42,933 bases of DNA from IMG/VR virus record IMGVR_UViG_3300029258_000930, positions 1 through 42,933 of that record, one strand, 5' to 3'. The translations under genes were made by a program, and so were the position numbers. The notes under the pieces were generated by a model, which was not told the origin of the DNA, did not search any database, and saw only the letters and a program-made list of their open reading frames with translations. Positions 1 through 42,933 of this stretch are shown here, in pieces (the stretch's first letter is position 1; the number at the start of each line of letters is the position of its first letter). This DNA comes from a virus.

Positions 1-490
1 AGAATATTTCTACATAGGGAGAGCATTTACAGTCAATTAAAGTTTTTGTACTATTGCAAATAAAACCAGCATCACCAAATCTTGTATCTGTTTCTACATC
101 TCTTAGTGTTGCGTCTGTAACAGCAGTTACCCAGTAGTTTGCACCACAATAAATCTTCATTTTGTTTATTGCTGTGTTAGCACTACCTACAAGTAGGTTT
201 GCATTATTTATAGTTGTATCATATATCTTACTTGACTCTTGCGTGAAGAAGGTTTGTTTTCCACCTGGATTATAACCAAGCTCAAGTCTGTTTGAAAAAA
301 TAGCACCTCTAAAACATTGTATTCCCCCAAGCGTACTGTTAAAGAAATAAGAATTTGTTTTTTCTCCTGTTTGAAAAGTATATGTTGTTCCGTTAATCGG
401 AGTAATAACCTTACTACCAGAATGTGCGAAAGAATCCCAATCGTCTGCAACATCAGATAAGTAGCCTATTCCATGCTGTATGTATGACCT
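1..490. repeat. Left copy of imperfect terminal redundancy
   Basis: This segment aligns end to end, without gaps, to 42444-42933. My hand count gives 30 mismatches in 490 positions (about 94% identity); the last 80 or so bases are identical. Both copies code in the same frame for the same part of a tail protein. About 15 of 163 residues differ, and several codons differ at two or three positions. An assembly overlap of one clone would be identical, so the copies are either two strain alleles joined around a circular genome or a true duplicate. Confidence 0.85.
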
Positions 491-1237
491 ATAAGTAGAG
501 TTACCTAAATGAAGAATATAATTAGTAGAAGTTCCTCTAGTATCAACAATCTCGTCAGAGGAAATAAGAATACTCTGTGATGTTTGCCCCGTAGAGCCTA
601 GTAAAAGTCTGCAATCAAGCTCTATTTTTCCATTACTACTTGTTGAATATCCCCAACTACCAGAAACGTCTGCGTCTAATATCTGTTCATATAAATTAGT
701 ATCTACAATATATATATCTTTTCCTGTAGTATGTGTACCAGCAGTTCCATATAATCCTCGCTTAACGATTATTGATGTAGCATCTAATATGTACTCAACA
801 ATAACATATTCGTCGGTAGTATCATCTATCCTTAATATATCTCCAGGATTGAATACAGAAGAATCTTGAACTGTGATGTCTACTTCTTCATCATCTAAGG
901 AAGCGTTAGTGTTTGTCGTGCTATCTGTATCGGACATTGTTCCATAGCAAAGTATTCCCCCATGAGAAGCCGATGTTATAGTGCTTATAGTTCCAGACCC
1001 ACCTGGAGAGCAAGTATAAGAGTCTCCAGCAAGAAAAGAACCGCTCAACACTAATAATCCAAAACTTGCACAGCCAGAACCTTCTCCCCACCCAGACATA
1101 GTATAACTTACAACTGTTCCTTCTCCAGACCTACTAGAGTTAGAAATATGATAACCAGGTCTAAATCCAGGGTCTCCAGAAGTAACTGTCGGAACAACGG
1201 TATAAAATGCTGTAACTTGTGATATGGTTAAACTCAT
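1..1237 (-). CDS. Tail or receptor-binding protein, 3' end cut by the window edge
   Basis: An open frame starts with ATG at 1237 (MSLTISQV) and has no stop before the left edge, giving 412 codons. Its start overlaps the stop of the upstream gene (ATGA), so it belongs to the tail operon. Residues around 160-180 carry RGLYGTAGTHTTG, a motif type (RG-x-x-GT-x-x-x-H-x-x-G) common in phage tail and capsid-decoration proteins. The rest is rich in Ser, Thr and Gly, as expected for beta-rich fibre material. The last 163 codons before the edge are homologous and in frame with the open 5' end of the CDS at the right edge. If the molecule is circular, both pieces are one gene of about 542 residues. The exact role is inferred from position and composition. 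Confidence 0.75.
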   Translation of the reverse strand, partial: MSLTISQVTAFYTVVPTVTSGDPGFRPGYHISNSSRSGEGTVVSYTMSGWGEGSGCASFGLLVLSGSFLAGDSYTCSPGGSGTISTITSASHGGILCYGTMSDTDSTTNTNASLDDEEVDITVQDSSVFNPGDILRIDDTTDEYVIVEYILDATSIIVKRGLYGTAGTHTTGKDIYIVDTNLYEQILDADVSGSWGYSTSSNGKIELDCRLLLGSTGQTSQSILISSDEIVDTRGTSTNYILHLGNSTYRSYIQHGIGYLSDVADDWDSFAHSGSKVITPINGTTYTFQTGEKTNSYFFNSTLGGIQCFRGAIFSNRLELGYNPGGKQTFFTQESSKIYDTTINNANLLVGSANTAINKMKIYCGANYWVTAVTDATLRDVETDTRFGDAGFICNSTKTLIDCKCSPYVEIF

Positions 1238-1569
1238 GTAATCTCTGCTCCATAAAGGTTAACTGTTAAAGCTACATTCGTTGAGCCTTTAGCCTGTATA
1301 GTATCTCCTGCTGTTTCCATTGGTAAGTATGTATGAACCACCATAAAATCACTAGCTGGAATTGTAACTCCGTCCATTAGCTTATTTCCATCAGCCGCAC
1401 TTCCACTATTAGGAACATTCCACAACTCAAGAGTCACATCACTTGTAGTTGTATTACATATCCATATAGTCTTAACTATGGCTACCGTGCTAGCTGGTAC
1501 TGTGTATATTGTAGAATTACTTGCACTTAATACTGTAGACTGACTCAATGTTTTTTCAGTTAAAGCCAT
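1234..1569 (-). CDS. Small beta-sandwich tail accessory protein
   Basis: A 111-residue protein with the pattern IYTVPASTVAIVKTIWICN, then TLELWNVP, then a TIPAS segment and AGDTIQAKGS near the C terminus. Proteins of this length and pattern are frequent beside tail-fibre genes in many phages and are usually listed as hypothetical or tail proteins. A beta-sandwich fold is likely from the alternating hydrophobic strands. GGAG stands 6 bases before the ATG. The gene overlaps the upstream gene by 10 bases and the downstream one by 4, so translation is probably coupled. The function, perhaps fibre attachment or receptor contact, is an inference from position. Confidence 0.65.
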   Translation of the reverse strand: MALTEKTLSQSTVLSASNSTIYTVPASTVAIVKTIWICNTTTSDVTLELWNVPNSGSAADGNKLMDGVTIPASDFMVVHTYLPMETAGDTIQAKGSTNVALTVNLYGAEIT

Positions 1570-2711
1570 GCGTATCTCCTAACTAATTCTTGATTATAAT
1601 AAATTGCACTATGGTCATCATCAGCTAACCCTCCTAAATTTCCGTGGTCTGCTGCTTGTGCTGCTGAAAATACTGTATCAAAAGTCGATAAAACTTCTAC
1701 TGGTGCGTCTGTTGAAGTTTTAAACACTATCTTACCTATAATAACACCTTCTAAATACCAATCTCCAGGAATATGTGAAGGTATTTGTTCAGCTTCAGCT
1801 TCAGAAGGACTAGAGTAATAAGCACTTGGATATATTAAAGCTAACTGATTATTAGTAGCATTTATAAATACCCACCAATTAGCATATTTATTAGGAAGCA
1901 GGTTAGTTAAAGTATCATTATCTATATCATTCCATTGGGTTACTGGATACTGTGCATTTGGATAAGTTAATGTTGTCTCGTGTACTGTTCCATCACTTTC
2001 AAACCAGTATGTGTTAAATGAACCTGACGCAGAATAATCAATAGCTGTCATTTCAAATTCATTAGTTCTGCCCCAAAGAGTACCAGCTGTCATTGTAGGA
2101 TTTCTTGTTCCTGTAACACCGAGTATAAGACCGCCCACAAACTTATCTCTTGCTAAATACCCAGCAACACCTACTGATTTTTCAATAAGGTTAGTTATAC
2201 CATCAGTTACCCACCAAGGATTATTAAGTATATATAATGTTCCGTTGAGGTTAATTACAGAACCTAAAGGAAACTCTGTATCTAAATTCCAGTTTTGTGA
2301 TGCTCTGCAATCAACAATAGGAGTTCCGCTATTATATTTAACTCCTATAAACCTTGTTGAGTTTGAAGGGCAACTTAATCCGTTAGATGCCGCCCAATCA
2401 AAAGAAAGAAGCTCTGCGGTATCGCTATCGGTTGCTTTAATAAACCCCGTACCAGCAGACACATCAACCGTTTGACTTCCAGCATCAGTAATAATACCGC
2501 CACTTGCTCTGCCTGCTGAACCAAATAAACTATTAAATTGACATTGATTAGTCCAAGTAGGAGTACCTATGGCAGGAATACCAGCCAAAGAACAGCCTGC
2601 TGAACCTGGTGTATTTCCGCCAAATTCTTGTAGAGCGTCTTCAACATTGTCAGAGGAATAAAAACCGCCAACATCCACTAGTCTAATTTTATCTGCTAAA
2701 GGGTTTGCCAT
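1560..2711 (-). CDS. Tail fibre-like protein with DDDH motif
   Basis: A 383-residue protein. The N terminus (LADKIRLVDVGGFYSSDNVE, then DALQEFG) matches the short 'DNVE-ALQELG' oligomerisation segment seen in many phage fibre and appendage proteins. Near the C terminus is DHGNLGGLADDDHSAIY, the H-x-x-L-x-GL-x-DDDH-x-x-Y motif typical of fibre shaft segments. The region between is Trp, Tyr and Asn rich and looks beta-structured, without a recognisable enzyme motif. The start codon overlaps the stop of the upstream gene as TAATG. It most likely forms part of the adsorption apparatus; the receptor is unknown. Confidence 0.7.
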   Translation of the reverse strand: MANPLADKIRLVDVGGFYSSDNVEDALQEFGGNTPGSAGCSLAGIPAIGTPTWTNQCQFNSLFGSAGRASGGIITDAGSQTVDVSAGTGFIKATDSDTAELLSFDWAASNGLSCPSNSTRFIGVKYNSGTPIVDCRASQNWNLDTEFPLGSVINLNGTLYILNNPWWVTDGITNLIEKSVGVAGYLARDKFVGGLILGVTGTRNPTMTAGTLWGRTNEFEMTAIDYSASGSFNTYWFESDGTVHETTLTYPNAQYPVTQWNDIDNDTLTNLLPNKYANWWVFINATNNQLALIYPSAYYSSPSEAEAEQIPSHIPGDWYLEGVIIGKIVFKTSTDAPVEVLSTFDTVFSAAQAADHGNLGGLADDDHSAIYYNQELVRRYAWL

Positions 2712-3016
2712 TATAAGTCCTTCACATAGTTAACCGCTAGGTACTCTAAGGCTAACGGTGGTACAGCCATCGTAAAAGTGTTGCTTGAAGTCTCGGTGTA
2801 ATCTGTCGTCGGTATCTGCCCAAGACCATCTAAGAAAACCTGCAAAGAACCAGAAACGTAATTATTAGAGACGGTGAAGACAGTCTGCGCCCCGTCGGTC
2901 GCAGGAGTTGGGATCTCATTAATTACTGAGACGTTACCTACTAACTCCCCTATCTCCACCTGGGACAGTACGCGATCTGGTCTACCTGTTACTGGATTAA
3001 TAGGAAAAGGGCTCAT
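2711..3016 (-). CDS. Small tail protein with fibre-type repeat
   Basis: A 101-residue protein. From about residue 40 it carries QTVFTVSNNYVSGSLQVFLD followed by a G-x-x-Q-x-x-x-x-DYTE segment and a hydrophobic end (YLAVNYVKDL). This 'Y-x-x-GSL-x-VFLDG-x-x-Q-x-x-x-x-DYTE' unit occurs singly or in tandem in many phage tail and baseplate proteins and probably folds as a small beta domain. The same general unit is seen in the N-terminal part of the 5430-6554 fibre protein (VYDDGVLQTITTDYTV). The gene is coupled on both sides by TAATG overlaps. A structural or fibre-attachment role is likely; the precise function is unknown. Confidence 0.65.
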   Translation of the reverse strand: MSPFPINPVTGRPDRVLSQVEIGELVGNVSVINEIPTPATDGAQTVFTVSNNYVSGSLQVFLDGLGQIPTTDYTETSSNTFTMAVPPLALEYLAVNYVKDL

Positions 3017-3255
3017 TAAAAGTATGTACTCCTTAATGTATAACTGCCCCTACGGACAGACTCTACCTTAGTTAGCCGTGCGTTATCATCGCCACTCTCA
3101 TAGGTGTACTTATAGATACCCCACAGAAGATCTCCTTCTGCCGTTCCTTTAACAGCAAATGCACGATATACCGGCTGCATATCTGTTCTAGCCCCGTAGT
3201 CAAACAACCAAGTCTGCCCGAGGCGATCTATTGCGTGGCCCTCTCCAAGATCCAT
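3016..3255 (-). CDS. Small hypothetical tail-operon protein
   Basis: A 79-residue protein, MDLGEGHAIDRLGQTWLFDY at the start and RRGSYTLRSTYF at the end. I do not recognise the family. It is preceded by GGAGG 8 bases before the ATG and is tightly packed between the coiled-coil gene (abutting) and the next small tail gene (TAATG overlap). It is therefore very probably expressed with the tail genes. There is no membrane segment or metal motif. A minor structural role is only a guess from position. Confidence 0.6.
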   Translation of the reverse strand: MDLGEGHAIDRLGQTWLFDYGARTDMQPVYRAFAVKGTAEGDLLWGIYKYTYESGDDNARLTKVESVRRGSYTLRSTYF

Positions 3256-3690
3256 TTAAGCCTCCACGTTTGTTTTAATTCCTAACTTCTTCAACACATA
3301 TTTTTTATAATCGTCACGTTTCTTTTCCAAGTCAGCATTCTGCTTCTTTATATCGGCGCGTTGATTATCAACGTCTTTCTGGTCAGCTTCTTTTTGCTTC
3401 TCCCATACAGCCTTCTCTTTAGCAAAGGCTTCTTTCTGGGCAGCTAATTCGGTGGCACCTTTAGCTATCTCATTCAAGTCCGCGGCATTTGCTTCCTTGA
3501 TCGCTATAAGCTCTTCCTCGTTCATCAAACTACTTTCGATCTTGGCAACTTTTTCTTCGCGCTCTTTGATAGCAGCATAAGATTCTTCGATCTTATTGAT
3601 GTCCTCAACCTTTTGTGCTTTGCTATTTTTGATTTCTAAAAGCAGAGCGTTTAAGCCAGCGATCACTTCTGAAATTAATTTCTCTAACAT
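3256..3690 (-). CDS. Coiled-coil protein in tail operon
   Basis: A 144-residue protein that is almost entirely charged helix: long runs of Glu, Lys, Ala and Gln from about residue 20 to 130 (for example KEREEKVAKIESSLMNEEE), ending KKYVLKKLGIKTN. This predicts an extended coiled coil with a short hydrophobic N-terminal helix (LISEVIAGLNALLLEI). Such proteins can act as virion linkers or tail-assembly chaperones; the sequence does not tell which. AAAGGAG stands 8 bases before the ATG. It sits between the LamG-containing protein and small tail genes in one transcription unit. Confidence 0.65.
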   Translation of the reverse strand: MLEKLISEVIAGLNALLLEIKNSKAQKVEDINKIEESYAAIKEREEKVAKIESSLMNEEELIAIKEANAADLNEIAKGATELAAQKEAFAKEKAVWEKQKEADQKDVDNQRADIKKQNADLEKKRDDYKKYVLKKLGIKTNVEA

Positions 3691-3724
3691 CTTATTCTCT
3701 CCTTTGTTTGTTTACCTTCGTATA

Positions 3725-5074
3725 TTATATCACCATTACCCTTGGAATATACAACCCAGAGGGGGCATCGTATGAGTATGCTCCTGTTGGGACTGTTATT
3801 GTACCTAAATTACTACCAGTATTATCCATCCAATCACCACTAGGGTCAGATGCCGCTACTGTAACATTAAATATGTTATCATTCTGTATTCTAATTTCAT
3901 CCATATATCCATTCAAATATAAGGATGGAGTAAAATAAGCCCCTAAATATAAAGAGCCTGCGTAAGTATCTGAACTTCCATCGCTAAGATAACTTACCTG
4001 AGAACCATCTTTATATATTGCATAAGCACTGCCTACCTTGATTAAAGCAATATGATGCCAATCAGTGTCAGTTATTTCTCCTCCAAAAGGTGTTTGTACA
4101 GTAACAGAGCCAGTAGTTAACGCTGTAAACCGTAGCCCGCTGCCATGAACATGAAACAATTGCCAGCGATTACTTGCGTCCTCTACTTGGCAAATATAAA
4201 ATTCTGTACCTGCATGGTCTGTATGTTTTACCCAAAAAAACTGCAATGAGCCTGTACCCCATTTCTTAACGTCTGTATCAATCTGAGCTGTCCCTACGAA
4301 TGTTGGTATGTGATAAGTACCACTCCCACCGTCTCCCGAGACATCATGAGTATCCATGTGAAGAAGAAGCTTAGTGTTAGCGTCTGAGGTATGAGCTGAA
4401 GTTGGAACTGTTATTGTATCATCTGGAGTGCTATTAGGGTTTGCGCTATAAACATTACTTTCCTGAATTCTAAACTCATCTATATATCCATTAAAGTAAC
4501 TTGAAGGAGTGCTACTTGAACCTATATATAAAACAGCAGTAATATCAGCAACATCTGTTGAATCGCTAACATAAGCATACTGCACTCCGTCTACATATAA
4601 ACCAGATACACTTCCTACCTTTATAAACGCATAATGGTGCCATTGAGTAAAATCAAAATTTTGGTCTCCCGTATCTAAGTTATAAACATTTCCACTTTGA
4701 TAACCTTGAAAAGCTACTTTTTGAGTACCACTCGAATCATAAAGGTACCAAGTCATATGAGTCCTACTACCATCTGACCTCTCTGCTAAGTAACCTAATC
4801 CTGTTCCGTTCCACTTAGCCCAACACTCCATAGTTACATTGGTTTTAGCTGTATCTAGTATGTTAAAATCTGTAGATGTTGGAATAGTCAAATAATCTCC
4901 ATCACCATCAAGCGTAAGACCAGTTGACCCCCATTTTTTAGCAGCAGTTGAAAGAGCCGCATCATTAACTTGAGTAACTATATGCCCAGTAGCACCACTA
5001 TCAATGATTTCTTTACCACCATCTTGCCCATCTGCGTGTATTAATAGTTTAGTATTTGCGTCAAGTCCACTCAT
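3725..5074 (-). CDS. Tail protein with two LamG (concanavalin-like) domains
   Basis: A 449-residue protein made of two repeats, each beginning DANTKLLIHADG or DANTKLLLHMDT. The first repeat (about 5-220) shows the full LamG_3 pattern: KKWGSTGLTLDGDGDYLTIP, then MECWAKWNG, WHHYAFIKVG and YIDEFRIQ. The second (about 230-400) keeps KKWGTGSLQF, WHHIALIKVG and MDEIRIQ, but the stretch between SLQF and FWVKH is missing, as if some 25-30 residues had been lost in frame. LamG domains bind glycans and often sit in phage receptor-binding proteins and polysaccharide-binding tailspikes, so surface-sugar recognition is the likely job. The C terminus (GLYIPRVMVI) is a short tail of unknown role. Confidence 0.85.
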   Translation of the reverse strand: MSGLDANTKLLIHADGQDGGKEIIDSGATGHIVTQVNDAALSTAAKKWGSTGLTLDGDGDYLTIPTSTDFNILDTAKTNVTMECWAKWNGTGLGYLAERSDGSRTHMTWYLYDSSGTQKVAFQGYQSGNVYNLDTGDQNFDFTQWHHYAFIKVGSVSGLYVDGVQYAYVSDSTDVADITAVLYIGSSSTPSSYFNGYIDEFRIQESNVYSANPNSTPDDTITVPTSAHTSDANTKLLLHMDTHDVSGDGGSGTYHIPTFVGTAQIDTDVKKWGTGSLQFFWVKHTDHAGTEFYICQVEDASNRWQLFHVHGSGLRFTALTTGSVTVQTPFGGEITDTDWHHIALIKVGSAYAIYKDGSQVSYLSDGSSDTYAGSLYLGAYFTPSLYLNGYMDEIRIQNDNIFNVTVAASDPSGDWMDNTGSNLGTITVPTGAYSYDAPSGLYIPRVMVI

Positions 5075-5076
5075 AA

Positions 5077-5421
5077 TTATACCTTCTCTATTTTTAAGTC
5101 CTTAATTAAATCAGACTCAAGAGCTGCCTGTTCCTTGAATTTAGGGTTACCGTCATCATCTACGCCGTCTTCTACTTTATAAGTATGAACCACTTCAGGG
5201 CCATCAAAATCTACAGACACATAAGCACCGCAAGGTTTAGAAGGAGTTTCATCATGGAAACATTCGTGATACCTGGCGTACCTTACTATCATCTGTGTTC
5301 TATCTAGCGTTACCTCATCTTTATAGTTCTTAACTTTAAACTTCTCTACAAGGTTGAGCAATGCTTTTGCCTCTTTCTCTGTTTCAAAACTTACATCTAT
5401 TTCTACTCTAAATTTAGACAT
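5077..5421 (-). CDS. Hypothetical protein in tail operon
   Basis: A 114-residue acidic protein (MSKFRVEIDVSFETEKEAKA) with a central Cys/His patch, YHECFHDETPSKPCG, and a C-terminal charged helix. I do not recognise it. The start is well supported by AGGAG 7 bases upstream. It lies between the gp17-like fibre and the LamG protein, so it may be a fibre assembly factor or a minor virion protein. Two Cys and two His in 14 residues could bind a metal ion, but no standard zinc-finger spacing is seen. Confidence 0.6.
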   Translation of the reverse strand: MSKFRVEIDVSFETEKEAKALLNLVEKFKVKNYKDEVTLDRTQMIVRYARYHECFHDETPSKPCGAYVSVDFDGPEVVHTYKVEDGVDDDGNPKFKEQAALESDLIKDLKIEKV

Positions 5422-5429
5422 TTTATCTC

Positions 5430-6554
5430 CTATGCTGTTTCTGTTATTTCTATTCTGACTGTTAGCCCTTTTGCTGCAGTCGTGTGAATTGAATCTATAT
5501 CTATTGTAAAGATATCTCCGGCAGTTACAGACGTTGTTGTCAGCGTCGGAGCAGTTGCTGCCGTCCTAGAAGATTTCTCTGTTGTATCAATAGATATTTT
5601 GTTGGTCGTCATTATTGTTGTCCCAGCGATATTAACATCTACAACCATAGTCCCTGTAATTCCAGCAGTATCTACAAAAGCACCAATAGCCGAAATTGTT
5701 CCAGTAAAAGGAGCTTCAATATCTCCACCGACGCCCGTATCTACCGCGCAATCTGTTGTTGATTCTAGCAACCTAATGTAAATATACTTCTTAACACCAA
5801 CGCTAGTTGCTGCAGCCTCCGCTGCTGTTTGAGCCGCTTCTGCCGCAGTTTGAGCCGCTTCTGCCGCAGTTTGTGCCGCTTCTGCCGCAGTTTGTGCCGT
5901 CTCGGCATTTGTTTCAGCCGTCTCGGCATTTGTTTCAGCCGTCTCGGCATTTGTTTGCGCTGTTTCCGCTGCAGTTTGTGCTGTCTCAGCTAACCCTTGC
6001 GCTGTTTCCGCTGCAGTTTGTGCTACCTCTGCCGCTGTTTGTGCCGCCTCAGCGTCAGAGACAATGTCGTTAAAATCAGAAGAAGAGTTCTCCAGATCGT
6101 CTCCGGCGATATTCCATAGAAGAGCTTTACCTGCATCTGGTGTCGGTAATGATATCCCCGTTATCTCAGAAGTGATAGGTATCTTCAGGCTCCTATCTGT
6201 AATTTCTTTTAGTTGTTGTACCTGTATAGCTAGCAGATCCAGACCCTTCTCTATAACAGACTCAGAGAAGCCGCCGCCTTTAGGTATATCAGATTCTTGA
6301 GAATAATCAGCGTTCCCAACCATAAGAATCTCATTCGTATCATCTGGTGCGGCTAAGAAACTGACTGTCCCCGTCTCATTATCAGTGTCAAAAGATACTG
6401 TGTAATCTGTCGTAATAGTTTGCAAAACACCATCGTCATAGACCGCAATTTCCTCCTCGGAAAAGATTTTGAAATCAAAATCAAAGTCCGTCAATACCCC
6501 GTTTGCAGTCAAAGTAACTCGACGAGGTTTAATGTCTACGCTTTGTACTGTCAT
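5430..6554 (-). CDS. Tail fibre with T7 gp17-like N-terminal domain
   Basis: A 374-residue protein in the gene-17 position, right after the gp16-like gene. Residues 1-85 (RRVTLTANGVLTDFDFDFKI, DYTVSFDT, VSFLAAPDD) match the pattern of the phage T7 tail fibre N-terminal domain that docks on the tail. A helix (about 95-122) follows. Residues 168-251 hold twelve Ala-rich heptads of the AEAAQTA type, a classic trimeric coiled-coil shaft. The C-terminal 120 residues are Thr/Ile-rich beta strands ending VRIEITETA and probably form a small tip domain. At 374 residues it is shorter than T7 gp17 (553), so the separate LamG and DDDH-motif proteins downstream may supply further adhesin parts. AAGGAG precedes the ATG. 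Confidence 0.85.
   Translation of the reverse strand: MTVQSVDIKPRRVTLTANGVLTDFDFDFKIFSEEEIAVYDDGVLQTITTDYTVSFDTDNETGTVSFLAAPDDTNEILMVGNADYSQESDIPKGGGFSESVIEKGLDLLAIQVQQLKEITDRSLKIPITSEITGISLPTPDAGKALLWNIAGDDLENSSSDFNDIVSDAEAAQTAAEVAQTAAETAQGLAETAQTAAETAQTNAETAETNAETAETNAETAQTAAEAAQTAAEAAQTAAEAAQTAAEAAATSVGVKKYIYIRLLESTTDCAVDTGVGGDIEAPFTGTISAIGAFVDTAGITGTMVVDVNIAGTTIMTTNKISIDTTEKSSRTAATAPTLTTTSVTAGDIFTIDIDSIHTTAAKGLTVRIEITETA
5802..6053 (-). repeat. 21-bp tandem repeats coding fibre heptads
   Basis: Twelve 21-base units, each coding one heptad (AEAAQTA, AETAETN and close variants). The four units nearest the C terminus are the most alike. The repeat also creates spurious open frames on both strands here. 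Copy number could change by slippage in register, so fibre length can vary without frameshift. Confidence 0.85.
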
Positions 6555-6565
6555 AACTGTTCTCC

Positions 6566-9500
6566 TTATCTGCTAGCAGTTTTATTCCTTCTGTTGTTCT
6601 TACCGCCTGAATTTTTAAATTTTAGTGATTCCGGTGACTCTCCCATAATAACAGAAAGTAGTTCTAATGGCTCGAGCTCTCCCGCTAATACCTGGATAAC
6701 TGCTTGAGGCAAATCATAAACAATCCCTGGTATAGGCAGCGTCGGCGCTGAAAACTCCTCGGCAAATTCTATAATCATATCCATAGATTCTAGAAAGTCT
6801 GGTGCGTCCCCGGCAACAGCATCTTTAAACCCTTTGAATAGTTTTCTTGATGCCTTTACTGCTTTATTTCCTGCCGACTCAAAAGCTCCTTCAAAACCAT
6901 AAGAGTATACACTCATCGCCGAGGATATAAGCCCGCCGATTAAATCGAATACAAAAAGCCCCGGAGTTAGCGGGCCTATTAGAGCGTCCCTAGCAAGTTC
7001 GTCTCTATCAAAATCCCCTCCTCTAATTAACGCCTTTAGTAACCAACGCATAGCCGGCATAAGAACGTGGAAGACTATCATATTGTCAATCATCTTCTTG
7101 AGAGGTATTCTTCCCTTAAAGTAATCAGTAATGCTACGAGTGTAAAGACGAGCATACTGGATTGTAGCGCTCTGGAACTGCGCTAACAGACGACTCATCT
7201 GACCAACCTGAAACGGCGATACCTGCGTCGAGATCGCAGACTGTTGAGTGTTCAAGATGTGTTGGTCAAATCTACGGAACGCCTCATTTATATCTCCTGT
7301 CTCGTCGTACACTTTCTTCATAACGACGTAACCTGAGATCCCTGCGCCTATCTTATTTCCTGCTCTAACAAAAGCAAAAGCCTTTGGTGTTATGAATCGC
7401 CTTAGCTTAGAAACTTTACCTTCGTTAACCTGCTTCGCCTGTTCCATCGCGTCTTTCATTTCGATCATCATATCAGAATATCTAAACTTCATCATTGGCG
7501 CTTGCTCTAAGAACTTAATAGAGCCGGGTATGTCACTCATAAACTCAAGAAAACCTTTAGTCCAATCAGCCCACGTGATATCATTTTCTGTCAAAGCCAT
7601 CCACATTGACGAGAACTGAAGTAGGCCTTTGCTCGGTTCGCCAAGATAAGCAACGGAAAGGTTTGAACGAATAGTGTTAAATATCTTATTAGTAAACTCG
7701 TTCAACGACCGGCCTTGAGAGGAAACCAAATCCACCATACGTCTTAAATTAAGGTAAGTATCTCCGTCTCTCACTACCCCATCAGCCAATTCTGTGCCAT
7801 CAGTCTGTAAATTGATCGCCTCCCTTATATCTGGGTGGCGTACAATACTAATAATATCTTTCATCGGTAATGCAAAAGCATAGAAATGTGCCATCTCATT
7901 AATGAAATAGTTAAATATCTCAAGATCGCCTACTTGTCTAAAGGCTGCTGTCGCCCCCGGAGTTCTTAAATTAAAAGACTTCGGTGTGCCGGCAACTAAA
8001 TCATTTATATCACTTAAAGCGTCAAACACATCTGTTTCAACGCCCGACACGTCTCTCCACCAAGGAATATAATCATTAACGCGCGGTAGATCTGTACCCA
8101 TATAAAGCCTATAAACAGGGTTCACCAACGAATACACCGTATTATAGAGAAGGCGCTGTGATTGCGCGAACTCTATATTGCGAATGTCCTGTGCGAACTG
8201 CTCCATCATAGACTGCCAATGTTCAGAAGGAATTGCGTTACCTCTAATCTTAGCAAGCTCTTCTTGGAACTGTTCTTCTGACCACTCTTCATCTATCGCT
8301 TTCTTCTCTATATCAGCACGTTGGTGCTCATTTGTAAAATGCTCGACGAGTTCAGATATTTCATTTCCCTTACTATCGTGAGTAACCATCCACCAATAAG
8401 TCACGTCCGCCTTAGATAGCAGGATTCTCTTTGATGTTCCGTCGTTCATCTGGACATTCTCTCCGGAATCATAACCTGAACCTGCTTTAAATCTGTCGTG
8501 CTTCCAATCATTGTATTGCTTATCGTTCTCAAAACCAAATATTCTTTTAGCTACTTGGTCTAGGGCATCAGCATAGTAGAATCTAAACGAATCTCTTTTA
8601 CGCGGGGCTTCATCGAGAGCTTTTATCTTCCCTTCAAGAACACTACCTTTTATATTCTGTACACCTATCATATTTCTTAACATAGACGAGAGATTATCAA
8701 CAGAAAAAGATAGCCAACTTCTCGTCCACTTAGGAACAAACCTCGCAACATCAAACTTCTCGACGGGCATCTCATCTAATATCTTCTCGCGTTCCCGTTC
8801 TCTCGCTTCCTTTAACGCTTGATGTCTCATCTTAGAAGTAGTTGTCAAAGCGTGAGTAATTATCTTAACGTACTCTAGCGCATCTAACAAATCAGCCTCT
8901 GACTTACCATCCAGCCCAGCGACGTTCTGCAAAAGGCCTAATTCAAAAGCTAACTTATCAACATCTCCTACACCCTCAACCATCTGTTTCTGCTTCTGTC
9001 GGATCAACTGCTGCGTAGTAATAGCGTCTAGCTTACTCAATCTTATAATCTCATTCGCTGCGTCTTGCATAGCCGCGTCACTCTTTATCTTCCCTACTAG
9101 CTTTCCATTCTCAACCTTTGGCGCTATCCTATTTAAAACTTTCTGTATCTGTCTAATTAAAAGAGGACGAACGATGTCTGTTCGAGCAGCATCGACTTCT
9201 CGCATATACTCATCAATATTCTTTGGCGTAACTTGTGCCGCTCTCGTCAAGAATTTCTTTGGGAGAACCTTGATACCCTTAAAAACTGTTCGGATATACT
9301 TTAGCAATTCCGCCCGAGCTTCTTTAAGATCAGATGCCTTCTTCTTAAATAGCTGAGTAACTCTATCTCTTTCGATTCTCTCCGCCACCTTCTCTGCTTT
9401 ATTTTTCAAGCTAGAAATCTTTTGTCCTTTAGTCTTGACTATTTTCTTAGCCAAGTCTTCTCTCTGCTGATCAGGGAGCGTCGCAATCTCGTCGAAGAGT

Positions 9501-11191
9501 TCTTCAAACTTTATCTGATAAGCATCAATCTTCTGCTCAATAGCTTTCGTAGGTTTCCCTTCCTTCTTTCGCTGCTCTAGCTGATTGTGGAGGTTATCTA
9601 ATTCCTCTTCCATGAGCTTCATTTCAGCGTCGATCTGTGCTTGTCTGCCTTCTCTTAATAACTTTTCTTCGGCGGCTTTAACCTTTTGTTCATCGGGCGA
9701 TAACTGTTCGTCAGCAGCGATTTTTTCATCAACGGAAGCCGTGCCCTTGGATATGCTGTCTTCAACTTGATCTTGTGCTCTTTGCTCTTCAATAACCCCA
9801 TCAACGTCCTCCTCAGATAGTCTTGTATCAATACCTCTCTGCGCTTCCCTATCAAATATTCTCTTGCTTAGTTCAAATAATAAGGCATTAGCGTCTCCCT
9901 CTCCTTTGTTAATTTTTTCTACTAGATCAAGATCTGAATCTGTCGCTCCGAACCCTTCCATCAAAATATTCTTTACTATAGACTCTCCGTCGGCAAAAGT
10001 CCTCATTATTATTTTATGTCTAGTTGGTTTATCAAAAGGAAAATTATCTCTAAGACCTTTATCCATTCTGTTATACGCCATCTGCACCGTCGTCATACCC
10101 GCCACTCCACCACCTATCATACCAAGAATACCTTCATAAGACCCCTGCTTTAATATCTCTCCTATCGACCTATCTTCTGCGCCGGTGAACTGCTCTATCC
10201 CCGATACCGTAACACTCTGTGAAAATTCCTCAAGCATATTTGCTACAGCACTATCCGCCGCTAATGCCATGCGGGAAGAGTACTTTTTAAAAAGTACATT
10301 TATAGACATCTGCTCAAGTTTGGATACTGCTCCTCCTATAAGAGCACCATAACCTAATGCCGGTTTCCAATCAACACCCCGAGAGGTTTGTTCCAGATAG
10401 AAATTAGCACCCTCAGAACCACCGATAGCTGCCAAAGCGAGCTTAGGGTTTACTGACGCCAACAAAGCCGACGTTGTAATACTTCCCGCCACTCCCCCTA
10501 ATTGGGAAACGAAAGGGAAATTGGCATTGTTAGCCATATTCTGCTTGAAAGCCTTATCGTGTGCGTAAGCATAAAAAGCAACAGATCTTAATTTCTTACC
10601 TACCTTCTCCGCCATATTTGCGTTAGGGCTGGGAGTAAACTCTTCTTCGGGAGAAACCCCTGGCGGTAAAGAGAATCGCTCTTTCTTTTTTTCCTGGTCA
10701 GCTAATTCTTTTCCAATAAACGCTTGCGACCGAGATGCTCTTTCATCAAAAGTTCCTGGGCCTGCTATCAAATCATATAAGTTTCCAACAGCTTGAGCAA
10801 TATCAATACCCTCAGCAATAACAGGTAGTTCTGATAAATTCTTAACGAACTTCTCTTTACTAGAGAAACCTTCCATAACATTTCCTGCTATGTCAGTTGC
10901 GCTAAACAAAAGACTGTTTGTTATGCTAGGAAGTGAATTAAGTAAATTAGCCGTGGGTTCCCCCGCGAAATCCAAAACTGGGTTCTCTGCGGTAGTCATA
11001 CCTTCAACCATTTTTTCCCACCAAGTATCATACGAACCCCTATTGATGTCTGGTTCACGACCATACAACTGAAAGGCGTCAAGAGTGATCAACGGAGAAG
11101 TAATCTTTTTAGAAGATTCTGTATTCTCCAGTTGCCCATTTCCTCCGCCTGAGAAGGCTGCTTGAACTTGATCTAATCTTAGTTGAGCCAT
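6566..11191 (-). CDS. Giant internal virion / DNA-ejection protein (gp16 position)
   Basis: A 1541-residue protein, the largest in the window, placed exactly where T7 has gene 16 (between gp15-like and gp17-like genes). Visible parts: glycine-rich hydrophobic segments near 240-265 and 350-370 (GILGMIGGGVAGMTTVQMAY); a long charged coiled coil about 490-620 (EEKLLREGRQAQIDAEMKLM); a large mixed alpha region; and a hydrophobic stretch near 1440 (GLFVFDLIGGLISSAMSVY). I find no lytic transglycosylase signature at the N terminus, unlike T7 gp16. The likely role is formation of the trans-envelope ejection channel together with the gp14- and gp15-like proteins. Assignment rests on size, position and membrane-like segments, not on a conserved motif. 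Confidence 0.75.
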   Translation of the reverse strand: MAQLRLDQVQAAFSGGGNGQLENTESSKKITSPLITLDAFQLYGREPDINRGSYDTWWEKMVEGMTTAENPVLDFAGEPTANLLNSLPSITNSLLFSATDIAGNVMEGFSSKEKFVKNLSELPVIAEGIDIAQAVGNLYDLIAGPGTFDERASRSQAFIGKELADQEKKKERFSLPPGVSPEEEFTPSPNANMAEKVGKKLRSVAFYAYAHDKAFKQNMANNANFPFVSQLGGVAGSITTSALLASVNPKLALAAIGGSEGANFYLEQTSRGVDWKPALGYGALIGGAVSKLEQMSINVLFKKYSSRMALAADSAVANMLEEFSQSVTVSGIEQFTGAEDRSIGEILKQGSYEGILGMIGGGVAGMTTVQMAYNRMDKGLRDNFPFDKPTRHKIIMRTFADGESIVKNILMEGFGATDSDLDLVEKINKGEGDANALLFELSKRIFDREAQRGIDTRLSEEDVDGVIEEQRAQDQVEDSISKGTASVDEKIAADEQLSPDEQKVKAAEEKLLREGRQAQIDAEMKLMEEELDNLHNQLEQRKKEGKPTKAIEQKIDAYQIKFEELFDEIATLPDQQREDLAKKIVKTKGQKISSLKNKAEKVAERIERDRVTQLFKKKASDLKEARAELLKYIRTVFKGIKVLPKKFLTRAAQVTPKNIDEYMREVDAARTDIVRPLLIRQIQKVLNRIAPKVENGKLVGKIKSDAAMQDAANEIIRLSKLDAITTQQLIRQKQKQMVEGVGDVDKLAFELGLLQNVAGLDGKSEADLLDALEYVKIITHALTTTSKMRHQALKEAREREREKILDEMPVEKFDVARFVPKWTRSWLSFSVDNLSSMLRNMIGVQNIKGSVLEGKIKALDEAPRKRDSFRFYYADALDQVAKRIFGFENDKQYNDWKHDRFKAGSGYDSGENVQMNDGTSKRILLSKADVTYWWMVTHDSKGNEISELVEHFTNEHQRADIEKKAIDEEWSEEQFQEELAKIRGNAIPSEHWQSMMEQFAQDIRNIEFAQSQRLLYNTVYSLVNPVYRLYMGTDLPRVNDYIPWWRDVSGVETDVFDALSDINDLVAGTPKSFNLRTPGATAAFRQVGDLEIFNYFINEMAHFYAFALPMKDIISIVRHPDIREAINLQTDGTELADGVVRDGDTYLNLRRMVDLVSSQGRSLNEFTNKIFNTIRSNLSVAYLGEPSKGLLQFSSMWMALTENDITWADWTKGFLEFMSDIPGSIKFLEQAPMMKFRYSDMMIEMKDAMEQAKQVNEGKVSKLRRFITPKAFAFVRAGNKIGAGISGYVVMKKVYDETGDINEAFRRFDQHILNTQQSAISTQVSPFQVGQMSRLLAQFQSATIQYARLYTRSITDYFKGRIPLKKMIDNMIVFHVLMPAMRWLLKALIRGGDFDRDELARDALIGPLTPGLFVFDLIGGLISSAMSVYSYGFEGAFESAGNKAVKASRKLFKGFKDAVAGDAPDFLESMDMIIEFAEEFSAPTLPIPGIVYDLPQAVIQVLAGELEPLELLSVIMGESPESLKFKNSGGKNNRRNKTASR

Positions 11192-11192
11192 A

Positions 11193-12764
11193 TTATCTAC
11201 CTATCGCCTCTGTTGGTATTTCTAAAATAGGCATCCCGTCCTCCGGGTCAAAACCCGCTACGGGGAAAACACCTGCTGAAGTTCTAATAATCTTTGCATC
11301 TATCATATCTATAGGAAATCCCATCTCCTGTAAAGTTGCAGCAATCTTGCCTTGCGTGAAAAGATTCTTAACTACCTCGTCCTCTAACTGATCAAGCTGC
11401 TCTACCGGGACTCTCTCGTATATGCTACTAAGAACATTCATAGACCATTGGTCACTCTTCTTTTGCTTTCTAGACTCTTTAAGAAAATTCTTTAACGTCT
11501 TACGCATACCCTTATCTTTCGTCATTTTATTCTTATTGATTTCGTAACCGTCTAAAGCAACTTTAGACCAGAACATCCACTTATTATAATTCTTATAAGA
11601 TATGTTTCCCTTCTTCGCCTCGCTAACGATCTGTGCTTGGAAGCCAAGAAAGTCCTCTAAGAAACCACCCTTATCCACTTTCACAATTCCGTCTTCTCTA
11701 ACAAAGAGTTGCTCGTACTTGCTTTGGATACTCGCCTCTACGTCTGTATTCCCTGGAGCGTTCAACAAAGTGTTCTCCATCTTCATATCTCGTATGTCCG
11801 CCAGAACTTTGGTATACTGAGTCAATACTTTCTGCTGCTCAGATCCCGGTACTGCCGACGCAGCTTCCGCAGATACCTGCATAACCCTATCATCTAACTC
11901 AGCAGCAGATACGTCGTCGAGTAATAACTTCTCTTGCGTTTCTACAACATCAAAACTTGCGGCTGACTGCGTCTGAAATAGAGCACGCGCAGTAGCCCCC
12001 CTCTGCATCTTAAGAAAGTTCTCTTTAACTTCAGCTCTTGTTTTCTCGTCTGGCCCACCTCTCCCGGTAACCGGATCATAACCGGGGGTTTTCTCTATAA
12101 AATCCTGAGCTTCGAAGAACCTACCCTCTTCCATAATAGTTGCTGCTCTCGCTCGAAACATTCCGTTCTGAGCAGTAACAAAATTCTTTGTACCCTCCGC
12201 AACGCCCCAAGCACGTATATAATTCTCTCGCGTGAACGTATCGTCGCCCATCATAATATTATATTCTTCTTGCGTCGCACCTTGTAAAACAGTATTCACA
12301 TTAGTTTGCTGAACATCAATAAGAAATTGTTGATCTAATGCCTGCGTTTGATTAAGTTGCCACTTCCTGTTATTCACCGACTGTTGAGCAACAAGTCCGT
12401 CGAGCATAGGAGTTAAATCTCTTTGTAATTTTGAGTCCTCTATTCCATCTAATATATTATCTTTAATTTCATTAGACTTTAACTGTAGAGCTTCATACCC
12501 CGCCTCCGGGTCTTCCGCGTATTGCTCCATTATTTCCTTACTAGCAGAAGAACTGGCGTTAATATACTGCGCTTGTTTCTTCGCACTCTCCGACTTTAAT
12601 GCCTGCGCCCGTTCTTTCTGGTACACTCTAGCTGCTAAATCTTGGAAACTTGACGCCATCTTTCCTATAGATCGTGCCATTTCTGCAGCAGAATTATCTA
12701 ATGTGTTAATTCCCGTCCTAGAAGAAACTAACTTATCTCTAAAATATGTTGGTACAGTAGCCAC
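11193..12764 (-). CDS. Internal virion protein, gp15-like
   Basis: I choose the GTG at 12764 because AGGAGG stands 6 bases before it and it begins VATVPTYFRDKLV. An earlier ATG at 12827 in the same frame would overlap the preceding gene by 50 bases and lacks such a site. This gives 523 residues. The protein is helical and Gln/Glu/Lys rich: MARSIGKMASSFQDLAARVY near the N terminus, long predicted helices in the middle, and FDPEDGMPILEIPTEAIGR at the C terminus. It is shorter than T7 gp15 (747), but the gene order 14-15-16 and the helical core-protein character fit the ejectosome tube protein. Function is inferred from synteny. Confidence 0.75.
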   Translation of the reverse strand: MATVPTYFRDKLVSSRTGINTLDNSAAEMARSIGKMASSFQDLAARVYQKERAQALKSESAKKQAQYINASSSASKEIMEQYAEDPEAGYEALQLKSNEIKDNILDGIEDSKLQRDLTPMLDGLVAQQSVNNRKWQLNQTQALDQQFLIDVQQTNVNTVLQGATQEEYNIMMGDDTFTRENYIRAWGVAEGTKNFVTAQNGMFRARAATIMEEGRFFEAQDFIEKTPGYDPVTGRGGPDEKTRAEVKENFLKMQRGATARALFQTQSAASFDVVETQEKLLLDDVSAAELDDRVMQVSAEAASAVPGSEQQKVLTQYTKVLADIRDMKMENTLLNAPGNTDVEASIQSKYEQLFVREDGIVKVDKGGFLEDFLGFQAQIVSEAKKGNISYKNYNKWMFWSKVALDGYEINKNKMTKDKGMRKTLKNFLKESRKQKKSDQWSMNVLSSIYERVPVEQLDQLEDEVVKNLFTQGKIAATLQEMGFPIDMIDAKIIRTSAGVFPVAGFDPEDGMPILEIPTEAIGR

Positions 12765-12777
12765 AATAAACCTCCTA

Positions 12778-13215
12778 TTATACAAAAACTGATGCGGTTT
12801 GAGCCCCGTAAGAAGCAGCTGTCGCAAAGCCTGATAGAACCGCAGAACGTGCTTTATTTGAACTGATATCGGCCTCGGTGTTTAGAAAACTCTCGTTTGC
12901 TTTTCCACTCCTACGAATAGCGGAGATCTCTTTGTTGTACTGCTCTGCGGTATAGTTCATAACTGAAAGTACAGTGTTATCTCCAGGAGTAACTCTTATT
13001 CCATTTGCAGAAAAAGCTATACGCTGACGAGCCATAAGGCGATCACGCTCTTCTTCCCTACGAACAGCTTCTTCATTAGCCTCTATCCTTGCTAACTTAG
13101 CTTGCTCTATTTGTTGATCAGCTTGTTTATGCAGAGCTTTTGATTGGCTTATCCCCGAGGAGATCGCCGACGCCGCGCTAATAGCATATAAAGCATATAC
13201 CGCTAGTTCTGCCAT
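12778..13215 (-). CDS. Internal virion protein, gp14-like
   Basis: A 145-residue protein with the hallmark pattern of the gp14 (virion core protein B) family: a small-residue N-terminal segment (YALYAISAASAISSGISQSK), a charged helix with EANEEAVRREEERDRLMARQ, then FSANGIRVTPGDNTVLSV, an 'AEQYNKEISAIRRSGK' segment and a Gly/Ala-rich hydrophobic C terminus (SAVLSGFATAASYGAQTASV). In T7 this protein inserts in the outer membrane on ejection; the two small-residue hydrophobic ends fit membrane insertion. AGGAGG precedes the ATG. The next gene, gp15-like, starts 13 bases downstream. Confidence 0.85.
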   Translation of the reverse strand: MAELAVYALYAISAASAISSGISQSKALHKQADQQIEQAKLARIEANEEAVRREEERDRLMARQRIAFSANGIRVTPGDNTVLSVMNYTAEQYNKEISAIRRSGKANESFLNTEADISSNKARSAVLSGFATAASYGAQTASVFV

Positions 13216-13216
13216 A

Positions 13217-13660
13217 TTACCCTCCTGAAATTATTGAATATAAATAATAGTCGTTTCCTTGGATATCAAAATGCCTTATAAGACCTTCCCGCTCGAAGCC
13301 AAACATCTCTAAAAAACGATAATACTTCTCATCGTCCACTCTGCACTTCGCCTGTATCCTATGCTGAAACATTAGTCCATTTTTTAGCTGTTCCTTTATA
13401 TACCGACAAATCTCAATAGTGTGATAAACCCACCCTTTTGCCGGTAGGATAAATACTTCTCCTACTCCAACGCCTACTGATACAAGACCTAACACCATCA
13501 AAACCGTTCCTTCCTCATTACAAAGAGTATGAACATGAGGCTGACCGGCCAAACGAAAGAAAAAGCTTTCCGGCATTGTCTGGATTGACCCCGCAAACAA
13601 AAAATGTTCTACTTCCATATCTAGATAATGTTTTGCTTCAAAGTTTAAGGCTCGTATCAT
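13217..13660 (-). CDS. gp13-like protein with GNAT acetyltransferase-type fold
   Basis: A 147-residue protein at the place of T7 gene 13 (138 residues). The pattern is that of a GNAT fold: VLMVLGLVSVGVGVGEVFIL as central strands, a helix (TIEICRYIKEQLKN) and the typical C-terminal 'KYYRFLEMFGFEREGLIRHF' end. Family knowledge: T7-like gp13 proteins are internal virion proteins distantly related to GNAT enzymes. The canonical acetyl-CoA loop (Q/R-x-x-G-x-G/A) is not clear here, so catalysis is doubtful. The start overlaps the gp12-like stop as ATGA, with AGGAG upstream. A role in head-core assembly or ejection is inferred. Confidence 0.7.
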   Translation of the reverse strand: MIRALNFEAKHYLDMEVEHFLFAGSIQTMPESFFFRLAGQPHVHTLCNEEGTVLMVLGLVSVGVGVGEVFILPAKGWVYHTIEICRYIKEQLKNGLMFQHRIQAKCRVDDEKYYRFLEMFGFEREGLIRHFDIQGNDYYLYSIISGG

Positions 13661-15978
13661 TCTTCTCCTATCTCAAGATCAAGTACAACGCCATTAACTT
13701 TAGCAGGCATTGCTATGTCTTGAACAATGACGATATATTTCGTCTCGTCCCACTTATCTTCCATAGCAACTTCTTCGTACCCGCTATTGGGTAAGGACGG
13801 TCTATCTGTTAATTGTCCCATAGTCGCTGTATCTATTTGGCTAAGGTCGTAAAGACTTGACCCATACTTCGTGTAAAAAGATTGGTGAAACAATAAGTTA
13901 ATTCGAGAGATGTTTTGTTTTCTCCCACCGGTAGTTGCAGCTTGGCCAGCCAAATTTAACGGCAATGATATGTATACCCCTTTATATTTATAACCAAAAC
14001 AAATAACCGCAGCTTGTCGATTTAAAGTTATTATACCCCCAGTTACCTTAACATCTGGGTGAACTCTCCCATCAGCCAATACCTGAATATCTTCACCCTC
14101 TAAGTGATGTAGGCCCCCTACGGTATCTGTAGTCAAAAACCAACTTCCAGCGGGGATTGCATCTGTATTATCGAAGTCCTCGAGAACATCACAGACAACT
14201 ACCGTCGAGGAAGTGTACTGGGTAATAACGGCTCTACCTCCACCCGCCCTATCTTCATATTTTTTCCATATCTCACTACCTACATCCGTGGACAGAAAGA
14301 CACCTGAAGAAGCAGTAAAAGTTATGTCATCTCCCGTAGTTGCGCCGGGAGTCATAGTGATACTACCCCCTGCTAGGTCAGACCCGTTACTTGTTAGGTG
14401 ACTATCTAAATAAGTAAATTCCCTTTGCTGTTCGAAAACCTCATTTCTAAAATCTGTTTGATCTGTTTCCTCGCTATCTTCATCAGTAAAATAGTCTTCA
14501 ATGACCAAAGACTCCCACGGGTCAGTAAAGTACTCCATGTACCGAACTGTCGTTCCGTTAATTTCTCTCTCGACAACTACCCAGACTCGGTCATACCCAG
14601 AAACTAATGATTCAGTTGTCACACTCCTAATTTTAGCACTCGGCCCACCTGGTTTTACGCGCATCCACCCGGAGGGGTCTTCCTTATCTTTAACAACAGC
14701 CGCGATAAGTGCACCCGCCCCCGTAACCGCGTAAATAATATCGTCTTTTCCACGCTGAAAAGCTAACTGAACTACTCCACTCCTTGTTAAATGAGAAGCT
14801 AAAAACTGCCTATCATTTGAACGATAAGAGTCAGCCATTAGCTCATACTGAAAAGATCTAATTTTTCTAGATCCTTTCTGCATATAAAATAACGTCGATC
14901 CATTCGCTACCGGTTGTAAATATTGACCACCATAAGGGTCTATTGGACGAACTCTTACTGTTGTTGGGGTGATGGCTTCATTAGTTCCACCCCCATCCAT
15001 AGCACTGATTCCACCTGTTGTTCCTATAGCTAAGAAAAGTTCAGTACCCGCAATCCAGTTTATGTACGCGATATCTCCATGACCTGAAGATATAGGAAAG
15101 ATCAAAGCGTCATCTGCTACCGCGCTACCGAGAGTAAAATCATCATATCTGGAAGCTCCTGCGGAATCCGGCCCGCGAGAGGCATAAATAGTATCTGGAT
15201 TAGTAGTAGTTCCAGCCATAACTAAACGACCTTCATAAAAGGCAACAGCTCTAGGATACAATCCTACGCCAGTAAAAGGATCAGTAGTTCGGGAGTACGT
15301 AGCAAAAGTCCAACTGGTCGCGCTTACGCGGGTTAATTTATACGGGGCAAAATCATTATGCACAAAGTACCCAATATTTCCTTGACCCGCCCAATGAAAT
15401 TCAAATAACTCGTCGGCGGTATAAGGGGAAACTATAGTATAAACTGCTTTAACAGTTCCACCAGAAGAGTAAGCCGTGTAAGCAGAGCCGTCAACGGCGT
15501 TCCCGAATAAGTCAACCAATTCAAAAGTGTTAGCGTCCGAGTTCGTGATAGTAAAAAATCGGGCGTTGATCTCTGTCATTCCAACAACTCCCGAGATGTA
15601 AACTTCATCACCGTCCGAGAACCCATGAGCTACCGCCGTTATAACGACCGGATCAGCACTCGTCGCGCCGGTGATACTCGTACCCGTGGCTGCGAGCGTT
15701 ATAGAGCTATCCTCGACAATTCTCAAAAAACCAGGAGTAAAAGATAATATATACGTCTCGTCATCAGAGAAACGAAAGGTCTCAAGCCTACAATTCGCTT
15801 GGGATTCTGACGGATGAACATATTTAAGTCCACCTCTGTACTCCAAAGAACCTTGAGCGTGTGGAATAAAATTCTGGCATCTCTTCGCACTTGCTGGATA
15901 AACTTCTGAATCGCTTCTTCCGTAAATATCTGAAGAAACTTCTCCTCCTGCAAAATTATTTATAGTCTGTTCAGGCAT
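13657..15978 (-). CDS. Tail tubular protein B / nozzle (gp12-like)
   Basis: A 773-residue protein, close to T7 gp12 (794). The N terminus carries the family signature: NNFAGGEVSSDIYGRSD, then AKRCQNFIPHAQGSLEYRGG and FRFSDDETYILSFTPGFLRI. A 'VVITAVAHGFSDGDEVYISG' segment near residue 110, followed by EINARFFTI and ANTFEL, is an inserted beta module seen in many phage tail proteins. The protein is beta-propeller-like in family structures and forms the tail nozzle through which DNA passes. It follows gp11-like directly; no clear ribosome site is visible before its ATG, so it is probably translated by coupling from the gene 3 bases upstream. Confidence 0.9.
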   Translation of the reverse strand: MPEQTINNFAGGEVSSDIYGRSDSEVYPASAKRCQNFIPHAQGSLEYRGGLKYVHPSESQANCRLETFRFSDDETYILSFTPGFLRIVEDSSITLAATGTSITGATSADPVVITAVAHGFSDGDEVYISGVVGMTEINARFFTITNSDANTFELVDLFGNAVDGSAYTAYSSGGTVKAVYTIVSPYTADELFEFHWAGQGNIGYFVHNDFAPYKLTRVSATSWTFATYSRTTDPFTGVGLYPRAVAFYEGRLVMAGTTTNPDTIYASRGPDSAGASRYDDFTLGSAVADDALIFPISSGHGDIAYINWIAGTELFLAIGTTGGISAMDGGGTNEAITPTTVRVRPIDPYGGQYLQPVANGSTLFYMQKGSRKIRSFQYELMADSYRSNDRQFLASHLTRSGVVQLAFQRGKDDIIYAVTGAGALIAAVVKDKEDPSGWMRVKPGGPSAKIRSVTTESLVSGYDRVWVVVEREINGTTVRYMEYFTDPWESLVIEDYFTDEDSEETDQTDFRNEVFEQQREFTYLDSHLTSNGSDLAGGSITMTPGATTGDDITFTASSGVFLSTDVGSEIWKKYEDRAGGGRAVITQYTSSTVVVCDVLEDFDNTDAIPAGSWFLTTDTVGGLHHLEGEDIQVLADGRVHPDVKVTGGIITLNRQAAVICFGYKYKGVYISLPLNLAGQAATTGGRKQNISRINLLFHQSFYTKYGSSLYDLSQIDTATMGQLTDRPSLPNSGYEEVAMEDKWDETKYIVIVQDIAMPAKVNGVVLDLEIGEE

Positions 15979-15980
15979 AA

Positions 15981-16637
15981 TTAATTAGGGTCATACAGGA
16001 AATTATAATCTCCTGCTACGCTGTTCGCCGATCCAGGTCTCATACCGGCTTGTTTAATTTTACTTCTCTCGTATCGCCTTGGTGGTTGTGCTTGTCCGTT
16101 TGCTCCTAAAGCAACACGTCTTGCTTCCTTAATATACTCGCTTATGAAAGTTAAGACTGACGGCTTTGCGGTCAGTTTACGGGCCATGCTTAAAGCTAAT
16201 AATCCAGCAAAAAGGTCAGAGAAGTACCCAGGAAACATAGTCACATCTTCAATATCTTGTATAAAATATAAGTCAATTGAACTTGCTGTGCTGTTATTAA
16301 TCAGAAGTTTCTTCCCTTCAATACGATAATCCCATCGTTGAAGAGGTAAATCCCAATCTTTAATAGCTGTAAGTTTTAGATAGTTATTTGGAAAAACGTA
16401 GTAATCGGAGTACCTATCAACCGAGGGAGTGCCGCCACGAGGAACCGCTTGACTCGCTTGAGCAAAGTTCCAATTCCCGGACTCAAGCAATTTGCGTCTA
16501 ACCACGTCATACCAACGCGCACATAACTGTTCGGTCGTGTTATCAGGATCCGGTGGGCTAATAGAAACGATCTGCTTCTCGTTTAATAGATCAAGAGCCA
16601 AATTACAGATCGCTTGTGGACTTGTGGGTTTAGACAT
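15981..16637 (-). CDS. Tail tubular protein A / adaptor (gp11-like)
   Basis: A 218-residue protein with the gp11 signature: ICNLALDLLNEKQIVSI near the start, TTEQLCARWYDVVRRKLLE, then GNWNFA, a central 'YSDYYVFPNNYLKLTAI' and the helix FAGLLALSMARKLT. T7 gp11 (196 residues) forms the dodecameric ring that joins portal and nozzle. The ribosome site AGGAGG lies 5 bases before the ATG and directly after the U-run of a rho-independent terminator. Tail gene expression therefore depends on read-through from the capsid transcript or on an unseen promoter. Confidence 0.9.
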   Translation of the reverse strand: MSKPTSPQAICNLALDLLNEKQIVSISPPDPDNTTEQLCARWYDVVRRKLLESGNWNFAQASQAVPRGGTPSVDRYSDYYVFPNNYLKLTAIKDWDLPLQRWDYRIEGKKLLINNSTASSIDLYFIQDIEDVTMFPGYFSDLFAGLLALSMARKLTAKPSVLTFISEYIKEARRVALGANGQAQPPRRYERSKIKQAGMRPGSANSVAGDYNFLYDPN

Positions 16638-16648
16638 TGTATCCTCCT

Positions 16649-16688
16649 AAAGAAAAGGGCGCACGCAAGCATAACTTACGTGCGCCCC
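16649..16688 (-). terminator. Rho-independent terminator after the capsid genes
   Basis: On the minus strand a perfect 9-bp stem GGGCGCACG / CGTGCGCCC (16687-16679 and 16665-16657) with a 13-base loop is followed by TTTTCTTT. It stands between the head accessory gene and the gp11-like gene, the same place as the late terminator of T7 behind gene 10. It would cut down transcription into the tail genes and so raise the capsid to tail ratio. Confidence 0.85.
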
Positions 16689-16720
16689 TGTGAATCGCAC
16701 CTCAATTTTTTAATTACAGT

Positions 16721-17224
16721 TTATCGACCAACTGTGGTTAATGAAACAGTAATAGTTCCCGCAGCAGTTACCTCAGAATTTAGAGTAATTGCTACCCAAT
16801 AAGAATCATTAGGTAATACCCCAATCACATCTCCTGTAGCAACATCATTAGCGATTTCGAAGAACTTCAAAACACCTCTTTCTTCAACCCCTAATGCTGC
16901 CAAGATATCCAACTTTGAAGCGAACGCAATACCTGCTGACGGATCAAGCCCGTCTGCTAAAGCATCTTTGTCAACAACAACTTGGTTGTCTCTGTAAAGA
17001 CCTACATCTAAATCAGAAGCGCCTGCGATTGCGTCTGATATCAGCCAACCTTCAACTGGAATCTCGTGAGCGCCTACTCTAAAAAGAGCTTTTATGTCGC
17101 CCGCGGCATCCGCTGCTGCAGTTTCAAACGTGATAACGCGTCTTGTAGTTTTTACACCACTAGATTTTAGCGCGTCAGTTGCTTCGCCCGCCAATACTTT
17201 TGCATCTACGATATCAAAAGACAT
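16721..17224 (-). CDS. Putative head accessory (decoration-type) protein
   Basis: A 167-residue acidic, Ala/Val/Thr-rich protein immediately after the major capsid gene. It has few aromatic residues and many predicted beta strands (KKTTRR-type loop near 25, VGAHEIPVEGWLISDAIAGA in the middle, SYWVAITLNSEVTAAGTITV at the end). I do not recognise a named family. Placement between the capsid gene and a terminator, a strong AGGAGG site and beta-rich composition suit a decoration or head-stabilising protein made in high amount. This is an inference; a neck protein is the alternative. Confidence 0.55.
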   Translation of the reverse strand: MSFDIVDAKVLAGEATDALKSSGVKTTRRVITFETAAADAAGDIKALFRVGAHEIPVEGWLISDAIAGASDLDVGLYRDNQVVVDKDALADGLDPSAGIAFASKLDILAALGVEERGVLKFFEIANDVATGDVIGVLPNDSYWVAITLNSEVTAAGTITVSLTTVGR

Positions 17225-17256
17225 ACTAACCTCCTATATTAGTTCGTTATCTGAGA

Positions 17257-18141
17257 TTAATCAGTTGTCTGAACCTTTTGTACAAGAACACCTTCAGTTC
17301 TAACTGCACCAAGAGTCCAGTTAACCTGAACTTGGTTTGTCTGTACTAAGTCAGTACGTTCTTGAACTTTGATCTCGAATTGTTTTGGCATCGCGTAGCA
17401 AAGAGCCCTAGAACTCATTGCGATACAATCACGAGTACCCCCAGAAACACTAAGAACAGGATTTGTTGCATTCGCAGCGAACTTAATCAAGCGAACTCCA
17501 ACAGCTTCCTGGATTTGTCCTTTTTCAACAGCGAACTGACGAGTATAGTCGCCTGATACAAGCTCAACTTCACCCATTAATGCTGTATGCTCATCACCTG
17601 AAATGCACATTACAAAATCTTCCATCATGTCGTTTCCAACATCATTGTCGATAAAGTTCTGTACGATCTCTAACAACTTTTCATACGTCAAACCTGCTGT
17701 TGCATTAACCGTCAAACCACCATCAGACGCGAACGTAACAGTTGTATCAAAGTCTTCTCCTGTAATAACAGAAGCCAAAGCCGCTTCAGTACCGATTCTA
17801 TCATGCACTCTAGCCATAGCCATTGCACATGCTTTCTGGTATTCACGTTCTGGGTTTAATAATACTTTGGAAATATCATCTTCGTCGATAGGAAGAGTCA
17901 AAGAGAAACGTCTTCGACCAATTTTTCTACGAGTGATCTTTAAATCAGAAAAGTTTACCGTATTGAAACGGCCAGATAATTCTTGTGCTTCGATAGAACC
18001 TACTCCATCATAAGCATAAGCTTTACCCTTCATTTGCTTAACAGGGAAAATTCCCGCTAGACGGGCTTTCATCTGTTGGGCTTCCTGGTGGACGCCATCA
18101 GAAAACTGGATTACTTGTCCTGTTTCGATTTGAGCTGCCAT
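17257..18141 (-). CDS. Major capsid protein
   Basis: A 294-residue protein. It begins with a helical arm (FSDGVHQEAQQMKARLAGIF), followed by basic loops (KITRRKIGRRRFSLTLPIDE), a long helix with HDRIGTEAALASVITGEDFD, and a C-terminal beta region (FEIKVQERTDLVQTNQVQVN, then WTLGAVRTEGVLVQKV). This is the layout of HK97-fold coat proteins of podoviruses with short coats. It follows the scaffold gene and has a private sigma70-like promoter and a structured leader, as expected for the most abundant virion protein. GGGAGG stands 6 bases before the ATG. Length is below T7 gp10A (345), so it is a different coat subfamily. Confidence 0.88.
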   Translation of the reverse strand: MAAQIETGQVIQFSDGVHQEAQQMKARLAGIFPVKQMKGKAYAYDGVGSIEAQELSGRFNTVNFSDLKITRRKIGRRRFSLTLPIDEDDISKVLLNPEREYQKACAMAMARVHDRIGTEAALASVITGEDFDTTVTFASDGGLTVNATAGLTYEKLLEIVQNFIDNDVGNDMMEDFVMCISGDEHTALMGEVELVSGDYTRQFAVEKGQIQEAVGVRLIKFAANATNPVLSVSGGTRDCIAMSSRALCYAMPKQFEIKVQERTDLVQTNQVQVNWTLGAVRTEGVLVQKVQTTD

Positions 18142-18182
18142 ATCAGCCTCCCTTTAATAAAAGTTTAACACAAGAGTTATTT

Positions 18183-18258
18183 ACGCTCCCCGGGATTTCC
18201 GGACGTGTTGCCTTTATTAAGGGCGGCTTCACCCTACGGACGTGGTTAACGCTCCCCG
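18183..18258 (-). ncRNA. Structured leader RNA of the capsid mRNA
   Basis: Between a promoter and the capsid gene the minus strand carries four short blocks in order A-B-B-A: CGGGGAGCGT (18258-18249), CACGTCCG (18244-18237), CACGTCCG (18207-18200) and CGGGGAGCGT (18192-18183). A and B can pair with each other (GGA-bulged G-CG with CGTCC). Either A can pair with its neighbouring B, or the first A with the second B, giving alternative folds. Inside are a GGGTG-AAGC-CGCCC hairpin and a CCGG-AAATC-CCGG hairpin. I do not recognise a known riboswitch class. The region is GC-rich compared with its flanks. Confidence 0.5.
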
Positions 18259-18271
18259 CTTATCTAGTAAT

Positions 18272-18301
18272 AATCTACCACAGTATAATTGTATTTGTCA
18301 A
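18272..18301 (-). promoter_or_regulatory. Sigma70-like promoter for the capsid gene
   Basis: On the minus strand a perfect TTGACA (18301-18296) is followed, 17-18 bases on, by GTAGAT/TAGATT (about 18278-18272), a 4/6 match to the -10 consensus. It lies between the scaffold stop and the capsid leader. An A/T-only inverted repeat (AAAAAAG-ATAA-CTTTTTT, 18303-18320) sits just upstream and might act as a weak terminator of scaffold transcripts. Confidence 0.55.
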
Positions 18302-18326
18302 GAAAAAAGATAACTTTTTTAAATAA

Positions 18327-19235
18327 CTATGACATTTTACCTATTCGTGCATAAAGTTCGTTAACACGTGCAACTGTCGCATCATGTTTAGGATGACGAA
18401 AATCCTTGTACGAGGGGTCTGCCATAAGTTGTTGAGCTTCAGCTCTTGCCGCATTAGCGTCGCCTTCTGATCCTTTCCCCCCGAAATTTAGGTTATCCTC
18501 ACTCATATATTTATCGTGAAAAGAATTAAGTATGCTTGCCATAATAGTTAAATTATCATTTGACAAAGATTGCAGATGTGGCTGAAGTTCTTTAGGTGTA
18601 TGCTCTTTTAACAAGGCGTTTGCTATTTTTAACTTCTCGTCCTTCTTGTCTCCAAAAAGGCCATCTGCTAATTTCTCAAAGTCCGCGGATTGCTTAGCTG
18701 CTTCGTCCGCGGTTCCTTTTGCTTTTTCTAATAATATACCGTCATATCCTTGTGTAAGGATATCAATTTGACTTTGGTGTAACCCAGCTTTATGGAAAAG
18801 ACCTTTCATCGTATTACCAAACTCCTCATCCCTGCCGAATTTCTTTACATATTCGGTTTCTGGGAGATTATAGGCATCCGCCTTTTCTGGTCTTACCTTA
18901 GAAAAATACGCGTCCCATACCTCGGGAGCGGCGTCCGGCGCTGGTATTACTGCTTGCTTTTGCCCAATCAAAGACTGAGCGTTGTCAAAATCTTTGAACA
19001 TTTTATCAAAAGAATTGACTTCCTTCATATAAGGCTTCTGCTGAAACTCAACCGGCACGAGTTTATGAAAATCAAACTCAGGGGTTTGAGGCTCAGCTGA
19101 TTTTGACGCAGGGTCTTGCGGCATATTCGGGGTAGCTACTGCTACCGTGCCTGGCGCCGCCGACTTTACTGCTTCTGGTTTTACCTCTGGTTTTACCTCT
19201 GGTGTTACCTCTGGTGTTGCTTCTGGTTCTGGCAT
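18327..19235 (-). CDS. Scaffolding protein
   Basis: A 302-residue acidic, helical protein directly before the capsid gene. It starts with a Pro/Glu/Val-rich disordered leader (PEATPEVTPEVKPEVKPEAV), then a region with FDFHKLVPVEFQQKPYMKEV, long Lys/Glu helices, and a C-terminal helix AQQLMADPSYKDFRHPKHDA ending VNELYARIGKMS. The 'DPSYKDFRHPKHDATVARVN' end is typical of podovirus scaffold proteins (T7 gp9 is 307 residues). It should guide capsid assembly and leave the head before DNA packaging. CAGGAG precedes the ATG. Confidence 0.85.
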   Translation of the reverse strand: MPEPEATPEVTPEVKPEVKPEAVKSAAPGTVAVATPNMPQDPASKSAEPQTPEFDFHKLVPVEFQQKPYMKEVNSFDKMFKDFDNAQSLIGQKQAVIPAPDAAPEVWDAYFSKVRPEKADAYNLPETEYVKKFGRDEEFGNTMKGLFHKAGLHQSQIDILTQGYDGILLEKAKGTADEAAKQSADFEKLADGLFGDKKDEKLKIANALLKEHTPKELQPHLQSLSNDNLTIMASILNSFHDKYMSEDNLNFGGKGSEGDANAARAEAQQLMADPSYKDFRHPKHDATVARVNELYARIGKMS

Positions 19236-19270
19236 CGCTTTCTCCTGTTATGTTTTTATTTTATTTGTTG

Positions 19271-19840
19271 TTATGAAACTGTCGCTGTCGGTGTTCCAAT
19301 TACCGCCCATGATGTACCTAAGAAGATAAGTTGAACGCTGTCTGTATTATCAAAAACAATAGTTGTTCCGTCAAGCAAATGAGCCGGAGTAACAGTACCG
19401 TCTCCACCGTCTGATACCATCTTAATTGTCAGTAATTGCCCTTCAACTCCGTCTGCTAAAGTCAAGGCTTCAGCACCACTTGTAGTTAAAGCAATAACCG
19501 ATTTAGTGATAGGTAAAGCTCCTGCTCCTGCTGAATAATCATTAACATCTAATATGGTTATGTTGTTAAGTGTAGCAGCCCCGTCAACCTGTAATGTGCT
19601 ATCAAGTGTAGCAGCGCCTGTAATATCTACCGTGCTAGCAAAATCTACCGCTCCCGCATAGGCCGTGCTGGTAACAAGTACCTTATTCCCGCTTTTTGTA
19701 ACAGTTGGCCCACCGATGAAATCAATTCTTTCTGTCGTATCAATTTTGGTACCGTCATCATAAACTACAACTGCTGCTCCTGCTATTCCAACAAACAACA
19801 CCAACAAAGCTACTACCATTAATAATGATTTGTTCTTCAT
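19271..19840 (-). CDS. Signal-peptide-bearing protein in the head module
   Basis: A 189-residue protein with a clear Sec-type signal or anchor: MKNKSLLMVVALLVLFVGIA then GAAVVVYDDG, with A-G-A as a possible signal peptidase site. The mature part has repeats of the V/LD-x-x-GAATLD/N type (STVDITGAATLDSTLQVDGA) and a C-terminal beta domain (ALTLADGVEGQLLTIKMVSD and IFLGTSWAVIG), a pattern common in phage fibre and surface proteins. An export signal is unusual between portal and scaffold genes. It may be displayed or released by the infected cell, or the hydrophobic segment may serve assembly at the membrane. GGAGACAG precedes the ATG. Confidence 0.65.
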   Translation of the reverse strand: MKNKSLLMVVALLVLFVGIAGAAVVVYDDGTKIDTTERIDFIGGPTVTKSGNKVLVTSTAYAGAVDFASTVDITGAATLDSTLQVDGAATLNNITILDVNDYSAGAGALPITKSVIALTTSGAEALTLADGVEGQLLTIKMVSDGGDGTVTPAHLLDGTTIVFDNTDSVQLIFLGTSWAVIGTPTATVS

Positions 19841-19857
19841 TTCTGTCTCCTGTTTAA

Positions 19858-20127
19858 TTAAGTGTTTTCAATCTTTCTCAGCAATCCAACTGGGATCGCC
19901 CTCCTTATGTCAAGATAAACACGTCGACGCGATTCATTAAATATAGTGCCCATCGGGTTTATCTCTTGGGCAGTTGGATCCGCTACGATCGTGGACTTTT
20001 GAAAATAACAACTATTCATCATCCATCTAAAAAATATCTGCCCTGCTTCGGTTTGGGCTATTTCTGCAACAGCCCGATTTACTGTATCTTTTGTATTTCC
20101 TTTCTTTTTATCCTCTTGGTCTCCCAC
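19858..20127 (-). CDS. Bbp19-like small head protein
   Basis: An 89-residue protein that begins at a GTG (20127) with AAGGAG 6 bases upstream and overlaps the portal stop by 20 bases. The core (AGQIFFRWMMNSCYFQKSTI, then GTIFNESRRRVYLDI) matches the Bbp19-like pattern 'G-x-x-F-x-x-L-x-x-C-x-x-x-...-F-x-E-x-RR-x-x-G/Y'. Members usually lie next to the portal gene of podoviruses. The function is not established; an assembly or small virion role is likely. Confidence 0.7.
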   Translation of the reverse strand: MGDQEDKKKGNTKDTVNRAVAEIAQTEAGQIFFRWMMNSCYFQKSTIVADPTAQEINPMGTIFNESRRRVYLDIRRAIPVGLLRKIENT

Positions 20128-21838
20128 TTATCGCTCCTTGTTGCATGGATTGGGCTTGAGACATTTTCATGCCAACATCAGCAGCTACCTGAGCTTGTTC
20201 TACTTGTTGCTGTTGTTGAGCCATTTGTGCCTTCGCTTCCCTAATCGCTTTTATTGTATCTGTATCTTTTAGTTTATCTTCGCCTATGTTTGTCAAGCTC
20301 GCAAGTTCTTGAATTATTGTGTCGATATCAATATTATCTATCCCCTCTGGAATAGCTTGGCTAGCGCCAATACTGATATCAAGGAAAGTCGTTAATCCTT
20401 GAAGTTGCTCTGTCTTCATAATTCTTGCCGCCGGTGAGATATACTCCAACTCATATATTGGTTGTTTCTTCTCAAGAGCCGCTCTGACAGCTTCGGGCAT
20501 TATAAGAGGAACAAAACCCCGTGCTAAAACTTCTTCTTCAAGATCTGAACCTGCAATAACTCCCATGTGCCCCATACCGAGAAGGTCATTAAAAGCGCCT
20601 TGTAGTAAGGGGGTAAAGAGTTCGTTCATCTGTCTCTTGTAGATTGAAGCGTTTGCGTCACCACGAATCCTGTCACGTATCTGAGCTTCACCTAAAGTCA
20701 TTCTCTGCTCGTTGTTCATGTCCAATAACCTATCAATGAGAAATGCTTGAGCTATTTCTTCTTTCAACATTTTAATAAGCTCAATCAATGGACGCTGGTC
20801 GCCAACGTCAGAGATAGGCCCTATAGGAGATCTCTCACCTAGACCTGATGTTTGGAATACGTTCAATGCATCTGCTGATGTATCTACAATAGAACCACCC
20901 AATGCCCCATTATCGAGTAGATATAACGGGGGCGTACCAATCTTTTCAGAGTTCGTCATTAGAATCTCCATAATAAGATTGAGACGCAGAATCGCCGGCA
21001 TACCAAACATGGCAGGGGAACGACCGTATACTTCTCCGATAGCCTTAGCAAAACGTGAAACCACCAACGTGTGTTGTAAGAAACCAGATTCCTTCAAAAT
21101 TTTATTTGTGTCCCACTCAAAATGAATTGACGAAATAGGAAACCCTTTATTACCAAATTTAAACTTACCTTCCATTCTCGGTTCTACAACTTGTATAACT
21201 CGTACCTTTTCATTAAAAAGGCCTTTGTTATATTTATCAGCATTATTCTTAGAAACATTATCAAGACCGAAAGTGTCAACAAGTTGCTTAATTGTATATT
21301 TGTCGTCAATAAAAACGGTAACAACTTTTCCTTCTTTGTTCTCTTCTACGAGGAAATTTTTAACTGTGATAGGGAAAAATTTAAGAGGTTGTGTAAAATC
21401 GTTAGTCTTTTTTCTATGGATACCGGCAATACCAAAAGCTCCTTGATCGAACATATACTCCGCCAATGCGGGAACCATGTTAGCTTCTGGTTGGTCTAAA
21501 AAGCCTGTGAATACGTTTGTTATCGTCGTGTAGTATTTCTTCACCTCTGCGGAATTCTTGATGTGCATAGGGCGTTTAAGTCTGACTGAACGTGCTCCGT
21601 TGGGCCATAGTTGACCAAGAAGAGCTGAACACATCTGGCTATTCGCCTGCGGCGCAAATGAAGAAAAAAGTTGATCTGTTAAAAATTCACCCGGGGTGGG
21701 TGTTGAAAGAAAATTCTGTTTACGTGTATGGACATACTCGCCACAAAATTCCCATATACTATGCCAATTTTGTTTTATCTTCTCGTTGTCCTTCATGCGT
21801 GTTTTCAGTACTTCAATGCGGCTTAAATTTTTATTCAT
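20108..21838 (-). CDS. Portal / head-tail connector protein (gp8-like)
   Basis: A 576-residue protein of the T7-type head-tail connector family (T7 gp8 is 536). It starts SRIEVLKTRMKDNEKIKQNW, followed by the characteristic 'LTDQLFSSFAPQANSQMCSA' region. The middle carries GRSPAFGMPAILRLNLIMEI (here GRSPAMFGMPA), and the wing/stem region has EEIAQAFLIDRLLDMNNEQR and TLGEAQIRDRIRGDANA. The C terminus is Gln-rich and disordered (KAQMAQQQQQVEQAQVAADV). It forms the dodecameric ring at the packaging vertex. A GAGG site precedes the ATG. Confidence 0.92.
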   Translation of the reverse strand: MNKNLSRIEVLKTRMKDNEKIKQNWHSIWEFCGEYVHTRKQNFLSTPTPGEFLTDQLFSSFAPQANSQMCSALLGQLWPNGARSVRLKRPMHIKNSAEVKKYYTTITNVFTGFLDQPEANMVPALAEYMFDQGAFGIAGIHRKKTNDFTQPLKFFPITVKNFLVEENKEGKVVTVFIDDKYTIKQLVDTFGLDNVSKNNADKYNKGLFNEKVRVIQVVEPRMEGKFKFGNKGFPISSIHFEWDTNKILKESGFLQHTLVVSRFAKAIGEVYGRSPAMFGMPAILRLNLIMEILMTNSEKIGTPPLYLLDNGALGGSIVDTSADALNVFQTSGLGERSPIGPISDVGDQRPLIELIKMLKEEIAQAFLIDRLLDMNNEQRMTLGEAQIRDRIRGDANASIYKRQMNELFTPLLQGAFNDLLGMGHMGVIAGSDLEEEVLARGFVPLIMPEAVRAALEKKQPIYELEYISPAARIMKTEQLQGLTTFLDISIGASQAIPEGIDNIDIDTIIQELASLTNIGEDKLKDTDTIKAIREAKAQMAQQQQQVEQAQVAADVGMKMSQAQSMQQGAISGRPRG

Positions 21839-21839
21839 A

Positions 21840-22121
21840 TTATAACCTCAATAGGAACGAGCGAGATAAGTTCCCCTCATTCGAGCCATAGCTAGCTCTT
21901 TGCGTTGCGGTTGCTTGTGCTCTTTTCTTACTCTTTTCTGCCTCGACAGCTTCTACGGCCGCCTTCTCTTCTGCTGCTTTCTTTTCTACCGCTTTTACTT
22001 TACCTATCTCTTCATTCTTCTTCGTCTCTGCTCTACGCTCTGCTTCCCCGCCGTACCAATCAGATCCGCCTGACCCCTCCGGCTCGAACGTCCTTGCCCA
22101 CCATTCCATAACTTCACTCAT
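21840..22121 (-). CDS. Small terminase-portal linking protein, hypothetical
   Basis: A 93-residue protein. The N-terminal part is Trp/Gly rich (MSEVMEWWARTFEPEGSGGS), the middle is a Lys/Glu/Ala helix (KKNEEIGKVKAVEKKAAEEK), and the C terminus is basic (SKKRAQATATQRASYGSNEG). Short Ala/Lys-rich proteins ending in an R-A-x-x-x-T type motif are often found between the large terminase and the portal gene in podoviruses. Their function is unknown. The gene ends 1 base before the portal ATG region, and AGGAG precedes its own start. Confidence 0.6.
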   Translation of the reverse strand: MSEVMEWWARTFEPEGSGGSDWYGGEAERRAETKKNEEIGKVKAVEKKAAEEKAAVEAVEAEKSKKRAQATATQRASYGSNEGNLSRSFLLRL

Positions 22122-22139
22122 AATATTCTCCTTGTAAAA

Positions 22140-23774
22140 CTACCCAAAATTTACCTTGATGGTTTTATTATCAGCTTTCTGTTTTCCTGAAATTCTTTGT
22201 GTAGTTTGATATGGGCTTGTCTTTTTCTTTATCCTTCTGGATACAGATTGCCTCCCTATTAAAATATCATATTTTACGTTAAATGCAAATGTTAAAATAA
22301 AAGAATCCCAAATGTCTGTTGAGAGCCCCCCTAGCTTAATTTTGATTTCACTCTTTGGAACAATGTACTTTTTCTTGGTTGGTGTCTCTTTGTAGTCGGG
22401 GATGAGTGCACATTCTGTAAAAAAGGCATCATCATCTGGGATATTAACATTTCCATCTTGTATCCAATCCCTGGCATTAATACACATTTCCGAGCGTTTG
22501 TTTAAATAAATATCTGGTTCAGATGGATTTTGATTAAAGTATACACCTTGAACGACATCAGTATATCCCCAAGATCTTAGCAAGTCAATCGTTCCGTAGC
22601 CTTGTGCATAATCAATAAATACTTTTTGCGGAGAATATCTTTTAATTAGTTTTTCTAAGTATTGAGCCAACTCAACTGACTTAGGGCCTGTGTCGCCCGG
22701 CGTGTTCTCGAGAACGAAGTAGGTGAGGATTTGTCTTCCTCGTCGGATAGTTATAACTGTGCGGTCGTTCGATCGCGCACAATCGACACCAAACACTGTT
22801 GGCGCGTTCGTATCTGTAATATCGCACTTACGCGCCTCGAGAAGCTTTTCCTTATCGACTAAAGAGTCTCCTGAAACAACAAAGGCCTCGGTGGCGTTCA
22901 TTGGGTATTCTTGTTGGAATTTCCATTCTGACCCAAGAGAAACTATTTTATTTCTACGCCACAGGATCTGTTCGTCATTGAGGTTGTAGAGTTCTTTGAG
23001 TTTGATCTCGTTAGCTTCCAGGATAAAATTCTCAGGAGTTTTCGTGCGGTATTCATCTTGCCAGAACCACGGGACAAAGATGAGTTGATAAATGCCCTTT
23101 TTTGAGAGAGCGTCCATAGCTTTTCGGTAGAACATATTACCGATGCCGTTAGCAGTCGATTCCATAATAATTTCAGTTCCAGGGAGTTCAGCGACTGCTT
23201 GGAACAAACCTGTCTCGAGTTCGTCTGTTTTTTCATAAAAGGCTGCCTCCGAGCAATGTAGGTACTTTATTGTAAACCCACGACCAATATCCTCGTTTCC
23301 TGCCGTTCCAACTGTATATTCAGATATCAGTTTAACATCACCGTCAGTAGGGGCAAATGCAAACTTCATCTGGTTTTTGTTGGAAGTATCGGTATCGGGT
23401 GCTAATACGCTTGGCATATTGTCGTGATACCGCTTGACCATGTCGAATAGTGGGCCGGTCGTCTTAGCCTGGTGGGATAGGATAAATGTGGAACTTTCAG
23501 GGATAAAAGAGGTTTTGTGATAGAATCGGGCAGCAACGTAGGTGGAACACCCCTGTTGTCGCCCTTTAAGGATAAGAGCTCTTACAAAACCCATATTCCT
23601 CTTCTGTTCCTCTAATCTTTGATGAACATACTCTTGCGCCCTATTAAAGACAAAGGGCTTTATCTTCCCCTCTTTCGTCCTTATCTTTAGCGCAGTTTTA
23701 GAAAAATAAGGGAGATTATTTGTCAAAAGGTTTAGCTTTTTCCTTCTCTCTGCTTGAAAGTCTCTTTGCTCCAT
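22140..23774 (-). CDS. terL: Large terminase subunit
   Basis: A 544-residue packaging motor. ATPase: Walker A-like KGRQQGCST (residues 70-78), Walker B with HCSEAAFYE (about 173-181; Ser175, Glu176), then a coupling segment IIMESTANGIGN (about 202-213). Nuclease: RNase H-like domain with FGVDCARSNDRT (Asp331), VFIDYAQGYG (Asp388) and STDIWDSF (Asp487/Asp490). All expected catalytic acids are present. The Walker A with GRQxGxST is of the type found in P22/Sf6-like terminases rather than T7 gp19. It lies downstream of the putative small subunit, with GAGGGGG before the ATG. It probably packages by headful or by a specific cut; the sequence does not decide. Confidence 0.93.
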   Translation of the reverse strand: MEQRDFQAERRKKLNLLTNNLPYFSKTALKIRTKEGKIKPFVFNRAQEYVHQRLEEQKRNMGFVRALILKGRQQGCSTYVAARFYHKTSFIPESSTFILSHQAKTTGPLFDMVKRYHDNMPSVLAPDTDTSNKNQMKFAFAPTDGDVKLISEYTVGTAGNEDIGRGFTIKYLHCSEAAFYEKTDELETGLFQAVAELPGTEIIMESTANGIGNMFYRKAMDALSKKGIYQLIFVPWFWQDEYRTKTPENFILEANEIKLKELYNLNDEQILWRRNKIVSLGSEWKFQQEYPMNATEAFVVSGDSLVDKEKLLEARKCDITDTNAPTVFGVDCARSNDRTVITIRRGRQILTYFVLENTPGDTGPKSVELAQYLEKLIKRYSPQKVFIDYAQGYGTIDLLRSWGYTDVVQGVYFNQNPSEPDIYLNKRSEMCINARDWIQDGNVNIPDDDAFFTECALIPDYKETPTKKKYIVPKSEIKIKLGGLSTDIWDSFILTFAFNVKYDILIGRQSVSRRIKKKTSPYQTTQRISGKQKADNKTIKVNFG

Positions 23775-23788
23775 ATCCCCCTCTGTTG

Positions 23789-24190
23789 TTAAATATCGGT
23801 TACATCCGTGTCATCACCTTCTAAAGCATCTAAATAATCACTAAGGGTGCCCTTGAGGGTCATAGATTTAATGTTTTGCATAGGTTTACCAACGATTCTA
23901 TCCATAAGCTCCTTACGGGATTCAGCGCTGCCTGTAGAGGCAGAATCAACCAACTGAGCAACCATAGCCTCTCCTTTGGTCATTCCGAAGTATCTATCAT
24001 CTTCACCATCATAAGGAAAATTCAAAAACTCCTTTGATAGTTCCGTGAGAAGACTCGCTGAGTTCTGCTTATCAAAGCGTGGATGCTCAACTACAGCTCT
24101 TGGAACGCCGTTTTCCCAAACAATAGCCGATTTTTGGGGCTTTTTTCTATAAATCTCCAAGATCTGCGACTTTTTTGCTTTCTTCGCCAT
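23789..24190 (-). CDS. Putative small terminase subunit
   Basis: A 133-residue protein that begins with a basic segment (MAKKAKKSQILEIYRKKPQK). It contains FGMTKGEAMVAQLVDSASTG and then ESRKELMDRIVGKPMQNIKS. The 'A-x-x-L-x-x-A-x-x-G-x-x-x-x-x-x-x-L-x-DR-x-x-GKP-x-Q' pattern is typical of DNA-packaging small subunits and related phage proteins. Position right before terL supports this. The start at 24190 has GGAG 6 bases upstream and overlaps the preceding gene by 44 bases. No clear helix-turn-helix is visible, so confidence is moderate. Confidence 0.6.
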   Translation of the reverse strand: MAKKAKKSQILEIYRKKPQKSAIVWENGVPRAVVEHPRFDKQNSASLLTELSKEFLNFPYDGEDDRYFGMTKGEAMVAQLVDSASTGSAESRKELMDRIVGKPMQNIKSMTLKGTLSDYLDALEGDDTDVTDI

Positions 24191-24836
24191 CCATTTCTCC
24201 CATTTCTCCGTCTTTCTTCATATCTGCAGCCAAACCATACACCCTATCTTCGGTTTGTTTTGTGATATGTTCTTTGCTTAGGTTCTTTTTAACTCTCTTT
24301 ACCTTTGGTGTCGCTGGTGTAGGAGCATCGTTGCTCTCGTCTTCGTTTATATTAGAACCTTTTGGCGCAATATCAGGGTTTAAACCCGCTACTTCTTTAT
24401 CCAACTCAAGATCTTCCCTGCGAAGGTCTAATTGTCTTTCATACCCTTTAGGATCGTTCATCGCAAACTGCACAGCTTCCCTTAATTTAAAAAGGTCTGG
24501 GTATAGGTCATAAGGAACTTTCAGCGCGTTCTTGCGGATTACACCAAGAAGAGCTTCTTTACTCATATACTTCACGTTGCTGAGATCAGCGCTAAACTTA
24601 TCCTCATCAGATAAAGGGTTTATCTCTGTTATGTGATAAGTTCTGAACATAGAGTAGTCTTCATATTTGTTTCTTAGTTTAGCGGCCAATATCTTATTCT
24701 TAATAACTGATAGTGGTTTTTCCAAATCAGGGACGATACATTTAATTTCGTAATTCTTTATAACGCGTTCTTTTCCCATAACACCCGACCGGGCGATATA
24801 CTCCCCTTCTACTTTGACTTCGAATCCTTTTGTCAT
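24147..24836 (-). CDS. First gene of the late operon, unknown function
   Basis: A 229-residue protein. The N-terminal half mixes beta strands and helices (MTKGFEVKVEGEYIARSGVM, IVPDLEKPLSVIKNKILAAK). A middle section is YPDLFKLREAVQFAMNDPKG, and the C-terminal third is charged and probably disordered (KRVKKNLSKEHITKQTEDRV, then acidic). AAAGGAG stands 7 bases before the ATG, about 70 bases after the late promoter. I do not recognise the family. Its place ahead of the terminase genes suggests a packaging or late regulatory role, but this is a guess. Its 3' end overlaps the putative small terminase. Confidence 0.6.
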   Translation of the reverse strand: MTKGFEVKVEGEYIARSGVMGKERVIKNYEIKCIVPDLEKPLSVIKNKILAAKLRNKYEDYSMFRTYHITEINPLSDEDKFSADLSNVKYMSKEALLGVIRKNALKVPYDLYPDLFKLREAVQFAMNDPKGYERQLDLRREDLELDKEVAGLNPDIAPKGSNINEDESNDAPTPATPKVKRVKKNLSKEHITKQTEDRVYGLAADMKKDGEMGEMDGEESKKVADLGDL

Positions 24837-24854
24837 TGATTAGCTCCTTTACTT

Positions 24855-24881
24855 GAGAACCCAAGGTGAGGGCTCTTTTTT
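24855..24881 (+). terminator. Plus-strand terminator-like hairpin
   Basis: GAG-AA-CCC, a 7-base loop and GGGCTC are followed by six T on the plus strand. The stem is short with a 2-base bulge. It would stop transcripts moving rightward into the control region. On the minus strand it lies in the leader of the late operon, with no U-run there. Confidence 0.45.
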
Positions 24882-24905
24882 GTTATTAATAATATCACCT
24901 GTAAA

Positions 24906-24934
24906 ACTTTACCATTAATAATATCTTTTGTCAA
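24906..24934 (-). promoter_or_regulatory. Sigma70-like promoter of the leftward late operon
   Basis: A perfect TTGACA (24934-24929), a 17-base spacer and TAAAGT (24911-24906, 4/6 to TATAAT) point toward the gene starting at 24836, about 70 bases downstream. It is the only good promoter candidate ahead of the terminase-portal genes and indicates use of host RNA polymerase. Confidence 0.65.
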
Positions 24935-24970
24935 GTGATAATTTTTTCTAAAATTTTTTTTCAGGGGCAG

Positions 24971-25050
24971 CACAAGTAATCAGTAGTGCGCCTCTGCAGC
25001 TCACCACAAGTAATCAGTAATGCGTCTCCGCAGCTCACCACAAGTAATCA
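24971..25050. repeat. 34-bp iteron-like direct repeats
   Basis: Two full units (24971-25004 and 25005-25038) that begin CACAAGTAATCAGTA and end GCAGCTCAC differ at only three positions. A third, partial unit (CACAAGTAATCA, 25039-25050) follows. The spacing of 34 bp is close to three or more helical turns, so bound proteins would sit on nearly the same face. Unique spacers are absent, so this is not a CRISPR array. Confidence 0.8.
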
Positions 25051-25205
25051 AGAGCACAAGCACGAAATAAAGTATTTTTATATCTCTGGACGCGGGTGGA
25101 ACGGATGCGTGCCGGCCCAAAAAATGATAGGGGTGGGGGTATGATTTCAAAATTGAGACCATGCGCTAGGGATCCAGGCCGCGTGATCATTAGCGCATCG
25201 ATGCT

Positions 25206-25275
25206 TTGATAATCATAAATCAATAGGCCTTGAGCCTGGCGCAATTATGCGATCATGCATTGATACTATCATCAA
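25206..25275. promoter_or_regulatory. Pair of operator-like inverted repeats
   Basis: Two sites share the arms TTGAT and ATCAA: TTGAT-N8-ATCAA at 25206-25223 and TTGAT-N6-ATCAA at 25260-25275. Close by are the palindromes GCATCGATGC (25195-25204) and the 14-bp TGAGCATATGCTCA (25296-25309). Paired dyads between divergent promoters are typical of repressor or initiator binding. No cognate protein can be assigned. Confidence 0.4.
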
Positions 25276-25422
25276 TAATAAGTGCTAACCTATTATGAGC
25301 ATATGCTCAAAATAAGCAAAAAAAAAAAAATAAAATCTTAAAGATAATTTTACATCAACTAATAGAGAATAGAAAAAATATAAATATAAAAACTACAACA
25401 CCTTAAATACTATTTAATATTA

Positions 25423-25440
25423 TCACTAGCGCAGTAGTGA
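25423..25440. promoter_or_regulatory. Inverted repeat TCACTA-N6-TAGTGA
   Basis: Perfect 6-bp arms separated by GCGCAG in an otherwise AT-rich stretch. It could be a protein binding site or a small hairpin. There is no U-run beside it on either strand, so it is not a terminator. Confidence 0.35.
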
Positions 25441-25676
25441 CAACTCCGCCGCGATGCTATCAAAAAAAGCACCTTAAAAACATGTGACATTGTTAAACAA
25501 GCCCTATTTGGATTAAAATGTATCTCTGCTCTTTCAATGATACTAAACACTATTTAAAACTTTTATTTACAGCAACTTAGAAACTTTTGAACCTAAGCCA
25601 CTTTTGACCTTGATTTGTCGACGATAAAAGTATATATTTAATTAATAATGATATTATTAACATTAAATAAAAATGC

Positions 25677-25704
25677 TTGACAACAAAAAAGCCTTCCTTA
25701 TAAT
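25677..25704 (+). promoter_or_regulatory. Strong sigma70 promoter of the rightward operon
   Basis: TTGACA (25677-25682), a 16-base spacer and TATAAT (25699-25704) are both perfect consensus boxes. The first ATG with a ribosome site follows about 50 bases downstream (25754). This should be the main early promoter and strongly implies transcription by the host polymerase right after entry. Confidence 0.85.
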
Positions 25705-25753
25705 ACTGAGTATAAAACAAATTAAAACCATAACAAAAGGGGGTTAAAAAACA

Positions 25754-25888
25754 ATGGTAAAATTGACACGTGAACAACTAGCCAGAATTCGCAGCAGCAG
25801 AAAGAAAGAGATTGAAGGCGCGTATATTTGCGCAGGATGCATCGCAGGGATGATAATTTTAATTACCCTTGCCTTGATATTCAATTAA
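25754..25888 (+). CDS. Small single-pass membrane protein
   Basis: A 44-residue frame, MVKLTREQLARIRSSRKKEI at the start, then a Cys-containing hydrophobic segment (YICAGCIAGMIILITLALIF) and a stop. It is preceded by AAGGGGG about 10 bases before the ATG and is the first gene behind the strong early promoter. One transmembrane helix with a positively charged N-terminal part predicts a small inner-membrane protein. Function unknown; early membrane peptides of phages often act on host envelope or defence functions, but nothing here proves that. Confidence 0.6.
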   Translation: MVKLTREQLARIRSSRKKEIEGAYICAGCIAGMIILITLALIFN

Positions 25889-25926
25889 AAACTAATAAAA
25901 ACCGTACAAAAAAGGAAATTAAAACA

Positions 25927-26733
25927 ATGGAAACAATGACACTAAAAGAAAAAATGGAAGAAAATTCAAACTTAAACATGATAAATACTCCCGCATTATT
26001 CAATGAGATGCCGCACTTTTCGAGATCTGATAAGTATAACGTAATATCAACAGCGCGTATCGTGGATGAGCTAACAGCGGCCGGTTTTAATCCTACAAGC
26101 GCAGCGCAAGCGCGCAGCATCGATCCAGCAAAAAGATCCTTTGCGCGTCACGTGGTAAGGATGAGACACAAAGACGCGCCGCAGATCAACGGCAATGTAC
26201 CAGAGCTTGTTTTAATGAATGCGCACAATGGGACAAGTAGCTATAAACTAATGCTGGGACTTTTTAGGATAGCCTGCGCAAACGGTTTAATTACTGGAGA
26301 TATTTTTGGATCATTAGAGATAAGGCACAGCGGTAGCGCGTCCCGTGATATTGATCAAATAATAATATTATCTAAAAAAATGATCCAAAAGGCGGATCAA
26401 TTGACTGAAACAGTCCGCATCTGGAATAATAAAAGGATCAATATAGATCAACAGACCTCATTTTGTGAACTCGTAAAGGCGGAGATCATGCCGGATAGAG
26501 ATATATTCGCGCAAGATCTTTTGAGATACAGACGGCGCGCGGATCAAGAAACAAGCAATTTTTGGACTGCTTTTAATGTTATACAAGAGAACATAATAAA
26601 AGGTGGCCTACTTATGCGCAATACTGCGGGACACTGGCGCCGCACGCGATCAATTAAGAGCGTAGAACGTGACACAAAGACAAACATTAAACTTTGGAAC
26701 CTGGCGGATCAATTCCAGGCAAATTTAAAATAA
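25927..26733 (+). CDS. DUF932-family phage/plasmid protein
   Basis: I choose the ATG at 25927 (METMTLKEKM) because AAGGAAA lies just upstream; an in-frame ATG at 25828 overlaps the previous gene and lacks a site. The 268-residue product shows the DUF932 pattern: YNVISTARIVDELTAAGFNP, then HVVRMRHKDA, PELVLMNAHNGTSSYKLMLG and LFRIACANGLI, with a downstream HSGSA segment. DUF932 proteins are common on phages and plasmids, often next to single-strand DNA functions, and their biochemical role is not settled. The gene holds 15 GATC sites in 807 bp, several times more than chance, and uses GCG and ATC codons more than the neighbours. Confidence 0.85.
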   Translation: METMTLKEKMEENSNLNMINTPALFNEMPHFSRSDKYNVISTARIVDELTAAGFNPTSAAQARSIDPAKRSFARHVVRMRHKDAPQINGNVPELVLMNAHNGTSSYKLMLGLFRIACANGLITGDIFGSLEIRHSGSASRDIDQIIILSKKMIQKADQLTETVRIWNNKRINIDQQTSFCELVKAEIMPDRDIFAQDLLRYRRRADQETSNFWTAFNVIQENIIKGGLLMRNTAGHWRRTRSIKSVERDTKTNIKLWNLADQFQANLK

Positions 26734-26755
26734 AAACAAAAAGGGAGCTTAAAAC

Positions 26756-27016
26756 ATGAAAAAAGAACTAAAAGCATTATTTAAAAAGATATATCCAGGA
26801 AGGCGCCTTCTGGCCGTACAGCTTAACGGCTTCACGCATCGCGTGATATTTGACGGCGGCAAAAAAGCCGATCCAGTAGAAGCTGAAAGCTTTAGTCATT
26901 GCATGCCTGAAGGGCCCTGGCCCGCAACAGCACAGCGCTTTTTTGCTGGTATTGGGCATTCATTATATCAAAACAATGCGCAGGAAATACTTTTTATTGC
27001 CCCGGAGAGAAGATAA
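26756..27016 (+). CDS. Small hypothetical protein after DUF932
   Basis: An 86-residue basic protein (MKKELKALFKKIYPGRRLLA) with MPEGPWPATAQRFFAGIGHS in the middle and ILFIAPERR at the end. AGGGAG stands 8 bases before the ATG. It is 22 bases behind the DUF932 gene and shares its GC-richer codon choice, so the two probably came together. No domain recognised and no membrane segment. Confidence 0.6.
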   Translation: MKKELKALFKKIYPGRRLLAVQLNGFTHRVIFDGGKKADPVEAESFSHCMPEGPWPATAQRFFAGIGHSLYQNNAQEILFIAPERR

Positions 27017-27032
27017 AAACCCTAAAAGCGGC

Positions 27033-27075
27033 GGCCGGCGCTATATCCTGCGGATCAGCTCCGCGGGATCCGGCC
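27033..27075. repeat. GC-rich extended hairpin
   Basis: Inner stem TCCTGCGGA / TCCGCGGGA (27046-27054 and 27060-27068, one G-U type pair, 5-base loop) is enclosed by GGCCGG / CCGGCC (27033-27038 and 27070-27075). It stands out in AT-rich surroundings and lies directly before TATAAT (27077-27082) and the ATG of the HTH gene. No U-run follows, so a simple terminator is unlikely. It may be a mobile palindromic unit, an RNA processing site or a control hairpin. Confidence 0.6.
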
Positions 27076-27082
27076 CTATAAT

Positions 27083-27250
27083 ATGAGAAAAAGGAAATTC
27101 ACAAAAGAGCAAGAGTATAAAATAATAGAAGAGTATTTTGATTTTGCGCGGGATTTTGGATTCTCAAAACTGGCGCGCCGCTGGAACTGCTCCGATACAA
27201 CCATCGCAAATATTTATAAAAGAGTAATGGAGGAACTAAAAAATGACTGA
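27083..27250 (+). CDS. Small HTH DNA-binding protein
   Basis: A 55-residue frame: MRKRKFTKEQEYKIIEEYFD, followed by FGFSKLARRWNCSDTTIANI and YKRVMEEL. The second part reads as a helix-turn-helix (SKLARRWNCSDTTIANIYKR) like those in transposase and resolvase N-terminal domains. No clear ribosome site is visible; the ATG follows a GC-rich hairpin directly, so start choice and expression are uncertain. A regulator of the early region is plausible, and the nearby hairpin could be its target. Confidence 0.55.
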   Translation: MRKRKFTKEQEYKIIEEYFDFARDFGFSKLARRWNCSDTTIANIYKRVMEELKND

Positions 27251-27266
27251 AAGGAGGTTTAATACT

Positions 27267-27461
27267 ATGAAAAGAGCAAATATTATTGTTGATTTTATAA
27301 AAATTGTACATGGACATAAAAACACTGAAGAACATAAAAAGCTTATAAGATGTTATTCTACTGTAGGTTGTTACACTATGCAACATTTTAAAGAAAAACT
27401 ACAAACATTAGAGATGTTAGAAGCTGGAGGAATAAATGTTGATAAAGTACCTATTAATTAA
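27267..27461 (+). CDS. Small hypothetical early protein
   Basis: I choose ATG 27267 because AAAGGAGG lies 9 bases upstream; this gives 64 residues, MKRANIIVDFIKIVHGHKNT at the start and EAGGINVDKVPIN at the end. It is AT-rich in composition and contains no GATC, unlike the flanking GATC-rich genes. Function unknown. Confidence 0.5.
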   Translation: MKRANIIVDFIKIVHGHKNTEEHKKLIRCYSTVGCYTMQHFKEKLQTLEMLEAGGINVDKVPIN

Positions 27462-27497
27462 TATAAACCAAAGTATAAAAAATAAGGAGTCAATAAG

Positions 27498-27659
27498 ATG
27501 ATTTATCAAGTCGAAAGCAAGACTATATCCAAAATATCAGAATTAACATCAAGGGTATTAGATTTAGTTAATAATCTTGATGATATATCCCAAAGTGATT
27601 TGCAAGGTTGTATTGACGCTATAATGATGGACGCAATAAACTATGGTGAAAATAAATAA
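27498..27659 (+). CDS. Small hypothetical early protein
   Basis: A 53-residue acidic helical protein (MIYQVESKTISKISELTSRV, then LDLVNNLDDISQSDLQGCID). AAGGAG stands 9 bases before the ATG. It is AT-rich and without GATC, like its left neighbour, so the pair may be an insertion between the GATC-rich genes. No family recognised. Confidence 0.5.
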   Translation: MIYQVESKTISKISELTSRVLDLVNNLDDISQSDLQGCIDAIMMDAINYGENK

Positions 27660-27676
27660 TAAAGGAAGGTGACAAC

Positions 27677-28261
27677 GTGTCTTTATGTAAAAAATTATTA
27701 AAAAAATTAGAGTACAGCGCAGGGAATTTAAAGGTCCCTCGATCAACAATGATTATAAACATGGGCCCCGCTGCAAATTGCCCGGCGGGCAAAAAAGATC
27801 TTTGTAAATTCTATAAAAACAAAAAATGCTATGCTATGAAGGCGGAGCGGGCGTATAAAGAGAGTCGCGCTTTTAGAAAAAGACAAGCGGAGTATTGGCA
27901 AAGCACTCCTGCGGATCAAATAGCAGCGGAGATCAATGCAATCCAGGAGCGCAAGCGCAAGCCCTTTAAAAACATACGTTTTAATGAGGCCGGAGACTTT
28001 TATAATCAAAAATGCGTCAAGAAATTAAGCAGAATAGCGGATCTTGTAAACATTCCTATCTATACCTACACATCGCGACGGGATCTTAAATTTGACAATT
28101 TAAGCAATAATTTAGTTATTACTGGATCCGGTTTTATGGTCCATAATAATTTTAAGGTTGTGCCAAACCCCAAAGGCCGGTATATTTGCGCCAGGAATTG
28201 TAGGATATGCAATTTATGCAAAAAGCGACGCGGGATCATAATTGAGGCCGCATATCATTAA
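27677..28261 (+). CDS. Gp88-like cysteine-rich phage protein
   Basis: A 194-residue protein starting at GTG 27677 with AAGGAAGG upstream. Cysteines are clustered in the N-terminal third (NCPAGKKDLCKFYKNKKCYA) and at the C terminus (CARNCRICNLCKKRRG). Between them lie IRFNEAGDFYNQKCVKKLSR and IPIYTYTSRRDL, with SGFMVHNNF further on. This is the layout of the mycobacteriophage Gp88-like family (C-rich, 'GDF', 'YTY/R', C-terminal C-x-x-C), known from many phages and plasmids without assigned function. A metal or iron-sulfur centre is possible from the Cys spacing. It is rich in GATC (8 in 585 bp). Confidence 0.75.
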   Translation: MSLCKKLLKKLEYSAGNLKVPRSTMIINMGPAANCPAGKKDLCKFYKNKKCYAMKAERAYKESRAFRKRQAEYWQSTPADQIAAEINAIQERKRKPFKNIRFNEAGDFYNQKCVKKLSRIADLVNIPIYTYTSRRDLKFDNLSNNLVITGSGFMVHNNFKVVPNPKGRYICARNCRICNLCKKRRGIIIEAAYH

Positions 28262-28273
28262 TTTGTAATAATC

Positions 28274-28346
28274 GTAGGCAAAGTGTTTCCAGCGTGTAGG
28301 CAAAGTGTTAGCCTACAGCCGCGCTTTCCTTATTACCGTAGGCAAC
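28274..28346. repeat. GTAGGCAAA short direct repeats
   Basis: GTAGGCAAAGTGTT occurs at 28274-28287 and again at 28296-28309 (22-bp period, two helical turns), directly followed by an inverted GCCTAC (28310-28316 region). GTAGGCAAC follows at 28338. Further GTAGGC occurrences are at 28444 and 28695 inside the next two genes. It looks like a cluster of protein binding sites ahead of the small membrane gene. Confidence 0.55.
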
Positions 28347-28360
28347 AAAAGGGAGAAAAA

Positions 28361-28561
28361 ATGAAATTAGAAAACGAAAAAATTATTGTTTGGATTGTTA
28401 TATTAACCTTATGTGTAGCCTTTTGGGTAGCTATTATCATGGCTGTAGGCAACATCGTAGATAAGAAAATAATATCGATCGAAGAAAAGATTGAGGATTG
28501 CATTGTCCGCGCTAATGTCGCCGGGGAACGCACCGATGAATTATGGGAAGAAATATTTTAA
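28361..28561 (+). CDS. Small membrane protein with C-terminal helix
   Basis: ATG 28361 has AAGGGAG upstream, giving 66 residues; in-frame codons further upstream lie in the repeat region and lack a site. The protein has a short charged start (MKLENEKI), one membrane helix (IVWIVILTLCVAFWVAIIMA) and an acidic amphipathic helix (VDKKIISIEEKIEDCIVRAN). Probably a bitopic inner-membrane protein. Function unknown. Confidence 0.6.
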   Translation: MKLENEKIIVWIVILTLCVAFWVAIIMAVGNIVDKKIISIEEKIEDCIVRANVAGERTDELWEEIF

Positions 28562-28568
28562 ATTAAAA

Positions 28569-28611
28569 CCAAAACAATTTACTTGACACCAGAACAATTT
28601 GGTAGTATATT
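28569..28611 (+). promoter_or_regulatory. Sigma70 promoter with operator-like direct repeat
   Basis: TTGACA (28583-28588), a 17-base spacer and TATATT (28606-28611, 5/6) form a strong promoter 30 bases before the HTH gene at 28641. Two copies of CCA(A/G)AACAATTT at 28569-28580 and 28589-28600 (20-bp period) flank and overlap the -35 box, as expected for a regulator binding site. The HTH protein encoded next is the obvious candidate for autoregulation. Confidence 0.75.
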
Positions 28612-28640
28612 ATGGAATACTCTAAAAGGGAGATTAAAAA

Positions 28641-29060
28641 ATGATTTTATATGATAATGAAAAATACTTATCAACTACAGAAGCATCACACTACGTAGGC
28701 AAAAACATTTCAGCATTTAGGCAATTCATTAACAGAAACCAAGATTTCCCCCGTCGTAAATTAGGCGGGAGATTATGCTTTCCTTTATCCGAGCTCTTTG
28801 GTTGGTTTGCTAAGAAAAGAAATCTTGATCATCTCGAGAGTAGCTCTTTAAATTATGACGACGTTTATTCTTTGGGAGATATCCGAGGAATTTTTAATGA
28901 TTGCTCAGTACAACACGTTTATGATTTCATCAAGAAAAATAACATCACACGATATTGCGATAATGCCAATGTTGTATATTATTCTAAAGCACAGGTACAA
29001 ACTTTATTAGATAGTAAGCTCAAAAATAAAGGAGATGCTAGTGACGTCGCAGACATCTAA
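28641..29060 (+). CDS. HTH regulator, AlpA/MerR-like
   Basis: A 139-residue protein with two similar winged-helix halves. The first is YLSTTEASHYVGKNISAFRQ followed by FPRRKLGGRLCFPLSELFGW (excisionase/AlpA-type: helix-turn-helix, basic wing, 'F-P-x-x-E-L-x-x-W'). The second is YSLGDIRGIFNDCSVQHVYD followed by ITRYCDNANVVYYSKAQVQT. Such proteins bind DNA and act as transcription regulators or replication adaptors. It has its own strong promoter with paired repeats and opens the replication module. The 3' end overlaps the next gene by about 20 bases. Confidence 0.7.
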   Translation: MILYDNEKYLSTTEASHYVGKNISAFRQFINRNQDFPRRKLGGRLCFPLSELFGWFAKKRNLDHLESSSLNYDDVYSLGDIRGIFNDCSVQHVYDFIKKNNITRYCDNANVVYYSKAQVQTLLDSKLKNKGDASDVADI

Positions 29061-31161
29061 TTCTTTCCCGCTACCAAAAACCGATGTTCTTTCCCTATAT
29101 ATAAAGTCAGGTATCATGCTAGCGCCTTGTGTTGGCACTACCACGATACCGGCACGCAAAAGATTCCAATTAACACCCTTCGATCCAAGCTTTACACCTA
29201 AGGCTGAAAACTACCAGGCAATACTGCAGCACCGGTATGTGGTTATTGATGTAGATCCGCGCTCTTACAAGACCTTAGAGAGTGGAGAGAAGGACAAACC
29301 GCTATCTCGCTTGTTCTATGATCTTGGCCTTAATATGGAGAAGACAATACAGAATACTTTTGTTGTACGAACACCTTCCGGTGGCTATCACATCTACTTC
29401 ACTAAATTAGAGACATTTAAAATAAAACAAAACCTTAAAGGTTATCCCGGCCTTGAATTTAAAGATCGTTGGATCACAGCAGCCGGCAGTTACCGCCGTA
29501 TGCCAAAGAAAAAAGATGGTTATTATACAATCCATAAGAACAACCCATCCCTTGTAGTACCTTGCCCGGAGGCTCTTCTTGCGCTATTAATAAGGGAAGA
29601 CGATGTCAATATAGAAGTAGAAGGCCTTGTAAGTGATCATCCCGCGATGGTCAAGAAGTTTATTTGTTATTGTAAAGAGACCGAGCCGGCCATCGAAGGC
29701 GCTAATGGAGACTCTCGCACCTTTCACGTGGCCGCTATTGGAAAAAACTGGGGCCTCAAGGCCTCAACTACGGCAGAATTGATGCTTGAGCATTTTAACC
29801 CGCGCTGTAGACCTACCTGGAGCGAGACTGATGTCCGGAGTAAGGTAGAAAACGCTTATGCTTATGGTTATATGCCTATTGGAGCTCAATCTGTTGACCA
29901 AGACTTTGACGCTCTACCTCAACAAGTGGATGAAGAGAAATTAAAGTGGCATATAGGTGCTAATGACACCTTAAAGAAAACCCGTAACAACCTTATGAAT
30001 TTACTTTTTAAGGTTAACAACGCACCCTGCAAGAATATGGTTCGATACAATGAATTTAATCACGAGATCGAGCTTATAAAGAAGCCTGTTTGGCATAAAG
30101 ATAATTCAGTTTGGGGTGATTCTGACGCGATACAGGCGGCTTGTTGGTTATCCATGAACAAAGGCTACGAAGTTCCTACCAACATAATACATGAAGTTAT
30201 TTTACACGAGGCAAGAACGCGAGCTTATCATCCCATCAGAGATTATTTGTCTGCATTAAAACCTATCTCGGAACACAATCTTCTAGACACTTGGCTCAAT
30301 CGATACTGTGGCACACCGATTAATAAATACACCTCTTTTGTTGGTAGGAAAATTTTGGTTGCTGCTGTTGCTCGCGTGTTTAATCCTGGATGCAAGTTTG
30401 ATCATATCCTCGTGTTAGAAGGGCATCAAGGTTTAGGTAAATCACATTTATGCCAGACTTTGGCGGAGCCTTGGTACTCAGACGCGTCTCTTGACATTAG
30501 AGATAAAGACTCCGTGTCTATTTTGCAGGGTAATTGGATCGTTGAGCTCGCTGAAATGGCCGTACTAGGAAAACCAGGGATCGAAAATTTAAAAGCTTTC
30601 ATTACTAGACAAGTGGATCGTATCAGACCCGCGTATGGTAGAACTGTTGAGAATTTTAAGCGTCAATGTATATTTTTTGGAACAATTAACCCCGAGAAAC
30701 AAGGGTATCTAAAGGATCCTACTGGCAACAGACGCTTCTGGCCTGTTGCACTAAAACATTTTGATCTACATAAGTTAAGAGAAGAACGCGACGAACTGTG
30801 GGCACAAGCTGTTGCTGCTTTCAAGAAAGGCGAAAACATATACGTTGAAGGTAGAGAAACTGCGGCTATGATCGACGCTGAGGTTATCAAAAGGCAGCAG
30901 GAAGACCCTTGGTTTGAGCTGTTAGAGACTTATATCGAAGGTCACTACATGGAACATTGCCCAGAAGGCAGCGAGTATTGTGTTGTCTTACCGGCGCAGT
31001 TGTATGAAGATGCCTTAAACGGGTCAGCAGCAAAGATCACTACCTGGGATGCAAGCAGGATCGCAAATATTCTAGTGCGCTTAGGTTTTGAGAAGACAGG
31101 GTCAAGCAAACAAAACAAGAGATCAAGTGAATACATAAGATTATTTGAATCGTTTCTATAA
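29041..31161 (+). CDS. PrimPol-VapE-type primase-helicase
   Basis: I choose GTG 29041 because AAAGGAG lies exactly 6 bases upstream; an ATG at 29035 sits directly on that site. The 706-residue protein starts with a primase-polymerase (AEP/PrimPol) domain: VVIDVDPRS near residue 70 gives the D-x-D metal pair, and SGGYHIYF near 115 gives the catalytic His. A helical linker follows. The C-terminal half is a VirE/VapE-type helicase ATPase: Walker A GHQGLGKS (about 461-468), Walker B WIVELAEMAV, an arginine region FKRQCIFFGTINPE and GNRRFWPV. It should prime and unwind phage DNA at the fork and is the likeliest replication initiator here. Confidence 0.9.
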   Translation: MTSQTSNSFPLPKTDVLSLYIKSGIMLAPCVGTTTIPARKRFQLTPFDPSFTPKAENYQAILQHRYVVIDVDPRSYKTLESGEKDKPLSRLFYDLGLNMEKTIQNTFVVRTPSGGYHIYFTKLETFKIKQNLKGYPGLEFKDRWITAAGSYRRMPKKKDGYYTIHKNNPSLVVPCPEALLALLIREDDVNIEVEGLVSDHPAMVKKFICYCKETEPAIEGANGDSRTFHVAAIGKNWGLKASTTAELMLEHFNPRCRPTWSETDVRSKVENAYAYGYMPIGAQSVDQDFDALPQQVDEEKLKWHIGANDTLKKTRNNLMNLLFKVNNAPCKNMVRYNEFNHEIELIKKPVWHKDNSVWGDSDAIQAACWLSMNKGYEVPTNIIHEVILHEARTRAYHPIRDYLSALKPISEHNLLDTWLNRYCGTPINKYTSFVGRKILVAAVARVFNPGCKFDHILVLEGHQGLGKSHLCQTLAEPWYSDASLDIRDKDSVSILQGNWIVELAEMAVLGKPGIENLKAFITRQVDRIRPAYGRTVENFKRQCIFFGTINPEKQGYLKDPTGNRRFWPVALKHFDLHKLREERDELWAQAVAAFKKGENIYVEGRETAAMIDAEVIKRQQEDPWFELLETYIEGHYMEHCPEGSEYCVVLPAQLYEDALNGSAAKITTWDASRIANILVRLGFEKTGSSKQNKRSSEYIRLFESFL

Positions 31162-31166
31162 TAAAA

Positions 31167-32936
31167 ATGAAAATAAGACAATATCAAAACGAAGGAATTG
31201 ATTTCCTAACCGAGAGAAAGTACGCTTTATTGGCAGATGACCCAGGACTTGGGAAAACTGCTCAAGCTATTATCGCCTGTACTCGCATTAAGGCAAGGCG
31301 TATACTTATTATTTGTCCGGCCCAAGTTAAATATAATTGGGCTAAGGAATTTAAGAAGTGGACGGGCGATTTATACACTCACCATATAATTGATACATCT
31401 ACCGAGAAACTACCTACAGACAAGCAAGTTTATATCATTAACTATGATCTTGTTATCAGAGAGAAAATGTTTAGACAAATCTCGAAGATGGGTTTTGATA
31501 TAATTATTTGTGATGAATCCCACCGATTAAAAAATCCAAAATCCCAAAGGACAAGGAAAATTTTAGGTAAAAACTCTCTTGTCTATGCCACAAAGAGAAT
31601 GTGGTTTCTAACAGGAACACCTGTTACCAATAGACCGATTGACCTGTTTCCTATGGTCGCCCGTTGTATGAGTGACAAGTTTGCACCTCACAACTCTTAT
31701 ATGGGTTTTGCTTATCGCTATTGTGGAGCATATAAGGGAAGGTTCGGCCTTGTTGTGACCGGTGCAACGCATTTGCATGAGCTTAGGGATAAACTCAAAG
31801 GTTTTCTAATCAGACGTAAGAAAGCAGATGTGTTGAAAGAACTCCCTAAAAGAATAATTCAACGTGTAGAATTTGACTGCACGCCGGCGATCCAGGCCAC
31901 GATTGCCGCGGAAGAGGTGCTGACACAGGAGATCGCAGGAGATAGGGAACCCGAGCATTTTAAAATGGGGGAGATCAGTCGTATTCGGCGTGCAGTCGCC
32001 AAACACAAATTGAAAGATTGCGCAGGATTTATCGAGGATAGATTAGAGGAAGACAAAGTCGTGGTATTCTTCTACCACAAAGAAGTAAAGAAATTTTTAG
32101 AGGAGAAGTTTAGGGCGTACAATCCGATAGTTATTGACGGCTCAGTATCAGCGAAGGAGAGAAGTAAGAGGATTGATTTATTTATGACGCAGGAGAAACA
32201 CCAAATATTCTTAGGGCAAATGGAAGCGGCCGGAGAAGGCATCGACGGGTTACAACACGCATCATCAACTTGCATATTCGTCGAACCTTCCTGGTTGCCT
32301 AAGGATATGGATCAATGTATCTCGAGACTTGAGCGTATGGGGCAAAAGAATCCCGTTAATGCTTATATCTTGACGATAAAGAACACGATAGAAGCAGAGA
32401 TGATGGAACTTCTAGAGTGGAAACTAAGTAATATCAACGTGATATTAAACGACAATCAGTCACTAAAACAAGGAGAAAAGAAAATGGCAGAAAAGAAAAA
32501 GGTCTTCCTAGAGGAGAAAATTGATATTATGCTTGAGGGACAGACGAAAGTTTGTGAACTGCTGACTGAATTATTAGAGAAGTTAGCACATCCCCCACTG
32601 GTGACGACGGCAACAGCAGGAGCAAAAGTAGAGGCAGTAGAGAAGGTAGAGGCAGTAGAGAAGGTAGAGGCAGTAGAGAAGGTAGAGGCAGTAGAGAAGG
32701 TAGAGGCAGTAGAGAAGGTAGAGGCAGTAGAGGCAGAAGTTTTACCAGAAAACGTTTCAATCGAAAGTGTTCGAGCATTGGCAGCAAAGATCACCAAAGC
32801 TGATAAAATCAACGGTAAAAACGTATGTATTGAGATAATCGAGAAGATTGCCGGAGCGGGCAAGAAGTTAAAAGATTGCTCTCAAGAACAATTACAGGCA
32901 GTTACATTACAATTTGAGGAGGTTTTGGATGTCTAA
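31167..32936 (+). CDS. SNF2-type helicase fused to an extra C-terminal protein
   Basis: 589 residues. Helicase part (1 to about 430): DDPGLGKT (Walker A, K30), DESH at 116-119, LTGTPVTNRPIDLF (motif III region), FFYHKEVKKFLEEKF (motif IV), GEGIDGLQHA (motif V) and SRLERMGQKN (motif VI). Phage SNF2 proteins of about 430-460 residues in DUF2800/PolA cassettes normally end here. The extra 150 residues hold a helix, six KVEAVE repeats and a compact C-terminal helical domain. An internal ribosome site (AAGGAG) and ATG at 32484 suggest that this part was, or still is, a separate gene. Its 3' end overlaps the next gene as ATGTCTAA. A role in replication-fork or recombination remodelling is likely. 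Confidence 0.88.
   Translation: MKIRQYQNEGIDFLTERKYALLADDPGLGKTAQAIIACTRIKARRILIICPAQVKYNWAKEFKKWTGDLYTHHIIDTSTEKLPTDKQVYIINYDLVIREKMFRQISKMGFDIIICDESHRLKNPKSQRTRKILGKNSLVYATKRMWFLTGTPVTNRPIDLFPMVARCMSDKFAPHNSYMGFAYRYCGAYKGRFGLVVTGATHLHELRDKLKGFLIRRKKADVLKELPKRIIQRVEFDCTPAIQATIAAEEVLTQEIAGDREPEHFKMGEISRIRRAVAKHKLKDCAGFIEDRLEEDKVVVFFYHKEVKKFLEEKFRAYNPIVIDGSVSAKERSKRIDLFMTQEKHQIFLGQMEAAGEGIDGLQHASSTCIFVEPSWLPKDMDQCISRLERMGQKNPVNAYILTIKNTIEAEMMELLEWKLSNINVILNDNQSLKQGEKKMAEKKKVFLEEKIDIMLEGQTKVCELLTELLEKLAHPPLVTTATAGAKVEAVEKVEAVEKVEAVEKVEAVEKVEAVEKVEAVEAEVLPENVSIESVRALAAKITKADKINGKNVCIEIIEKIAGAGKKLKDCSQEQLQAVTLQFEEVLDV
32484..32936 (+). CDS. Possible internally initiated C-terminal product of the SNF2 gene
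   Basis: Within the SNF2 frame, AAGGAG stands 9 bases before ATG 32484, which would give a 150-residue protein (MAEKKKVFLEEKIDIMLEGQ). A TAA stop lies in another frame just before this site, as if two genes had once been separate. The product has a helical start, six KVEAVE repeats and a globular-looking end (LAAKITKADKINGKNVCIEI, ending LQFEEVLDV). It could be made both as a fusion and alone. Function unknown; internal initiation is inferred. Confidence 0.45.
   Translation: MAEKKKVFLEEKIDIMLEGQTKVCELLTELLEKLAHPPLVTTATAGAKVEAVEKVEAVEKVEAVEKVEAVEKVEAVEKVEAVEAEVLPENVSIESVRALAAKITKADKINGKNVCIEIIEKIAGAGKKLKDCSQEQLQAVTLQFEEVLDV
32625..32732 (+). repeat. 18-bp minisatellite coding KVEAVE
   Basis: Six in-frame 18-base units, nearly identical, in the C-terminal extension of the SNF2 gene. 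Each codes KVEAVE, giving a charged helical or flexible linker. The near identity implies recent expansion, and copy number may differ between isolates without breaking the frame. Confidence 0.9.
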
Positions 32937-34077
32937 GGGACAAAAACCTACACATTCAATACTCCCGGCATCAGGTTGTGAACGTTGGTGGAATTGCCCC
33001 GGCTCCGTCGAGGCAGTTAAAGCATACCCCAACGAAGAGTCCATATATGCCGCAGAAGGCACGGTCGCTCATGGGCTTGCCGCTGATTTATTGCTAGGGA
33101 AGTTAACAAAGAAAACCTTAGAGAAGAAGATTGGCGACACTATTATGCAAGGTGAGTTCGAGATAGCTGTTACTGAGGAAATGACTGACGCAGTAATAGA
33201 TTTCTTTGACCTTATCCAAGATGAGCTTGAAGAAGGTGTCACTATGTTCGTTGAGGAAAAGGTTAATCTCGCCAAAGAGAATAAACATTTATATGGTACA
33301 GCAGACGTTGTTCTGATCAAGCCGTATGAGTGGATCAAAGTGATTGACCTCAAGTATGGTAAAGGTATTAGTGTTTCTGCTTGGCAGAATAAGCAGTTAA
33401 TGTGCTACTTGACGTATGCTTGGGAAGGGGAGGACGTTGGTTTTGGTGAGGTGATTATTTCACAACCTCGTCTTGACGGCGATAAAGCGGTTTCCCGGTA
33501 TCAAGTAACAGAGAAGGAGTACCAGGAGTTTCGTAAAGATCTCTTGAAGAAAGCAAAAATAGCGATGAAGAAGAAAGCAGAAAGATGCGCCGGGGCATGG
33601 TGCAAGAAAACTTTCTGTCCTGCCTTTGCTGATTGTACCGAGGCTCACAAAGAGGCTCATGCAATCGTTTCAAAAGACTTTGACGACCCAATAGCACCAG
33701 AGAATCTGCCTATAGATAAGATTCGAACGGTTCTTGAAAAGGCAGAGTTTCTTACTGCTTGGTTGGGCGCGGTAAAGTCTCGGGCCAAAGAGTTAATGCT
33801 TAATGGCACAAAAATCGATGGGTTCAAATTAGTTCAAGGGTATGGGCATAGGAAGTGGCAAGCCGAAGAGGCTGTGATCGCTGACTTCGAGGATAAGGAC
33901 ATCTTTGAAAAGCCTAAGCTAAAATCCCCGAGTAAATTGACCAAAATCATAGGCAAGGACGCTGTTGAGCAGTATTCTTATAAGCCGAAGACTGAGATCA
34001 AGCTAGTACCCGAAGATTCCAAAGGCGAACCCTTAATGTTAGATCGTAGAAGCGATTTTGACGACGAGGAATTATAA
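32929..34077 (+). CDS. DUF2800 RecB-like nuclease
   Basis: ATG 32929 is used because GAGGAGG lies 6 bases upstream; it gives 382 residues. The start (HSILPASGCERWWNCPGSVE) and AEGTVAHGLAADLL match the DUF2800 family of phage and prophage PD-(D/E)xK nucleases. The nuclease core is seen at LYGTADVVLI and VIDLKYGKGI (Asp and D-x-K), followed by a helix with QLMCYL. The Cys residues CAGAWCKKTFCPAFADC are the expected iron-sulfur type cluster of RecB/Cas4/AddB-like members. It lies between SNF2 and the ssDNA-binding protein, as in many replication-recombination cassettes, and probably trims DNA ends. Confidence 0.88.
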   Translation: MSKGQKPTHSILPASGCERWWNCPGSVEAVKAYPNEESIYAAEGTVAHGLAADLLLGKLTKKTLEKKIGDTIMQGEFEIAVTEEMTDAVIDFFDLIQDELEEGVTMFVEEKVNLAKENKHLYGTADVVLIKPYEWIKVIDLKYGKGISVSAWQNKQLMCYLTYAWEGEDVGFGEVIISQPRLDGDKAVSRYQVTEKEYQEFRKDLLKKAKIAMKKKAERCAGAWCKKTFCPAFADCTEAHKEAHAIVSKDFDDPIAPENLPIDKIRTVLEKAEFLTAWLGAVKSRAKELMLNGTKIDGFKLVQGYGHRKWQAEEAVIADFEDKDIFEKPKLKSPSKLTKIIGKDAVEQYSYKPKTEIKLVPEDSKGEPLMLDRRSDFDDEEL

Positions 34078-34103
34078 ACAACGAAACAACGAGGAGAAAA
34101 ACG

Positions 34104-34634
34104 ATGAACAAGTTCAAACTAAAAGAAGATGGATCAATGTTAACACCGGAATTTCGAGTATCTTTTCCTAAGATTTTTGAAAAAGGAATGGACGGTAAAT
34201 TTGGTTGTGGCATGATGTTCGACAAGAAGGAAACAGACATGAGCCTTTTAGAGGCTAAGGTCGAGGAAATGATTAAAGAGAAGTGGGGAACGAAGAAACC
34301 AAAGAAACTTACTCTACCTATTATGGACGGAGACGAATCCGATAGGGAAGAAAGAGAAGGTATGTTCTATGTAAACGGGAAAGCAGGTAAATATCGTCCG
34401 GCATTGGTTGACAGGTATAAAGAAGACATCGCTGATCCAGAGGAATTTTATGCCGGCTGCTTTGCTCGTGCAGTTATTACTTTGTATTCTTATGACCGAA
34501 AGGATCTTGGTAAAGCAGGTGTATCTGTAGGTATCCGCTCGTTACAAAAAATACGTGATGGAGAACCATTAGTTTCTCGCGTATCCGCTGAGAATGAATT
34601 TGACGACTTACCGAACGATACGGAGGACTTGTAA
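34104..34634 (+). CDS. Single-strand DNA-binding protein, DUF2815/Enc34 type
   Basis: A 176-residue protein with TPEFRVSFPKIFEKGMDGKF near the N terminus, GCGMMFDK, the segment 'YRPALVDRYKEDIADPEEFY', and AVITLYSYDRKDLGKAGVSV. The tail is acidic (ENEFDDLPNDTEDL). This matches the DUF2815 family, known from phage Enc34 to bind single-stranded DNA through an OB fold; the acidic tail may contact partner proteins as in other SSBs. CGAGGAG precedes the ATG. Its neighbours (DUF2800 nuclease, DNA polymerase) support a replication role. Confidence 0.9.
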   Translation: MNKFKLKEDGSMLTPEFRVSFPKIFEKGMDGKFGCGMMFDKKETDMSLLEAKVEEMIKEKWGTKKPKKLTLPIMDGDESDREEREGMFYVNGKAGKYRPALVDRYKEDIADPEEFYAGCFARAVITLYSYDRKDLGKAGVSVGIRSLQKIRDGEPLVSRVSAENEFDDLPNDTEDL

Positions 34635-34635
34635 T

Positions 34636-36516
34636 ATGAATGTCTTTCTGGACTTTGAAACTAGATCAAAAGTTGATTTGAAGAAACACGGACTTGGGCG
34701 CTACGCCGAAGATCCATCAACAGAAGTAATCTGTTATTGCTATGCTATCGACGACGGCCCCGTAAAAAGAGTCGCCCACGGTGACTTGGCCACCCTTTTA
34801 GAGTTACAGGCCGAAGGGGCCGTCTTCATAGCACATAATGCTGCGTTCGAGGTTGCTATATGGGAAGGGGTGACTGGTAAGACAGCCCCGGATTTCCTTT
34901 GCACAATGGCTCTCGTTCAATCCCACGGGTTGCCTGGGAGTCTAGAGAACGCAGCTAAAGCTCTTCAACTTGGCTACCAGAAAGACATTAACGGTGCTAG
35001 GCTCATCAATAAATTCTGTAAACCAAACAAAGAGGGTGAATTTAATGAGCTAACCACAGCAGACGTGAGGGGTCTTCTTGATTATTGCGTTACTGACGTT
35101 GAAGTAGAGCGCGCAATCTTCAAGAGGATCCCTGCTCTCTCGGAGTATGAGCAAAAGATTTTTAAATTAACCCGCACGATTAACCAACGCGGGTTAAAGA
35201 TAGATACTGAGTTAGCTGAAAAAGCCACTGAGTTAAGTAAGTCTTTTCTTGACGGCGCGAATGATAGATTGAAAGAAATAACAGATAATCGCTTACATTC
35301 CCTTACTCAAACTGTCCGTCTTCGTAACTACCTTAACAAAGAGTTTGAATTAGAACTCACTTCTGTATCCGCAACTGAGCTGCAGGAAACCCTACCTTCC
35401 GTCGCTGATCCAGTGGCTAGAGAAATTATCCAATTAAGAATAGGTTTCGGTGGAAACTCACAAGCTAAGTTTGATCGTGCGCTCAACGCAGTATGCGAAG
35501 ATGGACGAGTAAGAAACTACCTTATATACCACGGTGCATCGACTGGTCGGTGGACTTCACATACTATTCAGTTACAGAATCTACCGCGAGGGATAGGCAT
35601 TGACCCTGAGCCCTGCATAGAGCTTATAAAATCTGGGGGTAACGATGTCTTTGAAATTCTTTACGACGATCCGTTTGGCGCAATTTCTAGTTGCGTGCGG
35701 GGTTTATTTATCGCTGATACTGATAAAGTTTTCTACGTAGTTGATTATGCGGCGATTGAGGCGAGGGTTGTAGCGTGGCTTGCCGGAGAGAGTAAAGTAT
35801 TGAGAATGTTTAGAAGTGGCATTGACGTTTATGTAGAAATGGCGAAACAAATATTTAACAAGCCAAACCTCACTAAGAAGAATAAAGAGGAGAGGTTTCT
35901 AGGGAAAGTAGCAGTTTTGGCTTGCGGTTATGGTATGGGCGCAGTAAGATTCCAGGGAACTTGCGAGGGCTGGGGTATGGACGTCGGCTCAGAATTATCT
36001 CAGAAAGCTGTTGACACTTACCGGAAAACTAATAAGAGAATTGTTTCTTTTTGGTACGATCTTGAGCGCGCTGCTGTCGCGTGTGTCCGAACCGGCAAGA
36101 ATTATAAGTGCGGGCCGGTGCGTTTTATCAGTAGTAGAGAATTTTTATATTGTGAGCTCCCCTCTAAGCGACGTTTAGCTTACTATAAGCCAAGAATTGA
36201 GGAAGGTAGCCTTACTTATTTCACACAGGATAGCCAAACACATTCTTTTAGGAAGACAAGCACCTATGGTGGAAAACTTTGTGAGAATGTCACTCAAGCA
36301 GTAGCTAGAGATATTATGGCAGACGCTATGCTTGAGTTGGAGAAAGAGAATTTCCCTATTGTGCTATGTGTTCACGATGAAGTCGTTGTCGAGAAGAAGA
36401 AGGGGGCGCGGTTTTATCTTAACGATATAGAAAACATAATGAAGAAGACCCCGGAATGGGCAGCAGGTTGTCCTATAGATGTCGAGGGCTTTACAACAGA
36501 GAGGTATTCAAAATGA
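34636..36516 (+). CDS. Family A DNA polymerase with proofreading domain
   Basis: ATG 34636 (MNVFLDFETRS) follows GGAGG by 9 bases, giving 626 residues. Proofreading 3'-5' exonuclease: FLDFET (Asp6, Glu8), IAHNAAFE near 65-72 and YCVTDVE (Exo III). Polymerase: motif A FYVVDYAAIEARV (Asp370), motif B helix FLGKVAVLACGYGMGAVRF, and motif C LCVHDEVVVE (His580, Asp581, Glu582). The 5'-3' nuclease domain of bacterial Pol I is absent, as usual in phages. This should be the replicative polymerase. The stop overlaps the next start as ATGA. Confidence 0.95.
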   Translation: MNVFLDFETRSKVDLKKHGLGRYAEDPSTEVICYCYAIDDGPVKRVAHGDLATLLELQAEGAVFIAHNAAFEVAIWEGVTGKTAPDFLCTMALVQSHGLPGSLENAAKALQLGYQKDINGARLINKFCKPNKEGEFNELTTADVRGLLDYCVTDVEVERAIFKRIPALSEYEQKIFKLTRTINQRGLKIDTELAEKATELSKSFLDGANDRLKEITDNRLHSLTQTVRLRNYLNKEFELELTSVSATELQETLPSVADPVAREIIQLRIGFGGNSQAKFDRALNAVCEDGRVRNYLIYHGASTGRWTSHTIQLQNLPRGIGIDPEPCIELIKSGGNDVFEILYDDPFGAISSCVRGLFIADTDKVFYVVDYAAIEARVVAWLAGESKVLRMFRSGIDVYVEMAKQIFNKPNLTKKNKEERFLGKVAVLACGYGMGAVRFQGTCEGWGMDVGSELSQKAVDTYRKTNKRIVSFWYDLERAAVACVRTGKNYKCGPVRFISSREFLYCELPSKRRLAYYKPRIEEGSLTYFTQDSQTHSFRKTSTYGGKLCENVTQAVARDIMADAMLELEKENFPIVLCVHDEVVVEKKKGARFYLNDIENIMKKTPEWAAGCPIDVEGFTTERYSK

Positions 36517-36959
36517 TAATTACAAACCAAACTTGGTGTCCTTTGTGCGAGAAAGAAATGACAGAGCAGCCTATTATGTATGGCAACATAAGGACAAAAG
36601 CAATTATCTGTCGGCCTTGTAAGATATTCACTTTCAGATTTGATCCGGCATTTAATAAGTGGAGAGACGCAGAGCGTAAGATACCATGCCCGCATTGTGA
36701 GAGCGATTCGGTGAAGTGGTTCTTGAGGTATATTGACCAATACATTAAGTTCGTCTGTCCTAAGTGCGGTATCATTGGCGAGGGAGATTGTAAAGCAATC
36801 ATGGAAACTAACGGGAACCTCGATCTTGAAATTATGGATAGTAGCGTGCAGCAAGGAGAAGAAACGCAGTTGTATATCCCCGTCGATAAACTAAAGACTT
36901 CCGAGGCCAATAAACAAAGGATAAAAGCTAAACTTAAAAAGACAAGGGAGAACAAATGA
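36513..36959 (+). CDS. Double zinc-ribbon protein
   Basis: ATG 36513 overlaps the polymerase stop (ATGA). The 148-residue protein has four CxxC-type knuckles: CPLC and CRPC in the first half, CPHC and CPKC in the second. These make two zinc ribbons separated by about 35 residues. The C terminus is Lys-rich (KQRIKAKLKKTRENK). It may bind nucleic acid or the polymerase; the coupling with the polymerase gene supports a replication or transcription accessory role. No specific family recognised. Confidence 0.7.
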   Translation: MIITNQTWCPLCEKEMTEQPIMYGNIRTKAIICRPCKIFTFRFDPAFNKWRDAERKIPCPHCESDSVKWFLRYIDQYIKFVCPKCGIIGEGDCKAIMETNGNLDLEIMDSSVQQGEETQLYIPVDKLKTSEANKQRIKAKLKKTRENK

Positions 36960-37255
36960 AACAAGGTATTAAGTTCGATTCAAATAAACTCCAATGGCAC
37001 TTGTTACCAATGGGAGTAATCAAAGAAGTAGTAAGGGTTCTTATGAAGGGCGCTAAGAAATACTCTCCTGATAATTGGAAAGTCGTCCCTAATGCACGAG
37101 AACGATATTACAATGCAGCATTAAGGCATATCACGGCTTGGCACGAAGGTAGTCCTTATGATTCGCAAACTAAAATATCCCACTTAGCGCACGCAATGTG
37201 CTGTTTGATATTTCTACGAGCTTTAGAAAGGAGGGAAAATGATTTTAGGAATTGA
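36956..37255 (+). CDS. dATP/dGTP diphosphohydrolase-like protein (DUF5664)
   Basis: A 99-residue protein, KQGIKFDSNKLQWHLLPMGV at the start, then GAKKYSPDNWKVVPNARERY and ALRHITAWHEG. This is the DUF5664 / dATP-dGTP diphosphohydrolase N-terminal pattern found in many phages: K-x-D, KY-x-x-NW, RH and the acidic E. Family members hydrolyse purine deoxynucleotides and can alter the nucleotide pool. It overlaps both neighbours (ATGA on the left, 17 bases on the right). Confidence 0.8.
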   Translation: MKQGIKFDSNKLQWHLLPMGVIKEVVRVLMKGAKKYSPDNWKVVPNARERYYNAALRHITAWHEGSPYDSQTKISHLAHAMCCLIFLRALERRENDFRN

Positions 37256-37682
37256 CCCAGGGAAGTCGGGCGGGTTTTCGTTACGCTCACTCGATAGAAA
37301 AATGACCGCAGCTTTCTCTTTTGTGAAAACAACCGAGGCAGACGTTATTGAAATAGTGAAAGGCTATGTTCCACATATACGCCACGCTTATGTGGAGCAG
37401 GTGCACTCGATGCCAGGCCAAGGGGTAAAGTCTATGTTCTCCTTTGGTCAGAATTATGGGTTCTGGTTAGGAACACTTTACGCATTGAAGATACCTTTCA
37501 CTCACGTAACACCTCTAAAATGGCAACATCTTATGCAATGTAAGACCAAGGGAGACAAAAGTGTCTCAAAACGTAGGGCTCAACAACTTTTTCCGCACAT
37601 GAAGATCACTCACGCTATTGCTGATGCTATATTAATAGCTGAATATGGTCGTCGTGTGTTTCTAGACGAGGAGGAACTCTAA
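37239..37682 (+). CDS. RuvC-like Holliday junction resolvase
   Basis: A 147-residue RNase H-fold nuclease. Asp6 in ILGIDPGKSGGFS, Glu53 in YVEQVHSMPG, and the C-terminal HAIADAILIAEYG (His125, Asp129) supply the metal ligands. The middle has the 'MFSFGQNYGFWLGTL' and 'VTPLKWQ' stretches typical of phage RuvC-like resolvases. It probably resolves branched replication intermediates before packaging. GAAAGGAGG lies 4-5 bases before the ATG. Confidence 0.88.
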   Translation: MILGIDPGKSGGFSLRSLDRKMTAAFSFVKTTEADVIEIVKGYVPHIRHAYVEQVHSMPGQGVKSMFSFGQNYGFWLGTLYALKIPFTHVTPLKWQHLMQCKTKGDKSVSKRRAQQLFPHMKITHAIADAILIAEYGRRVFLDEEEL

Positions 37683-37861
37683 TGTGGGTTATTGAAATTG
37701 TTAAAAACAAAAGAAAGAAGTGGTTTCATCGGTTAAGAAGTAAGAATAATGGGAAGACTATCTACCATTCAGAAAGTTATTCAAGTAAAACGGCGGCAAT
37801 GCGGACAGTTGAAGCGTTGCTTAAATCAATCAAAAACTGCAGTATTCGAGAAATAAAATAA
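37682..37861 (+). CDS. YegP/DUF1508-like small protein
   Basis: A 59-residue protein that starts at the TAATG overlap with the resolvase gene. The pattern 'KKWFHRLRSKNNGKTIYHSE' followed by SYSSKTAAMRTVEALLKSIK matches the DUF1508 (YegP) fold: F-x-x-R-L-x-x-x-NG-x-x-I-x-x-SE-x-Y-x-SK-x-x-A. Such domains are small beta-beta-alpha units found alone or in tandem in bacteria and phages, with unclear function. Confidence 0.7.
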   Translation: MWVIEIVKNKRKKWFHRLRSKNNGKTIYHSESYSSKTAAMRTVEALLKSIKNCSIREIK

Positions 37862-37890
37862 CAAAAGGAGAAATAAAATGAGGAGAATTA

Positions 37891-38652
37891 ATGCAAATAT
37901 ACTTATGGGATGATAGTTGGGAATTATTTGAAGGAACCTTAGAAGAATTAAAGCCAGAGCTAAACAAGAGGAATATTGTTATAGGCAACTCTGCCAAGAT
38001 AGACGACTTTGCCAAGATAGGCAACTCTGCCGAGATAGGATACTATGCTGAGATAGGCTACTATGCCAAGATAGGCAACTATGCCAAGATAGGCAACTAT
38101 GCCAAGATAGGCAACTCTGCTAAGATAGGCAACTCTGCTAAGATAGGCAACCGTGCCGAGATAGGCGATTCTGCCAAGATAGGCAGATATGCCGAGATAG
38201 GATACTATGCTGAGATAGGCAACTCTGCTAAGATAGGCTACTCTGCCAAAATAGACTACTCTGCCAAGATAGGCGATTCTGCCAAGATAGGCAACAACTT
38301 TAATAAAAACAACAAAGATATTTTCACACAAGAATATATTTATTACATGGTTGGTGTTTTAATGCAGAACGGTGTAGGGAATTTCTATAAATGTGTAAAG
38401 CCTAATTTAACAGCATTTCATAACAATTATCAGTATAAAGTTGACGGAAGCGATGATATAAATTTAGAAAGAAACCAAGATATAGAGTGTGGCGAAGGTT
38501 GGCATTGGACATCTTATGATAAAGCTGTTGGCTTTGCTAGTGGAAAACCGCATAAGATAATATCTGCTGAGATTAAACTAGAAGATATTTTATCTGTGTA
38601 TAATAAGGTTAGGGTAAAGAAGTATTCAAATGTTAAGGTTGTTGAGTTATGA
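37891..38652 (+). CDS. Hexapeptide-repeat beta-helix protein with DUF7666-like C terminus
   Basis: 253 residues in three parts. Residues 1-30 (MQIYLWDDSWELFEGTLEEL) form a short N-terminal cap. Residues 31-132 are 17 complete hexapeptides of the IG(N/Y/D)(S/Y)A(K/E) type, the repeat of left-handed parallel beta-helices, enough for about 5.7 coils. Residues 140-253 form a separate domain with GNFYKCVKPNL, CGEGWHWTSYDKAVGFASG and SAEIKLEDILSV, like the DUF7666 domain of some phage proteins. Acyltransferase active-site loops and His are absent from the helix, so it is more likely a structural or binding scaffold. AGGAG precedes the ATG. Confidence 0.75.
   Translation: MQIYLWDDSWELFEGTLEELKPELNKRNIVIGNSAKIDDFAKIGNSAEIGYYAEIGYYAKIGNYAKIGNYAKIGNSAKIGNSAKIGNRAEIGDSAKIGRYAEIGYYAEIGNSAKIGYSAKIDYSAKIGDSAKIGNNFNKNNKDIFTQEYIYYMVGVLMQNGVGNFYKCVKPNLTAFHNNYQYKVDGSDDINLERNQDIECGEGWHWTSYDKAVGFASGKPHKIISAEIKLEDILSVYNKVRVKKYSNVKVVEL
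37981..38286 (+). repeat. 18-bp tandem repeats coding hexapeptides
   Basis: Seventeen 18-base units, consensus near GCCAAGATAGGCAACTCT, code IGNSAK-like hexapeptides in one frame. Variation falls mainly at the Asn/Tyr/Asp, Ser/Tyr and Lys/Glu positions, while Ile, Gly and Ala are kept. Unit spacing is exact. The repeats leave a long spurious open frame on the minus strand. Confidence 0.92.
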
Positions 38653-38664
38653 AAGGAGTGTGGG

Positions 38665-38856
38665 GTGTTTAGGGCAGATTATATAAAAAAACTATATCTT
38701 CATTATCCAAAAGCTAGTTTTATAACAGTTAGGGCAAATAAAGATGGATTACAATATTGTATCTTTCAGGAAGATGAAAAAACTGGTGGATTGAAGATTT
38801 TGAACGAGGGCAATAAAAAGATTGGGGTTGTTCTTGGTTTTAAACTCGAGCATTAA
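38665..38856 (+). CDS. Small hypothetical protein
   Basis: A 63-residue protein beginning at GTG 38665 with GAAAGGAG 6 bases upstream. It has alternating strands (SFITVRANKDGLQYCIFQED, then IGVVLGFKLEH) and looks like a small beta-rich fold. It lies 12 bases after the hexapeptide-repeat gene. No family recognised. Confidence 0.5.
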   Translation: MFRADYIKKLYLHYPKASFITVRANKDGLQYCIFQEDEKTGGLKILNEGNKKIGVVLGFKLEH

Positions 38857-38896
38857 AATGGTTTTTTCAGCTTATGTATTAATAAAGGAGAAACCA

Positions 38897-39076
38897 ATGA
38901 ACAAGATGAGTAGAAAAATAAAAGAAATAATAACCAACTTTCAAATAGATTTCTGCGGACTTAGACAAGAAAATCATTATTTAACAGAAGAACAAAGACT
39001 GATTGATATAGCTACAAATGAACTCACCGACCTTTTCCAAAAAGCACTCGAAGAGAAGGATGGGGAGAAGGAGTAA
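38897..39076 (+). CDS. Small hypothetical protein
   Basis: A 59-residue charged helical protein; ATG 38897 has AAAGGAG upstream. It begins MNKMSRKIKEIITNFQIDFC and ends LFQKALEEKDGEKE. No recognised domain. It sits in a run of small accessory genes of the rightward operon. Confidence 0.5.
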   Translation: MNKMSRKIKEIITNFQIDFCGLRQENHYLTEEQRLIDIATNELTDLFQKALEEKDGEKE

Positions 39077-39080
39077 GAGT

Positions 39081-39251
39081 ATGAAAATGTTAATAGATAT
39101 AACTGGAGACTTTGAATCTTATGCGGAAATACTTGACCTTGTTGACCAAAAGCTTAATGGTACAAGTTATACTGTTGATATTCTTTGGTCTGATGATGAT
39201 GGAATAAAGAAGTATGCACAAGAAATAGTTACTAACCGAGTAAGAGGATAA
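39081..39251 (+). CDS. Small hypothetical protein
   Basis: A 56-residue acidic protein (MKMLIDITGDFESYAEILDL, then VDILWSDDDGIKKY). ATG 39081 has GAAGGAG upstream at a good distance. Strand-helix-strand pattern; no family recognised. Confidence 0.5.
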   Translation: MKMLIDITGDFESYAEILDLVDQKLNGTSYTVDILWSDDDGIKKYAQEIVTNRVRG

Positions 39252-39268
39252 AGGGAAAGGATTAGATT

Positions 39269-39520
39269 ATGGAACAAGAAATTAAAATTGACTCATTAAA
39301 AGTTGTTATATGTAAAAAAGAAATAGAATTAACTATTGAAGACGCTAATAGGCTTAAAAACTCACTTGAGGATATTTTCAGTAAAGACGTTATATGTGAA
39401 CATCACGACCATTGGTGGTATAGAAGTTATCGAGTAGTTTATTGCCGTAGTATATCAAAAGATGGAATTGATGTTTCGACCTTGCCAAATAATACTCGGC
39501 TTTGTGTATCATTAGATTAA
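39269..39520 (+). CDS. Small hypothetical protein with His/Trp patch
   Basis: An 83-residue protein, MEQEIKIDSLKVVICKKEIE at the start and a central CEHHDHWWYRSYRVVYCRS. AAAGGA precedes the ATG. The Cys-His-His-Asp-His cluster could bind metal, but no known zinc-finger pattern fits. The sequence 'IELTIEDANRLKNSLEDIF' resembles a short helical segment. Function unknown. Confidence 0.5.
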   Translation: MEQEIKIDSLKVVICKKEIELTIEDANRLKNSLEDIFSKDVICEHHDHWWYRSYRVVYCRSISKDGIDVSTLPNNTRLCVSLD

Positions 39521-39549
39521 AACTATTAAGAGGAAAGAAAGGAAAGATT

Positions 39550-40031
39550 ATGGCAAAAGCAAATGTTCAATTTACAAAAGATAATGAATATTATACACCG
39601 AAATATGTTGTTATGAGATTTGGAAAGTTTGATTATGATCCTGCAACTACAAAAGAAAAAGCAGAAGAATTTGGAATAAAAAATTATGATACAATAGAAA
39701 CAAATGGGTTGAATAAAGATTGGACTATTTATAAAAGAATTTGGATAAATCCGCCATTTACTATAAAACATGAATTTATGAAAAAAGCATGGGAAACATA
39801 TTCATTAGTAAAAAAATGAAATATATATTCTTTTTCCTATTGAATTTATTACTACTGCAAGATTCCATAATTCAGTTTTTGGAGGGAAGTTATATGTACC
39901 AAGCGGAAGGATCTGCTTTGAAAGCGGTCTCGGTAAAAAAAGGAAAATCTCCTGCTTTTGGTAGTGTAGTTATGAAGATTCAAGATAAATGGGAAATAGA
40001 ATTAATACCAAAATTAAGATGGATAAAATAG
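39550..40031 (+). pseudogene. DNA N6-adenine methyltransferase broken by two frameshifts
   Basis: The frame from ATG 39550 reads NEYYTPKYVVMRFGKFDYDP, then GLNKDWTIYKRIWINPPF (the NPPF catalytic motif), and stops at 39819. The rest of the family pattern continues in other frames: NEIYILFPIEFITTARFHNS and GGKLYVPSGRICFESGLG in one, then KKGKSPAFGSVVMKI to a stop at 40031 in another. Both switches lie at runs of seven A (39810-39816 and about 39955-39961), and removing one A from each restores a frame of about 158 residues, the usual length of this phage Dam-like family. It is either a decayed gene or two homopolymer sequencing errors. Confidence 0.8.
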
Positions 40032-40056
40032 ATATGACGGACGAAAGGAGAATAAA

Positions 40057-40284
40057 ATGGAATTCATACTAGCAGTGCTACTCGGATACATATTAGCAAA
40101 AGCAACATCTTATAAAGATAAAGCAAATGAATATTGGTGTCAAATAAGCGGTAGTAGTACAGGAAATAATTGGGCAAGTCATAACTTAGATTTATCTAAC
40201 TCAAGCTGCTGTAATGCCCCAGTTTGGATTTCAAGAAAAGGCAATAGGATATGTACTAAGTGCAAGAAAAAGGATATAAAATAA
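40057..40284 (+). CDS. Membrane-anchored zinc-ribbon-like protein
   Basis: A 75-residue protein: N-terminal membrane helix (MEFILAVLLGYILAKATSY), a polar Ser/Asn region, and a C-terminal Cys pattern SCCNAPVWISRKGNRICTKC typical of a short zinc ribbon (CC...C-x-x-C). It is the last gene of the rightward operon, with AAAGGAG 6 bases before the ATG. Function unknown. Confidence 0.6.
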   Translation: MEFILAVLLGYILAKATSYKDKANEYWCQISGSSTGNNWASHNLDLSNSSCCNAPVWISRKGNRICTKCKKKDIK

Positions 40285-40302
40285 ACACAGAAACAATTAA
40301 AA

Positions 40303-40767
40303 TTATAGTACCATTACGAATCCCCTGAAATGTTCTTCAACATAATCAGAATGTTTGACCTTATTATTGTTTACGATTCTGTTACAACCACCCCATAAGA
40401 CGCCCATGACAGCTGCTCTTATAAGTATATACCAGATACTTATTCCTGCAAATGCTAAAGGAAACAAGGCAAGTCCTACAAAGAATCCAGCCATCCAAAA
40501 GTTATCCTGTCCTTTATTGAAAGGTACTTCGTCCCAGTATGTTGTCAAAGCACCGCCCAGTAAGCCATAAGCAAGAAAAGTCCACCAAGAAAATAACAGA
40601 TGAGGGTGTTTTATTATTAGGGCAATTAATGTACAAATAGGACATAACCAATCTCGTACCCAACCTTGACGCAACCATACTGGGATAAAGTACTTATCTT
40701 CTTTACTCATTCCTCCAGCTCTGTAGAATATGCTAGAGACTATTGCTAATAGTATTTTAAATATCAT
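40303..40767 (-). CDS. Multi-pass membrane protein of the lysis region
   Basis: A 154-residue protein with about four hydrophobic segments. It begins IFKILLAIVSSIFYRAGGMS and has WLCPICTLIALIIKHPHLLF, WWTFLAYGLLGGALTTYWDE, a GFFVGLALFPLAFAGISIWY segment and an end with VEEHFRGFVMVL. This 'S-x-x-x-R-A-GG ... GALTTYW ... E-x-x-RG' protein occurs in many phages, commonly near lysis or late genes, and its function is not established. It is the last gene of the leftward late operon. AAGGAT precedes the ATG. The two operons meet with only 18 bases between stops and no visible terminator. Confidence 0.65.
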   Translation of the reverse strand: MIFKILLAIVSSIFYRAGGMSKEDKYFIPVWLRQGWVRDWLCPICTLIALIIKHPHLLFSWWTFLAYGLLGGALTTYWDEVPFNKGQDNFWMAGFFVGLALFPLAFAGISIWYILIRAAVMGVLWGGCNRIVNNNKVKHSDYVEEHFRGFVMVL

Positions 40768-40769
40768 AT

Positions 40770-40964
40770 CTATCCTTGGTTATATTTAAAAAATCTATCT
40801 TTATATTTCTTTAACAGCTTCTCGTTAGGCTTTATTTTTTCTGTTTCAAATATATAGTCTTCAGCAGAATCAACAGCAGCTTTATACCTGCGGATTTCTC
40901 TAGTATCTAATATAGTCTTTATTAATTTAAATCCTTCAGATATAGCTTTAGCTATTTCATTCAT
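40770..40964 (-). CDS. Small helical protein of the lysis region
   Basis: A 64-residue protein, MNEIAKAISEGFKLIKTILD at the start, then TREIRRYKAAVDSAEDYIFE and a Lys-rich end. It is preceded by TGGAG and is packed 1 base after the holin-like gene and 2 bases before the membrane protein gene. No transmembrane helix is seen; an amphipathic N-terminal helix is likely. Phages often have such a protein beside the holin. Function unknown. Confidence 0.55.
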   Translation of the reverse strand: MNEIAKAISEGFKLIKTILDTREIRRYKAAVDSAEDYIFETEKIKPNEKLLKKYKDRFFKYNQG

Positions 40965-40965
40965 A

Positions 40966-41142
40966 TTAACTCCAGCTTACTGGGTCTTTTGTGATTGTTC
41001 TTAAAACAATATTAATTACAGCTAAAATAGTGCCTTGAATTTCTAAATTAATTAACTCTTTTCCTGTGATTCCTTGGACTGTCATAGCTACTAATCCAAC
41101 TACGTTTGTCCAAAATGTTTTACTAGTGAATATTGATTTCAT
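40966..41142 (-). CDS. Holin-like small membrane protein
   Basis: A 58-residue protein: MKSIFTSKTFWTNVVGLVAM, then a short hydrophilic turn and IQGTILAVINIVLRTITKDP. The pattern 'S-K-T-F-W-x-N-V-x-...-G-x-...-I-x-A-V-I-N-I-x-L-R-x-I-T-K-x-P' is widespread in small phage proteins annotated as holins. Two hydrophobic segments fit a class II holin-like topology. AGGAG stands 8 bases before ATG 41142. It is below the usual ORF length cutoff and easily missed. It is the best lysis candidate in the window; no endolysin gene is recognised next to it. Confidence 0.7.
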   Translation of the reverse strand: MKSIFTSKTFWTNVVGLVAMTVQGITGKELINLEIQGTILAVINIVLRTITKDPVSWS

Positions 41143-41302
41143 TATTTATCTCCTGTTTTTGTCGTTCTTCCATCTTGGTTTTTATTCCTGCTATCTCTAA
41201 TATGTCATCAAGAATCTCAAGCCTATGTATCGCTGTCTTGATTGCTTGTCTGGTCTTGTAATACTCTACCTGTATTGTCATCAACATTTCGTCGTTGTTC
41301 AT
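41123..41302 (-). CDS. Small helical hypothetical protein
   Basis: A 59-residue protein from ATG 41302 (AGGGAG about 10 bases upstream); an alternative ATG at 41311 lies directly on that site. It reads MNNDEMLMTIQVEYYKTRQA and ends EINNEINIH, mainly charged helix. Its 3' end overlaps the holin-like gene start by 20 bases. No family recognised. It shares about 80 bases with another small frame (41223-41396), so one of the two may not be expressed. Confidence 0.5.
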   Translation of the reverse strand: MNNDEMLMTIQVEYYKTRQAIKTAIHRLEILDDILEIAGIKTKMEERQKQEINNEINIH

Positions 41303-41396
41303 AGCTTCCATACTCCCTGCTTATTGGACAAAGTTTATTTTCACAAAAAGGTCTATGTTTTAAACTACAATTTTGGCATATACTGAATGTACTCAT
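41223..41396 (-). CDS. Possible small four-cysteine protein
   Basis: A 57-residue frame whose ATG overlaps the upstream stop (ATGA at 41396-41393), with AGGAAT 9 bases before it. The N-terminal third has ICQNCSLKHRPFCENKLCPI, four Cys that could hold a zinc ion. The C-terminal part lies over the start of the next gene in another frame and has low-complexity polar sequence. Coupled start and Cys pattern argue for a real gene; the overlap argues for caution. Confidence 0.45.
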   Translation of the reverse strand: MSTFSICQNCSLKHRPFCENKLCPISREYGSYEQRRNVDDNTGRVLQDQTSNQDSDT

Positions 41397-41737
41397 TTCT
41401 TTAATTCCTGTATTTCTTTGCATTTTGCTTTCATATCTTTAATTTCCCGTTTGGTATCTTCAATTCCTTGTATGATGCCTCTTTGGTCAAAATCACCACA
41501 AACAGCATCCCTTATCTGCCTCATGGTTGTATCTAACAAATCAAACTTAAGATTCATATCTTGAAACTTATGATTTAAGTTTTTAGTAAAAGTGTTCTCT
41601 AACCATTCATGCGATACTTTTTTATTGATTTTATTTAACATAACCCAACACCATCCTGCTAAAAATAAAAACCCAGAAACACATATTCCCAAGCCCCACA
41701 TAAGGACTTTCCAAAGTTGTGCAAGTTGTTGTTCCAT
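41393..41737 (-). CDS. Membrane-anchored coiled-coil protein, spanin-like candidate
   Basis: A 114-residue protein: one N-terminal membrane helix (VLMWGLGICVSGFLFLAGWC), then a periplasmic-type domain with KFQDMNLKFDLLDTTMRQIR and a C-terminal coiled coil (IEDTKREIKDMKAKCKEIQE). This topology, small size and place beside the holin-like gene fit an inner-membrane spanin or another envelope protein, but no partner lipoprotein is visible. AAGGAG precedes the ATG. Confidence 0.5.
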   Translation of the reverse strand: MEQQLAQLWKVLMWGLGICVSGFLFLAGWCWVMLNKINKKVSHEWLENTFTKNLNHKFQDMNLKFDLLDTTMRQIRDAVCGDFDQRGIIQGIEDTKREIKDMKAKCKEIQELKK

Positions 41738-41746
41738 AACATCTCC

Positions 41747-42052
41747 TTATTTAATATAAGTGTCTATTGCTGTTTTTTCTTCTGTAAGTTTTGCAACTTT
41801 TTCAGTATATGAGGCTAAGTCATTATCTGTAACAGGTTTTACTGTCTCTGTTAAATATTCTTTCAATATAACTCTTTTAGCGTCATCATCAGCATAAGCA
41901 AAAGCTACTGTCTCTGTTAAATATTCTTTCAATATAACTCTTTTAGCGTCATCATCAGCATAAGCAAAAGCTACTAAATCATCAAACTTTCTTTTAGATA
42001 CAGCAAACATTATGTAAGAATTTCCGTATCCTATTTCTTCTGGTGTAAGCAT
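41747..42052 (-). CDS. Small acidic protein with internal 22-residue duplication
   Basis: A 101-residue protein starting LTPEEIGYGNSYIMFAVSKR. Residues about 27-70 contain the 22-residue unit VAFAYADDDAKRVILKEYLT-ET twice without a change. The C terminus is a charged helix (EKVAKLTEEKTAIDTYIK). The start overlaps the stop of the tail gene as TAATG, with AGGGGG upstream, so it is cotranslated with it. It could be a tail-fibre assembly chaperone, which often follow fibre genes, but I cannot show that. Confidence 0.6.
   Translation of the reverse strand: MLTPEEIGYGNSYIMFAVSKRKFDDLVAFAYADDDAKRVILKEYLTETVAFAYADDDAKRVILKEYLTETVKPVTDNDLASYTEKVAKLTEEKTAIDTYIK
41841..41972 (-). repeat. Exact 66-bp tandem duplication
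   Basis: 41841-41906 and 41907-41972 are identical in every base and keep the reading frame of the 41747-42052 gene. The lack of any silent difference means a very recent event, or an assembly artefact of a collapsed or expanded repeat. Confidence 0.95.
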
Positions 42053-42933
42053 TAAATACCCCCTCTGCTTTTAGTTTCTTTAAATTTATCTTTTATCAAG
42101 ACCTCTCTTAAAACAATAGGGTCATCTCTATCGCCTACAGTTACACGCCCTCTAATAGTTTTATATCCAGACTTTCTTATAAAATACTCCCAATCTCTGT
42201 AAGAAGAAACGTTAGGAATACCCATAACAAACCCAGTACCCTCTAGTACCGCGTAAACAAACCTTACGAGCTGTTCTTCAATATTTCCGTCAGAATCAGT
42301 ATTTTCCGTAAATGCGTTAGCCCTAGAAACAGAATCCCCTCTCCAATTACAGGTAACAGTTGCTCCTTCTATTGGCTCGCCATCTTCTCCCACAACATTG
42401 CAGTTGAAAGATTTATAATTGTCAAAGACTGTTGTTGCTCCTAAGAATATTTCTACATAGGGGTCGCATTTACAATCAATTAAAGTTTTTGTACTATTGC
42501 AAATAAAACCAGCATCTGAAAACCTTTCATCTGTCTCTACATCTCTTAGTGTTGCGTCTGTAACAGCAGTTACCCAGTAGTTTGAAGCACCATAAATCTT
42601 CATTTTATTTATTGCTGTATTAGCACTACCTACAAGTAGGTTTACATTATTCATAGTTGTATCATATATCTTACTTGACTCTTGCGTGAAGAAGGTTTGT
42701 GCTCCACCTGGATTATAACCAAGTTCAAGTCTGTTTGAAAAAATAGCACCTCTGAAACAGTGTGCTCCCCCAATCGTACTGTTAAAGAAATAAGAATTTG
42801 TTTTTTCTCCTGTTTGAAAAGTATATATTCCTCCGTTAATCGGAGTAAGAACCTTACTACCAGAATGTGCGAAAGAATCCCAATCGTCTGCAACATCAGA
42901 TAAGTAGCCTATTCCATGCTGTATGTATGACCT
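42052..42933 (-). CDS. Tail protein C-terminal part, 5' end cut by the window edge
   Basis: The frame is open from the right edge (RSYIQHGIGYLSDVADDWDS) to a stop at 42052, 293 residues. An internal ATG at 42654 would give 200 residues, but the open upstream frame matches the left-edge CDS. The segment has FFNSTIGGAHCFRGAIFSNR, repeated beta-strand patterns and a C-terminal unit with VVGEDGEPIEGATVTCNWRG, an Ig-like carboxypeptidase-regulatory-type pattern (G-x-P-I-x-GA-x-V). The end is charged (LIKDKFKETKSRGG). With the left-edge part it makes one adhesin-like tail protein of about 542 residues. Confidence 0.78.
   Translation of the reverse strand, partial: RSYIQHGIGYLSDVADDWDSFAHSGSKVLTPINGGIYTFQTGEKTNSYFFNSTIGGAHCFRGAIFSNRLELGYNPGGAQTFFTQESSKIYDTTMNNVNLLVGSANTAINKMKIYGASNYWVTAVTDATLRDVETDERFSDAGFICNSTKTLIDCKCDPYVEIFLGATTVFDNYKSFNCNVVGEDGEPIEGATVTCNWRGDSVSRANAFTENTDSDGNIEEQLVRFVYAVLEGTGFVMGIPNVSSYRDWEYFIRKSGYKTIRGRVTVGDRDDPIVLREVLIKDKFKETKSRGGI
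42444..42933. repeat. Right copy of imperfect terminal redundancy
   Basis: Ungapped counterpart of bases 1-490. Differences cluster in the middle and left thirds; the right-most 80 bases are identical to the left copy. By my translation about 23 of the 30 changes alter residues, for example TCT versus GAC, GGT versus TCA and AAA versus GCA codons, which is unusual for random drift. Confidence 0.85.

Follow-up and report, generated by a model that had tools for sequence, protein, structure and literature searches.

What is the repeated, GC-rich block directly upstream of the major capsid protein (MCP) gene of this virus, and does it act as an RNA? The DNA analysed, referred to here as the window, is a 42,933-base IMG/VR virus record, and the leader is read on its minus strand. 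Two copies of one sequence, A (CGGGGAGCGT, minus strand, 18249-18258 and 18183-18192), enclose two copies of another, B (CACGTCCG, minus strand, 18237-18244 and 18200-18207), as the original prediction had it; the GC content of 0.56 for 18170-18259, against 0.23-0.44 in the adjoining bins, agrees with its description of a GC-rich block in AT-rich surroundings. The folding energy is unremarkable (z of -1.67 for 134 nt, and about 0 for the core). Because fold energy alone is unimpressive, comparison with relatives is the test, and on that comparative evidence the A-B-B-A block proves to be a structured RNA, conserved among relatives, at the predicted 5' end of the MCP mRNA. Our main reading, to which we assign a probability of about one half, is that this leader carries partner-binding modules together with, in the window's lineage, a pseudoknot/anti-SD switch, and that it would tune capsid output.

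The capsid transcription unit

A scaffold-like gene (18327-19235; PF05396) is followed, after a gap of 185 nt, by the MCP gene on the minus strand (17257..18141; PF19821 Phage_capsid_2, phrog_3437). Just upstream of the block we found a sigma-70-like promoter, TTGACA-18-TAGATT (18301-18272, minus strand), in keeping with the private promoter that had been claimed. A TTGACA..TATAAT layout recurs 5' of the first leader hairpin (H1) in most leaders of the window's family and in Vibrio phages; the distance from the end of the -10 element to H1 is 13 nt in the window and 3-13 nt in most relatives with a recognisable promoter. The same unit contains, after the MCP gene, an open reading frame of 167 aa (16721..17224, minus strand, from the ORF list), for which a Pfam search gave no match and which, going by its position, we would guess to encode a decoration or other head protein.

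The unit is closed by a strong terminator-like hairpin, AGGGGCGCACGUAAG..CUUGCGUGCGCCCUU (16655..16689, minus strand), and a similar one stands about 1.3-1.5 kb past the MCP start in most of the relatives checked. With the promoter upstream and this hairpin downstream, the unit thus runs from promoter through structured leader, MCP and ORF to terminator, inside the late operon. In T7, the capsid unit phi10-gene 10-Tphi also has its own promoter before the capsid gene and a terminator after it; unlike that unit, the one described here has a host-type promoter and a structured, conserved leader. The window encodes DNA polymerase A, a helicase and an exonuclease, and no RNA polymerase gene was seen among the main ORFs scanned, so that transcription by the host polymerase is expected. 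We also noted that the sequence of the terminator hairpin, roughly GCGCACGTRAG..CTTGCGTGCGC, is kept beyond what a terminator alone requires, and that it recurs about 1.44-1.48 kb past the MCP start in L003, L008, L017, L018, L021, L023 and L024. Elsewhere on the minus strand, a 773-aa protein of the virion region (13657-15978) has a Pfam match to an E1 FCCH domain, and a 449-aa ORF (3725-5074) matches a laminin G-like lectin fold.

Hairpins and a probable pseudoknot in the window's family

The original prediction held that each A could pair with either B, giving mutually exclusive folds. This swapping had to be given up: the A1-B2/B1-A2 pairing shows no covariation (2 cells, with 180 of 500 shuffles as high), and the copies in relatives diverge as A1/B1 and A2/B2, as in L024, where GCAC/GTGT stands beside GCGT/ACGT. 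The pairings A1-B1 and B2-A2 do covary, 8 pairs having changed on both sides, a number reached in none of 500 shuffles. A structure composed of A1/B1, a pseudoknot and B2/A2 has 98.1% of its cells paired across 21 distinct sequences; double-sided changes affect 8 of its pairs and 25 cells (2.9 and 5.3 in shuffles, none of 500 being as high), counts that are biased towards the structure since the alignment was fitted to a model holding most of it. Control structures with slid partners were only 28-51% paired, and the raw leaders show the same pairs without guidance from the model. The claim that the capsid leader holds a structured, cis-acting RNA is therefore upheld, as comparison of related capsid leaders reveals compensatory changes and finds the element in the same place. 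Among relatives in viral_contigs (capsid 76-100% identical), the element lies in the same gap whenever the contig includes that gap.

Hairpin H1 (A1/B1; 18237..18258, minus strand) reads CGG-G[GAG]CGU uaacc ACG-U-CCG, with a wobble G·U beside a 3-nt bulge on the 5' strand. Its inner three pairs, each with double-sided changes, are 100% paired in 21 sequences, and different phages show this inner helix as CGU/ACG, CGC/GCG, CGA/UCG, CAC/GUG, CAU/GUG, UCC/GGA, UAU/AUA and UGC/GCA. Energy calculations prefer an alternative register of H1 (GGA/UCC with a bulged G), which is contradicted by the GUAG variants. Hairpin H2 (B2/A2; 18183..18206, minus strand), ACG-U-CCGG aaauc CCGG-G[GAG]CGU, carries the same module with the bulge on the 3' strand, and double-sided changes affect two basal pairs and one apical pair. 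From the end of H2 to the ATG there are 41 nt in the window and mostly 35-60 nt in relatives. In several clade-3 leaders, L021, L071 and L023 among them, an extra hairpin, for example ACTTTAAAATTTTAAAGT, lies between H2 and the start codon.

The two further inner hairpins of the original prediction, between H1 and H2, are better read as one H-type pseudoknot (18207..18236, minus strand) with an A-rich loop. Its stem S1, AGGG/CCCU (18232-18235 with 18220-18223), has a third pair that is UA, CG or UG in relatives. Stem S2, GCC/GGC (18225-18227 with 18210-18212), never varies in relatives and so draws no support from covariation; the sequences are compatible with S2 and do not prove it.

Rfam 15 gave no match in the window, none at E<=10 for 18130-18330 and none in 20 relatives, consistent with the earlier view that the block belongs to no known riboswitch or leader class. 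A covariance model built on the window's clade also recovers capsid leaders from phages further removed (E values of 1e-11, 1e-5 and 6e-3) and detects one strong copy in each virus record, with no extra copies above background in the same phage genomes. In a strict pair scan, the paired element at the MCP leader was prominent in the window and MW202485; other paired matches in whole genomes were at chance level, and no pair was found at the MCP of HTVC010P or ZP6. Our first pattern scan gave unrelated matches too. In cellular genomes, 33 pattern matches were obtained in genome_contigs; the three that were inspected lacked the full element and the 21 scored with the model were mostly partial or weak and chance-like, and we accordingly rejected presence in cellular genomes. 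A possible tRNA fragment before the leader of L092 was not called as a gene by ARAGORN.

A wobble-plus-bulge module in distant capsid leaders

We examined 51 MCP leaders, with capsid identity down to about 25%. The leaders of far relatives look unrelated in sequence and their helices vary; one loop module recurs, usually twice per leader, in which a 3-nt bulge with A in the middle adjoins a wobble pair that is either G·U or A·C. A targeted scan found 83 such modules in the 51 leaders versus 8.7 in shuffles, and at least two in 33 of the 51, where shuffles lead one to expect 0.4. In an unbiased scan of internal loops in the same leaders, loops of 4x1 were also in excess (77 versus 18-19 in shuffles), and loops of 2, 3, 5 or 6 versus 1 nt were near background.

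The loops found were GGAG/U (22), GUAG/U (10), AUAC/C (8), ACAA/C (7) and AUAA/C (6), together with GCAA/U and GGAA/U (2 each) and single cases. The first base of the recurrent loops is G opposite U in 36 cases (GGAG, GUAG, GCAA, GGAA) and A opposite C in 23 (AUAC, ACAA, AUAA and two singletons), and the third base is A. As G·U and A·C wobbles share a shape, the rule for the loop is wobble-pair covariation next to a 3-nt bulge, a clean example of this kind of covariation in a recurrent RNA module. We rejected a CsrA-type GGA site because the bases vary (GUAG, AUAA, ACAA, AUAC). The two modules of a leader share their fourth base in 41 of 45 cases (19 expected), as if a single partner reads both. 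In most leaders the bulge is on the 5' strand of hairpin 1 and the 3' strand of hairpin 2.

The Vibrio phages K300, phiVC8 and VP2 were fetched after the rule had been fixed, and all three have GUAG/U in H1 and GUAG/U in H2, following a TTGAC..TATAAT promoter. HTVC010P has one clear module and a tentative second (AGAA/C, with an imperfect outer helix); ZP6 has two, both of the H1 kind. At the thresholds used, one module or none was seen in L075, L091, L095, L097, L104, L106, L149 and others. Two modules of the H2 kind, of the very regular form NNG-C-CC(tetraloop)GG-AYAA-CNN, occur in L107, L109, L079, L112, L120 and L129.

Ribosome-site pairing and candidate functions

How could such a leader affect capsid expression? 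In most of the window's relatives, the pseudoknot strand AGCC..CCU has an alternative pairing partner in the ribosome site AGGAGGCU, which predicted folds of the whole leader bury against this strand. In the window, duplex energies and tail shuffles point to an anti-SD strand, AGCC.CCCUUAAUAAAGG (18211..18228, minus strand, overlapping the pseudoknot), with the SD region CUUUUAUUAAAGGGAGGCU (18145..18163, minus strand) as its partner; their duplex has -21.4 kcal/mol, equalled or beaten by tail shuffles in 0.7% of trials. Cognate anti-SD/SD duplexes average -13.3 kcal/mol versus -11.07 (sd 0.44) when permuted, with none of 5000 permutations as low, although permutation figures here overstate certainty, as the related sequences are not independent. 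By clade, the cognate test gives P=0.018 for clade 1 and P=0.15, not significant, for clade 3; clade 2 gives none. When only the tails outside the AGCC..CC core are shuffled, the native sequence is better (p<=0.033) in 12 of 16 clade 1 and 3 sequences. The two strands change together, as in L003 (AAUAUUGG/CCAAUAUU, compared with AAUAAAGG/CUUUUAUU in the window), L062 (CCUAAUG/CAUUAGG) and L012 (CCCUAAAA/UUUUAGGG).

Support for this SD-sequestering alternative comes from clades 1 and 3 and does not extend to clade 2 or beyond the family; SD pairing is absent in L013, L017 and L018, and leaders outside the clade show it no more often than background (3 of 23). Being lineage-specific, SD pairing cannot be the universal function, and to judge from the sequences the leader resembles a conserved sensor coupled to expression platforms that vary. 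The idea of a switch near the ribosome site stays plausible, but with the pseudoknot opposed to the anti-SD:SD helix instead of alternating A and B strands.

Sequence comparison demonstrates both hairpins, the rule that the modules obey, the element's place ahead of MCP and, for the window's lineage, that anti-SD and SD coevolve; we infer the S2 stem, where the transcript starts, what binds the leader, which state is on and which off, and the effect on capsid level. The leader RNA would be the 5' end of an mRNA for MCP and the next ORF. H1 and H2, stacked base-to-base, would present their modules as tandem sites along one helix, most likely a binding platform for a protein, either a phage virion or assembly protein or a host factor. 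In the window's lineage, when the pseudoknot forms, the anti-SD strand would be hidden and the ribosome site free, with translation on; when released, this strand would pair with the ribosome site and translation would be off. Which state prevails would be decided by partner binding or by the order of co-transcriptional folding, and capsid output would be tuned in this way. H2 lies too far from the AUG to favour simple occlusion by a protein bound there. SAM-II, preQ1 and T4 gene 32 are pseudoknot leaders or riboswitches that act on the SD, and the leader resembles them in having a pseudoknot that competes with or adjoins ribosome-site pairing; unlike theirs, its pseudoknot would free the SD rather than bury it, and it matches no Rfam family.

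A leader of this build might instead stabilise the mRNA, H1, placed at the transcript start or within a few nt of it, and the compact fold blocking 5'-end-dependent decay and the terminator guarding the 3' end of a long-lived capsid message. The short distance from -10 element to H1 where a promoter is recognisable, the discrete unit from promoter to terminator and the large amounts of capsid required all fit this, which we nevertheless consider rather unlikely: a stem alone would suffice, leaving the recurrent G·U/A·C module, usually present twice, superfluous, and in L105, L127, L137 and L155 no promoter is evident and H1 comes after the stop codon of the scaffold gene. Unlikely, too, is an autogenous operator, with MCP or the scaffolding protein attaching to the tandem modules to repress its own translation whenever assembly falls behind. 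Such an operator would explain why the element occurs only upstream of MCP in a single strong copy per record, is deeply conserved alongside the capsid gene and has matching modules within a leader. How closely the capsids are related, however, does not predict the type of module (AUAC/C in L028, with 55% identity, but GUAG/U in ZP6, with 26%, as in some close relatives), and in most leaders 35-60 nt separate the site from the AUG. The coat operators of the RNA phages MS2, Qbeta and PP7 are small bulged hairpins tied to the capsid gene, and the leader likewise has bulged hairpins before a capsid gene as a candidate protein site; unlike them, it has two permuted copies, belongs to a dsDNA phage and lies well upstream of the AUG, so that neither the ribosome site nor the start codon is covered by a hairpin of the coat-operator kind (41 nt separate the end of H2 from the ATG).

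Antitermination by an RNA that binds the host polymerase as it leaves the promoter was suggested by HK022 put, a polymerase-binding antiterminator RNA of about 70 nt with two bulged stem-loops near the start of a sigma-70 transcript (PMC9378689). The leader resembles it in being a compact RNA of about 70-90 nt that has two bulged stem-loops and directly follows a sigma-70 promoter, and no RNA polymerase gene was among the ORFs scanned. We hold this to be improbable, however, because the strong terminator-like hairpin is kept about 1.4 kb downstream in the same unit, where all transcripts crossing it would carry the leader, and because HK022 gave no match with model R1 or the paired-module scan; the leader further differs in being one site per genome, before MCP, and in its pseudoknot and anti-SD strand. 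That the block consists of chance repeats without function would suit the unexceptional fold energy, and is hardly credible given the covariation, the conservation and the out-of-sample confirmation.

Returning to the partner-binding leader, we tentatively extend it to an undescribed class of capsid-leader RNA in HTVC010P-type pelagiphages, Vibrio and Alteromonas podophages and many freshwater phages, in which tandem modules would be bound by one co-evolving protein and the platforms would be lineage-specific. Structured leaders and protein-binding mRNA elements in general are already known; this module, the tandem permuted order in which it occurs and its range across the capsid family appear undescribed in the sources searched, as we found no description of the element in the open-licence literature. 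Phages of this capsid family, among them HTVC010P-type pelagiphages, which are widely held to be among the ocean's most abundant viruses, depend on the host's polymerase. If the proposal is true, these dsDNA phages would have a switch that senses a protein and sets capsid dosage. The leader is present in cultured phages of Alteromonas and Vibrio and offers a concrete handle on capsid dosage, and the two modules and the anti-SD strand yield testable predictions. In Skadi, no terminators or ribonucleotide switches are reported (PMC10504331). In the phiVC8 record (5460-5601; L200), the depositors annotated a putative terminator and a promoter within the stretch upstream of MCP where the leader lies; the leader itself carries no annotation.
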